This document shows positions 1-64,000 of a stretch of 64,000 nt of DNA, piece after piece. The notes under the pieces were generated by a model. The model saw nothing but the letters and a program-made list of their open reading frames with translations. It ran no database searches and was not told where the DNA came from. The stretch is taken from contig JALLLS010000032.1 in the NCBI GenBank assembly GCA_025094145.1, positions 186,001 through 250,000 of the forward strand, given 5' to 3'. A program made the translations under genes and the position numbers. The DNA comes from Spinellus fusiger (taxonomy: Eukaryota > Mucoromycota > Mucoromycetes > Mucorales > Phycomycetaceae). The stretch's first letter is position 1. Each line of letters opens with the position of its first letter.

Positions 1-1
1 T

Positions 2-118
2 GGGTATGAATCTCAAGAGGCTAAAAAGACAGCTTCTTTGGAACCACTTGCTTCTCTTCCTGGTGTATTGGAGACGATGACGCTTCGGCCATTGAGGCGG
101 ACTCACCCTTTGGTTTGA
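2..118 (+). CDS. Possible 3' end of an upstream gene, cut by the window edge
   Basis: An open frame enters from the left edge and stops with TGA at 116-118. It encodes about 38 residues ending in a basic, proline-containing tail (..LRPLRRTHPLV). Base composition here is clearly richer in G+C than the AT-rich stretch that follows directly after the stop, as is usual at a gene's 3' end in this window. There is no recognisable domain and the product is unknown. It could also be chance open sequence. Confidence 0.3.
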   Translation, partial: GYESQEAKKTASLEPLASLPGVLETMTLRPLRRTHPLV

Positions 119-434
119 TAATGCATTGTGAGATGAATCATGAATAAAGTGATAATAGTGATAATAATGAAGAATATACACTCTCTTCTTTGAAAGAGAT
201 AGGCTGTTACATGGAATAGATTTATATACAATGATAACATAGTTTACAATCATTGGATTTAGTTATATAAAATGTGTTAGTATATATGTATATATCCTGT
301 CTAGTATATGATGTTGTGTTTAGAGTAATAGTTAAATCACCAAATCCTTTTTATTTTATTTTTTATTTTTACATTTAGGGTGTGTATGTTATATAATATA
401 GAGTGTATGTACTGTCATTGTCCCTCGACAATAG

Positions 435-556
435 TTATAATAGATCCATAGCAATAGATCCATAGCAATAAATCCATATTAATAGATCCATATTAATAGA
501 TCCATAGTAATAGATCCATAGTAATAGATCCATAGTAATAGATCCATAGTAATATA
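435..556. repeat. Tandem repeat, about 15-bp unit based on AATAGATCCAT
   Basis: The motif AATAGATCCATAGTA and close variants are repeated about eight times in a row. The variants differ mainly in the bases between the conserved AATAGATCCAT cores. It is non-coding simple sequence. Confidence 0.85.
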
Positions 557-696
557 ATATGTCCCTGTAAAATACACTTTTTTCCTATATCGTGACATGA
601 TAGGTTGGAAGGATGTAGAGGACAGAAGATTAACGTTTCAATGTCAAATACAATGTAACGTCTTACAAGGAGATCACCCCAAATAGCGTATTCTCC

Positions 697-981
697 TACA
701 CACCCAAAGATTCTTCTGACCTTCAAGCGGTGATACACTCTTCCTTTTACGTCACAATAAAATTCCCTTTTATGGACATGTGTTTAAAATCAAAAGGTTT
801 GCAAGTATCTAGATTATTATTTCCTTTTGTGAATACCTCAATATCAAATTGTGTTATCAATAGAATATATTGTTTATAAATACATCTTAATTTATTTTTG
901 CTTCTTTTCAAATCAATATCATTCTTAAACAATTGTAGTTCGATTATTTCCTTTTATATTCTAAAGATCTCCTGGTGTGTA
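697..981. mobile_element. Complete 285-bp TIR element (MITE-like) of the TACACACC family
   Basis: The left end reads TACACACC and the right end is its complement (CTCCTGGTGTGTA), both flanked by or including TA. The left part (697 to about 880) matches, in reverse, the segment ending at 41301 and the start of the copy at 35091. The right part (about 885-981) matches, in reverse, the segment starting at 38134. The piece therefore carries both ends of the longer element at 38134-41301 with the interior missing, the structure expected of a non-autonomous deletion derivative. It contains no coding capacity. The homology was judged by eye over long stretches. Confidence 0.8.
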
Positions 982-1236
982 AAGAATCGACAGGCAATCT
1001 ACCCAAAATGAAATAGAAACAAGTCACGTTATAGATCAGGTAGAGGCGGCACATGTCGCTTGTCTCTACAGAAATATAAGATCCGAGGAATTTCTACTTT
1101 TGGCTGTGTGTCTGTGTGTTTCCGATCTGCAATGACAAGACATTAGCCGTAGAGAAACTTGTATCAAAGGAACAGATTTGATGACAGGCCATGGACTGCT
1201 GTTGAGTATGAACAGAAGCCAATTCAGCTCAGACAA

Positions 1237-1268
<32 letters not shown>

Positions 1269-2178
1269 AAAGACTGCAATGGGATAAAAATAGACTTGCT
1301 TTGATAGCTGGAATGGGGTGTCCAAGAACACACTTCTTTGTTTCTTTTGCAGTGGGTGGGTGACGTCGACTTAACAATAAAAACACAAGACAAGTTTAAC
1401 CCATCTAACCCATCTGACATGGATGAGCCTAACAAGTCTATATTCAACCAACAGTCACACCAACTGACACTAAGACTGACACTGACACTTGCGCACACGA
1501 TGAAACCCTTTTACGATTCTGATAGGACAAAACATATATAAAAAAGAGACGGGAAAACACCTGAGATAGAGAAACACAGTCCAATCGCACCCCAAAAGCA
1601 GACATTTCTGTCACACGACGTCTGTCTTTTTCTCTCGGATGATTACTGCTTTTTATTCGCTTCATGGCTTTCTCTCTTTTTCTCCCACCTTTTTTTTTCC
1701 TTCTCTTTTACGCATTCTCAGCTAATCATTCTCAATCAAGCCAAATCCATCGCCTCCCCTTTCTCTTTTCATCCTTCTTTTATTTCCACAGTCTATTTGA
1801 CGTGTCAAGTCTTGCAGGCCACTCTTTGCATGGAAAACACTCTGTATTTAAACTTCACCTTTCAGAATTAGTTATTGTTCAACCTCAGTATTACTATGCG
1901 CTCCAATACGAAGCTTATCATCAGTCTTGTCAACAGAGTAGCCATGCGGGTAATAACATAAAAACAACAGCAACATCAACAGCTGTAGGGGGGAGGTCTT
2001 TATTATTATTATTATTATTATTAAGGAAAAAAAAAAGAAAAGGAAAAAGAAAAAGAAAAGAAAGTAGTGGGTTCATTCATTCACTCACTCACTCACTCAC
2101 TCACTTCTTTGTTATTGTTTATATTAGCTACCTGTCAACAATGGAAGAAAGATAGAAAGCTTAGAACAAGACCCCATC

Positions 2179-4847
2179 ATGCAGCAGACAGGTAAAGCGA
2201 AACATAACTCCACTGTAGATCCTGCCTACAAGTGCAGAGAAGATAAACCACTAGTCGCCATGACCTAATCTACTCACACTCACACTCTACAGTGGCTGCT
2301 ATCATTGAGCTGTCTGTGCACAAACTATCTACCATTGTCAATTCTCTTGCTTCTGCACTGGACACTGTCTCCAAGGCAAGTCCCCTTTACAACTACAAAG
2401 GAAAAGAGTGACTAACCCTACCTGTTGACTTTGTTTACATTTCATTCTCTAGGCGGCACCTGCATTTCATTCTATTTCTGATGCCCTGCCCTCTGTAGAA
2501 GTAATGCAGTCACAGCTCTTTTTACTACGACTCTTATCAGCATGCATGCGACACTACTGGACGTGTTTTAGACAACTCAAATTGAAAGACACTGCACACA
2601 CCTCCTCCTCTTCTTCTTTTGCTACAACATCCACGACCAATACGACGACACCCATAACTACTAATGCTACCACGACTAATGCTACCACGACTAATGCTAC
2701 CACTGCCACCACCACCACCACCACTACGTCACATAGCTATCTTCATTCTTCTACTACTACTCCTACAGTCCTCACACTAGAAAATGATTTTCCTATTCAT
2801 CCTCTGAAGCAAGTACCTTCACCTTCTCCTCGGACTACACCTCTACACCCTAACAAATCCTCCAATGCACGTTCCCCGCTTTGTTTGACCGACCCACCTC
2901 CTTTGGATGAAGCATTGGTAACATTTCTCATGGTGCTATTGAGTCGATTCATCTACCAAGCCCATGTCTTGGAAGAAACCAACGAATTATACGACAATGC
3001 CTCTATTGATAGTGTGGGGCCTGACATGACAGTGTTTGCCCCTAGAATTGATTTTGCCACCTATGAGCTAGTGATGAGCATCCAGGCTGCAGCAGGAAAA
3101 GTGTTGCATTATGTGAGTGCTAGTAACTGGAGTTCCTATTATGCAAAGATAAAGAATGCAGTCCATGCATTAAGTGTGATCAGTGATACGACAGAAACAA
3201 GTATTACTGAATTGAGGTTCTTGGAATGCTGCTGTTTAACAAGAGAGCGGTTGTCCATTGTATTAACAGGTAAGAAGGACTACAACAGCAGCAAAAGTTG
3301 TAGAGAGAAAAAGAGAGAGAGAAAGAAAAAGGGGGAGGGATATTGATCCACATTATCCATAATGAATATAGAACTGAGTCCTTACTTTCTCAACATTGAA
3401 AACGACACCAAACTACTCTTTGCAAAGTTAATGCGCACTGCTATTTGGCGATGGATAGAGTCTTATCCTGCTGAATTTGCTGAGCTCTATGAAAGTGAAG
3501 AGCGTCTAATGACTGGACCTGAAGTTCTGTTTGATCTGTGCAATTCCAATGTCGACAGTCCAAGGAAAAAGTCTATCCTATGGCCATTGCGCTCTATTCT
3601 TCTTGCACTCTCACCTGATGTGTTGACGCAGGCCTATTTGGACACCACCTCTTCACAGAACCGAAGGGTAATCTACCTTTTCAACTTATCTTTCTATTGA
3701 AGAAGAATGGATAATAACTTCTTCTTTTTATTATTATTGTTGTTGTGTCCACAGACAGTGTTTCTGAAGATGTTGGGCAAGACATTACGAACTGTAAGAT
3801 CCAATGAGATTGCTGCTCTTTGTTTTGTGGACCTATGCAAGGCAGCCACGTATGTTTCTCCAACAGAAGACAATGTATTGCGACATATTGCTATTGATGT
3901 AGAAGATGATTTAAGAGAGAGTGTCTGGAATGTAGCTCGCTTCAGTGTGCCGCAGACATCGGTGGCTAGTGGAGGCTATAAGATTGATCAACTGGCATTT
4001 GCTTCTGATCACTTGCTATCACAACTACGCATGGATAATATCAAGGCACTCGAGACCATTGTTTCTATATGTCTTGAGGAGAATGCACCCTTTGTGTTTA
4101 AAATGGCATTTGTAAAGTCATGTTCTACGATTGTGAACCAACCATCCAATGCATGCTATGTTATTCGAAAGCCAGAGATCCGTGCTCTGCTTTGTGATCG
4201 TCTCAGATCTCTTTTCTTAGTAGCATGTACTTTTGAACAAAGCAGCAGTAATCGTTCAGATACTTCACTTTCCCAGTTCAGTATGAAGAAACTCCAAGGA
4301 GATAGAATGCCCAGAAAAGACTCACAAACAAGACTCAAAGAAAACAGAATGCTTCTTGATGATATTCTACGTCTATATCGAGCAGACCCCCTTCTTGCTC
4401 TCAAAGTAAAAAAAAAAAGAATAGGAAGAAGAAAAAGATAGTAAAGCTAAACATGGTATCTTTCTCTTTCTAGGATAATGTCGAGGGTTGTCTGGAGAGC
4501 AATACTACAATCGTGGTCAGTGTACTCAATCTATTGCAACATTCAGAGTCTACTATTCGACAGCTCTCGAGTGAATGTATTGTAAAACTGTATGACCAAC
4601 GATGCATTTACGTGTGGGGTCCTCGTGGGTCAATGACTTTCAACTTTTGGCATATTACTCTGCAAACCCACTTTCTACTGTCGAAGCAAATCCTGGAGAA
4701 TCCCAGAGATGACAATATTATCTTGTTTGTGTTGAGCCTGTTTGCCAAATTAAGTGCTGCCAAATCTATTTTTCTGCGTAATTCTTCAGTAAGTTTTATT
4801 TTACTACGAGTAGAAACAAATCAATAAGAGAGAGAAGAAAGATAAAC

Positions 4848-4886
<39 letters not shown>

Positions 4887-7800
4887 TTGCATGTTTATAC
4901 TTATTGATTATTATTTTTAGTGTTATATGGATTTTGCCCAGATGACAAAATCACAGCTACAGGCCGCTATTGCCTTGGAGTTTGCTCTTCTAATTTCTTT
5001 ATGCTCCACGAAAAGCGAAGCATGTTCTGTATCTGCACGCTGTATTGGCTATCTATGTGCAGAAAGTGTCTATTTCACAGTATCTTCAGAAGAAAAGAAT
5101 AAGGACTACAAGTTTCTCCTCACAAACGCTGATGTTTACAAAGCAATGACAAGAGAGGACTCGATTTTTGTTGGACGAAAAGCCCAACAAAAGTGCTTCC
5201 GAAAGCACTTTCGAATGTTTTCAACCCCTACACCCGGTATTCTTGCTGCCTGGGAAGAGGCATGGAAGCGATGGAAAGCATTGACAGGGCCCTTGTCTTC
5301 TGTTTCTACAGAGAGCCAAACAGGAGATGACGCCAGCGATGCTTTATCGAAAAAGAGTCAGAGTATAGGCCAGGGAAGAGACAAGCACAAACACATGCCA
5401 TTTAAAGTATTGCCTGCGTATCCAAATCGTCCAGAATCCAAAGAAGAGATGCGAGTGGAGTGGGAAAACTATGCAGGATTCCTTGCTTCTGTGGGCGGTT
5501 GCTGTTTGATGGACTCGCCATTTGTAGAAAGCAGTTCTAAAAAGGGAAGCCATTTGGGCCATGCACAGGACACACGTCGTATCCATACACCCACAGAGTC
5601 AGAAACAATGGTGGATCAGTTTTTAGCAGAAATGGTAGATTTGTTAGGTTCTGATATAGCTACTATTCGAGAGAGTGTACGAGAGATTCTTGGATGTGAT
5701 TTATCTACAGGACTCTATGCAATTCTCTTCAAACACCTCGAGAAGCGTATTGGAACATTCTTTAATAGTGATGACAGAGCAGTGTGTGATCCCTCAAGAA
5801 CCACCTTTGTTGATTTGGTAGTGGTAATTCTTAAGGCCATTCTTGATCGATTGGAAGATCCCGCCGACTTTTTGTTGAGTGTCAACTTTAGCCATCTGAT
5901 TCGTAGCTGTACAGCTTACCTTGATCAACACCCTACCACACCCATTGTCCTGCGTGCTAAAGTTAAGCTGTGTCATTTAGTAGATGCTCTTGTTATGAAA
6001 AAAGAGCAGATTGTAGTAAGAGATGAGATGCGATTAAGAAACAGGCTGCTGGATACAATTGTTGAATGGACCAGTGGATTTACCTCGGTAAGCAAGAACT
6101 ATTCCTTGAAAGAAAGAAAGAAAAAGAAAGAAAGAAAGAAAGAACTTTTATTTTATGCTTTATTTTGTGAATGAATTCATAACACTGCCATCTACATCCA
6201 TTCATAGCCTATGGATATTATGAAGGCATCCACCGGAATACAGGAACCCATTCAGATACAACGCTTACGACGTGATTTGGACCAGGCATGTCTCAAGACC
6301 ATTTCTGTTCTTCTCCGTCAACTGCCTTTGCAAGCCTGTGAGCCAACAACAGAGACAGACGCTGCACAAGTAAAGAGTCGACTCTTTTACAAATACCTGG
6401 CCTTTTTCCTAAAATTACTGAATCGTTGTCGTTTAAATGAAGTAAGATACATTCTTATGAACAATCTATTAAATTGTTATTGCAGATAGATTCTACCACT
6501 TCATCTATCAAGGTATGGTTTCCAACACACTCTATTGTTGAAACGAAACTTATAGATATCTCCCTATCTATTTCTATGTACCTCTATCGATGTATCTATC
6601 TGTATACTCTATTGTTTGTTATTGATTAGTCAGAAGAAGCTGCCCATGATTGGACTTCTTTGAAAGAAAACACAATACTCTCCATGTCCAATCTACTCAG
6701 TGCTAATATAGAAACAGGCCTGAAGTATTCTCTCGCCATGGGATATCATGAAGAAACACGTACACGTACAGCTTTTATGCAAGTCTTGGCCAATGTACTT
6801 AAAGAAGGTGCAAGATTTGATACTCTGGACGATAACTTGATGCTGGATCGCTATGAACAACTCATTGATGTAGGCTAATTACCTTTCTTATCCACTGATT
6901 AACTCTTTTTGTTCTCAAGCTACTCACCGAGTCCGATATCTCGGCCATACTGTCTCTGTGTAATATATGTCCACCTTCAGACACTACAGGTCTGATTGAG
7001 ACAATTATACAATGCTTTGAGTCGCGTGAAAAAACAATGCTGCTACTAAAAGAGGTTATTACAAAAGAAGTGGCGTCTACAGGTAGCTATAGCCTATATA
7101 ACCATTAAGAATGGGATCTTTTTGCTAACAGATCTATTAGAACAAGAAGCTACTCTCTTTAGAAGCACTACTATTGCAACCCAGTTTCTCTCTATCTTTG
7201 CACAAAGCCACTGTGGCAACTACATACAGTGTACACTTCAGTCTGTTATGGATGAGATTTATATGTTGCCTGAACATATGCAAACATGGGAACTTGATTC
7301 TCAAAAACTAAAGCCAGGAGAAGATATTATCACCAACAAGGAGAATGTCATTCGCGTGACAAAACTACTCTTGAATGTTATTTGCTCTTCTTCTAACAGT
7401 GCACCAAGGTTTGTTCTATCTTTCTATACTAATGAAAGAAGAATACACCTTCTCAAGACCCATCTTTTGACGTTTTATGTAGAGTGTTTCGAGAAGAGCT
7501 TGCGTTGATTGCAGATACTGTTCAACAACGCTTTCCAGAAGCAAAATACTCTGCTGTAGGTGGATTTGTCATTCTACGTCTCTTTGGACCAGCCATTGTT
7601 GCTCCTGAAAACTCTATGCTCCCCAAATTGACATCCTCCGGAAACAGCAATGTTCGAAAACTACTACTGCAGGCAACACGTATTATTCAGAACTTGGCAA
7701 ATAATGTATTATTTGGTGCTAAAGAAACACATATGATTGTTCTCAATGATTTCTTGACAAGCAACATTTACTTGGTGACAAGTTTTTTACGACAAATTTC

Positions 7801-10800
7801 TACTGTGCCGCCATTAGACGCAGCCTCCATTGATAGTAGAGTCATGCCGTTTGATCAAAAGATCTATGGTCGAATCCATCGTTATGTCTCTGATAACTTT
7901 GAACGCATGGCACGCGATTTGAGTGAACGCATGACAAAAGAAGATCATGATGACACACAAAGGCTACTCGAGTATAAAAGGACACTGGATAAGTTTTCGA
8001 ATTTGCTTGCTCAGTTGGGTCGTCCTCCTGATATTTCACAAGTGAAGCTGACAGAAATGACACTGAGCTACTCTACAACCAGCAACAACCATTACTTCTT
8101 TGAGTTTATCAATCGCAACCGTGACCGTGACATTACTGCCATTAGTACACTTAACATTGTTTACCAGGCAGGCGTTTCAAGAAGTGGACGGCCTGTATTC
8201 TATTTGCTGCTAAGAAAGACAAAGGGAGAAGATTTTGATTTTGAGCTTCTTACTTATTATGTGCTGCTGGTAAAGTAGAAGAGAGTCATGAGAAAACATG
8301 TTGTTTCTCACTCTTTTTTGTTTTTGTTTTTTGTTTGGAATGCATATAGGTTTTGGAGCCTCACTTTAAGAAACCATTTGAATTACTGTTTGATATAACA
8401 TGTTTTAATGCTGATTGCCGTATGCCTCCTCACTGGCTCAATCAATTCTTACAGCTGCTGTTCAGTGAAGTCAGGAATACCTTGTGTGCATTGTATCTCT
8501 TCAATCCAAACACACACATTCAACGCTACATGGCAAAACTTTCCCGTGCACTTGTTGCTAAATTTACCAAGCAAACGATGTATATTCTTAGTATTCAAGA
8601 GTTACAAGAATACATTGCTCCCTCTGAAATACGCTTGCCAAAGCAAACAGGCATGTCTTTAGTGAATGAAAAAGAAAGAAATACTAACACACTATCCAGT
8701 TGATATCGATAAAGAGAAATGTGTTGTGTTTACTCCTGTTACAAAAGTAACAAATATGGTACCAGTTATTCCTGTTACTATCAAGATAGGACAAGAATAC
8801 CTTCAAATTATAACAGTAGGTGTAAACTAGAAGGAAGATCGGGAAACGGCTCACTTTCTTTTATACTCATATATAACTAGGTGCGTAAACAAGAATTACT
8901 TTGGGATATGAACACTTTCTTGAACGATGTTTATCACATATCAGAGATTGAGAGTATGTTTTCCATTGGAACACCAAGGAATACAGAAAATGGAGGGGAA
9001 TTCTGTTTAAAAGCGGATCATGGACAAACCTCTTTGACATTCACAAGTGCAAAAACAAATGCCATTCTTTCGGTAAGCCTGACAATGGCTCAATAGAATA
9101 AAATAGACATGATGACTCATCTCTTGTCTATTCATTCTGCTCAATAGCTTCTTCGATTCAACAAGACTCGCTACGATGAACTCTCAAGAACCTCCAACAT
9201 TCATGAGAATATTATTCATCCTTCAGACGTACCTGGTCGTCTTCTCAACATGGTCTTAATCAACCTTGGTGCAAGTGATCCAGATTTACGTGTGTCTGCC
9301 TACAGTCTTTTGTGTTCTTTAAGTAGCTCATTCCGATTTGATGTTGGAAATCAACTAAACTATACTCCTGGTAAGTTATTGACTGATAAGTAAGTGTAAA
9401 TTGTCCTCACATGAATTATTTGATAGATATATGTATTCCAGCCAACTGTACACACTTTATTGTGAATATCAGCAAGACGTTGGCAGAGTCAGAATCTCAA
9501 TTAACACTTCAATTCTTGGCAGAATGTTTTACTGGACTCGCCAAGTCTGATAAACAAACTCAGCTTCTTTGTATCGATTACATGTCACCTTGGCTTTGTA
9601 ACCTGGCTCTTTTCACGCGTGTTGAAACTGAACAACACAATAACCGTAGTGTTTCTTGTGCAAGAGATATTTTGAAACTATTGATTGATATTACTGTGAC
9701 ACACCCTAGTGTAAGTAGATAGTGAAGAATATGTTTTGTATATAGAGAAGGACTAATACAATATTTTTTGTAGCTTTACAAGCACATCCAAGCCAAGGTG
9801 TGGAAGCTGCTGGCAGAGGTTGATGAATTAGTAGACATTATTCTTGATTCATTTATCCAACACTCCGTTGAAAGTGGAGTAGGCTCTTCACGAGCCGAGA
9901 TGCTGGCTGATACATTTGTCACAATGGCAGGCACATCTGTACGTGGAAAAGTGATTTCCAGAATGCGTAGGGTAAGCTATCTTTACATCAGCCTTGAGTT
10001 GTATTGAAGAACAAAAAATAAATAAAGTGGAGTTAACCTTGGTATCATTCTGTTAGATCATTCAACAAACCTCGGTTCATTCATGCAGAGACTTATCAGA
10101 ACATCCTTCATGGACCGAGATTGCAGTGTTGCTTCGATTCTTATTGATGCTTTCATTCAATAGTGTTGATATCACTAGAACCTATCTTCCAGAAACATTT
10201 CACATTGCCTCACTCTTGGCAGCTACAGGCCCAGTGTTTATCAGATCTTCCGTGTATGAGCTTGTGATCAACCTCATTCATTCGCTCTGTACGAGTGCAC
10301 AGCTGGCAGATGAAGAGGAGAAGAAGCTACAATTTCTTTTGAATGAGATGTGCGATACAAAAACTCGATTTAACTTTGGGCTTTCCAAGACGTATGGTCA
10401 AGCCTACGCGGTTACAAGTGAATTTAGTACAGACTCCTCCATGCCATTGAGCCTACTTTCTTTGGAAAACATTGTGCGTTTGCTGTTGGATGCGTTGTCG
10501 ATTGGTGCTACTTCTTCAGGTAATATACAATGACTTTTAGAATAATTTGTGTATTAATGCTCTGCTTGTTTTAGACGTATCAAATATGTGGAGAGCACGT
10601 TGGATGGGACTCGTTGCCAGTACAACATTTCAATTCAATCCTGCAATTCAGCCTCGGTCATTTATTGTGCTTGGCTGTCTGGCACAAGATGAAATAGACG
10701 ATGATTTTGTTTATCAGATCCTTATTGCCTTAAAGGGGGCCCTCAACATATTTGAAGACAATGACGCTTCACTGATTGTCAGTATTATGATGTGTCTCAA

Positions 10801-11834
10801 GAACATCATTCACCACATGCCTGCTAAATCTCGTTACATCAAGTCTCTCTTTTGGGTTGCTGTTTCGCTTGTCCAAATGAACCATCCCGTCACTCTCCCT
10901 ATAGCCATTCAATTCCTCCAGTCTGTGATACAAGCGCTAGATGCCAACAACTTCTTTCTCCACGATAAGCTTTCTGATGTACTGATGGAGTCTCGCATAC
11001 CTATAAGAGACATTGCCCGAGAGATTGACAGAGAAAGTGGTGTCAACTTTGATACTCACTTCTCTTTTGCAGTAGCTGGTATACTGTTAAAGGGATTAGT
11101 AAAGAATGACCCCAAATCAAGTGTTCTACAGTGCTTGGCGGCCTTTTTAGAGATCGACCGCAAACGATCGATTGAAGAGAATATTGTGAAATCACATACT
11201 ATTGGTTATTTCGCCATTCTTCTTCCATTTGCCATTGAAAATGGAGCTCTCCGGGAACTTCTAAGGGTAGCGGGTGTAGATGATATTGAGCTTGATGGCA
11301 TTGAGTTTGGATCATCTTATGTTCAAATCTTTGACAAGTTTGAAATACCTGATAATACAACAGGTTTACTTCTTGTCTCACTACTAGCCAATATGGTCAA
11401 CACCTCGGATAGTGAAGTAGAGCGCCAATTTTTATACGAACTTCTTGCAGAAGCAGCAAGTTCATTGCCAGAAGTATTCTCCTTGGTGTAAGTATTGTGA
11501 ATGAAGAAGGGCACTCTATATAGTTAATTCCAACAACCGCTCATCGATATTGATTATTTTGTCTTCTAGGTATGAGTCACTACTACCAAAAATGAACCAG
11601 GTTGTTGTTTCCAGTCAGAACTTTGCTATTATTGATACCATCAAGGGTATTCTCATGACAGCCTGCACTGAGCCGGTGTTCAACAATAGTACAAATGATT
11701 ACTGTGGCCAAAAGCAACTTCTTGAAGAACTCGGGTTTCCCTCTTTGGCAGACACCAACTTCACACCAAACAAGCCAAACACTTTATCCACAGCCATGCT
11801 TATTAGCAATCTAATCTCAATAGTTACTGAGTGA
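2179..11834 (+). CDS. Neurofibromin/IRA-type Ras GTPase-activating protein, 22 exons
   Basis: The product is a RasGAP that would switch off Ras by stimulating GTP hydrolysis, acting in growth and cAMP signalling at membranes. Exons: 2179-2191, 2293-2375, 2453-3269, 3372-3667, 3755-4405, 4474-4788, 4921-6087, 6208-6441, 6486-6512, 6630-6869, 6920-7082, 7132-7408, 7483-8269, 8350-8650, 8700-8815, 8881-9072, 9148-9370, 9427-9710, 9774-9971, 10057-10519, 10575-11487, 11570-11834. They sum to 8,025 bases, 2,674 codons plus stop, close to animal neurofibromin in length. The GAP domain lies near residues 1300-1560, with arginine finger TLFRSTTIA (R about 1346) and the FLR-like block ILRLFGPAIVAPE (R about 1460). 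The Sec14-PH-like module follows (IVYQAGVSRSGRPVFY, then LEPHFKKPFELLFDIT), then helical repeats (LLNMVLINLGASDPDLR, CIPANCTHFIVNISKTLA). The first 13-base exon and its ATG are the weakest part. Residues about 150-195 are low-complexity Thr/Ser. Two introns have GC-AG ends and one exon is only 27 bases. Confidence 0.93.
2376..2452 (+). other. GC-AG intron in the RasGAP gene
   Basis: The exon ends TCCAAG, the intron begins GCAAGT and ends CTCTAG, and the next exon starts GCGGCACCT in phase 0. No GT donor nearby keeps the frame. The AG|GCAAGT context is the known strong consensus for the minor GC-AG class. Confidence 0.75.
8651..8699 (+). other. GC-AG intron in the RasGAP gene
   Basis: The donor is ACAG|GCATGT and the acceptor is TATCCAG. 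A perfect yeast-type branch sequence (TACTAAC) lies near 8682. Splicing joins KQT to VDIDKEKCVV and restores the frame of the Sec14-PH region, whereas read-through meets a stop at 8701. Confidence 0.75.
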
Positions 11835-12245
11835 CTCGAAACACTAAATCCAATACACAGAATAGACATAAAATTTAACTTAGTAGAAACTATAGATATG
11901 CTTAAATAAATTTATTCAAAACAATGTGTTAGGTTTCACCTTATAGCAATACAAGATAAGTAGTGTCAAATGTAGTCATAGAATTCCAATCATGTCTTTT
12001 ATTTCAATGACTATTTGAGGACAATAAACATTCTCGTACAAGAAAAACTACAGCAAATTAGCGTACATCATAAAGAGTTACACAGTTATGCTTAATTGAA
12101 TTTAAAACTTGCCTAAATTTTAATAAAATAAGATGTACTTTTCTTCAAATATCATTAAACTGACCCAGAACTTCAGATAGATTTTCAGAAACTCACATCC
12201 ATGTAGAATATGAGATTGCTCAGATAAATATTGTACAGGTGTGCA
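11835..12245. other. AT-rich 3' flank of the RasGAP gene
   Basis: There is no gene here. The stretch is AT-rich and includes AATAAA-like sequence near 11906, which could serve as a polyadenylation signal. It runs into the decayed transposase. Confidence 0.4.
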
Positions 12246-12249
12246 ATCT

Positions 12250-13190
12250 ATTAAAGAGATTCTTTATTTAAGCATCCTTTTAGATTTGAGTGTGAATGAT
12301 GGAAGAACCCTTGTAGATTCTTTATTTTAACTCTGTTGCATTCATCATTCACTCTTGAGGATAAAATCGCCTGTGTTAACATTCTTTTTCTTTTCATCCT
12401 GCTCTTGATCACAGACCAAAAATTAATTGATTGGGTTGAGCCTAGGAGATTACAGTGGAAGATATACACATTCATAGACCTAGCGAATAATCAGCCTTTC
12501 AATCTGAATTGAGTTGTGTATGGGAGTATTATCCATAACAATATAATATCCTTTGGATTGCTCGTGGTGATCAAGCACATCTAAGGTATTAGCAACAAAA
12601 TTAAAGTAATAGACTTTAACAGTTTACACTGTCTTTACCTTTTTCTCACCTGTAACTTTTCTTTTCTTAGAGTTCTCTTCATAAGGTACTCGAAATTTAA
12701 TGTTGATAATGCCTGTTGAGCAGATTTCTCCCAAGATTATTGTTGTTTAAACTCTTGTCTTGGGCTGTACAGCAACAGCTTTAGTCCCTTTAACAGACCG
12801 AGCCATGATGCAACTGAGGTTGATGTGAAAGGCGGATTCATTGATGAAGACATAATTGCTTTGGAAATATATATCGGTTTCCATAAGCTTGACAGTCCAG
12901 TCATATTGTGTGGCAATATTTTCTGTTGAATTCCAGTCTTCGGGTTCAAAGCTTGCCTTATTAAATGATAGGGGACAGTCATTTGTCATGAAGTTATGTA
13001 TAGTAGTCTTGATAATTCTTAGGTCTGAAAACTCCGTAAGAGACCCTCAGCTGCGTCATCCACCGTTGTTTTGAATTCATTGCCTTACATTCTCTTCAAG
13101 AACTCTTTGTGCTCTTCGCCCAAGATCTTTGGACGGCCAATATTTTTCTTCTCCTGATGAACTACATCTTTCTCCGTCTGATCTCATTTG
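12250..13190 (-). pseudogene. Decayed DDE_3/IS630-type transposase
   Basis: Read on the minus strand, broken frames preserve a recognisable order of transposase blocks. These are GRPKILGEEHKEFLKRM with a stop, then NYVFINESAFHINLS (first catalytic region), VKGTKAVAVQPKTR, GIINIKFRVP, KGYYIVMDNTPIHNS (second catalytic Asp), a SPELNPIEQFW-like block around NPINFWSVIKSRMKR, and a C-terminal CNRVKIKNLQGFFHHSHSN. Many stops and frame changes interrupt it, so it is dead. I could not find convincing terminal inverted repeats. The family call rests on the typical DDE_3 wording of these blocks in fungal Tc1-like elements. Confidence 0.7.
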
Positions 13191-13249
13191 ATCTCGTCTT
13201 GGTCCTTTCTATACTATTTGTATACAGTATATCTTTTGATATTTAACTC

Positions 13250-15770
13250 TTTCGTTGCCTGAGAAACTTTTTAATCTTTCTCATAGATTAGGCAAAAAAA
13301 AAGTTGCTTTTTTTCTCACTGCTATGTTTCGTGTATTCTCTCGAGTTCGCTTCTTTACTTTTCTGTTATCTTTTTCGAGAGAGAGATTTCAGATCTATAT
13401 AAGAATCATAGTTGTTAATGTTTCCAAGAGGAAATTGTGCATTATTGACATCCATCTCAACTGGTTCAAATACCTCTTCTTCACCAGTTTTTTTCTTTTC
13501 TATCTTCTCGAATGAATGAAAGACTTATTTTTATTTCTGTAAAAGCTAAGAGAAAGAAAAGTTTCGGATTTGAGCAAAATAAATTTCAAAAAGTGAGCAA
13601 TGTGAATCTAAACTTGAGCAGTATTTTTCTCTGTGAGTGTTTGATCTAATATGAATTAAAAAATATATTTTTGGGAAATACTATATCAATGTTCTTTTCG
13701 TAAAAGTTGATAAGCAATCCAGCGAAAACTATATACACTTTCGTGAATTCTATGTAAAAAAACAAGTATGGTAGGAGATGTAAATCTGTGACTTAATAAT
13801 GGCTGCTGAGTGAATCACGGGAATCGATAGCTGAAAACAAGAACAGCTGTGGGTGGCTGCTATGGAGGGTAGATTCAGGAGAAACTTTTTATTGGTTTCT
13901 TTCTGCTAATTGTTCTTTTCTATTGACTGTGTTTTTTGTGGCTTATTCTGTTGACAGAGTGGTGAATGTCCATTTTTATAGCAAAACAAGATGATTATGG
14001 TATTAGAAGAAGTAGCCCATTCTGCAATCCTACTGAGTGCATTGTCTTTTTTATATTTCCTTCTCAGCCATCTCAGCACAGTCAGAACATTGAGCATTTG
14101 TGCGTTAAAGAGACAAGCTCGACGGTGTGAATCGGATATCATGATTCAGTCAAATAGGTCTTTCCATTTTAGTATCCGACACCCCTCTTTCTATGCGTCG
14201 CTGTTCGATTATATGCCTTTCTATATCTCTTGACATTATCAATAGAATCTCTCTAAATTCACTTATTTGATATTTTATTATTATTGATGCTTAAATTTAA
14301 TCATTGATCTATGGAACTTATGACAATAAAGGTGTAAGATAGTGAAATTTAAAAGAGCAATAGGATAGTGGGGTTGTAAGACTCATTGAATTTCATTTCA
14401 CTTTAACATACGTTCAGTTGGTAGCATTACCTTAGAATAAATACATTGAGGCACTCCACACACATCAAATCTATTTAGGAGTAATTAAAATAATGAATCA
14501 AATAAAGACCATACTTACTATTGCTGATAGTATGGAATATCAAATCAGTTACTCAACCTAGATAGCTGTTTAATTATGCAGATAACATGTTGCTTAAAAC
14601 TCACATGAGACAAGACACTGTTAGCCTAGTATAAGGGAAGGTATCCATGGATACACTATAGACACTATTTGTGAATTGATGTCCGTTTAACTCGACAATT
14701 TTCATGGCCTTGTTCTCAAGCTAATAATAGTTAATAACAATATGACAAACACACATCATTCTCTTCTAAATTTGGTTACTATTATTTTTTTAGCCAATAA
14801 ATATGCATAAAGATAGGTATAAAAAACCAACATGAATTACACATTCAAAGATTTACTTTCTGATAAAGGACACTATTATTTCTATCTGTTGAAGGTATAA
14901 TGCCTATCTATAAAGAGTTCATAGAACTATAGTCATAATAATGAAGCGGTCAAGTGGAAAAGGTCATCTTGAGATCAAGACAGGAGACCTTAATTTGTAT
15001 CTCAGTCTATAGAATGATGGAACGATATTAGACTTAAGGGGTATGCAGCAAATAGAACCACATGAGTGTCTTGATTGACCATAAAAGCCTGAAAAATCAA
15101 GGACTCAATTTTTTTCTCTTTCTTTCCTACTTTTAATGTCAACTTCTCTCCTTTTTTAATAAACAAAAATATCAAAAAAGCACTCAATACCAAGAGAAAT
15201 AGTTTTAAAAGTGTTCTGTCTACGCGTTTTATCAAGTACTATTGCTTTATCTTGACCATGGCTAGTGAAAACATACGCGTACCTTGACTTAACGGAAATA
15301 TTCTTAGTGCATTCTTCCGTGCTGTAGGCTATTATTGTATCTTTTCTTTTGGGTGAGAGAGAGAATAGAACAGGTCTGATGAATAAAAAAACAGAAAAGG
15401 TAAGAAAAGAAAAACAGGCAGTGAAAACACCTATTAGTCCGTTGTTCCTAAGATATACTAAAATACATCAGACATGAAGTCTGAAAAGAAAGAGACGAGA
15501 ATTGTGAGTAAAAAAAATGGACACTGACTATAGATTGGAACCCGATGTTTTAGTGTCTGACTCGTTCCTTTCCTAGACAGTGGCAATAACACCACCACCC
15601 TCAAGTGCAGCAAAGTATTCAGCCTCTTTCTAATATGAGTAAGTAGAAGAAGAAACCCTTTTTAAGTTCAAGTAATAATTGTCATTAATATATGTTTCTA
15701 ATCATTTTATATTTATGAAATGCCATTGCAACGCTTATATATACATATTATTCTCTCATAAAAATACTGC
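13250..15770. other. AT-rich region without a recognisable gene
   Basis: Only short open frames occur, with no conserved motif. One at 13906-14142 on the minus strand (NAQMLNVLTVLRWLRRKYKK) is somewhat protein-like but unidentified. Probably old repeat-derived or simply non-coding DNA. Confidence 0.45.
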
Positions 15771-15774
15771 TGGT

Positions 15775-16500
15775 CCAACCTATGTCTATGGCCATTGTCC
15801 GTGGTTGTTAGTCCATATCGGTGGAGAGTGTTTACAGTGTGTAGTATGCAGGCTATAGACTGTATTCAACACCACTGATTATGGCTGTAATTCCATATCA
15901 GTGATTCATGTCTTTGTCTTTGTCCATGGCCTTCTGTCTTTGTCCATGGCCGTCTGTCTTAATCTATAGCATGTATCATTGTCCATGGTTGTTAGTCCAT
16001 GTCAGTGGAGAGTGTTTACAGTGTGTAGTCTGCAGGCTATAGACTGTATTCAACACCACTGATTATGGCTGTAATTCCATATCAGTGATTCATGTCTTTG
16101 TCTTTGTCAATGGCCGTCTGTCTTTGTCTGTGGCCGTCTGTCTTTGTCTGTGGCCTATATCATTGTCTGTGGTTGTAAGCCCATGTCAGTGGAGAGTGTT
16201 TACACTGTGTAGTCTTAAGACTGCAGGTCGTATTTCATGCCACTGGTTATGGCTGTAAGTCCATGTCAATGATCTGTGTTTTCATCCATGGTTGTTAGTC
16301 CATGTCAGTGGAGAGTGTTTACAGTTTGTGGTCTGAAGGCTAAAGGCTGCAGGCTGTATTCAACGCTACTAACTATGGCTGTAACTCCATGTCAATGATT
16401 CATAGGTCTGTCCGTGGCTGTCTTTCTTTGTCCATGGTCTATATCATTGTCTGTCGTTGTGAGTCTATGTCAGTGAAGAGTATTTACAGTGTGTAGCTGG
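15775..16500. repeat. Complex tandem repeat, about five units of 120-185 bp
   Basis: The anchor GGTTGTTAGTCCATGTCAGT and variants begin near 15803, 15987, 16171, 16290 and 16455, giving steps of 184, 184, 119 and 165 bases. Each unit also holds GGAGAGTGTTTACAGTGTG, a stretch near TAGACTGTATTCAACACCAC, and a second, diverged half starting GGCTGTAATTCCATATCAGT. Short CTGTCTTTGTCCATGGC subrepeats vary in number. The unit is thus internally dimeric. There is no open frame across it. It is best described as a minisatellite or satellite-like block. Confidence 0.85.
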
Positions 16501-17272
16501 TTTTAATGTATTATTCTCTGATAATTGTCTCTTTTCTTATGTATTTATCTGATTAATTAATGAGTTAACTTTGTATCTCTTTCTTTATGTTTATCTGTTT
16601 TGTGTGATCAAATTTGTTGTTGATTAAATAAATGTGCTAGTTTAATACCTTCAATGAATAATAAATAATAAATATTGTATTATTGTATGTCTTGTATAGT
16701 TTTTTATATTATATCAAACATATACAGTCATAACTGCTTATACCCTTCAAGTTATAGGTACGTTTACAATATAGCTTGTGAAGATTGCTAATAATATATA
16801 TTACTAATATAATTTTCTATAAACATTGAATTGAGGTAAAAATATTACTGTTCATGTGAAAATAATTGTTTGCTTTATCTATTGTTGTCTATATACTAAT
16901 ATCTATACGCTATGAATGTGAATATTTACATGATCAGATATATTTATCATGACTGTTAGTATGTTTGGATTTATCTATACTTCATATAACTACTGGGACT
17001 TTTTATATGAGTAAAACGCTCGTCTATGTTGAAGTGTTTTTCACAGTGATTTATAAAATTAATGAATACTGCGTGATTTCTCAACTGACTCTTTGTATAA
17101 TGCAATCACCTACTTTTGTCTTATATACACATACACAATATATAAATATAAATATACAAACACAATCCATCTAATTTAGACCTAATAAAAGAACATAGTG
17201 TGAAGATAGAAACTTTTTTTTTATTCATAAGACTATTAACATATATGAGTTTTCTTTTCAATTTATGTGACA
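16501..17272. other. AT-rich region without a recognisable gene
   Basis: Strongly AT-rich, with short ATAATA/TATAAATA runs and no conserved coding frame. A TACAGTCATAAC motif near 16723 resembles a Tc1-type terminus, but I found no partner. Confidence 0.4.
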
Positions 17273-18657
17273 TACAGTACACTCCCACGTAATAAGTGAC
17301 TGGAAAAAATATTAATTTCCTTTTTTTATTCTTCAAAAATAAAATAGACCTCTTTTCTTTTCTTTTATAACTTATTCAAAAAATGTCTTCAAGCAATGAA
17401 AATCAGCCAACTCTTAGCCAATAATATGAAGATACTTCTATTAAAAGAATGGAGCATTATATGTTTATTAGAGGTCAGATCATTGGACAATGGAAAAGAT
17501 ATGCTACTTATCAAGAGATTTCTGACGATCTTGACATCCCAGTGAGCACAGTGGGCAGGATTATCCAATTGTATAAGAACAAAGGCATAACTCAACCTAG
17601 AGTGCGTACAGGAAGACCTGAAAAGGCTTCATCTACTTCAAAACTGGCAATTGTTTTATCTATTCGCAGAAACCCTATGCAAACAATTGCATATAATTTG
17701 AAGAATATCAATGATGCAGGCGTGGATATTTGCTGTAGCACATTTGTAAAATACATGAATGAACTCGGGTTTTTTCATGCTCACCATCAAGGAAACCTGG
17801 TATGACACTTACTCATAAGCAAAGGCGATTGGAATGATGTAGAAACAAGGTTGATTGGCCAGTGGATAGGTGGAGTAACGTCATTTGGTCTGATGAGTCT
17901 CGTTTCACAGTTGTGGGCAACGATAAAGGAACTAGAGTGATCAGAAAAATGGGTGAGAGGTATGAGGAGCGTCATACGCAAAGGACATACAAGTATGGCA
18001 AAGGTTCAGTCATGGTTTGGGGTTGCTTTTGGCGTGGAGGTGTAGGACCTCTTGTACTCTTAGAGGGGTCAGTTGATCAAGACAAGTATGTCAATGTACT
18101 TGCCAAATACTTTCTTCCCTGGTTCCAAAAATTGCAAAAGAACCTCAATGAGACCATGCTCTTCCAAGAAGACGGTGCTCCTTGCCATACTGGAGGATAT
18201 AGCAGATGGTACAAACAGGAGAGATGTATGATCGAAGGTTTTGATTTTTGGCCTGTACAAAGTCCATTTATTAACCCAATTGAACATGTTTGGGCTTATC
18301 TTGAAAAGAAGATCAATTCGCATCGAACAAGCATAGCCAATGCACAACAGCTTGAACAATGCTTGCGTAGTGAATGGGAGAAGATTCCAAATGAATTTTT
18401 GGAAAATTTAGTTGATAGCATGCCAAGGAGGTGCTCTGCTGTGATAAAGAATAAAGGCTTTGCTACAAATTACTGAGAAATATTTATATAATGAAAATGT
18501 AGATAATCATCTAAAGAACAACTGTTCCAAATCTCGTGTTATTCTATGAACTTTTTATTATGAACATCTTGGACTGATAGAAATACCTTTATTTTTCAAA
18601 AAAATAAAATTCAAAAAAATTAATCTTTTTTCCAGTCACTTATTACGTGAGACTGTA
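17273..18657 (+). mobile_element. Tc1/mariner-type DNA transposon with both TIRs
   Basis: The left terminus TACAGTACACTCCCACGTAA (from 17273) and the right terminus (to 18657), read in reverse as TACAGTCTCACGTAATAAG, share the inner block CACGTAATAAGTGACTGGAA, with a few extra bases on the left. Both ends are flanked by TA, the target duplicated by this superfamily. The element is about 1.38 kb and encloses one transposase reading frame, now broken. Its 3' 150 bases have a close relative at 35583-35740. Confidence 0.88.
17383..18476 (+). pseudogene. Tc1/mariner transposase, broken by two stops and one frameshift
   Basis: The protein would bind the TIRs through an N-terminal HTH and cut and paste the element through a DDE domain. 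The start ATG at 17383 is followed by an in-frame TAA at 17422. The HTH region (YQEISDDLDIPVSTVGRIIQ, then GRPEKASSTSK) runs to about 17800. There the frame shifts, and a TGA at 17835 sits where the family normally has Trp (RRLE-stop-CRN). The catalytic part follows: IWSDESRF, SVMVWGCFWRGG, FQEDGAPCHTGG, QSPFINPIEHVW. There are 36 residues between the second Asp and the final Glu, so it reads as DD36E rather than the common DD34E. It ends at 18476 and is not functional as read. Confidence 0.85.
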
Positions 18658-18830
18658 TATGATTTATTTAACTATAGCCTTTCTGGTCTTTTCAGATATT
18701 GACCTGACCCTGTTAAGTGATAGTATTTCTTTACTAGATATTATAATATCTTTTTTCATGAAAAAATCGAATAAGACACACTTCATTATCACTTTTTAGG
18801 TAGTTTACCTGTATCATGGGTTTCCGTCAG

Positions 18831-20991
18831 TTAGTCAACCGAGGCTCCAGCGATAACTGGGGAGGAGAAGGATGGAGATGAACCAGAAGGCTTGAACCTT
18901 TTATTGGTTCTAGGTGTATCTATGGAGTTATGCTTTCTTTTGTTCTATCTACAAAAACACTATGAGAGGGTGCTATTTTCCCTTTGAGACATTATAATAT
19001 GTCTAAAGTTCAATGTAGCAGCTAGATCACGATTCCCAAAGCCTCAATGTCTTGTCTTTCATACAATTTTGGTTTGAACACCTATTTGAAGAGAGAGGAC
19101 GAGTTTCTTTTTTTTATATGAAATTAAGAAATGACCTGAGAAGACTATGACATCTAACTTGAAGTATTTTTCTTCGTTGATAGGGCCTGGGGTTCTTGAC
19201 ATGTTTAAATGTTTCCAAAGGTGAGAACTTGCACCCAGGACACAGACTTGATGTTTTGAATTCGTTGATATGATAGAGTTTGAATCCTTCTTTCTTCAAC
19301 ATCCTCCACATGACCTTCCCCTTTATTGGTTCATGGAACTTCATATTTGTGCTTGACCAGTCGTCCAAGATCAACACCGGATATTCTCCAAACTTGACTC
19401 TCAAGTTTCGGGCTAGTCGTTTATCAGACTGCAATCTATTAATATGACTCGATAGCTTCATCTTTCGAAATGGTAGTAGCGATTGTTTCATAATAAGAGA
19501 ATTGGCACTTGAGGGGCCCTTTTCTTTGATACCATTGTCTTTTCTTTGCCCGTTATCATCTTTCATTGTTTCATTGCCTTAATACAATATCAAGTCCTCC
19601 GATACACTTGCTTTTGTTTGTATGTATTTGATGAACTCTTTGAGTTTTACTGTTGAAGCAGGAACTTGACTAAGTTTGTCTTCTAGTCTTTGGATGGATG
19701 GAGGCTTGAGGTTCTGTCGAAGCTTCTTGAAATGGGTTGACTTTGTTTCTTTGGCTTGTTGATTACGTGTATACCTGTAGATGGATTTATTATCGGGTGT
19801 ACTGTTTTCTTGCATGCAGAATAATAGGTCTCGACGACCCGGATCGATGAGTACACATCTGTCTTTTGTCTCTACTAATGCAGCTTGAGATAACTCTTCA
19901 ATAGACTCAATGTGGTCCTCATCAATATGTGCTTTGCGACTACCACCTGAGGAATGTCTCGACATAAAGTTTTGCTTGATCACCGACACTGCCACACCAT
20001 CGGTTTCTATTGTACCTTGGAATCTCATTGACCTATCTATACCTTAACTTTTGAACACCTTTGATTTTAGATTGACAAATTGACCCCAAAGATCAAACTT
20101 TTCGCTCGTGTAGCTTTTGTTTTTCAAGATAGGGTGGTTGAGTATCTTAGTATCTATCGTAATGTGAGAGGGAATGAAGCTTTTACGAAGTGAGAAACAA
20201 CTAAAAGATTTGTTTCTATTCTCTTCACATAGTTGGATTGGCTTAGCAAATGCGTATATGTGCTTGCTTGGATTGGCTTTAACATTATAATAGATGGAGT
20301 TTTTAGCAAATCTATAACTGGGAGGATAGCAGGCTAGCAGTTCTTGTACTTGGCTAATGGCCTTTTTGTTCAAGAAATCTACGGGTGCATTGGGAACAGT
20401 TTTTGTCGAAATGTCTAGTTTGATTTGCATGCACACATCCAACACATTTAATCTAATAATATTTGCAATAGCCTTAGAATAGTTTTTGGTTTTCATGGCA
20501 TGGGTCAATGTGGCAATTCTTTCTTTTTGTCGCAGGATGATGTTGAAGAACATTCTAAGACGATTCCCAAATTGAGACACAATATTATTGGTGTAGGATG
20601 TGTGTATCTTGGTGCTTTCATAAATGGAGATTTGTTGAGCATTGGTTATTTTGATTGGAGTGTAGGATGCATATTGGCAGTAGTCATTCTTCAGAGGGTT
20701 GATCTTCTCTCTTATTTGACGCACCTTGGGTGTGAGACGTGTTTTACCGGAAGCACTACCCTCTCTGATTTGCTTATCAATGAGCGACAAAAACACCTCA
20801 CGGAAGAAATCCTTAGTTATGCACTCATTCAAAGCAGATCCATCTTCATTTTCGAGTAGATGGATCAATATATACTTGGAGAACGTATAAGTATGAGAAA
20901 CAATGGTACTGATGTTATGGACCAGATTTTTCAAAACAGGTAGATAATCCGATCTCCAACCAGTGTCATGCAAAGAGGTTTTAACTGTCAT
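18831..20991 (-). pseudogene. Fanzor (TnpB-like RNA-guided nuclease family), near full length, inactivated
   Basis: Fanzors are eukaryotic relatives of TnpB: RuvC nucleases guided by an omega RNA. The frame starts at ATG 20991 (VKTSLHDTGWRSDYLPVLKN) and keeps IETDGVAVSV, the RuvC-I block CVLIDPGRRDLLFC (Asp codon 19843-19845), the later VLILDDWSSTN and MWRMLKKEGFKLYHINEFKTSSLCPGC, the zinc ribbon (CPGC and, after a 54-base intron, CSNQNC) and the RuvC-III block NRDLAATLNFRHI (Asp codon 19026-19028). A low-complexity basic tail (NKRKHNS, TNKRFKPSG) ends at 18831-18833. Defects: TAA at 20044-20046 and 19579-19581, an extra base near 19035-19037, and TAGs at 18960-18962 and 18945-18947. Removing the intron leaves about 702 codons, a normal Fanzor length. 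A Tc1 copy lies 175 bases beyond its 3' end but has its own two TIRs. The terminal motif pattern, not overall similarity, supports the assignment. Confidence 0.88.
19082..19135 (-). other. 54-base intron inside the Fanzor zinc ribbon
   Basis: On the minus strand the exon ends CTTCTCAG, the intron starts GTCATT and ends CAAATAG, and the next exon starts GTGTTCAAAC. Joining gives CHSLLR-CSNQNC, exactly the expected spacing of the zinc ribbon, whereas reading through meets a stop at 19114. It lies between the two Cys pairs. Confidence 0.8.
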
Positions 20992-21009
20992 TACTCTGGT
21001 AGGACTCAC

Positions 21010-22270
21010 ACCTGAATAACTTGCTATAGGCTCTTCATCAGTCTATTATAAAAATCAAATACATGTAAGAATCCTAGATTGAATCTATAAACATGTTGTA
21101 TCTTCTTTACTTCATTAACATCTTGTTGTCTGCATAACATCTTTAGTTCAGAAAGAATAGATAGAAATGCAGTGAAAAAGAGAAAATAAATAGTTATTTT
21201 ATTAGCAACACTGAATAGTATCAACTATTATTTATCATCCATTGATGTGATGTTGTTGTCAATAGCTTCTTAGGTCTAAAGGTATTGGTTTAGTTAAAGT
21301 ACAATTAACTCTGCTCTTATTTATTCAACTTGTTTGTTATTCTTTTATACTTCTTTTATACTTTAATGATCACTACAAATAGAAAAACTTAGCAGAAATC
21401 ACCACCAAAAGGCATACATTCTAATGTAGGCTGTTGTACTTTTATATTACCTCTGAAAGATCTATCAACTGTATTAAATACGCTACGACTTAGATGCTTT
21501 ATTCAATACCATTGATTCTGTAGCTGTTTTATTTATTTATTTATTTATAAACTGTTAAATGTTAACCTCTCGTTTCTTTAATAAATGGGGTCTGAGGTAA
21601 CAGCATCCTGTACACCACTCAATATATCTCTTCTCAATGTGTCTTGGTTGTGCCGTATATAATTCAGACAACCTTGTTTAATGTTAGCATACTCTATACT
21701 GATAAAGAGAGCTTTCCAAATACATGCAAGTGATTGGAGTCATTTCTGTACATCAATCTGAAGCAGTAGTGTTTTAGTGTGCTTCTCTTGACATTTTGGT
21801 CATTGAATAAGTATGTATTTATATTCCAAACCTAACTATCCTATATGAAAAAAAAGAAGTACGTAACTCATAGGATTGTATGACTGATTCATCTCATTCG
21901 TTCTTTACAGTAAGCTGCCATTTCTTGGTCATATCACAATGTCTCTACTTTCTGTCTGGTTTCTATTATTATTTGGACAATTGTAATGACTTTTGCGCAA
22001 ATAGCCATACTTACAACAGCTTTTATATCTATTTTGACAATGATTTACTAAAGAAAAGTTATTAGGTATATAAATTGGATTAACATACTTGTCCAAGAAA
22101 GTGTTAATACAGCCACACTCAACTGAATTAAATACTTGTGAATATAAATATCAGGACGAAATAGATAGGACATGTTCAACATTAAATAAAACACTTTACA
22201 TTTGATTTAGAAGCTTCATACTTAAGCATATCAAGTCTCAATATCTTTAATTATAGAAAATAGAATAATA
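21010..22270. other. AT-rich 5' flank of the Fanzor remnant, no gene seen
   Basis: No conserved coding frame is visible. The first 200 bases upstream of the Fanzor start have an open minus-strand stretch (21024-21224) that could hold leader sequence but shows no motif. I looked for a terminal inverted repeat pairing with sequence between 18658 and 18830 and did not find one. Confidence 0.35.
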
Positions 22271-22276
22271 ATACAG

Positions 22277-22400
22277 TTAATATTTTGTATGGCCTTCTTT
22301 GGCATCAATGACAGCCTGGCATCTGTCTGTCATACTCTGAACCTATCGTTGTGCAAGTTCAATACCAACTTTCTAAATTGACAATAGATACCTTTCTTTC
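22277..22400 (-). pseudogene. 3' remnant of a Tc1-type transposase
   Basis: On the minus strand the end of a transposase is readable: an IELAQR block, then VQSMTDRCQAVIDAKEGHTK and a final Tyr before TAA. The SM-RC-AVI-AK arrangement is the standard C terminus of Tc1-like transposases and matches the ends of the copies at 18.4 and 37.4 kb. The rest of the element is not recognisable. Confidence 0.75.
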
Positions 22401-25400
22401 TTCAATTCATATTTCCAAGGCGTATCATTTCAGTAATTATATAATAATAAATACTAAATTTTCTTATCTGGTAACTGCTAGTGTTGAATCCAAGTGCAGC
22501 AGCAAGCACACTCTTTCTCTCAAGATCCAAACACATATGAATTCTTAATTTTTTTTTCTTTTTTTTTCTTTTTTTTTGTTTAAAAAATAAATAATAAGAA
22601 TAACAAGAATAATCAAAGTCTTTAAGCGCTAAATCAAGTAGAATTGCATCAAAAGAGGCGTTTTTTTTTTTGAAAAGATCATCAACAGAAAGCACACAAA
22701 GAGTTTTGCACTAATATGAAGGAATCTTCATTATAAAAATAAATGGCAAGGCGAGAAAAACTCCAGAGAGAGGCAATCTTTTGATATCCTACGTAGGGTG
22801 GTCTCTATTCTCTGCTTCCTATTCTTGACAGGATGTATGAAATAAAAGGAAATACCTTGTCATGAGATTCAGACAATATTGCAAAATGTCATTTTGGAAG
22901 GAACACTATTTTTATTTATTATTAAAATGGCTGATGCATTTCATCAGCAACTGCTTTCGTGCCTTGATTAATTTACGAAAACAACAATACAAGGTTCATC
23001 TTTTTATTTTTTAAATAGACATGTATGCCTAGTAGATAAACTATGACTTATAGATGATGAGTGCCTTGATAAACCATTGGATATTAAAAAAAAAAGTCAT
23101 AGGGTTGTTCATGGCGTCTTGGCTCCAAAAGTATTCTGTCAGTTAGCAAGTAGTTAAGCCGTTAGTTATTATTATTATTCATATTCTTTGTCATCCTCTT
23201 CTACCTTTATTCTACTATGAATAACTTTTACAACCATGATAAAATGAGGATGTCGATAGTAGAACATTTTTTGTGAGTGCCTGACATACATGGTAATCTC
23301 TTTTTGGCTGTTCTGAATTACAACTGATAAATGTCCGTTTTTGGAAGATAGTCCTATGACAAATAGAATATAAAAAAAATACATTCAGTAATAAAAATGA
23401 GTATGTCTACCTCTTTAGATTAGATATATCCAGAAGAAAAATCTAGTTTTCATATTTCAATTGTTCATAAAGAAGCTACAATCGTTTAATTTTAGGGTTA
23501 AAAACCAATATTTCTTTCTGCAACAACAAAATAGATACGAAAAACAATGTACTGAGATTGAAAGTTGAGCTGGGCCGTTTAACTTTATGAATGTCTTTTC
23601 TAGATAGGCTTAGTGAAGTCTGAAAAGAGCGTTGACAATAACACTAGACTTAGTGACACTCTATGTTTCAATAAGATAGATATATTTTTCATGTGATAAA
23701 TATCAATTAGAAGAGAAATAGAGTGAGAAACATAAATATAGAAATAAAGGTACAAAGTATTGATAGTTAAAGATTAAGATGGCAACTGAAGTAGTATGAT
23801 TTTGTTGATGAAATGAAGGAATTGTATTCACAAACTGTCTAGAAACTATTCAACCTAGTGTTGACAATAGATAATAGAATAGGGCAAACCTGATACTTTC
23901 TTGCTACTTTTCTAAAGTCAAGTTTCATATATTAAATGTCTGTTTATAAATATATTTATAATTTCAAGGATAAATTATGTTCTATAGTGAGAGGAAGAAG
24001 CCTCGAGTTTATGGGATGTATGACCCATGAATTGATATCAGCAAATAACTCAATGAATTATCAATAGAAAGAACACAAATTAGTGTCAATCACCGCCTTT
24101 CTATCAAATTAGAATGTGACAATGGGTCATTATTCACTAGTCTGAACATATTTTTACTTTACTTTTGCATTTACACCTGCTAAAAATGTTTATTTAATAC
24201 TAAGGTTTATTATTGTTTTGAACTAAGTGTTTAAATATGCTAATAATATTTAGTAACTAAGCATTGTTGTTGAATTAAAAACTCAATGCATTCTACTCAG
24301 AGGATCCAGTAGACTCATGTCTGTAGCTTCTTTTTACTCTTTTAGTGCTTTCAGTATAGTGAATAGGCAAACGTATTAGTCATACTTATGCCTTTTGATT
24401 CTTCTATTTTATTCAATTCTATGCATGTTATTATACAATTCTTTATTTTCAATGGCATAAACAATTTATACATCATCTATTATTTATTGTTTGTTGAGAC
24501 ATTGTATGGTTCATGACAATGGATCTTTTCTTCTGTGTGTGCTCCCTTCATGGTAAGTGTAGGACAATGAATGCTGTATAGATTATTGTTTTAGATTGAG
24601 AAAAACTTCCTTGCATCCATTATGTGTATAGTGTCATAATGACAGGGCATAATAATTTGGGCTCACATGAATACAAACAAGGAAATAGATACAATGCCCT
24701 TTTTTGTATGTATTCGATACAATTCAGAATAGAACCTCTTCTTAGAACGGTCCCATTTAAGCAACAATAACAGAAAGATGTATCTACATTACGCTGTTCT
24801 GTATAAGTGGCTATTTCATATGTATGTTTTAGAATAGTCTTGCTTATCTTAACAACATGACTTTTCTTTTAATAAAAAATAAAAATAAATAAACTTGTTT
24901 CTTCCATGAAGATAGTGGTACTTTGTAGGAATATAAAACTATCTATTTGATGTGTGCAGTAGATGCAAGGAACTCCTTCAATGTTGAAAAGATATGCTTG
25001 GAATATGTTGCGTTATACTACTAGCCTGTCCCCCTTTTCCTCTTGCCCTTTATTGAAGTGGACAGAGTAAGAAATAGTATTTACTTTTTTAAACTTACTT
25101 CCTCTACCTTTTTTCTTCTTATGGAGGTTTAAGAAGAATTCTCCTATAGAGTCAAATGATTAAGCTAAACTACAGTATCATTGATGTAATATCTTTATCA
25201 AGTCATTGCATGAATTGATGAAAGGTAGTGAGAGCTAAGTTGTACAAGAAACAATTGGCCATGGTTGCTATGATGCCTGGTCTATTGAAAGATAACTGCT
25301 TAAAAATCCTGCTTATTAACTGTTATTCCTTCAAGAGGAGGATGGTCATTTGCAAATAACCAAAAAATAGAATAATCTTCATCATCTTGTAAGCTATTCA

Positions 25401-26221
25401 ACCATCCACTCCTATTGGGACAAGAATTATGTATAAAGGTCTTTTAGTCTTTTTTTTATATCAAGAACACATGCCTGTTTTTTTTATTATTATTATTATT
25501 ATTATTTAATTTCTTACTGTCTATGAAATTAAAAAGAAAAAGACATTGAATCTCACTATTAATTCACCTTACAAGATATTCTCTTTAAACTATCAAGAAC
25601 AGTAATAATAAAAATAAAAAGACATCTCTTTTGGCAGTGAATAAGAAATAACAAAAGAATAAACTAAAAATTTCCTTAGAATATATTCTATACTGACATA
25701 AAATACATACATTAGAAGAAGAAGGCTATAGGACTTGTATGACAATGTGTCCACTGAATAGGATCTGACCATCATTTCCAAACCACATAAATTCCATCAC
25801 ATTTTTTGTATAGTCCTTTTCGTGATACAAATGTATTATTGTTATTCTTGTCGTTGTTGTTATAAATATATATCAATATATATTTGTGTTTTTACTAGAT
25901 TGTTTAAATACAAAAGGCTATCCTCCTTCACATTACATGTGACTTGGAAAGAGACGACATACCACTAAGAACATGAGCGTCCTATACTAAAATACATAAT
26001 ACTAAAATACATAATACTAAAATACACTGCCAGACTCCAGACTCCAGACTCTATGCTCTATACTACATACACAGTAGAATGAGATAGAATGAGATAGAAT
26101 GAGATAGAATAGAATAGAATGAAGGAATGGTGAGGAGGAAAAAAGAATAAAAGAATACACAAATAAGGAACCACAAGGCATCCAGAGACACTGTAGGATG
26201 TGCCACCCACCACTGCCTAGA
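22401..26221. other. Long AT-rich gene-free region
   Basis: I see no gene, RNA gene or intact element here. Visible items are poly-A/T tracts (22550-22580, 22660-22670), TTA microsatellites (25482-25505), and short tandem repeats at 25988-26030 (ACTAAAATACATAAT, three copies) and 26078-26125 (GAATGAGATA). It probably holds unrecognised decayed repeats. Confidence 0.45.
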
Positions 26222-28803
26222 CTACATAACAAAGCACTGGTGCCGTTGGGGTCTCTTCTCTACTTCACCCAAGGGCCTGTTGAGACGTTCTTCTGCTGGC
26301 AAGTACCCCTTGGACGCTGCCTTTGTAAAATAAGAAAGAGCACGAGGATAGTCAGGAGTAATCTGATCAAATCCTTCTTCATAATAGACACTGCACTATT
26401 TTAGTTCATAGGTTTCATAGGTCTATTACTCTTTTTCTAATAAATAAATAAATAAATAAAAATTACCCTAACAAGTAGTCTGCCTTTTCAACCCCCTTTT
26501 CTGAAGCACAATGACACCACTTGAGGGCCATGTCGGGTTGGATGGGCGGACTGCTATAGATCCTGATAAGATCCAGCATGGCCTCTGTATGGTCTTGTTC
26601 AGCTGCCTTTGTATAATAAACAAGGGCCTGGTGCATGTCTTTTGTTTGTTCAAGGAGTCCATGTTCTTTGACAAGGGCCATTTTGTGGATGGCATCAGAA
26701 AGACCTGACTGAATTGCCTTTGTCAAGTAGAGCAAGGACAAGGTAGGATTGTAATCTATAGAGAGATGGCTATGTTGAACCCATGTAATTTATCCATTGA
26801 ACTGAGTGATACTGTAGCAGGACTTTATATCTATTGATCCATTGATCCATTGATCCATTGATCCATTGATCTCTATCTCCATTGATCTATAATTTACCTG
26901 TTGATATCCACACGCTCATAGTCTTTGCCATAGATGCAACTAAGCACATAGCATGCCTGGGCACTGGCGGGTGGTTCTGAATCTGCTGCACTCTGAAGAT
27001 ACTCCATCCCAGCCGCAACATCCTTTGGTTTCTTGATCTTACTGCTTAATAAGAGTCTTGCCATTTCCTATGAATAGGACCATTGAATAAAGTGTCAATA
27101 CCCTTTGTCAATGGACCACCACTGCATGCTATTGGGAGTGAAGATGCAAGGGGAGGTCTTGTTCAACTCAATAATGAGACTTACATAATTAGCATGAACA
27201 TGGCCCCTTGCTGCTGCCCATGCATAGTGAGTAGAGGCTCTTTCTTTCATGTTCTGTGATTTCCAGTGATTCCCTAGCCTGTAGTAAGCCTCTATGTTTC
27301 CTGCTTTGGCGGATTGTTGATAGCATCTTAGGGCCTTTTGCGGCTGTACTTTGGTGTATCCCATCCCAACACATTGTTGTGCCTGAGGTCCCTCCTGGTA
27401 CCACTGTCCTTTGATCAAAAGGGCCTCTGGATGCCCGCCCTTTGCCAGTGTCTCAATCCAGTACCCTGCCTCTGTCAAGAGTCGGTGGCGAGTGGTGTTG
27501 GTCCTTGTGTCGACAGGATAGAGGGCGGCTATTTCAAACAGATAATGACAATAGGTCATTTGGACATTCTTATCGCGTGTTTTGGCTGCCATGCGTCGGT
27601 AGGTTTTGATTGCATCCTGGTGGTGGGTGAGACTGAAGGAGGCAATGCTAAGACGTGATTTCTGAGGATCGGGTGCAGATGGGATGTCTATGTGCATAGA
27701 ACCCAGGTCTGTGGGGTTCTTCTTGTCTGCCTGTGTGTCTGCCTGTGTGGGTAGATCCATAGCCACTTTGGTGCTGTGACTGGAGACGAGGGCAGTAGAA
27801 GGAGAAGTGAGGATGGGAGAAGTGGGGGGTATTGAATTGGAGAATGGATGTGAGGCATCCTTCTTCATGGGTGGGTCTGGCATCCCACGTCCAGTGCTTG
27901 TGGAGGGTGTTATGGGTAAGAGAGGGGATCCTATACCAGAAACACTCTGTGGAAATGTGCTGACAGTGTTGGTTCTTTGAAGAGAATAGGATCCAGTGGA
28001 GTCTATACATACACTACACTCAGTCCAATGACGGGTAGGATCAAGCAAAGAGACTTACGTCGTTTGTTATGATGAGAGAGGAGGAATTCCATGGAGTTCC
28101 TTGGCTTGCTCATGTCCACTCCCAAGGACAGAGCAAGAGCATCAATATCAAGTGTAGAGGAAGATGTGGATGGATCAAATGGCTTTTGTAGCTTCAATGG
28201 TGCGTCCTGGGGATGTGTAGGCAGTGGTTGAGGAACTTCTATCTTCATACTCTCTACTCTTCCAGGCCTTTCTATGGTGCTGTATCTTGCTACCCGGGTG
28301 GGTGAAGTGCTTGGATTTGGACTCCATGGTTGTGTGGTGCTATAGCGACTCGCTGATCTTCTTGGTTGATGCTCCTCTCCTTGTAGGATGAAGGCATTAT
28401 AAGGCTGCTGGGACTGATGCTGGGACTGAGGATGATAAGGCTGATGCGGCTGGTAAAGCGGCTGTCCCTTGTAGGATACTTCCCCTTCCTGTCCACTGTC
28501 TTCTTTACGGGCACCCTGGGAAGACAGAGGAGACAGAGGAGACAGGGGAGGAAGCAGAGGAAGTGGTCTTCTCGACTGCTCCAGTGGCTTTTCTCCCCAC
28601 TCCTCTGACTCGTCCACTAGGCCCAACTGTCCCAATTCTCCCAACTGCCCTGATTTCTCGAGTTGTTCTATGAGGGCAGAATACGGTATCTGGAAGACTT
28701 GTTCTTGTCTGCTGTCTCTTCTGTAGAGCGTGTTTTCATAAGGAGGATGGGAGGAAGTGTCAGAAGCAGGTCGCTGGTCACTATAAACAAAAGGCTGGGA
28801 CAT
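26222..28803 (-). CDS. Chitin synthase activator, Skt5/Chs4 type (Sel1 repeats, CaaX end)
   Basis: Proteins of this family activate and localise a chitin synthase (Chs3 in yeast) at sites of wall growth. Exons on the minus strand: 28803-28059, 28002-27185, 27067-26898, 26769-26467, 26390-26222; together 2,205 bases, 734 residues. The first 350 residues are disordered and rich in Pro, Ser and Gln. From about residue 390 Sel1 repeats follow: AGYWIETLAKGGHPEALLIK, KALRCYQQSAKAGNIEAYYR, HYAWAAARGHVHANYEMARL, LLYLTKAIQSGLSDAIHKMA, ALVYYTKAAEQDHTEAMLDL and ALSYFTKAASKGYLPAEERL. The last four residues, CFVM, form a CaaX prenylation box, as in yeast Skt5, which fits membrane attachment. The acceptor at 26770 was chosen because the nearer TATAG breaks the frame. 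Other Sel1 proteins exist, but the long disordered N terminus plus CaaX favours Skt5. Confidence 0.88.
26828..26872. repeat. Tandem repeat of ATTGATCC in an intron
   Basis: About five copies of the 8-mer ATTGATCC and a degenerate one lie inside the third intron of the Sel1-repeat gene. Confidence 0.85.
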
Positions 28804-30935
28804 GGAAAAGGGTTAAATCAAAAGAGGATCCGCTGCCATACTGTGTTTTTTTGGTTGCTTGTCTATTTTACCTATTTCTATTATAAAACAAAAAGAAAAC
28901 AATGAGCTACCAAAAGCGTCTGTCTAAATCCACCTATTCACAGCTTCACAGATCGTTGTTATGCTCACAGTGTTGTAAGGAAAAAAGGCTAAACAATTTC
29001 CATATATGGTCATTGTAGCTGTTCCTCTATCTTTTTGTCCCTGAGTGCATGGGATGAGACACAAGAAAGAGACAGAGAGAAGTGTGTCCAATCATCAGTG
29101 TGGATTCTGCTCTGAGTTATGCCAAATGCATAGCCAGCGAATTGTCCAATGGGGTCCTGCAGTCACAGTCTATAGCATAATGTACGTGCCTTTTGCCAAC
29201 TCAATGGACGCAGTAGGATGTATTGTAGAATGGATAGAGAGAGAGAATGATTGGACAGAGATTGGATAGTAACAAAGCCTAGTGTTTGTACGTGTAGATG
29301 GTGATGTGTGATGATGCTATAGGTGAGATGGTCTTTTTTATACACACCTCTTCTATACACACCTACACATCACATCACATCACATCACATCACATCACAT
29401 CACATCACATCACATCACATCACATCACATCACATCACATCACATCACATCATCACATCACCCATACCATTTAGAACAGCATCATTATGAACACTCTCCT
29501 CAAAGGACTCAACATCTGGTGACTCTCTTTCTGAGCTCCCCCTTTATTCTTATTCTATCCTTGTTGTGTGTCTCGGAAAGGCAGATTTGACACATCGGAA
29601 AGTTTCCTCCGTGTAATACATGGTCTTATGCTTGCCGAGCAGGTTGACTTGTGCAGCTGTGTTGAAAAATATTAAGTAGATGCTTTGCACCGCTTTCATC
29701 GGAAGAGACAATGACACAATTCAACTCAGCCATGAGAAAGCTACAGTCACTACAAGGCCAGGTAGAGAAGGGCAGGCAGGCAGACATGGGCTGACCTAGA
29801 ATGACAAGGGAGAAAAGGGGGAGAAAGGCTAATCTCCCTCCTATCAAAACACACACTACACACACTCTACACACACTCTACACACACCAAGGTATCCTTT
29901 TCTCTCTTCTATTTTGACACTCATCAATACGTGCTCCTTGTTCCCGCCCTTCTGCTTCCTACTGCTTGAGACCCTACAGGGGGTGGTGGGTGGCTGTGGA
30001 TGGAATGTGTCCGTGCACTCTATGGATGACAACACACTCCATCTCACCTCATCCGAGCTGAAGAAGTCCAAAGAAGAAGAGGAGGGGGTTGGTATATACA
30101 TATAAATATATAAATATATAAAATACTCTATTTCTTTATTTCTTCTTTATTTCTTTGGTATACACAACAGAGTGTCTTTTTTCTTTTTCTTTCTACTCCA
30201 ACAAAGAAGCCTACTTATGGGCATCCACTGTGGATAGCTTATCAGAGGATAGCCCACCACAGCAGAGAAATGGACAGCCAACTTCCCTACTGGTCTTGAT
30301 CTCTTGTTTACTCGTCACTCTGTTAAGATCTAACCACTTTCCTTATAAGTACCATGTCTCTATAGACAAGCACAAATCAAAACAATGAGTGTCATCATCT
30401 TCATCATGCTTAGTGTGCAAATCATGCTTAATGTACACACCCACTGTACTACTTAACAAATAAGCCGACAGCAAAAGAGAACAAGACAGCAAAAGATAAG
30501 AGGAAAGTACAATGGCAGCAGAAATGTCTTTTTTCCTTCTTTCTTTTGCTGCCTCTGGTAATAGCCTTGGTTCTATAGTCTATCATAAAGAAACCCTCTC
30601 TTTCTCTTTCTTTCTTTCTTTCCTTCTTTCCTTCTTTTCAATGGCATCCCTAGCCATCACCATCGTATTCAGAGTCCGATGCCAGATGGGGATACTCCAC
30701 TGCCAATCTACAGTATTTAGTAGTCCTCTTACTTTGAGTTGAGGGCGGGGATTGAACCACCAACAAGCGCTTTTGGTGTCTTGACTAAATTCCCTTTTTT
30801 CTCTTTTCCCCTTTATTATTTCTTGCCTTAATATTTCTGCCTTATTTCTTCATTTCTGCCTTATTTCTACTTCTTCCCTATCTTCCTCTGTTCTTTCTTC
30901 CTATAGACACACACACAGTCACACCCATAGACACC
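28804..30935. other. Divergent intergenic region between the Sel1 gene and the ankyrin-DIL gene
   Basis: The two flanking genes are transcribed away from each other, so both promoters should lie here. There is a long CACAT tract at 29363-29460, CT-rich runs near 30600-30645 and 30790-30900 (upstream of the ankyrin-DIL start), and several small open frames without motifs. No gene is called. Confidence 0.45.
29363..29460. repeat. CACAT pentamer microsatellite
   Basis: The pentamer CACAT is repeated about 18 times with one shortened unit near the right end. It lies in intergenic DNA. Confidence 0.95.
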
Positions 30936-33611
30936 ATGGCAAAAGAGCCTTTGATAACACACCAAGAGACACATACCTTTATGAAAGAACAAGTGCTTAT
31001 ACCAGACAACGCATCTGTGAAAACCAACTATGAGAATATGTCCTACGATGAAATGTCCCAGCGTATGGCAGAGAGCTATAAAGAACTGACAGAGATGCTC
31101 GGCCATCGATGGTCCACGCCTTCCTCTGAGCAGACAGATATACCAAGTATACCAGAAGACACTCATGACGACGACGACAGCAAACAGGAGCTCACTGACA
31201 GCGAGAAGAAAGCCAAAATGACCAGACTATTCTCCCGCACTGTATCGAGTGGAGACCTCTCCAAGGTCATCTCTCTGTTGGAAGAAAACAGAGACGCCAT
31301 TGATGTAGACGCCAGAGACGAGGATGGAACCACTCCACTTATCTATGCAGCGTGCTTTGGAAAGGCAGACATTGCGCAGGTGTTATTGGATGCTGGAGCC
31401 AAGATAGATATCCAAGACTCGTGTAAGCATAGAGTCTGTTTTATGTGTAGGAAAGATGTGTAGGAAAGATGTGTAGGAAAGATGTGTAGGAAAGATGTGT
31501 AGGAAAGATGTGTAGGAAAGATGCGTAGGAAAGATGCGTTGCCTACATAGCCCTTCTTCTTCCTTTTTCTTCTAATGTAGAAACACCGCAATGACTGGAA
31601 TCTATTCTCTAACACTCTTTCTTTATCAGTTGGCTGGTCTGCTCTTATGTGGGCCACCAACAATAACCATGAAGGCCTTGTCAAAATTCTGCTTGCCAAT
31701 GGTGCCTCTTCCCAACAGAAATCCGCCAAAGGAAGAACTGTATTTGACTTTGTAAGCACAGAGAACCACAAGATTGCCGATATTCTCAATACAAATCCAA
31801 GAGATAGTATGTCTTCTACATCAAGCACGATGGGGCGTACCGTGTGCAGTATGTCATCAGCTTCTTCTAACGCTGGTGACAATGATTTTTATTATCACTC
31901 CACTATTGAAGGCTTTGATAGCTTTATGGCTGAGGAATCTGACAGACGCCAACATCTTCTCGAAACAGCCATGGCCCTGGCAGGACTGCAGGAGGAAGAG
32001 GACGAGGACGAGGACGAGGACAGAGAGGACAGTGCGTTTGACTGGGACAAGTGCATGCCCCACCAGATGTTTGTGTTCAACAGTGATGATCTTGACTATA
32101 TTCTTGATACTGTCATCACCCACCTGCCTCTGCCTGTCCAGAGCGAGGCATCCGAAAAGAACAAGCGACAGGAGATCTGTGTTCCTGCCAATGTTGTATT
32201 TCTGAGTGCACGATTCGCCCACTACTATTCAAGTCCAGACCTCGTACACAGTGTGCTTGGAGGGGCTCTTGAACGCATGAGTCATACGGCCAAGGTAAGC
32301 CTCCAACTACTTACTCTCCCAGCACATGGCATTGAGTCTTATCGTCATTAGGCCCATGCAAGTGACATTCCTGTGCTTGCCTTCTGGATGACCAACTTCT
32401 CCCAGCTGCTGTACTATCTCAAGAAGGATGCTGGGCTTGTCGTCACCACAGCAGAATACCAGCTGCGTCTGTCTGAACTCATATCAGAGAGCTACACAAT
32501 GATTGTAAATGACGCTGGACGTCGGTTGGTCATGGTCCTTGAGCCTGCCATGTTAGACTATGAGGAGATCCCTGGTATGGAAGACATCTCCTTCACAGAC
32601 GACTGGCAGCGCTTCTTCAGACGCACCACACGCCGACCCACAGACACCCCTCTGGAGTTGAAGCGTCTTCCCTCCCATCTTCCTACAGATGCCCATCCAC
32701 CCACCCCTCAGTCAGTCACGAGTCTTCTCTCTTCAACACTGAGTGTCCTGCAGTTCTATGAGGTCCATCCTGCCATTATTATCCAGGGGCTGGCTCAGTT
32801 CCTCCATACCATGTCCTGTGAACTGTTCAACCGCATTCTCACGACCAAGAAGCGTCTCAGTCGCTCCAAGGCCCTGCAAGTGCGCATGAATCTGTCGCAG
32901 GTGGAGGACTGGATTCGGATCCACCACCTTCCCTCCAGTCTAGTGACCTATATCAACCCCATCATACAACTCCTCCAGCTCCTCCAATGTCTATCACAGC
33001 TCAATGACTCCACGAGCTTCATTAACACGGTGAAGAAGTTTGATAGTCTGAATGCATTACAGATCAAGCGGTGTGTTCTCAACTACCGCTATGAAGTCAA
33101 TGAGCCCCATCTCCCAGAAGAGATAGAGCGCTATGTAGCCCAGTTGGCACAGGATTCTGTTCGTTTCCGACAGGCACGCCAAACACGCTCCTTTGAGAAG
33201 GGAGTGAGGATGGGACGTGCACAGAGTGTGAGTCTACAAAGAACACGTTCAAGGCGCGAGAGTGTCTCTCAGTTTATGGGATCTCTTATTTCGGGTGTGG
33301 GCATGACGGCCTCTGCTTCTCTTCCTTCTGCTCTTCCTCCTTCTGCTCTTCCATCTGCTCCTGTTGCGGTGGATGCACCAAATACAACAGCACAGTTGGT
33401 GGGTGAAGAGAACAGTGATGATGAAGATCGACAAATCAATGAGACAAAAGATTCTAGATTCATGCTTCCCTTCTCTGTGCCCACAACAGCCCATATGGTC
33501 CATATCAGTGGGTGGGCACCAGAAGATGTAAAGCGTGAAAAGAGTGTTGTTCCTGTCATCCCAGAAGAATGGATGGAGACACTGGACAAAGGAAATCAGC
33601 CCCAGGACTAA
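30936..33611 (+). CDS. Ankyrin-repeat plus DIL (dilute) domain protein
   Basis: Exons 30936-31422, 31630-32294 and 32352-33611 sum to 2,412 bases, 803 residues. Residues about 120-215 hold ankyrin repeats (DGTTPLIYAACFGKADIAQV, then FGWSALMWATNNNHEGLVKI and GRTVFDFVSTENHKIADIL). From about residue 385 a DIL domain follows (AFWMTNFSQLLYYLKKDAG, FYEVHPAIIIQGLAQFLHT, LSQVEDWIRIHHLP). DIL domains in class V myosins and related proteins bind cargo or membranes. A filamentous-fungal family combines ankyrin and DIL, but its molecular role is not established, so I give no symbol. An acidic run lies between the two domains. The C-terminal 150 residues look disordered. The donor TCGT|GTAAGC was chosen because it gives QDSFGWSALMW without a frame break. 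Confidence 0.88.
31443..31536. repeat. Tandem 13-mer GTGTAGGAAAGAT in an intron
   Basis: About seven head-to-tail copies of GTGTAGGAAAGAT lie in the first intron of the ankyrin-DIL gene. The last two copies have GCGT instead of GTGT. Confidence 0.93.
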
Positions 33612-33978
33612 CCAACGCACCCACATACACACATAAAAGCAAAACAAAAAACAAAAAACAAAAAACAAAAACAAAACAAAAGCAAAAACAAAAGCAAAAA
33701 CAAAAGCAAAAACAATAGCTAGTGGGATGTTCTTTTTTGTTTTGTTTTTTTGTTTTATATCTTTGCTCTTGTTGTTCTTGTTTTTGCTCTTCTTTAACGC
33801 AGCATTCTTTTCTATGTACATTTCATTCTATTGTATGCCTTTTTCTTCTTTCTTTCTCTCTCACTATCACTATCACATTTTCTCGCTCTCTCTCTCTCTT
33901 ATATATATATATATCACTCGATTGTTGGAGTTATAGCCCTCTGTCTTATATGAAAATTGCTTCTTTCTTGTTGATAAT
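33612..33978. other. Low-complexity 3' region between convergent genes
   Basis: The first 110 bases after the ankyrin-DIL stop are runs of CAAAA/AACAAA, followed by T-rich sequence and an (AT) run near 33901-33914. No gene is seen. The two flanking genes converge here. Confidence 0.6.
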
Positions 33979-34833
33979 TCAAACTACCTCTTGTTGTGTT
34001 TGAGTGCTGTAGATGTCTTTCAAAGAGTCCTTTTCTTCTTCTTCTTCCTCCTCTTCCTCCTCTTCCTCCTCTTCCTCTTCTTTCACCTTGGCCTTTTTAG
34101 TCTCTGTTGTCTTTTGGATTTGTTTTCTCTTTTGGCGTTTGGCACGTCGCTTGGCTGTTCGTTCTTCATCCCTTTCTTTGAGCATAGCAATTCTGTGTTC
34201 ATATTCAAGCACATCTTTATCCTATGTTTGGGGTTTAGAGTTGATTCAGTTGTGCCCCCCCTCTTTTATTATTGATTGAATCGGTGCAAGCGAGTGTGTA
34301 CCTTTTCTTCTCTCTCGTCCATGTCCTTCAGACGAGCATATTCACGTCGACGGTGGGCTCTGTACACATGGAAATCACCACTGCCAGCACCAGCACTTGA
34401 ACCTGAGAGAAGTGTGTAGGTCAGCATGTGTCCTCTGTACAGATAAATAAGATATATTTATAGAATAGACCCCAATGTGTGTAGGTGGGTAGATAGAACA
34501 AGGGAGTTCAGCAGGTAGAGTCTACTTTACCCGGTACATTGCGGACAAACTCCTTGGGTGCTTTGGATGACTTTTCTCTTAGTGGCTCTGGAATGTGCAC
34601 AGGTTTGTCAATCTTCTTAAACAGTCTTTCAAGGTGCTGTTGTTGTAGTTCAGCAGGTGACAAGTTGTATCTCTTCTGTCTGCCTCCGTGGTCATTTCTC
34701 TCTTTTCTCTCTTTGCCTTCAAAGTGGTCTGCCATAGTGGAGAGTGTCTTTTCTTTTCTTTTTTTGTTACCTGAGAAGCGGAGACAGTTACTTTAGGTGT
34801 GACTTGCATTGGAGGAGCTTCTGATCTGTCCAT
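33979..34833 (-). CDS. PRKRIP1-like spliceosomal protein (DUF1168)
   Basis: PRKRIP1 is a small nuclear protein with a long helix found in catalytic-stage spliceosomes. Minus-strand exons: 34833-34771, 34675-34531, 34402-34302, 34221-33979. The core matches the family in order: QQHLERLFKKIDKPVHIPEP, PKEFVRNVPGSSAGAGSGDF, HVYRAHRRREYARLKDMDER, then a basic helix EERTAKRRAKRQKRKQ. A glutamate run and a short tail ending QTQQEVV close the protein. The last three exons are firm. The first exon is less certain: starting at 34833 (MDRSEAPPMQ) needs a 95-base intron with a poor pyrimidine tract, and the alternative is to start at ATG 34735 (MADHFEGKE) directly in the second exon. With the first choice the product has 183 residues. 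Confidence 0.85.
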
Positions 34834-35090
34834 TGGCTGTGGCTAGTGTTACTCGATCACTCCACTCAAGAGATGGAAAGGCAACTCCTCTTGGTGCTTA
34901 GAGGGGGATTCAGAGAGAAAGAAAAATCATAGAGAGAGAGAGAGAGATCTTGGAAAGATTTTTCTATTGTCCCATGAATAGAATAAACAAATATCTATTG
35001 ATCTGTAGATAATGATCTTTTATTATAGTCATAGTCATAGTCATAGTCATAGTAGTCATAGTAATAATACCCTTCTTTCCATGTAGTCAC
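34834..35090. other. Short intergenic region upstream of the PRKRIP1-like gene
   Basis: Contains an AG run near 34931-34946 and a TCATAG hexamer repeat at 35027-35062. It holds the promoter of the minus-strand gene but no box that I can name. Confidence 0.4.
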
Positions 35091-35560
35091 TACACACCAG
35101 GAGATTTTTCTGGCTTTTAGGCAGGGATATCTCCTTCCTTTTACGTCTAAAAATATCTTGCCTTTTATGGAACTGTATTTAAAATAAAGAGATTTGTGAA
35201 TATCCAATTTATTATTTCTTTTTGTGGAATACTTCACTATCAAATTGTATTATCAATAGAATATAGTGTTGATGAATAAAATTGTTTATTGTAATAGTAT
35301 AGATAATACTCTATTATGACTATAGCTACTGCCCAAGTGCATTCCCTCATAGAAATAGAATCCACACCCTAAAAACCCAATTCTTTGTTCTTGGAAGATA
35401 GATAACTATGCTCAGTAGTATACCCTAGACACTATTGACCTTGTAGAAGACTACTTGGGACTGACTTGAGAAGAGTCTTTATTTATTAACAATACTATGA
35501 GTGTCTTGTGGAATACAACAAGCTTAAGCCCAGATGAAGACTCTGTTACAGGGCACTAAG
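35091..35560 (+). mobile_element. Truncated copy of the TACACACC TIR element
   Basis: It starts with the terminus TACACACCAGGAGATTTTTC. Read in the plus direction it follows the sequence of 41301 read backward to about 40700, through ACTATAGCTACTGC, GGAAGATAGATAACTATGCT and AAGCCCAGATGAAGAC, with small deletions. The match fades near 35560, just before a Tc1 end at 35583. The other terminus is missing. Confidence 0.8.
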
Positions 35561-35582
35561 CAATATCTTTATAATAAGAATT

Positions 35583-35740
35583 TAGACAATCATCTAAAGA
35601 ACAACTGTTCCAAATCTTGTGTTATTCTATGAACCTTTTATTATGAACATCTTGTACTGATAGATATGCCTTTATTTTTCAAAATAAGAAAATAAGAAAA
35701 TAAAATTGCTGTTCACTCATTTATTGTATGGGACTGTATT
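35583..35740 (+). mobile_element. Solo 3' end of a Tc1-type element
   Basis: From ACAATCATCTAAAGAACAAC to GGGACTGTA this matches the last 150 bases of the transposon ending at 18657, including the subterminal ATTATGAACATCTTG. No transposase or left end accompanies it, so it is a fragment. Confidence 0.8.
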
Positions 35741-36499
35741 TATGCATAGAAAACCCATGGGATTCACAGTTTCCATTGATAAAAATACAAACATTATGCT
35801 TTAGCACAACTTCTTGGTTTTCAAATCACGGATTGAATCAATGCCTATGAAAACCAATTATAAAACAGACAGAGTATAAGAGAAAGGTCAACTCATCTTT
35901 CTTCTTTTCTTCATGGAACGTGCTCTGAGGATTATGGCAGTGAAGAACTCAATCACTGGTATTGAATAGAAGCCGATGTATCTATCAGGACATACATCTT
36001 CAACAGTCAATTATAAAAGGTTTGCAAGACACCTCGAGAAGAGAGACAGAATCACCACAGTGTTGCATAACTAATTATTCAAATGAAGATACTGCTGCTG
36101 TGGAAAACCAGAAGGTCAATAGCCTAATCCTATTTCTTAGAATGAAGCTTTTGATCTTTGTTAATCAACAACAATTGGACAAACATCTAGCTAGTAGTAA
36201 CCAACCCACCAAAACATCAAAAAAGAATCCAGTGTAATTATTGCTACACTACATCCAGATACACGTAAGTCTTTTTTTTTTTTTGGAACCATACTACATT
36301 TCTACACTCTATTTTATTTCCTCAAAGATACATCTATACTTTATGAGAATACCCCCTTTTAAATATATCAGCCAATTATAAAAATAGTGTTATTTTATTG
36401 TCCATGTATTTACTTTTATATCCCAAATATCTTTAGGTGTGTACAGCATAAACAATTAATAATAATAAGAGTGTATTTGCAATAAAGAACTGACTCTTA
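35741..36499. other. Region between Tc1 fragments, no gene seen
   Basis: AT-rich with scattered stops. An open stretch at 35962-36237 has no recognisable motif and is probably repeat-derived. Confidence 0.35.
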
Positions 36500-37585
36500 T
36501 ACAGTCACACAACATTAGAAAGTATACGACCCCATAATTTATACATTTTTAAACATGATTCTTCTTCTTTTTACCACAGAATCACATTCTATTAAGCAAT
36601 CACAGATGCTAAAGTCATAATCCTCAACTAGAAACTCAAGAGTTTGTAATAAGATTAAAGAAAGAGAGTACTAGTGTGATTATTGACTTGAAAAAAGAAA
36701 ATTACTCGATGGGTAGCATTTCAAAGGTCATTGACATTAGCAAGACAACTGTCCAGAATAGCATTAGTAGAATCAAGACTGCTGGTACATATGTACCCCT
36801 TAAGACTTGAGACGTGTTGTATGGTCTGATGAGTCACAGTTTAAAGTAGAGGGTTACCAGGGAGGAGCCAGAGTGATTCTGGATATTAGAGAAAGATGCA
36901 AGGCTGCTCATATCATACCTACAACCAAATGGGGGAAAGGCAGCATAATGATCTGGAGCTGTTTCTGGGCTGGTGGATTTGGGCCTTTGGTCTTTATTGA
37001 TGGCACTGTAAATCAAGACGAATATATCAAAATATTGGCAGGAAAATCTCTGTCATGGTTCATTAAATTGAATGAGAAGGAGGACAGAGACTTCATATTC
37101 CAAGAAGATGGGGCTAGCTGCCATACAGGTGGCTATACAACATGGTGGAAAAGAGACACATCAAATTTAGAGCTTTGATTACTGGCCCACACAATGTCCT
37201 GATCTCAACCCCATTGAACATCTCTGGAGCTGTCTTGAAAAGCTTATAGATAACAAGAGAGTCGATATAAAGAATATCGATGAGCTCAAGACAGTTTTAG
37301 AAGAAGCTTGGAGAAATATCCACGTCGATCTTGCCGAACGTTTAGTTGGCTCAATGAAGGATCGCTGCTAGGCAGTTATTGATGCCAAAGGTGGCCCAAA
37401 AAAATATTAAATAAAATTTTTTTTATATATATTACTATAGAAAATAGGTTAAACTAACTTTGTATTGAATTTGAAGTCATTAGTATGTGTTTTGAGGTCG
37501 TAACATTTATATTCGTAAAGCATGTTTTTTTTTTCAGGATTTCAAAAAATGAAAATCGTATACTTTCTAATTTTGTGTGACTGTA
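36500..37585 (+). mobile_element. Tc1/mariner-type transposon with near-identical 31-bp TIRs
   Basis: The left end starts TACAGTCACACAACATTAGA at 36500. The right end, ending at 37585, reads in reverse TACAGTCACACAAAATTAGA; both continue AAGTATACGA. TA occurs at both outer edges. The element is 1,086 bp, shorter than a full Tc1 copy because its transposase lost an internal piece. Confidence 0.9.
36657..37410 (+). pseudogene. Tc1-type transposase with an internal deletion and a frameshift
   Basis: An N-terminal HTH is readable (YSMGSISKVIDISKTTVQNS), then the region between DNA-binding and catalytic domains is missing. The catalytic part starts RRVVWSDESQFKVEGYQGGA and includes GSIMIWSCFWAGG and FQEDGASCHTGGY. 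After about 37160 the frame changes to FDYWPTQCPDLNPIEHLW. A TAG at 37368 interrupts MKDRC-stop-AVIDAKGG, and TAA at 37408 ends it. It is clearly inactive. It differs from the copy at 17.4 kb in TIR and protein sequence, so it is a separate subfamily. Confidence 0.85.
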
Positions 37586-38057
37586 TCCCCTCATTAAATG
37601 ACTTAGTTACATATTCAATTCAGACAGTCTATTCTTCCTTCTTTTTGTTGTTGTTATTATTACCACCACTACTATTGCTATTATTAACAATACTAATAAC
37701 AATATTAGGACAAAGAACAAGAGAATATTCTATTGTTGGATAGGCAATCTCAAGAGACTCTTACTCACACTCTTATGGACTGCCTTTGTATGAGATTAAA
37801 ACTCATAATGATCACCAAAAATAGTAATAATAATAAAGGATGATTGACTTCATCAACCCATGTCGATTCTTCTTGGGATTCTATCTGTTGATGCCACACA
37901 TTATGACATGTTAGTATAACCAGTAAATATATTTAAATATAGAGTCTATAGAGTCTATAAAAGACAAGTAGGTTATTTATGTGTTACCTATTCAAAAAAG
38001 AAAGAAAGAAATAGGTGACACTTTCTCTTTGGATCTCTCTATAGCTTGAGATTTTTA

Positions 38058-38095
<38 letters not shown>

Positions 38096-38133
38096 TATTT
38101 ATTTATTAACTCCATGGAGGAAAGTATCTATTC
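37586..38133. other. Simple-sequence rich spacer
   Basis: Holds ATT/ATTT microsatellites at 38057-38108 and no gene. It separates the Tc1 copy from the left end of the 3.17-kb TIR element. Confidence 0.5.
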
Positions 38134-38323
38134 TACACACCAGGAGGTCTTTAGGATATAAAAGGAAATAGTCGAAATACAATTGTTTAAGAAATGACAT
38201 CGATTTGAAAAGGAGCAAAAATAAATTATGTATTCATGTTAGTTTTTAAATAAAGATTATTATTATAATTTACCTGTAAATATCTGAATCCCGAAGGAAA
38301 CCACTTTCGATGTGGCGATATAT

Positions 38324-38391
38324 AATATGAATGCATCAAAGAATATCTATTCTTATGTGACTGTATAGATACCCTTTGATGCATTCACATC
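38324..38391 (-). other. 27-bp hairpin at the 3' tip of the second Fanzor remnant
   Basis: Arms 38324-38350 and 38365-38391 are inverted repeats with a 14-base loop. Read as minus-strand RNA (the Fanzor sense strand), all 27 positions pair if G-U is allowed; the DNA mismatches all fall where G-U pairs form. The outer arm starts at the codon for the RuvC-III Asp (NRD). The loop contains ACAGTCACA, which resembles a Tc1 end. Its position, between the Fanzor catalytic end and the element terminus, is where an omega RNA is expected. Confidence 0.7.
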
Positions 38392-38904
38392 TCTGTTCTA
38401 AACAATTCCGCAACTTTGTCAAGCGCGGATATTGTTGAAATTCACTAATACCTCAGTGAGGATATTTGTGTTGCAAGTATGGCAGATCTTGAGAACAAAA
38501 AAAGAAAACAAAACAGAGTAACTGTTAAAAGAGCATTTTATATTGAGTGAGAGGTCAATCATGCTTACCCTTGATGTTCGAAACTCATCAACATCAACTA
38601 CAAGAAGATCTCCATCTTTTTGTCTCTTTTTTTCAATGATTGATATAAAACTCTCGTCAAACCAACACGATGGCCTTTGAACTTGGTAGCATCCTTTCCT
38701 TTCATTCCTGTGCCATAGGCAATGACTGGCAGCCTGGTAGGATTATACTCCAATATTCTTAGGTGCCAATACACCTTTTTAATAATAAAATAATAGTAAA
38801 AACAATTAGTTCGACATGTATTAATGTACTCTCTATGTGGATGTCGTATTACCCTTGCACTGGCACCTTCTTTTTGCCTTTGCCTTTGTAACGGATTCAC
38901 TGGG
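38366..38904 (-). pseudogene. Second Fanzor remnant (C-terminal RuvC and zinc region)
   Basis: Three exon-like pieces on the minus strand read in order: 38904-38853 (NPLQRQRQKEGASAR), 38774-38569 (YNPTRLPVIAYGTGMKGKDA, then FKGHRVGLTRVLYQSLKK, and after a frame slip in an A run LLVVDVDEFRTSR) and 38487-38366 (ICHTCNTNILTE, then NRDVNAS). Intervening introns 38775-38852 and 38488-38568 have GT-AG ends. The VDEFRTSR-CxxC-NRD series is the Fanzor signature of RuvC-II/alternate Glu, zinc ribbon and RuvC-III. Two in-frame stops interrupt the last piece and the second Cys pair is incomplete. The sequence differs clearly from the copy at 18.8-21.0 kb, so it is another Fanzor lineage. The RuvC-I half is not recognisable. 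Confidence 0.78.
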
Positions 38905-41301
38905 CTTATTATAGTAAAAGAATATACAATAGAAACTGACTAACATGTCAGACATAATAAACATACACAAACACTTACCAGATTACAACTGTTGGTTTAT
39001 ATGCCAGACAAAGGCAAACAAGTTAAAGAGGGTAGAAGTTATGAAGAACAACAGACAGTGTAATTAGCAGGTATTTATATCCGAACAGAAGAGAACAAAA
39101 CTAAATTTCACAAGTCATTTGCTTAATCAGAATCACCAAAGTAATGCAGACTACAACAACATTCTAGAAAGAAAAGAAGTGCTTAAAGAACAGTTGCCTA
39201 GTTACCAGTTGTGATCAAGTCGTGTGTTGTGTTCCTGCATGTACCCTCTTTGATTTCCCTAGACCAGCCTTTGTACTAATACTCTATTTCGTTGTCCCTG
39301 CTAGAGACCAAACAACTACAGATTCATCTCTCTCTAGTGGTCTTGTTGATAACCACAGTGCACCTTTATTGCAGAATAAAAGATATATTTTACAAAGTTA
39401 CATAGTATATATCTTGAGGCTACTTTCATATATATCTCATCAAGCTATAAGGATCAAAGTTATATGATAATAACATCTCAGTAAATTCAGAGATGGACTC
39501 CCTCCTCTTGTCTTATGTATGTTTCAGGGAAGAGATAAACTTTATTTACAATAAAATCACTTTATTGAATTCTATGGCCTTGAAATACAGGACCAAGATT
39601 ATACACATTATAGGACAAGACAGTTACCCTTCCCAGTCTTCTTGAATGTTCTATGAAAACCATAGCTATTACTTGAGAATAGCAAATTAGACAAATTCAT
39701 AGTCAAAGAAGAAATCCCAAACTAATATAAAAAGTGTAATTGTCTACATCTTTAATAAAATAAACTTTGATCCAAACAGCTTCCTAGAGTATAAACAAGA
39801 TAGGCTTTAAGGACTTGAGTAACTGACTGTTTCTTATTCTCGACTTGTTTTCTGTCTGTATTCCCACAGGGTGCCATTATTATTACAACTACCAGTTTGC
39901 CTTCTGTCAGCTCACACCCTTCTCTTTTCTGTCAATCTCCGTATGAGTAACCAGCCTTAAGAGGTCCTGTGTATCTCTTGTCTCATAGCAACAGAATATT
40001 TTTGGGATATAAAAGGAAATACATGAACAATGAAATTATGTTATTTGTTTTGTTGGCTAATGTGTTTGAAAAGAACCTTTTCACTGTCTGTCTGTTTTAG
40101 CATTGACTATGGACTGTCCAATTAAACACTAAAAGTTGGATAAAAGGAAGAAGCAAACCTGACATTGCAACTCAATCACTGTATTTATTGTTTAACATGT
40201 ACTATCCTTAAGCCCATACTTTTTGCAGTATGACACTGCTTAAGAAAGATTTATTGTAGGACTCACACGGAATTAACTCTAGTGATCATTGTTCAGAAAA
40301 TAGATGAAAACCTACTTGTGTTAAGAACAGTATAGCCATTCATTGACTCAATATTCATAATCACCTCAACTAACTCATTGTAGCTGTTCTTAACAATAGT
40401 ACTTAGTGAGAACAAGATATTGTTTCTAATACTGTCTTTTATGCCTAAGGCAAATAGAGTGTGAATTGTTTGACCTGAATTTTATGAGTTGAGGCTAAGA
40501 TAAATGCCTCACTAGAATAGAGAGAGAAAGGTTATTATTTGTTACTATATTTCCCTCCTTTTGTTATTTCCCACACTGTACATACAACTTAACACCCAAG
40601 TACTTGTCAAGATGAGCATAACTGAGCAAGGTAATGTGCTATTATTAACAAAGAGAAACAATAGAAGGAGGTGATAGACACTACCAAAGGCTATTCTAGT
40701 GATAAAAAGGTAAGCAGTGTCTTTATCTGGGCTTGAGCTCATTGTAATCCATAAGACATAGTACTGACTCTTCTAATAGATAACATATGGCTTATTATTC
40801 TCAAGACAAACATTAATTACAAGGTAAGTTTACTATCTCTCTTATTGAATTATTACTAATAAACCCTTCTGTTATTAGATAAGCTAAGTCTCTTCTCAAG
40901 TCAGTCTCAGGTGGTCTTCTTCCTTCTATACTGTCTAGGATGTCTAGGGTATACTCCTGAGCATAATTATCTATCTTCCAAGGATAAAGCACAAGGCCTT
41001 TAGGGTATAGACTCTATTGCTATGAAGGAATATACCTAGAACAGCAGTAGCTATAGTAATAGTATATTATTAGCTATATTATTACAATAAACAATATTAT
41101 CCATCAATAATTTTATTCATAAACAATATATTCTATTGATAATACAATTTAATATTGAGATATTCCACAAAAGATTTTTTTTTTTGGATATCCGCGGATC
41201 TTTTGATTTTAAATACAGTTCCATAAAAGGGCAAAATTTAGCTCATCCAGAAAGGAAGGAGATATCACCGCTTAAAGGCCAGAAAAATCTCCTGGTGTGT
41301 A

Positions 41302-43740
41302 GAAAGAAAATTAAGTACAGTTTCTGACTATCTGAAATTAGTTATTTCTGTCTTTCTTTTTTTTAGTCCGACACTAATCCTTCATGGTTTTAAGGACATT
41401 TAGAGACTAATTTTATAGTATGAGGTATTGTTTCTACACACCCAACGTCATAAGAATATTAATTATACTGATAATAATAATACTGCTAATGGTACGATGT
41501 TTTTTTTAGTGTGTGGCTCCTTGCTTGAAAACATTATAGCTAATAGTGTCAGAAGGAATGTTGTATTGTTTCCTCTATATTTATTTGTCTATACCTATTC
41601 TTGATTGAATAAGTACTCAGTGTCTTGTGAAGAGCCAATGAGTTGATTTATATCCCTTGAACAAAAATACCGTATAGTTAGTGTATGATGGGTAGAGAGA
41701 AGAGGGATGAACCCATAGGTAGCAGGAGGGTCTACAAGAACCACTTACAATAGTGAACCAAGTAGATTTCTGAATCTAAATTCAATGAAATGAGAAGAAT
41801 CCAATTATATTAGGCGGTTATTTTATTATTATTTATTATCAAGTTTTCTGATTCGTTCTTTCAAGAAACAGACCAGAACACTAATGATGCGCTAAAGATA
41901 ATGCAAAGAGGCTAATGAAAACCATGTCACTATTCCTTTTTCTCTTTATTTCATGATTGTAGACCCTCCCTCTAGAAAGTATAGTAGAATAGACATAGTA
42001 TTCACACTTGTAATATTTACATGCTAGAAAAAGATACAGGTAAAAGTATCTTTTTCTTTCCATGTTACTCTATCTACTTTAACCAATAATAACAAAAACA
42101 CACCTACGACTTGGCCATCCTTTAGGACAGCTAACCGTTCTTGATCTTACTTGCCTATGTCTTGGCACTTCTATAGATGTTTAAGCCAAGCTCTATCGCT
42201 CTAACTATTCCTTTCTCTTTCTTCATCTTTACTCTTTTAGAAAATTAATATTAGTGTATTGCCATGTGTTTCTCAATTGTCCCGTCTCTTCCAATTTTTA
42301 TTTTTATTTTTATTTTTATTTTTCTTGTTTGGGAGAAGAGGGAGAAGAAAAAAAGAGAAAATATAGTCTATACTATGTAAGCCATTCCTTTTTATTCATT
42401 CTTCCATACAACGAGTCTGCTTACTGAGTCTATGATCAGTACCCCACATCTTTAATGATAAACAGTACTTCATTTTTCTCCGAATAAGTGGGGTATTCGG
42501 TCATTCACAGGTCCACGGCGTCTGTTTTCTCTTTTTTTTGTTTTTTTTTTAAAAATAATAATAATGATAATAAACCATTCTATTTTTTTTTATCTAAAAG
42601 TTAAACGTTATTTGCTATCTCTTATAATCAATTGTGTTCACACATGTGTTGCAATATTGGTTAGCTTCCCCATTCATTTATAGTTTATTTCTCCAGATTC
42701 TTTAACCAACCTACGGGAAAAAGACACTTGTGCTGGGATAGTCTAATGTAACACTTAGTCAATTCCCACACCAGTCTCTTCTTTTTTTCTTCTTCTATTG
42801 GGTGATTTAGTCCTGATAATAGATAGACCAATAAAAAAGGGAATGAGATTTTGTTTTTCTTGACTACTTATTCTGTCAGTCATCTTTTGGTCATTGCTCT
42901 ACTTTATTATTTTAAGTTCAAGTAGGATTTATAGTGGTTATAAAATCTTAATTTGATGAATTCAGAGTTTGATGTAATTTCAGCACTCGAAAGAAAAAAA
43001 AACTAAAAATTGACTTAGTAAAATTATAATTAAAAGCCACTGTACATTCCCAATTAAAGTGTATACTTTTTCTTATGCTTCTCTTTCACCCTATAAAAAT
43101 GTTTCCATGACTTAACAATTTATTGGTTAGATTAAACTTGCTCTTGGTCTTGTCAAATAGAATATGTATGGATGTGTATACTATAAGCTCTTGTCAGAAT
43201 GTACTCACTTGTCTTTATTTCGCTGCTTCAAAGCTAAAGAAAGAAAGAAAAAGATTTTCCATTTCTTTAGTTCTAGAAATGTGTGGATATGTGTGCGATG
43301 TTTGTGAACCGATTTTTTTTTACTTCTCAACATTTGACTGAGAGATATTTAATGTGTAACTTATAGTGATACGTTTGTATATCATTTCAATGTTGCCATA
43401 GTAGGTGGCAGACTCGATGTCTAAGTTTATCTTTTTATTTTTTTATTTCTTGTCTTCTATTTCTTATTTCTAACTATTTTTGCCATCCAATAAAAGTATT
43501 ATTTGTTAGGTAATATTGCTTACGTTCAAAAACGCTTTCTTTTGTATGGACATAAATCCCAGTTTGTGTACACTCATTGCAACAGGATAGTAATGATCTG
43601 AGTATACACTTTTACTGTAAATCTACAATTTTCATCGAAAGAATAGTACAAAAAAAGGAAATAAAATTCTGAAGCACGAATATGCAGTATATTTACACCC
43701 GGAAGTGTCTAAATGAATAACTACCTGCATGAAGTGAACA
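41302..43740. other. AT-rich region without a recognisable gene
   Basis: No conserved frame is visible. Holds poly-T/TTTTTA runs (42296-42325, 42530-42550) and scattered short repeats only. Confidence 0.45.
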
Positions 43741-43743
43741 GAG

Positions 43744-44450
43744 CTATAAAGAGTTAATATATCCAATAGCCTGTGTTTTTTTCTCTTGCTGATCACCATA
43801 TATAACAGTGACTAATACTATTGGCAAGAAGACACCCCAGAACAAAGAGAAAATAATATAAACGGTGCTTGTGATCATATGCCTAGTCCAGACAGAACCC
43901 ACCCATCCACTCACTTGAATAAAGCCTGTGGCTATAATTGGATGTTGGAGAGTGCAACCCTGAAGAAGATGAGACATTTCATAGTAGAAATGGATAAGCG
44001 GACCCTTCTTTCATCTCTCGCTTTTACAAATAGCTAAAAAACATCAAACATCAGCACAAAGAAAGTTGAATGCTGCACTCTCTTATGCTGAGCCATAGTG
44101 AAGAGTTGACTCTGTTTTTCTCATGAGTAGTAATCCATTGACATATTGGATACACAGTCTCATAAAGGGAAAAAATGACCTGAGACCTCAAGATGTACTA
44201 CAAGATTGATATACCTGTAATTCCCCATGGGCCCTTACAGAAATGGTCAATAGGAGTGCCATCCGGAAATAACACAATGAATGCCCAAAATATCATTCAA
44301 ACTTAATTTTACTCTGTTTAACCACCAAAAGAGCCAGCAATAAAGTATACAGCTTGAGAATCTTATTAGATCCAATAATGTAAGCACTCACTAAAATGTC
44401 CCCACCCACTTGGTGTATTTCCATTTCCTACCCCATGGAAGCTATCTGGC
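43744..44450 (-). CDS. Possible small membrane protein gene, unidentified
   Basis: The best stretch is 43977-43744, 77 residues with one or two hydrophobic segments (IIATGFIQVSGWVGSVW, then TVYIIFSLFWGVFLPIVLVT) and a charged end (YGDQQEKK). Further coding-like fragments lie upstream on the same strand: DSFHGVGNGNTPSGWGHF near 44440-44387, AVYFIAGSFGG near 44355-44323, and FIVLFPDGTPIDHFCKGPWG near 44277-44218. They could be exons of one multi-pass membrane protein. I could not join them with clean splice sites, and no family is recognised. It may be a real intron-rich gene or a decayed one. Confidence 0.35.
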
Positions 44451-45252
44451 CATTTTAACAGTTTATTTCATTTCATTTTGTCTTCCAACGCATTACTCCA
44501 CATTTTATGTTGAATGACTTTATTTTAATATAGCTTAGCTCTTCTCTTTCCTGGCACAAAGGACATGTGTCTATCCTATCATTAATAGATCAAGTCACTC
44601 TATTCTACATACAAGGATGAGTGCTCAAGATTCCGACACCAAGAAGAGCTTTTTTAGAGAGAGAGCTCTTTTTTAGAGAGAGAACAATGGTATCAATATA
44701 AAAGACTACAGATACTAACAGATCCATAGTAGGAGATGCATGGCAATTTATCTATACTGACAAATATATAATGGCAGACACATGGCAACTGACACACATT
44801 AATAAGCACGTGTGAGCATATACAAAGCTATACACTGTAAATTATGAACTATTGATTAATATGTATCCATTGAATGCATATTCACCATTGACTACTGCAT
44901 ACTGATAAAAATAAAAATAAAAAGACAGAGGTAGATGAAATATTACTTAGTTATAGGCATATACTATATATTATATATTATATATTATATCTTCTTTATT
45001 ACTATTGAATTTATTCAATAAAAATAAACAGAATAATCATTCACTGATCATTCACTCTCATAGGCAAGGGAACAATCATCTCATTGCCATCTCACTGTCT
45101 ACTACCCATCAATATACTACTGCCTTTTCCCCATGTTTCTCTCTTTATAAAGTGCGGTCCGGACAAACCCCGATATCTCCTACCAATGCTAACTCAGCAG
45201 TCACACTACATTAGGTGTATGGTGGCGCATTGTTTCTTGCCTTGTTGTTCTT
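44451..45252. other. Region upstream of TAF12, no gene seen
   Basis: AT-rich, with TATAT runs near 44967-44990. It becomes CT-rich toward the TAF12 start at 45253, as is common for a promoter and leader in fungi. Confidence 0.45.
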
Positions 45253-45748
45253 ATGGCTAATCTACCCGCTAACCTCATGCAACAGATGCAGCAAACACCA
45301 CAGGTTATTCAAGAATACCACAGGGCGGTTGAGATGTACATTAGCAATATTGCCAATCTTCGTCAACAAATAGAACGCAATGATATTAGTAATGAGGACA
45401 GAGAGCGTTTTAGAGTCCAAGAACAAACCCTACAAGCCCGCCTCACTGTCTACCAAGCAGTGCTCAGCAACATTACACCTCAAATAGCAGGACAAAACCT
45501 ACAACAACGCGTAATAGCCCAACATATCCAGTCTCCTGCCAATGCAGCTTCCCCTTCGACGTTGTCCATGGTGGATGCTATGAGTATGTCTTCTACACCA
45601 GGATCACCTGCTTATCAACACCAGCAACAGCAACAACACCACCAACAGCAACAAGTACAACAACAACAACAACAACAGCAACAGCAACAGCAACAGCAGC
45701 ACCAACAACACCAACACCAACAACAGCAACAAGTACAACAGCAACAGC

Positions 45749-45816
<68 letters not shown>

Positions 45817-46737
45817 CCAACAACAACAACAACAACAACAACAGCAAGTACAACAACAGCAACACCAACAGCAACACCAACCTGTCTATGTGAATCCACA
45901 GCTTCGTAAGACGACTCTTATCAAATAGAAAGAAGGAAGGAAAGAAAGGAAGACTTACTCTTGTATAGGCAATGTAGCTCAACACCAACAAGGACTCAAC
46001 AAGATTGGCACAGCACCTTCCTCACCTCAGACCACAGCCCCTTCACCGAGACCCATGCCTTCTTCCCTCTCCACACCTCTTCTCTCAGCTCCTGTTAAGC
46101 AGCCCCCCACACCAGGCAACAAGGGCATGTTCACTTTTCCTGCCATGCAACCCACCCACTTTACACCTGCACCCATGCCTCAGAAACCTCTGACCCCTTC
46201 CATGGACATGGACAGTGGCACACGCGTGCTTGCCAAACGTAAGATCCAGGAGCTCGTAGGCCAGATTGATCCCGAAGAACGGCTGGAGCCAGAAGTAGAA
46301 GATGTAAGCCACCTACCATTGAGAGAGAGAGATAGAATGGAATGGAATGGAATGGAATAGAGTGGACAGGACAGGACAGGACCAAGCTGTCTGATCTCAC
46401 TAATGAATGGCCATTGTCTATGACATCAAGATTCTTTTGGAGATTGCAGATGAGTTTATTGAGTCTGTGACTTTATTTGCTTGCCGCCTGGCCAAACACC
46501 GCAAGGCAGACACTCTAGAAGTGAAGGATCTTCAGCTTCATTTGGGTAAGTCTTTATTAGGAAAATGACAAGAATACTCATCGTTTAGAACGTAATTGGA
46601 ATATTCGTGTGCCTGGGTTCGCATCGGATGACATAAGAACACTAAGAAAGCCCGCTATTCCTGCTAGCCATCAGAGCAAGCTCCAAGCAATTCATCTGGC
46701 CAAAAGTCAGCCTCATGGTGTAAAGAAAGAAGCCTAA
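45253..46737 (+). CDS. TAF12: TFIID/SAGA subunit TAF12 (histone-fold), with a 1-base shift in its polyQ tract
   Basis: TAF12 pairs with TAF4 (or Ada1 in SAGA) through a histone fold and acts in promoter recognition. Exons 45253-45905, 45969-46303, 46431-46545 and 46589-46737. The N terminus ([20 protein letters not shown]) is followed by a Q-rich tract near residues 115-200. The histone fold lies near residues 300-380: [60 protein letters not shown]. The exons total 1,252 bases, one too many. The frame before the tract and the frame after it ([18 protein letters not shown]) differ by one, and an extra C at 45817-45818 within the CAA run explains it. Without that base the protein has 416 residues. 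A sequencing or assembly slip in the repeat is the likeliest cause. Confidence 0.9.
45619..45870. repeat. CAA/CAG repeat encoding polyglutamine in TAF12
   Basis: A mixed CAA/CAG tract with occasional CAC (His) and GTA (Val) codons. The central part is pure CAA. A CC dinucleotide at 45817-45818 breaks the period and shifts the reading frame. Confidence 0.93.
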
Positions 46738-47583
46738 GGCTCTTGTTGATTGTTTTGATTGTTTTGATATTTTGATATTTTGATATTTTATTATTATTGT
46801 TATTATTGTTATTGTTATTATTATGTTGCCATGACGACTCTTTCTTTATAAACACTAAGACACTTGAGTTCTATTCTAGCAGTAGAATAAAGGTGATGAA
46901 GATGGAAAACACACTTGATTTGAGACCAAGGAGAAGAAGAGGAAGAAAAAGATGTCCTCTAGGACGCCTTTTCTCTTTACAGAAAAGGACAATAGAAAAA
47001 GGCACAAAATGACATAACAAAATGACAAAAGAAAAAGGCAGGCGGATGTTTGATCGGCTGAACATAATAAGAGAGTAAGCTTATTGCATTTTGAAACAGT
47101 CCATAGTTACCAATAAAAATAAACCTGGTTGGGAGCCATTTTAGTCTCTATATTCCAAAAAAGGCTATCAAAAGAAACGCCCGAGGTAGGACGCCTCTGC
47201 TGGATAGCTATTTTTTATTTTATTTTTTTATTATTATTTTTAAAAGAGAAGGAAAAAAAAAGAAAAAAAAAAGAAAAAAAGAGTAAGCCTGGGGTACCCC
47301 GCACTGGTGAGTGTCCTCCACTCATTGCCTGTCCCTCAGCTACTTATGCACCTACTGTGTTTCTATTTTTTATTTTTTATATTTTATATTTTATTTTTAT
47401 TTTTATTTTTTTATATATTTATATTGATATATATGTATATTTTAATATATTAATATAGAAATGGAGTGAGGGCAGGATTCTATTTTATGCCCGCCACACA
47501 GCATATATAAAAAGGGCTGCTGCCTGCATCTTCCTGGATCTTTACTCAACATCACTACTTGAAAAAAAGAAAGAAAAAGAAAC
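46738..47583. other. Intergenic region with promoter of the sugar transporter gene
   Basis: Contains TTA/TTG microsatellites (46767-46825), A- and T-rich runs (47214-47282, 47368-47425) and, near 47291-47303, GGGGTACCCCGC. The CCCCGC part resembles the GC-box bound by Mig1/CreA glucose repressors, but one copy is weak evidence. Confidence 0.45.
47504..47512 (+). promoter_or_regulatory. TATA box of the sugar transporter gene
   Basis: TATATAAAA lies about 75 bases before the ATG at 47584, in a short GC-richer stretch. Position and sequence are typical for a strongly regulated fungal promoter. Confidence 0.65.
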
Positions 47584-49438
47584 ATGGTGCAGCTTTTAAC
47601 GGGTGCTTCTCTTCTTTACTCGGTGGCCTGCTTTGCCTCTTTAGGCCAGTTCTTGTTCGGATATGACCAAGGTGTCATGTCTGGCATTCTTGTCAATGAT
47701 TACTGGCTTACTCTCTTCAACCAGCCCAGTGCCACGATCCAGGGCTTGATCGTCGCCATCTTTGAATTGGGTGCTTGGGTGACCTCGTATCCTGCCAGTT
47801 GGGTCATGGACACCTATGGCCGCCGTATGACCATCTTGGTGGGCTCTCTTGTTTTTATTGTCGGTGGCATTCTCCAGACAGCCTCCAGCACCATTGTGGA
47901 GCTGATGCTTGGAAGACTTATTGCGGGCTTTGGTATTGGTTTCCTAAGCACAGTCTTGCCTGTCTACACTGCTGAACTCAGTCGTGCACATAATGTAAGT
48001 AAGCGTCACACAACAGCTGCATATTCATTACAGGATAGAGAGGCCGCGTTACTGTGCTGGGCATGTCAGTCAATATGTTTGGTTATATGGTTTCAGGTAA
48101 AGTCGTGCTCTTTTTATTATGATAGGGTGTTGATGAGAAACAAGAACTGACGTGTGCGCATGAGAATAGAATTTGTTGATTACGGCTTCTCGTTTGTTGA
48201 GAATGAATGGTCCTTCAGAGGTCCTCTTCTTCTTCAGTGTGTATTTGCTGCCATTCTTGCTCTTGGATGTCTGTTCCTGCCTGAATCTCCTCGTTATCTG
48301 GTCTCCAAAGACAGAAATGAAGAGGCCATCCGTGTCTTGTCCAACCTCCACGGCCATCCCATAACTGATGCTAATGTCCTCAGAGAACACCAGGAGATCC
48401 TGGATGCCATTGTCTATGAGCGCACTCTTGGTGAAGCCACCTGGATTGAGATGTTCACCCTCTACAGACGCCGTGCCTTTATTGCCATTGCTGTGCAGGC
48501 ATTGGGCCAACTTCAGGGCATTAACATTGTCACAGTAAGTAGATTCTACTTTAAGAAAAAAAGAAAAAAAGAAAAAAGATAAGAACATGCATCACTCACT
48601 CACTCGTCCTCCTTTCTTCCTTTTATAGTACTATGCACCCAAGATGTACGAAGCTGTATTAGGCAAAGGTAGAGAGACCATTCTCTTTGCTGGCTTTACC
48701 GCACTTGCCTATTTCGCTGGTGCCCTTGTCGCTGCTGCTCTCGTCGACAAAGTGGGTCGTCGTCCATTGTTCATGGGAGGCAGCTTCACTATGATCATCT
48801 GGCTTGTTCTGATGGCTGTCTTTAACAAAGTGTCTCTTGGATTGACGTCTGCCATTCTTGTCATTGTCTTTACTATGATTTACGTCTGTACTTTTGGTAT
48901 TACCTGGGCCTGTGTTGATTGGTTATGTAAGTCTACTTTTTATTCTTCTTATTAGTAGAGTATCATCTCCACTAGAACCCACTCCTTCTTTATGGACTAC
49001 CAGCGAGCAGTAGGGAGCTGACTTGATTTATTAGATCCTGCTGAAATCTTCCCCATGCGTACAAGAGCCAAAGGAATGTCGCTTGCTGTGTCCTCCAATT
49101 GGGTAAGATCCAACACACACAACCTCCTACTGGAGCTACTTTAGGCTCTCTTTGTTTTCCTATACTTACCCTTGTTGTATCTCTTTGTATTTTAGCTCTG
49201 TAACTTTGCTGTGGGTCTCTGGACACCCCCTCTCTTGGAGAAGATTGGCTGGGCCACTTATATTTTCTATGCTGCCTGGTGTCTTGTGTCTCTTTTAGTG
49301 GTCTACTTTACCTTTGTTGAGACCAAAGGAAGAAGCCTGGAAGAGATTGATGCTATTTTCAATGACGGTAGACCTCAGGATAGTGTCTCTGTCTCCAGCT
49401 TCAACCACACTGCTGGTTACGACAGCGAGAAGAAGTAA
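47584..49438 (+). CDS. MFS sugar transporter (hexose transporter type), 6 exons
   Basis: A plasma-membrane sugar porter, probably a proton symporter or facilitator for hexoses. Exons 47584-47994, 48039-48096, 48170-48534, 48629-48926, 49035-49102 and 49196-49438 give 480 residues, slightly short for the family. Hallmarks in order: FGYDQGVMSGIL in TM1, MDTYGRRMTILVG after TM2, GRLIAGFGIGFLSTVLPVY, PESPRYLVSKDR before the central loop, QLQGINIVTYYAP in TM7, DKVGRRPLFMGG, YPAEIFPMRTRAKGMS, and FVETKGRSLEEIDAIF at the end. The 58-base second exon encodes RGRVTVLGMSVNMFGYMVS. The exact sugar cannot be read from the sequence. A TATA box sits at 47504. Confidence 0.92.
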
Positions 49439-50563
49439 TTTCCCAAGATGGATTTCATCTGTTTGTTATATGAGTCCAATGCCTCTCCTATTTTGTTCCC
49501 TTTATACCAACCCTATTACCTAATCTTGCCCCCTTTCTCTCCATCTCTCTCTGTTGATCCCTTATCATCTTGTAATATTCTATTTCCTCATTGTTATTAA
49601 TAATATACAAAACATGCAAATAACAACTTTGTTACTATTGTTATTATTGTTACTATTGTTACTATTGTTATTGTTATTATTATCAGTATTATCAGTATTA
49701 TCAGTATTATCAGTATTATTATTTAGAGTGTCATTTATTATTATTTAATTTAGACTCATAAAGCAAAATAGAAAGAGCTAGGCAGGGTCCATTCATAGAA
49801 GCAGCAACAGAAAATACACATCAGCAGTGGAATACAAGAGGAGTCTGTACACAAGTGAGCTGGGTTGAATCATTCAGCATCCCTATATCCCAGTCACAAT
49901 GACTGCTTTCTATTGTAAGCAGGCGGTAAAAAAGAAAAAGAAAAAAAAGAAAAAAAGAATAAATTTTTACTGATGGTTTCTAGGCGGAGTCATTTACAAA
50001 AGTTATAAATAAAGGGAATTTCCTTGCCTTTGCCTTTCTTTTCTTTATACCTGACATGACCTGAAATGTGAGCACAGAAGAATCTCTGTAGTAAAAGCCC
50101 CTTTCTTATCTCTTTGGAGAGAGTGAGGAGTGGATACGGTGGGAGTGACTAGACCTAATCTGTGTATGTTCACAAGTCATATCAAGCCTGAACAATGACT
50201 TCTTCTCTATGGGTAAAGTGTTGGAATCCTTGAGCTAAGGTTGCAGACTTGTCTGTGGCTGGTGTTCGGACAAAGACGCTTTGCTTTGAAGAGTCACTTT
50301 GATATATTCCTGTGCCTACAATAGCTACTACGTGGCTTTGATTGATGGCCAAACCATATCATCGATATTCTCTTGTCTTTTAACTACCAATGAAATGAAA
50401 ATAATAAAATACATCATCTCCTGTAAAGGGTCTATCTTTTTCTTCTTTCTTTATGGGGACCGTCAATCGTGAGCACAAGGGTGTGTTTCTTTATAGATCA
50501 CCTTGTTCTTTATGGCTGTGAGAATAGAAAAGCAGAGGTTTATTGGGTAGAGCCACAAGTTCT
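49439..50563. other. Convergent intergenic region between transporter and SEY1
   Basis: Both neighbours end here. It holds a TTA/TTG microsatellite with ATCAGTATT repeats (49627-49735) and A-rich runs near 49930-49960. Small open frames lack motifs, so no gene is called. Confidence 0.5.
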
Positions 50564-53500
50564 CTATGAAGTATGCATCTTTTCTTTTTTATCAGGCACA
50601 GTGTCCCGTACTATTTCTACACCTTCTGCCACTCGTTCCTTTGCCATTCTTGCTGCTTCTCCCGCTACTGCTGTAATAATACGCTCAAGAGGCCCCCACA
50701 GATTAAGAGCATAGACTACATAGCCACCAGAAATACAAATAACAAAGAGGAAGAGATAGATGGGACTCTTGATCACTGCTATAAACTCATTCCAGCCCAG
50801 TGCAATAAGAACAACAATTAGCCACATTGGTATTTTGGCAGTTGTAGCTACTACTGATCGCTTGGCTTCCAGATAGAATGCATCGGATTCACGCTTGAAG
50901 CGATTTGTGATATCAATCTGTTTTCCTTCTGTTAACACAGTTAGCGACTGTTCAAAGTCAAAGTCTTCACTTGACTCCACCGAGAACCCTTCTTCTTTGC
51001 TCAATTGAATTTTAGAGAACAAAGGAATAAGCGTCAATGCCTTTTGTAAAAGAAGTAACTATGAGTACACTGCAGAGAGAAAGGGGGTGTCTTACATCGT
51101 CTCTGGCACGCTTAAAGTGGGCATCAATATCATCTGAGGGCTTCCAGACACGAGGCAGGCCATGTTCATCGTATCTGAACTTTTCTTCAAATCTAAGGGC
51201 GCATGAGTATGACTCGTCTCTTTCTATGGATCTCTTTACCTTGAGCGAAGTTTCAACAGAAGCATAGTATCTGCCAATTCCTCATCAATCTTTTTACGCA
51301 GCACAGTCCAGGCCTGTTGCTGGAGCTGTGTACGAGAAGCCTTGAGTTCTTCTGACGAGGAGTTGAAGCCTGCAAGACACACACTCTCTCTTTAGTATGC
51401 TTGTTATCTCTACACAGTCTCTTTCTTCTTCTCACTTTCTGCCTTTTGTGTCAACACCTTTTCACCATTCTTCACTGTGCTCTGATAGGCTTGGAGGATG
51501 GTGTGCCATGTGTCAGGATGAGGGTTGTTCAGTGCCAAGGAGATGGGTTCTGACAGTTCATTCTCCACTTGTTTCTACAGTCGCCACGGTGAATCCTTCT
51601 TCTTTCCTCTCTCTTCTTTCTACACCCACTTACAGACAATGCCTTGCTCATCTTTCTAAACTCCTCAGCACGCGCACGACTCGATGCCTCTGCAAACTCC
51701 TCTTCTAGCAAACTATGTTCATGGGTATAGGACCAGTCTGTCTCGGATAAAATGATGGCTACACGGAGCAGGGTCAGTGTCTCTCTCCTATTCTCTTATT
51801 CTCTTTCTCGCCTTACCTTTGGCTCCATCCACAAAGTAGTCATTGGCTGCCTTTAAGCTGCTCTCCACAACATGGGCAAAGTTATAAGAAGGCTTTGCCA
51901 GCTCAGTTTTAATACTCTCGTCAAACATAGCCATGGCCTTTTTGTGTAAGTTTTTGAGTTGTCCCACACAATACACATTCAGTTGTGTATTGAGTTTAGT
52001 GAGCATGTCAGCGCGTTTCTTTTGATACACCGCCTGATGGTACCGAGATGCATTCTTGTCGAATGTCTCGAGGGCTTCACTCCGGATCTTGAGCATCTGT
52101 TCACCCAAGTCAGGCAGTGTCTGACCCTTTTCCAGTACAGGAGATTTGAAGGCATTGATGTGGGATAAAAAGATCTCATAAGCAGCCTAGGAAGAAGAAG
52201 GAACAAAGGTGAATACGAAAAAGAAAGAGTCCTCTTTTTACAGCAACACCACTTACATTGGAGATTTCATCACAACGGTACTGAGCCAGTAACTCTTGCT
52301 GTGTAGGCAAATCAAGATCTTTGTTGGTAAGAATGGTATCCCAAATGCCAGAAGCATAGATGTGGTAGCCATCAGCAGGAATGCGTTTGTGATATTGAGG
52401 ACGGAAGACATAGTTTTCATTCTGAGGATCATTGAATCTATCAATGCCAAAAGAAAAAAAAGAAAAAAGAAAAAAGAAAAAAAGAGTTAGGGATCCGGGA
52501 TTCTTTTTCTTTTTCTTTCATGGTGTTGCTATTGTTGGGGATATCTACCTTTTGCGCAGTTGGGCTACTTCTTCATCAAACTTCTCTGGCAAAAGCACCT
52601 TGTGAGGAAGACCTGTGTACATGAAATCAAAGTAATCGTGGATCTTACAGTCTTCCAATCCTTCAGGCTATTCTCAATGTTAACGTGCATAAGAAAAAGA
52701 AAAAGAAACACGGGTCCAACGCTTCATCATTGCCCATGTTGCCCATGTTGCCCATTTGAACTTGCCTTTGATACACCAGCCCAGATCTTCTCGAGATCCG
52801 CTTGGAGAGTCTTTGATAGATTGGCAAGAGGGGTGGCACCTACATGATCACGAATGACAATCAACAGTAGGGTTTTCTCCTTTCTATCCATCCACATCTC
52901 CCCTATCAGAAACACATTTTTCTCTTTCTTTCTCTTTCTCTTTCTTTCTTTACCTCTTTTGATTCTGGAAGAGCTGCAAGTTCACCTCAAACACAGTCTT
53001 CAATAAACCCATATTGGCTCCGTGGTACAGCCCCACTTGATGCTCCCACAAGTTCAGAATAATGACTTCACTGGTGGCCATTGAAAACAGTGCGGACTTT
53101 CTCTCAAAGTCCTGGTCTTCACCACGCTCACGTCCATCGGTGCCTTCCACATCCATCACCACAACATGCATGCCCCTGCCACGTGATATCCAAATACCCT
53201 TTGTTGTTTGACTGCGCTGTGTTTCGTCCATCACATCAAAGGAGGTACCAAACAGTTTGTTGAGAAGTGTGCCTAGTAAGGGGTATAGGTAGGTGGATTA
53301 TAGGTAGGTAAGAAAAAAGACGGTCCTGGTGAGTCTCTTTTATGCCTTATGCCCTGGAAATCCATAGAGTATAGAGTATAGAGTATAGAGTAGAGATAGA
53401 TAGAAAGAGAGGAGGGAGAGGAGGGAGAGGGGCTTACTTTTGCCAGTGCTCTGTGATCCAAAAACAGCTACGACGTTGTATTTGAAGCCAGCCTCAGCCA

Positions 53501-53773
53501 AACCCCACTGGCTCATGTACTCGGGTAAAGACTCACTGAACGCGTCTGTCAGTGATGGAGAGAACCCAGGAACACAACTTACGTGAACTTTTGTTCCTCG
53601 TCAATGATCTGAAGACGCTTGATAAGCCCTGTATCATGGTCCCAGTCCTTTATGGTAGAGGCTGTAGGACTGGTTGCTTCTGGTACTGTTTCTTGTGCAT
53701 TGTTGGTAGGTATGGCTGTGGCTGTAGTGGCTGTGGCTGTAGTGGTGGTGGGAGTGTCAGCTACGGATTCCAT
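50564..53773 (-). CDS. SEY1: SEY1, atlastin/RHD3-type dynamin-like GTPase of the ER, 12 exons
   Basis: Sey1 mediates homotypic fusion of ER tubules. Minus-strand exons: 53773-53583, 53535-53438, 53272-52954, 52883-52766, 52667-52549, 52437-52257, 52186-51817, 51758-51634, 51574-51436, 51369-51240, 51192-51096, 51040-50564; 2,364 bases, 787 residues, close to the yeast length. The GB1/RHD3 GTPase has the P-loop FGSQSTGKS (residues 89-97), the switch-I region [29 protein letters not shown] and the nucleotide-base motif IVIRDHVG. A long helical region follows ([20 protein letters not shown]). Two hydrophobic segments near residues 695-740 ([40 protein letters not shown]) form the hairpin anchor, then an amphipathic tail. 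The N-terminal 45 residues are Thr/Ala-rich. One intron is of GC-AG type. Confidence 0.95.
52668..52765 (-). other. GC-AG intron in SEY1
   Basis: On the minus strand the exon ends TCAAAG, the intron starts GCAAGT and ends GAGAATAG, and the next exon begins CCTGAAGG. Splicing gives [20 protein letters not shown], the family sequence, with no frame change. Confidence 0.8.
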
Positions 53774-55641
53774 TTTTGTGTAGCGTAGGAGAAGTAGGTT
53801 TTGTTATAAGAGTTCACTCGAACAGAGGTTTGCAGGATAGAAAGATGGAAGGATAGAAGGATAGAAGAATAGAAGGATAGAAGAATATAAATAGGCTCAA
53901 GTGTCTCCCTTTCTTGTGGATATCTCCCCCAGACAGTGCTTTTGTAGTGAGAAGAGTGTAAAGAAGAACAAAAGAAAAGGGAAAAGTGCAATGTGAATAG
54001 AAATAAAAAAGAGGGCTTTGGGCTGGAACGGGGCAAAAGAAGGAAGGAAAGATCCGAGATGTTGACGTCACTCGTATGTCCTGAGCCATTGAACCATGTG
54101 AGTGACACTCCTGATTCCTATTTCTTTAGTTGTCAGTGAAGAATAGGAGAATTCATCTCCAGTGTGTTTGTTGCCACTTGTAAGTTGCTTATAGGCTGTT
54201 GATTGGCTGTTGATTGGCTGTGGGAGATACACTAGAATGACTTATCAGTAGGTACCAGTCTCTCTTCTCTTTTCTCTCTTCTCTTCTCTTCATCTACATT
54301 ACAATAGGCACCGCCCAACAGTGACTCTTCCTCATTATAAACAACACTGCAGATACACTCTTTATTTTTCATTTTATTATTTTTCATTGGATAAACATTC
54401 ATCCCAAGAGAATAGTTTGATAATATTGCTCTAATGTGAACGGAAGAATCATCCTAAATATTCCTAATCCGTTGTCTATCGAGCCCAAAAAGTGGATTCT
54501 GGGAGACCAGAGTGGCAAAAGTGTGACGTGGAATTATTCAAAGAATCAGTCACGCTTGCTAAATGGGTCTCTCATAAAGAGAGAGGGGCGCGTCCACACA
54601 ACGGCTCTTTATATAAGCATCGACGGAGATCCAATAGATAGGAGATGAAATAAGCAGGAATCAAACTCAGTGTCTGTCTTTTTCTCTGTGGATGCGTGTT
54701 ACCTTTGAATCCCAAGAAAGGACATTTCCTCTATCCTGTCTCTGTTGCAGCATCAACTGATTAGGAAATGTCTTTATTACCAACACCATGGGCTTCTCTT
54801 TTCATCACTCTTCTCTTTTGATCATTATCACTCTTCTATCCAATAGGAGACACTGTCCTATCCAATAGGAGACACTGTCTAATACCGGGGCCACTGGAGT
54901 GTTATAGAAAGAATGTCAAAGAAGCAACGGGTCATTAGAAGTATCTCTTTCTTTATGACACGTTTCTTTTTTAGTTTACATTTCCGTAAAGAAACCTAAA
55001 CCTTATCTTCACTAGGAAATGAATGGTTCATCCTCTAATGGAGGATGAGGATGAGGGGGTTCTACATTGGAAGCATGAAACTGTTTCTTATTGCATGGAG
55101 GGTTCTGGAGGCTGCATTGATCGATAGCTGAGACTGTTTCTGATCCTATACGCAGTCCATCCTACTGCTGCAGTAGAGTGTCTTTGGAAAGAGGCAGCTG
55201 AAGAATGGAAGAGGCACTGCATTGTCCCCATCATAGAACCGTGTTGCTATGGGTGTTGTTCCTATCTAGTGGTGGCTCTGATGGACATTTCTATGATACT
55301 GCCAGTAACAGATGGAGTCCGTGATAAAGGCAGACACACGGGATGAGCATCCCATGGAGACTCCTTCTATCAACCTGTCACGAGAGAATCCTATCTATAG
55401 GCTGGCAAATGGAGATACATTTCTACTAATAAGAAAGAACAGCCTCATCTCCTGGTGTGTATGTCTATTTCTATTCGTACATTCAAGTCCATATCTCGTG
55501 AATATCCCATGAATACCTCCTGAATATCGTGTTTTTATCATTTTATCATTTTATCATTTTATCATTTTATCATTTTATCATTTTATCATTTTATCATTTT
55601 ATCATTTTATCATTTTATCATTTTATCATTTTATCATTTTA
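53774..55641. other. Intergenic region, mostly repeats and short frames
   Basis: Holds the SEY1 promoter side with AGAATAGAAGGAT repeats (53836-53886), a CTTCTC run (54263-54290), a TACACACC-family terminus (55449-55461) and the ATCATTTT tract. Open frames at 54436-54648 and 55312-55512 lack recognisable motifs. Confidence 0.45.
55449..55461 (-). mobile_element. Isolated terminus of the TACACACC TIR family
   Basis: CTCCTGGTGTGTA is identical to the 13-base tip of the TIR seen at 981 and 41301. Upstream sequence (TATAGGCTGGCAAATGGAGA) only vaguely resembles the element interior. It is either a fragment or a chance match. Confidence 0.4.
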
Positions 55642-55658
55642 TCATTTTATCATTTTAT
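55529..55658. repeat. ATCATTTT 8-mer tandem repeat
   Basis: About 16 almost perfect copies of the 8-mer ATCATTTT lie just beyond the 3' end of the SMN gene and reach its last codons (stop at 55642). Confidence 0.95.
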
Positions 55659-56464
55659 TAATATAGATAAAGAAATAGACTTTTATTCCTATGGACACAT
55701 CATTATTTCTTATGCATCTGCGCCTATTCATCTGTAAATAGAAGACGACACGGAATAGGCCTACCTGATAGAGTCCAGTGTAATAACCAGCATAATACCA
55801 AGACATCATCAGATTGGATAGATCTTCCTGCTGTTCTTCTAGTAAAGAGAGAGATGGAGAGAGAGACCTAAGTATCTTCTTCATTGACAAGGGGTGTGCC
55901 TATTTACCAGCAGAAAAGAGCCGTTGTTCTGTCCGCGTAGGTGGGACGGGTAAAGAGGCAGCTACTGAGGCAGGTGTTTGTGCTGGTCTAGGTCTACCAC
56001 GACTGGTCTTTTGTTTTGGTTTCATGCTTACACCCTCTGTGTTCTTTGCACTGATAGAGTTAAGGAAGAGTCGGGCATACAAGGCACACTTTACATGCTA
56101 GACTTGTACAGTTGTTTGGACTGTTTGGGCTGTTTGAGTTGCTTTGTTTTGACATTACCAAACGGAGGTGGTGAACCCTTTGTCTCACCAAACTGTCTCT
56201 ATAGACAATAGACACAGATAAACCAAATGGAAAAGAAAGGAAAAGAAAGGGATAGTGGTTGTTATTACTTTGTATTCGTCCATAGCACTGTCCCAATGAG
56301 CAATGAGCTCAGTGTCGTCCCAAACATCGTCTCTCTAAAAGCGCAATAAGTCTCTCTCTCTCTCTATAGAATTATTCTGTTACATTTCCGTCACCCAGTG
56401 TGAAGATGGTTTCTCCTACAGATGGTAGATAGTCACTCTTGTCTTTGTGAGTGTCATTGGCCAT
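55642..56464 (-). CDS. SMN (survival motor neuron) homologue, short fungal form
   Basis: SMN with Gemin2 assembles the Sm ring on spliceosomal snRNAs. Minus-strand exons: 56464-56384, 56334-56269, 56198-56095, 56050-55908, 55838-55765, 55731-55642; 558 bases, 185 residues. The Gemin2-binding helix is clear near residues 28-49 (RDDVWDDTELIAHWDSAMDE). A C-terminal YG box is clear near residues 133-155 (LSNLMMSWYYAGYYTGLYQ), the oligomerisation motif. The part in between is Lys/Gln/Pro-rich and I see no Tudor domain, as in the short fission yeast protein. The last 29 residues after the YG box, reaching into the AT-rich repeat, are uncertain; reading through the last intron leads to the same end. 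Confidence 0.88.
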
Positions 56465-56978
56465 GGTCTAATGAGTAGAGCCACTCACAAGAGATAAAAC
56501 AGTAGAGTTCAATGAAGCAGAAACATATTATTGACACTCCGACACATCTATATTCTTTAGAATGGCTATGGGTGGATGTATGAATAGACAGATAAACTGA
56601 TGGATGGATGGATGGATGGATGGATAAGATACATTGAGATCCTTCATCACCCTCCTATTCTTTTGGATAGAACCAGAATGATAAAAAAACAACAGGGTTT
56701 CTATATTTTCATAGTCTATTATTCCTTATAAGGCAATGGTACTATTATAATGCATAATTGTCTAATCCGATATCATAATAGCATAATCGAATAAATAGGA
56801 TTTGGGTTATTTTATTTTAAAATACAAGTAAATATAAATATAAATATAAATATAAATATAAATGTGTGTGTGGGTGTATGTGTGTATAAACATGAGACAT
56901 GGCTCCATTGGTCATATGTAGAGTAAAAAAAAAGACACCACCCAATGTTAGTATCAGCATGGATGTGTCTTGAGGTGT
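56465..56978. other. Intergenic region with short repeats
   Basis: Contains GGAT repeats (56600-56622), ATAAAT repeats (56829-56862) and a GTGTGTATGT stretch (56865-56885). No gene is seen. Confidence 0.55.
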
Positions 56979-58005
56979 CTAAACAATCTCGTGGGTGTCA
57001 AAGGTGTCCAGAGTGTCTTGTCTCTCTGGCATAACGGCTAGTTTCCAATGCTCGTCAAATAGTTTCTGTGTTCGATACTTTTCATAATAGTAACTATGGG
57101 TTCTATCCCTAAAGAGCTGTCTGTTTCCAAAGAGTAAATGAACAAGAGACATCACATTACTGCTGTCGGCATCAACATCTTCTTTCCGTATTGCACTCTC
57201 TGCATGGCATAGGGCGGACACAGACAGTGGCATTTGATCCATGTAATCCTTGACCCTTCTCATGTCCTCCTCCCCACGAGACACCCTCTCAAGCCATGCA
57301 GTGTAATCTTTTAAACTTCTCCAAGTGGGAATGTAGTTGATCTCATCAGGAACACACCAGCTTAGAAAGTCTTCTTCTCTTGTGTTGATCCATTCTGTGC
57401 CATACAGAGGCAGCTGGTGGTGATCGATAAAGGATTCACGCAATATGGCCTGTGTTTCCTTGAGTTGTGTGTCTGATAGCAGGTCCTTCTTTCCTAGGAC
57501 AGGAATCACAGAGACACAACGAGCCAGCCTTCGCAGGAAGAAGAGCTGGGCTGGATCCAAGTCTGTTATGGTGGAGGTGATAAAGTAAAGACAGGCATGG
57601 ATGCGGGTGTCGAGAGCCTTTGGATTTCTCTTTGCTTTTAATTGCTATAAAAGTGTGTCAATGGACATGTGTTGATGGCTGAGCATAAAGACCTACCTCC
57701 ATCCAGAACTTGTTGAACTGGTGCTCCATGTATTTCTCGGTATAACGTGCCTGGTTGCCAAGAATAGCCCCTTCAAATCCAGGAGTATCAATCCAGTTGA
57801 CGATGGTAGCACCCTGTTGATCTCGCAGATGGAGTTGGGTTGTGGAGAATAGATCGAATTGGGCCTGTCTCTGTGGACACTGGCTGGAGATAAGACTTCC
57901 ATTGGCCTCCAGAGTGTGTAGTAGAGTGTTTAGAAAGGTCGTCTTTCCAGCCCCCGGTGTGCCAAGGACAAGAACGTTATAGGTGGACTTTTCTCTACAA
58001 GTCAT
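56979..58005 (-). CDS. Septin-like GTPase, divergent
   Basis: Two minus-strand exons, 58005-57697 and 57644-56979, give 324 residues. The G1 motif is GTPGAGKTTF (residues 14-23), G3 is DTPGFEG (about residue 73), and G4 is GKKD in VIPVLGKKDLL, in the position of septin AKAD. The flanking phrases, YTEKYMEHQFNKFWMEV and RIHACLYFITSTITDLDPAQ followed by LFFLRRLARCVSVIPVL, follow the septin order. There is no basic N-terminal helix and no C-terminal coiled coil, and the segment after G4 is poorly conserved. It could be a divergent septin or a member of the wider septin/paraseptin class. Assembly into filaments is not implied. Confidence 0.75.
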
Positions 58006-59242
58006 TTGTTAATAAAGAAGAATGGAAAATGCACAAACAAAGAAAGAGGCAAAAAAGAAGAAGAAAAAAAGAAGATAAAAAATGGGAAGAAAGAAAACAA
58101 ACAAAAATCATCCATTCATGTTTATTTTTATAGATTTTTCATTCTTTCTCTGTGCATTTATAGGCAATGGTTTCTTGTCTATATGGAGTCATCTGTGGAT
58201 GTATACGGCAATCGGTGGCCATCTCTCTATGTATATATATCTATGTATATCTATGTCTATGTCTATATCTATGTCTATGTCTATATCCAATGTCTATGTC
58301 TATATCCAATGTCTATGTCTATGTCTATATCTATGTCTATGTCTATATCCAATGTCTATGTCTATATCCAATGTCTATGTCTATATGTCTATATCTAATT
58401 TCCATATCCAATGTCCATATCCAACGTCCATATCTAATTTCCATATCTAATTTCCATATCCAATGTCTATAAATAAAAGCACAAGCATAAACATAAATGC
58501 TTCTGCCTGTATGCATGTCGCCATGTAGGCTACGTCAAAAAGGAATAAAATAGACCAGTGAGCCCATGGACTCCAACTCCTACAGCCATAAAACTCCATG
58601 GACCAATGGCATATCCCAACAGATAAGAGCAGCAGAGGGTATTGGCAAGTTGACTATCAATTCAGCTGTCAAGGGTTTATGCAGTAGAAGAGGGTTGTGT
58701 TTTATGGGACATTTCCTTCTCCTTCCGCCGTAGTATTGTTTCACTCTACTACTGCTTACTGGGAATCCGGGTGCAAGTAAGAAGCTCTGACATTGCCTAT
58801 GATGAATGGCCATGGAAGAAGGATTAGTTGGCTGTGTTTCTGTACAGTGTCCATTTCTTGCTGTGAGGATATTCCCCTCTCTAACAGCCTCCTTTCGTCT
58901 TGTAGTTTTGTAGTTTTGTAGTTTTGTAGTCTTGCACTCTTGCACTCTTGCACTCTTGTACAGATCACTGGATCGATCGATGGATTGACTGTAGATGATG
59001 TGGAGAAGAATGACAATGATCTCATATGTGTCTTGTGTCTGCTCAGAAACAGTAAGGACAAACGTTCTTCCTGCCTATTCTATAGTCATCCGTCTATTCA
59101 TCCTGTCCATTGGCGTCATTTATACCCTTGCATTGTTTGTAAACCAATGAAAAATGCATGAGAAGATGACCCATTGTGCTGCCTTTAGAATTCATCAAGT
59201 GGCAAAATTCTTTCTTTTTCTTTTCCTACCTTCTCTTCTCTT
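58006..59242. other. Intergenic region with a long TCTATG-type repeat
   Basis: Lies between divergent genes. Besides the repeat at 58222-58470 it holds an A-rich leader next to the septin-like gene and short TTGTAG/TTGCACTC repeats (58903-58958). Small frames show no motif. Confidence 0.5.
58222..58470. repeat. Degenerate tandem repeat of TCTATG / TCCATATCCAATG
   Basis: Repeats of TATGTC and ATATCCAATGTC type run for about 250 bases and drift from TCTATG units to CCATATCTAATT units on the right side. Open frames across it are a by-product of the period. Confidence 0.9.
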
Positions 59243-60257
59243 ATGGACATTAACCAAATTCTTTCTCTGCTAAAAGTAAGCCTATTGCTCTTGTAACAGC
59301 CCCCTCCCATTGATTATTTCAGACATTCCCGCCTGCACAGACAGAGGGTCGTCAGGCCTTGTCGTTTATACCAGCAGTGCAAGAGCAGGCACCTATACCG
59401 GCTGCCATTGACCTGGCAATGATTGACCAAGACGTGATTGAGCAAGTGCGACACGAGTACTGGGCTCGGCAGCAGCAACAGCATGAACAGTTCCAACAGC
59501 ATGAACAGTTCCAACACCACCAGCAACACCACCAGCCACTACCAGAAAACTCCCTTGACACTCAACTCACTGCTCTCTGTAAAGCCACCTCCGTCACTCC
59601 TGAAGTATTGGAAGCCATAGTCCGTATGGTCAAAGAAACAGACCTTTTACACACACTACGCATAATGAAAACAAGACAGGCAAGTCCACTCTGCTACGTG
59701 TCTGCCAATACCAACCCACCACTGCTTAGGACAGAAAAGAACAGGAGCTCTTTGAACAGAGAGAGCAGATCCACGCAAGACATCAAAAAGAGAGAAATGC
59801 TATGTTTGCCAAGTAATCCCGTCGCCCTTTAATGTTCTATTCACAGTCTTAGAGAACTCATAGGCCAAGCAGATCCACACCAACAAACAGCACTGGAGCA
59901 TAAAATACAGTCAGAACTGTACCGTATGGATCGCCATGTTCTGCAGACCATGGACAAAGAGACACAGTACCAACAACGCACCCTTGAAAAGGTAATGATA
60001 CGAGTCATTATAATAGGGGTGGAAGAAGAGATGTCTTTCTTCTTTTTGAGGGGTGATTTCTTAAAGACGAGTGGATGAAGAAGAATGCCTCCACTACCTC
60101 CACCTCCACCTCCACCTCCACTAACATCAATAACCCTATGAATAACCCCTATGAATAGCGTAAAGTGCCTTTCTTTAAAGTGACTGATAAGAAGGAAGAC
60201 ATGATACTGCAGCAAAAGATCATCTCTCTCTTACTGGACATGATTGATGAAGAATAA
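59243..60257 (+). CDS. Uncharacterised Gln/Glu-rich helical protein (possibly DUF2458-like)
   Basis: Exons 59243-59275, 59323-59679, 59730-59812, 59847-59991 and 60159-60257 sum to 717 bases, 238 residues. The frame is kept through all joints, so the gene looks real. Residues about 68-90 are Gln/His-rich. The middle (VTPEVLEAIVRMVKETDLLH) leads to a charged helix DRKEQELFEQREQIHARHQK and a helical end with VPFFKV and MILQQKIISLLLDMIDEE. The E-Q-R/H-x-x-E-R helix is reminiscent of the fungal DUF2458 family, but I am not sure. The second intron is GC-AG. It ends 75 bases from the SEC62 stop in convergent orientation. Confidence 0.78.
59680..59729 (+). other. GC-AG intron in the uncharacterised helical protein gene
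   Basis: The donor is GACAG|GCAAGT and the acceptor TGCTTAG. It joins MKTRQ to DRKEQELFEQ without frame change; no GT donor nearby would do so. Confidence 0.7.
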
Positions 60258-60332
60258 TAATATAATAATAAACAAGTCTTCTTCAGTCTTCATCCGTCCT
60301 ATTTCGTCCGTCCATGGTCGTACTGGTCCTTT

Positions 60333-61154
60333 TTATTCAGCCTTACTGGCCTTTTCTTTCTTGGCATCCCAGTCCCACACAGGCACAAAGCTCTCCAAGA
60401 CACCACAGTCTGCAAACAGATTGGGGAACAGCCAGAATCCACGAGGAAGCACTACCAAGGAAATGACATAGAGAACAAGACGCACAGCAGCAATGCCAAA
60501 AAAGACACCCAGCAGACCCAGCACAGCAATGCTCAGGTACCAGACACCCACACGCAATGTGTAGGGCCACAGAGGGAACAAGACAGCAGCAAGAATCGTA
60601 GCCACAAGACAGGCAGCTCCCACATACAGCTTGAACTGGGATCCCTCCCATACCCACATATAATAGCTGTCCTCTTTGACTTCCTGCACTGTGTTGGGCT
60701 GTAGCATACGGGGTGTGCCTTTGCCACCAATGCTATCTCCACGATCCACATGGAGAATGAATCCATGGCGGCCCAAATCATTCAACACAGCATGGGCCTG
60801 TTCTCTTTCTGTTAGAGGGGCTTCTTTGGTGACGAGTTTTCCGTAGTTCTCCTTGAGCAGAGCGTTCATGGCACTTTTGCCTGTTTTCCCGTATGAGTTT
60901 ATGCAAACAAGAATAGAATAGAATAATAATAATAATAAAGAGAGAGAGAGAGAGAGAGACGCTCTTTGCTTACCTTTGAAGTAGTCAACACGCTTGCCAT
61001 TGAACACTCCCTGACGTGCCTTGAGCCCGGATTTCTTTACATCTTGTAAATACTCTGCTGTGGATTTCAACAACAGAGGAGCAGCATTGGCATCTTTCAA
61101 TTCAATTGTCACTGGTGCGTCGTGATTGCAGTTGGGGCCGTGGACATGACTCAT
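60333..61154 (-). CDS. SEC62: SEC62, ER post-translational translocation subunit
   Basis: Sec62 works with Sec63 and the Sec61 channel in post-translational import into the ER. Minus-strand exons 61154-60974 and 60880-60333 give 242 residues. The cytosolic N-terminal domain includes FNGKRVDYFKGKSAMNALLK and NDLGRHGFILHVDRGD. Two membrane segments follow near residues 150-205 (LYVGAACLVATILAAVLFPL; YLSIAVLGLLGVFFGIAAVR). A conserved stretch FWLFPNLFADCGVLESFVPV and a Lys-rich end (KKEKASKAE) close the protein. The intron carries an AG microsatellite. All of this fits the family in order and length. Confidence 0.93.
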   Translation of the reverse strand: MSHVHGPNCNHDAPVTIELKDANAAPLLLKSTAEYLQDVKKSGLKARQGVFNGKRVDYFKGKQRASLSLSLSLLLLLFYSILVCINSYGKTGKSAMNALLKENYGKLVTKEAPLTEREQAHAVLNDLGRHGFILHVDRGDSIGGKGTPRMLQPNTVQEVKEDSYYMWVWEGSQFKLYVGAACLVATILAAVLFPLWPYTLRVGVWYLSIAVLGLLGVFFGIAAVRLVLYVISLVVLPRGFWLFPNLFADCGVLESFVPVWDWDAKKEKASKAE

Positions 61155-61397
61155 GATGAAAAAAAAAAGGAGGGAAGGAAGGAAGAATGGAAGTTACCCC
61201 TCGAAAAATAGGAAAAGAAAAAACAAGACTTATTTTTTTAATTACAATTTCAATCTCAGTCTATAGATAGAAAGAGGAGAGGTTGAGTGGTAGAGGTCGA
61301 GAGTTCAATGGGATCCAATCTTCCTTGTCTCTCTCTTTAACTCACTCTTTAACTCACTGTCCGTCAGTGTTGTTCCGTTGGACCAGTAAGGTGTTAT
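61155..61397. other. Short intergenic spacer between SEC62 and MEF2
   Basis: This 243-base stretch holds the SEC62 promoter, an A-rich run and TTTAACTCACTC repeats near the MEF2 3' end. The two genes are in tandem on the minus strand. Confidence 0.5.
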
Positions 61398-63917
61398 TTA
61401 AGCTCCTCTCATGTCCTGCACAACAGCCCGCTCTCTGTCCTTGCTCATCACACCATAGCCAATCACACGCATGGAAAAGTGTCCGCTGCCACCGGTCAGA
61501 CTGCGGAGGGCATTGGAGTAGCCCAACATGGCACTGAGTGGCACATGGGCCTTGATGACTTGTTTGGGTCGGTACGCCCCTACTGCATAGTTCAGTGTGT
61601 CAGGGGGAGCATAGATGGGACTGTCCTCACTGGTCTGATCCTCCATGGCGTACAGACCAAGGATCGTGCCACGACGCACACCACTCAGATCACCCACGAC
61701 AGAGCCAATGCAGTGCTCTCCCACCTGGACATGGACCTCCATTCTCGGCTCCAGCAGACACGGATCAGCCAAGGTCAGTGCCTGGTGGATGGTGTTGGAG
61801 ATGCTGGCAGAAAGAGCCCCCAGGGTAGTGTCGATCCCAAAGGTGTCGATGCGGTCAAGAGTCACCTGGACCTGGGCCAAGGGAAATCCCAACAGGGCGC
61901 CTCGGGACAGCCCTGACTGGTAGCCTGTCTGGATGGCCTGCTCGATCTCTGTGGGGGCAAGGTGGGGCAAGAGGCCCAGCACGGCCTCTGGATCCACAAC
62001 TGTCAGAGTGTTCTCCTTGTCCTCGGAGGGAGACAGACTCACTTGGCAGCCTGCCTTGGCTCTTTTGCCGACCACCTCCCTATCAAACACAGTGTGGATG
62101 GTGGCAGATCGCTGGACCGTCTCTCTGTAGCTGATGCGCATTTTCCCCATCGTGGCCTTGCACTTGAAGTCGTTGAGCAGTCTGTCCTTGATGATCTCCA
62201 GGTGGAGTTCGCCCATGCCACTGATCAGTCTCTGTCCACTCTCCTCATCGGTCCATGTTGTGACAGAGGGATCCTCCCGTGTTAGATGCTGCAGTGCCTC
62301 CTCAATGGCAGGCTCCTCAGAGAGACTGTCTGCCTCAATGGCAGCAAAAAAGGCAGGACTAGGGATCTCAATGGTGTTCAGCTGCAGATTGGACTTGATG
62401 GCATGGGTGTCATTGGCAAGAACCAGGGTGTCTCCTGTGCATGTTTCCTTAAGTCCTACCACCACACCAATGTTACCAGCATGGATCGCAGGAATCTCCT
62501 CTGCTTCCTTGGCATACATCTGCAGCAACTTGTTCGCTCTTTCCTTGTGGTGGGTGGTGGTGTTATAGAGAGTGGCTCGTACGGGAAGCTTGCCAGAGTA
62601 CACCTTGACATACACCAGAGGCCCGCGTCTAGGATCATGTGTGACTTTGAACGCAAGAGCACACAGCTTGCCTGTCTCTGTCAGAGGCAGGACTTCCGTG
62701 CCATGGCGCAGGGTCATCAGCGCACCCGGTCTCTCCAACGGACTCGGCAGATAGTCAAGAATGGCATCCAACACAGGCTGCACACCCATGTTCTTAAAGG
62801 CAGACCCACACAGCACAGGGACTGCCTTGTTCTCCAGCGTCACTCTGCGCAAAGAAGTCTTGAGAGAAGCCGCCGTGACCTTTAGATGGTCTCCCTGGGC
62901 CTCGTCAAAAAAGGCATCGACAATGCCATCCTCCATCTCTGCCAACTGTTCTACCAGGGCGGTTCTTGCCTTGACCGCCTCTTCCCACAAGGGATGGTCG
63001 GTGGAGAGCGGGTGCGAGTGGTAGATACTGCCATCCTCGTGCTGGGGATCCCACACAACAGTCTCCATCTTCACAATGTCCACCACGCCTCCTATCCCCT
63101 GTTGCTGGCTCGTTGCGGCCATGGGGAGGTGAAGGACAAGAGGACGTGTTCTTAGCTTCTTCCACATCTCTTGCACTGTTCTTCCAAAGGCAGCCCCTGT
63201 ACGGTCCATCTTGTTCACAAAGGCGATTCTAGGCAGGGTGTATCGGTCGGCCTGTTTCCACACTGTCTCTGTCTGGGCCTCGACGCCTGCCACGCCATCA
63301 AGAATGGTCACAGCCCCATCCAGCACACGCACAGCACGTTCTACCTCCATGGTGAAGTCCACATGGCCAGGCGTGTCGATCAAATTGATACGGTGGCCCT
63401 GCCAGCCAAACGTAATGGCAGCACTGTTGATAGTAATGCCTCTTTCTCTTTCTGCTGCCAGGTAGTCCATCACAGTATCTCCATCGTCAATATCTAATGA
63501 GGATCGAGGAAGAAGGGGTGTCAGTGAAGGCCTCCTTTCTTCCTTTTTTTTTCTTTTATTTATTTATTTATTTATATATTTATTTATTTATTTCTAGTGT
63601 CAGCGTGAAAGTTACCGCCTATTCTTTTGGTGACACCTGCATAGTAGAGCATTCTTTCGGTGGTGGTGGTTTTGCCGGCATCAATGTGGGCAATAATACC
63701 AATGTTGCGTGTTTTGTTCGTAGAGAAGTCCTTAGCGTCTATTGTAGAAAGAGAAAGAACAAGTCACTACACTGGTGGAGATGGGTTGGATAAAAAGGGA
63801 ACCTGTTGCAAAACACCGTAGTCTACAAGGCAGTGGGGAGTGCCATTGAAGGGCCTGTCTGTGGAAAGACGCACGTAGACTGGAAACCCCTCTCCATGAG
63901 AGTTGTTGACATGTCAT
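61398..63917 (-). CDS. MEF2: Mitochondrial elongation factor G2 (ribosome recycling GTPase)
   Basis: EF-G2mt (MEF2/GFM2) splits mitochondrial ribosomes together with the recycling factor. Minus-strand exons: 63917-63803, 63738-63616 and 63493-61398; 2,334 bases, 777 residues, the family length. The first 38 residues ([20 protein letters not shown] and on) are rich in Arg, Ser and Leu with no acid, a mitochondrial presequence. G1 is [13 protein letters not shown], switch I has [16 protein letters not shown]3 is DTPGHVDF and G4 is NKMD. Domain IV/V motifs follow ([14 protein letters not shown], then [20 protein letters not shown] and [19 protein letters not shown]). The switch region TINSAAITF is closer to EF-G2 than to translocating EF-G1. 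G+C is higher than in neighbouring DNA. Confidence 0.93.
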
Positions 63918-64000
63918 GGTTGCAAGTGGTTTTCTTTTCTCTCTTATTTTTTATTTTATTTTATTTTATTACAGCAAGACTCCTTTCTCGGTAATCATAG
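63918..64000. other. 5' flank of MEF2 at the window edge
   Basis: Contains a TTTTA repeat (63946-63970). No gene is visible in the remaining bases. Confidence 0.5.

Follow-up and report, generated by a model that had tools for sequence, protein, structure and literature searches.

A large non-autonomous, Fanzor-bearing transposon family of Spinellus fusiger, probably formed by the joining of a Fanzor gene to a Fanzor-less TIR element

The stretch of DNA analysed here (the window) comprises 64,000 nucleotides of Spinellus fusiger, a member of the Phycomycetaceae in the Mucorales, and corresponds to positions 186001-250000 of contig C124 in a 38-Mb genome of 197 contigs. Between 38134 and 41301 of the window two inverted termini enclose a piece of a Fanzor gene. 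The question raised by this locus is whether it is simply a Fanzor-carrying transposon whose gene has decayed, as an earlier note on this DNA had it, or whether gene and transposon were brought together in another way. We favour, with a probability of about 0.75, the reading that the window element is a non-autonomous chimera, in which a Fanzor-less element (hereafter named B) and the 3' part of a Fanzor gene became joined and were mobilised together as one unit.

Termini, copy number and target site

The element measures 3168 bp from TA to TA, and its Fanzor gene lies on the minus strand. That its ends are inverted copies with TA at both edges was confirmed by a TIR search. The TIR motif TACACACC adjoins the TA; the Fanzor-side terminus (left1, TACACACCAGGAGGTCTTTAGGATATAAAA) occupies 38134-38163 on the plus strand and the opposite or right terminus (TACACACCAGGAGATTTTTCTGGCCTTTAA) occupies 41272-41301 on the minus strand, where it is flanked by TC (GA on the plus strand). 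The exact sequence TACACACCAGGAG was found in the window at 969-981 (minus), 35091 (plus), 38134 (plus), 41289-41301 (minus) and 55449-55461 (minus), and eight sites were obtained when up to two mismatches were allowed, versus 1.11 on average and 6 at most in shuffled sequences. The site at 55449-55461 stands alone, with no recognised family sequence behind it.

Starting from left1, the element consists of the 3' flank of the Fanzor gene (38134-38373, minus strand), a C-terminal Fanzor remnant (38374-38888, minus strand) detected by tblastn with the Spinellus protein P0079, a segment of ~1.08 kb named X (38894-39976) delimited by BLAST against the examined loci, and a half derived from B (39977-41301, minus strand), which was recognised by BLAST and by the B left-end pattern and retains a degenerate B left end at ~39980-40010. 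In element coordinates, left1 and the Fanzor 3' part span ~1-756, segment X ~757-1843 and the B part ~1844-3168. The Fanzor remnant is real and reads toward 38134, the nearer end, as had been claimed. Segment X is common among the examined copies, and no coding sequence was recognised in it.

A search of the whole genome with the element ends, proposed in the earlier note, was performed. Left1 was found in 568 copies (34-nt pattern, up to three mismatches), whereas the reversed control gave none, which excludes chance. The 41301-type right end was found in at least 476 copies (up to two mismatches; control, none), a lower bound because a G that lies eight bases outside is counted as mismatched by the pattern. 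The left end of B was present in 567 copies, a class about as large as that of left1. For the pairing of the ends, the 20 best matches were fetched from the 39 other copies with a left1 score, so that copies were sampled mainly by similarity and not randomly. In 18 of these 20 copies left1 was followed by the 41301-type end, with element sizes of 1.0-3.2 kb, which supports the proposal that both ends belong together in one TIR family; the right end was not in place in L010 and L019. Its last bases were altered in L016 and L017 (nearly identical to each other), L020, L022 and L025, and the window element was matched over almost its full length, at 86-87%, in L025 and L026. Among the first 100 right ends listed (95 distinct flanks), 29 were paired with a listed left1 or Fanzor match at a distance of 0.3-3.4 kb and 66 were unpaired, some of which may carry Fanzor, since left1 ends with mismatches are absent from those listed.

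Some copies showed rearrangements of their own. In L020, GGCATTGTA stands at ~1416-1426 in place of the normal right end and is identical to the left flank of the copy (GGCATTGTA), possibly as a result of template-switch repair. L029 is a composite of two 1.88-kb copies, 99.9% identical, arranged head to head, separated by 384 bp and with two 41301-type outer ends, one of which is damaged. Repeat matches often occurred as equal-scoring inverted pairs ~1.5-20 kb apart on the same contig (for example C150:112430+/119640-, C24:3099+/6267- and, just beyond the window, C124:250656+/254520-), which may be either palindromic duplications or an effect of the assembly.

Two relatives were found inside the window. 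The 285-bp piece at 697-981 (minus strand) contains ~106 bp of the left1 end and ~186 bp of the right end. In BLAST against the window, positions 1-104 of the element match 981-876 at 89% and positions 2981-3168 match 882-697 at 76%, so that two element ends are joined near 876-882. The piece is short and non-coding, has TIRs with TA at both edges and shares its ends with a larger element, like a MITE, and its sequence supports the earlier proposal that it is an internally deleted derivative of a window-type element. It had also been said to carry the same two ends; this holds for their joining, but the end at 697 reads TACACACCCAAAGAT, a variant of the TIR and not TACACACCAGGAG. Another copy of ~0.29 kb is suggested by end coordinates on contig C90. 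The copy starting at 35091, previously taken as truncated, is a complete Fanzor-less B-type copy of 1353 bp (35091-36443, minus strand) with the right end at 35091 and, at 36443, the B left end TACACACCTAAAGATATTTGGGATATA, which is different from left1.

To find empty target sites, the 60-base flanks of each of 14 copies were joined and used as genome queries. Junction-spanning empty paralogues were obtained for L011, at 12 places, eight of which were fetched; this search gave no informative empty paralogue for the other 13 copies. The eight sites align without gaps within five bases of the junction, and in seven of them TA is present once and the site reads T-TAGA (L050 reads T-TGGG). This indicates that the TA was duplicated upon insertion and that the GA following the right-hand TA belongs to the target. 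The 2-bp TA target site duplication is thus shown at one locus, from a single copy. The same sites led us to reject the idea that the element includes the two additional bases found at its right end, and the TA duplication also discards the asymmetric ends of Helitron2-like elements, which had been considered for the TC signal described below.

The TA duplication (at this one locus), TIRs adjoining the TA and TIRs starting with TA-CA are all features of Tc1/mariner elements. Judging from these features the family is likely to belong to this superfamily, and only likely, because each transposase studied in or beside the copies belonged to another element. The abundance of Tc1/IS630-type transposases in the genome (174 DDE_3 matches) points the same way, but those DDE_3 genes that were studied within or next to copies carry different TIRs. 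In agreement with the earlier note, no transposase of the family was recognised in the examined copies. Three candidates were discarded. The Tc1 transposase at 36500-37590 has its own TIRs, TACAGTCACACAA, and occurs nested in L019 and beside copies in L021. The IS630-like transposase in the B copy L051 (689-2286) has its own TIRs (TACACTATTTTCAC...; TIR TACACTATTTTCACTTATTATTGTCGCAC) and the same element was found in L027 and L053. The integrase in the B copy L052 (863-2689, minus strand; a 609-aa frame with PF00665 and PF17921) has other genome copies whose open frames reach 1,250 aa and resemble gypsy-type pol. The L051 and L052 genes resemble foreign elements nested within the B copies. Taken together, this is a real, large, non-autonomous and TA-duplicating family, probably mobilised by a Tc1/mariner transposase. 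Tc1-type elements with TIRs of their own lie near Fanzor pieces of the window at 17278-18657 (TACACTCCCACGTAATAAGTGACTGG) and ~36498-37588 (TACAGTCACACAA).

The Fanzor piece and the longer Fanzor genes

The Fanzor piece of the window contains intron-like gaps, in-frame stops and one frameshift. On the Fanzor strand its relatives read EYDPTKLPVVAYGTG...DEFRTSR, followed by an intron-like gap and ICHTCNTN...CQSCGIVWNRDVNASKN. The zinc finger ... RD motif of Fanzor and TnpB proteins ([TS][TS]-x-x-C4) is therefore recognisable in the relatives (EFRTSR / ICHTC...CQSCGIVWNRDVNASKN) and is broken in the window copy. With the Pfam model TNB (PF07282; cut-off, 26.3 bits) one open relative, L038, scored 28.3 bits and passed, and another, L039, scored 21.6 bits and failed. 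The RuvC-I aspartate, which stands in a DPG motif in Fanzor and in D-phi-G in TnpB, is absent from 38134-41301. Segment X was considered as the missing N-terminus and rejected, since none was recognised by eye in the three Fanzor-strand frames of a consensus and X has no match to the long gene L056.

A genome search with the Fanzor piece gave 818 candidates, 150 of which were scored, and all 150 matched; the longest open frame around the piece among them was 229 aa. The copies with the longest frames (212-229 aa; contigs C117, C147, C152, C1 and C90) were rejected as full Fanzors: L038, L039, L040 and L042 contain the C-terminal Fanzor part only, and L041 (C1) is the copy with B against Fanzor described below. 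The pN/pS ratio was 0.43 in the piece (50 codons, 17 stop-free copies), from which no constraint is claimed because the other five frames gave 0.51-1.43.

The protein closest to this Fanzor is P0079. It belongs with P0080 (Spinellus fusiger BDF14DRAFT_1710815 and _1730339, respectively) and with P0081 (Mycotypha africana BDF20DRAFT_803796, just 32% identical) to the same Fanzor subfamily, and each of the three is a partial model. A search with P0079, which covers the RuvC-I region, returned at least 206 matches from the 150 scored of 991 candidates, and among the matches listed at least five cover its first 77-78 residues (on C13, C164, C179, C127 and C46). P0079 itself maps to C13 exon by exon at 91-96%.

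Long Fanzor genes with left1 at their 3' side do exist. The two that were fetched from these five matches, L056 and L057, are alike at 86% over a stretch of ~2.5 kb, with left1 at the end of each. The common part starts at the codons GK(R/H)ISVTRKIKLE; upstream of codon GK they diverge, L057 adjoining a zinc-knuckle frame and L056 a frame that resembles a reverse transcriptase (PF00078, E = 1e-7), and no exact TACACACC was present upstream of the Fanzor start in either of them. The RuvC-I-like stretch reads CGVDLGRKH in L056, CGVDPDRKH in L057 and CGADPERNH in the chimera L041, so that the aspartate is kept and the next residues vary; L056 also encodes CQSCGIVWNRDVNASKN. The earlier note had proposed to look for a longer copy with intact Fanzor and transposase; longer Fanzor genes survive, and no family transposase was found.

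The window contains a second, different Fanzor at 19114-21042 (minus strand), which is open but for two in-frame stops and whose first open piece has 127 genome matches, some of them in open frames of 641-663 aa. Its 663-aa relative L035 matches PpFz1 of Parasitella (E = 4e-159) and SpuFz1 (7e-43). In contrast, no significant match to solved Fanzor structures was obtained for the subfamily of the window element, whether it was queried with an open C-terminal piece, with a profile of 7 sequences or with two pieces taken from L057.

Origin of the chimeric element

Elements of the B type combine the B left end with the 41301-type right end and are Fanzor-less where they were read (35091-36443, L051 and L052). 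The most informative junction is that of L041. Here B occupies 2321-3445 with both ends present, its left end intact, and a Fanzor coding sequence starts mid-gene directly at the TA of B and runs to left1 at 4678, this Fanzor part being 81% identical to L056 2763-4030. In L023, a B with a degenerate left end abuts the gene elsewhere, at ~2188 of L056, and here too the junction lies at a TA. The window element is a third type of chimera. The junctions at two different gene positions suggest that the gene was beheaded at least twice, and the internal flank TGTAGCTC, common to three B left ends, indicates that the L041-type chimera has at least three copies and was moved or copied as a unit.

The simplest history, whose order of events is read from these junctions, would be as follows. 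An ancestral Fanzor gene would have had left1, a terminus of the TACACACC type, at its end, and the related Fanzor-less TIR element B would have inserted at a TA within its coding sequence. The outer end of B and left1 would then form a compatible TIR pair, through which the block of B, Fanzor 3' part and left1 could be mobilised as a unit, with loss of the N-terminal part of the gene. A lineage that also had segment X may have expanded widely, and internal deletions would have given rise to derivatives of 0.3-3.2 kb, including the 285-bp piece. Movement was most likely of the cut-and-paste type, with a Tc1/mariner-like DDE transposase presumably acting in trans. The reading as simply a Fanzor-carrying transposon with a decayed gene is not supported: of the gene, the examined window-type copies carry no more than the 3' part, which is linked to a Fanzor-less element. 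Full-length copies without Fanzor, which the earlier note regarded as contrary to its reading, exist in part: they are the B class (567 left ends) with the 41301-type end, Fanzor-less where read.

Two other histories were weighed. The family might derive from a classic Fanzor-carrying Mariner that once had both transposase and Fanzor at full length, its present copies being internal deletions. Fanzor1 genes in TA-duplicating Mariner elements have been published (PMC3627910) and deletion derivatives of many sizes occur in this genome, but no transposase was found, the 41301-type end was linked to a Fanzor N-terminus in none of the examined copies, B left ends are present in hundreds of copies and an intact one lies directly against Fanzor coding sequence in L041; this origin appears unlikely. 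It is more plausible, although still doubtful, that the parent Fanzor unit was one-ended, with a fixed 3' and a variable 5' side, and that TIR elements arose only as B chimeras. L056 and L057, alike from codon GK to left1 and each adjoining different retroelement-like sequence upstream, fit such a parent, as do the copies of MCi-2 of Mucor circinelloides, described as differing in their 5' 1-3 kb and sharing the 3' Fanzor part (PMC3627910). However, only two long genes were read, in which a nested insertion, or a truncation, close to one and the same exon boundary would produce the same picture, and the resemblance of left1 and the B left end to each other beyond the TIR argues for a normal TIR parent.

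Fanzor-bearing transposons that duplicate TA are already known. The Fanzor1 Tc/mariner elements PUl-4 and PGv-1 (Bao and Jurka 2013, PMC3627910) are described with TIRs and a TA duplication, and PUl-4 has Fanzor and no transposase. The Spinellus family differs from both in the loss of the Fanzor N-terminus by joining to a sister element and in its hundreds of copies, and no confirmed Mariner with identical TIRs was found for it. MCi-2 shares the mucoralean host and the common 3' and differing 5' parts seen in L056 and L057, whereas its description gives duplications of 11-12 bp and no recognisable TIRs instead of a 2-bp TA duplication with TIRs (PMC3627910). The CMe-1A family of Cyanidioschyzon merolae is likewise a high-copy Fanzor family (~150) that shares part of its sequence with a Fanzor-less element, TE-N2_CMe, but as described there (PMC3627910) it has no TIRs and some copies encode an intact Fanzor. 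What is new is the formation of the chimera, its scale and a TC footprint that lends itself to testing, not the kind of system: in the Spinellus family the Fanzor gene was most likely beheaded by its sister element. In a full-text search of mostly open papers, those listed contained no description of such an event with spread of the hybrid to hundreds of copies, nor of the Spinellus fusiger family.

A one-sided TC before the target TA

Both ends could be placed in a set of 20 examined Fanzor-bearing copies, in which the TA is preceded by TC at 18 of the right ends and two of the left1 ends (Fisher p = 5e-7). These copies were picked by similarity to the window copy or by an open Fanzor frame, not randomly. 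The set includes L020 and L022, with altered right ends, and omits L010, L019, L031, L033 and L038 (no right end in place or in the locus), the duplicates L017 and L030, and other copies with altered or doubled ends, of which L016, L025 and L039 read TC and L029 reads AC. Among the first 100 genome matches for each end, TC was found in 38 of 95 distinct right flanks and 11 of 99 left1 flanks, and at ~8% of the TA sites of the window. Where it could be tested, at the single locus L011, the TC at the right end is target DNA.

A target preference of the transposase, with no role of Fanzor, is the moderately probable explanation. A C before the TA is raised on both sides (62/95 right, 47/99 left1), and right ends paired with B are asymmetric too, with TC in four of ten versus 9/96 B left flanks, these ten pairs being drawn from 38 unpaired right ends and 100 of the 567 B left ends. 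On the other hand, a symmetric transposase should not tell the two ends apart, and TC was commoner at right ends paired with a left1 or Fanzor match than at unpaired ones (17/29 vs 21/66, p = 0.02). When examined and paired copies were pooled, minus two overlaps, the figure was 33/47 (p = 6e-5 vs unpaired, in a non-random set), which against the ten B pairs gave p = 0.14.

The TC could instead reflect a Fanzor TAM, 5'-TCTA. The geometry fits this reading: the gene is directed toward left1, whose flank would supply the guide, and the TAM would have to lie at the far end. The TAM of SpuFz1, CATA, also ends in TA (PMC10432273), and that of the mucoralean PpFz1 of Parasitella is ATN (PMC11423790). 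The putative omega RNA scaffold and guide junction would be expected at 38134-38373; scaffolds of Fanzor1 guide RNAs have been predicted to include TIR and TSD (PMC10711439). A CCAC/GTGG hairpin in this region is conserved in most of 28 aligned copies. The fold energy gave no structural support (z = +1.4), and compensatory change was found in none of 26 pairs across the 28 copies.

One rather improbable extension is that the hundreds of beheaded copies act as guide-only OMEGA units, for which the longer genes would provide, in trans, a Fanzor that cuts empty sites at TCTA and restores the element. Each copy would keep its 3' end for a guide RNA into its own flank, and insertions would be preferentially retained where TC precedes the far-side TA, so that the empty site carries the 5'-TCTA TAM and a one-sided footprint is left across the genome. 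For TnpB, a drive has been reported in which plasmids without the element are cut under RNA guidance (PMC11870625), to which we liken this footprint by analogy. Whether Fanzor biases which insertions survive is a long-open question, for which the one-sided TC is a signal to test; many datable Fanzor-bearing and Fanzor-less insertions share one end here, which makes such a bias testable by counting. Against a role of Fanzor, the TC is found at the left1 side instead in L056, L057 and the truncated L010.
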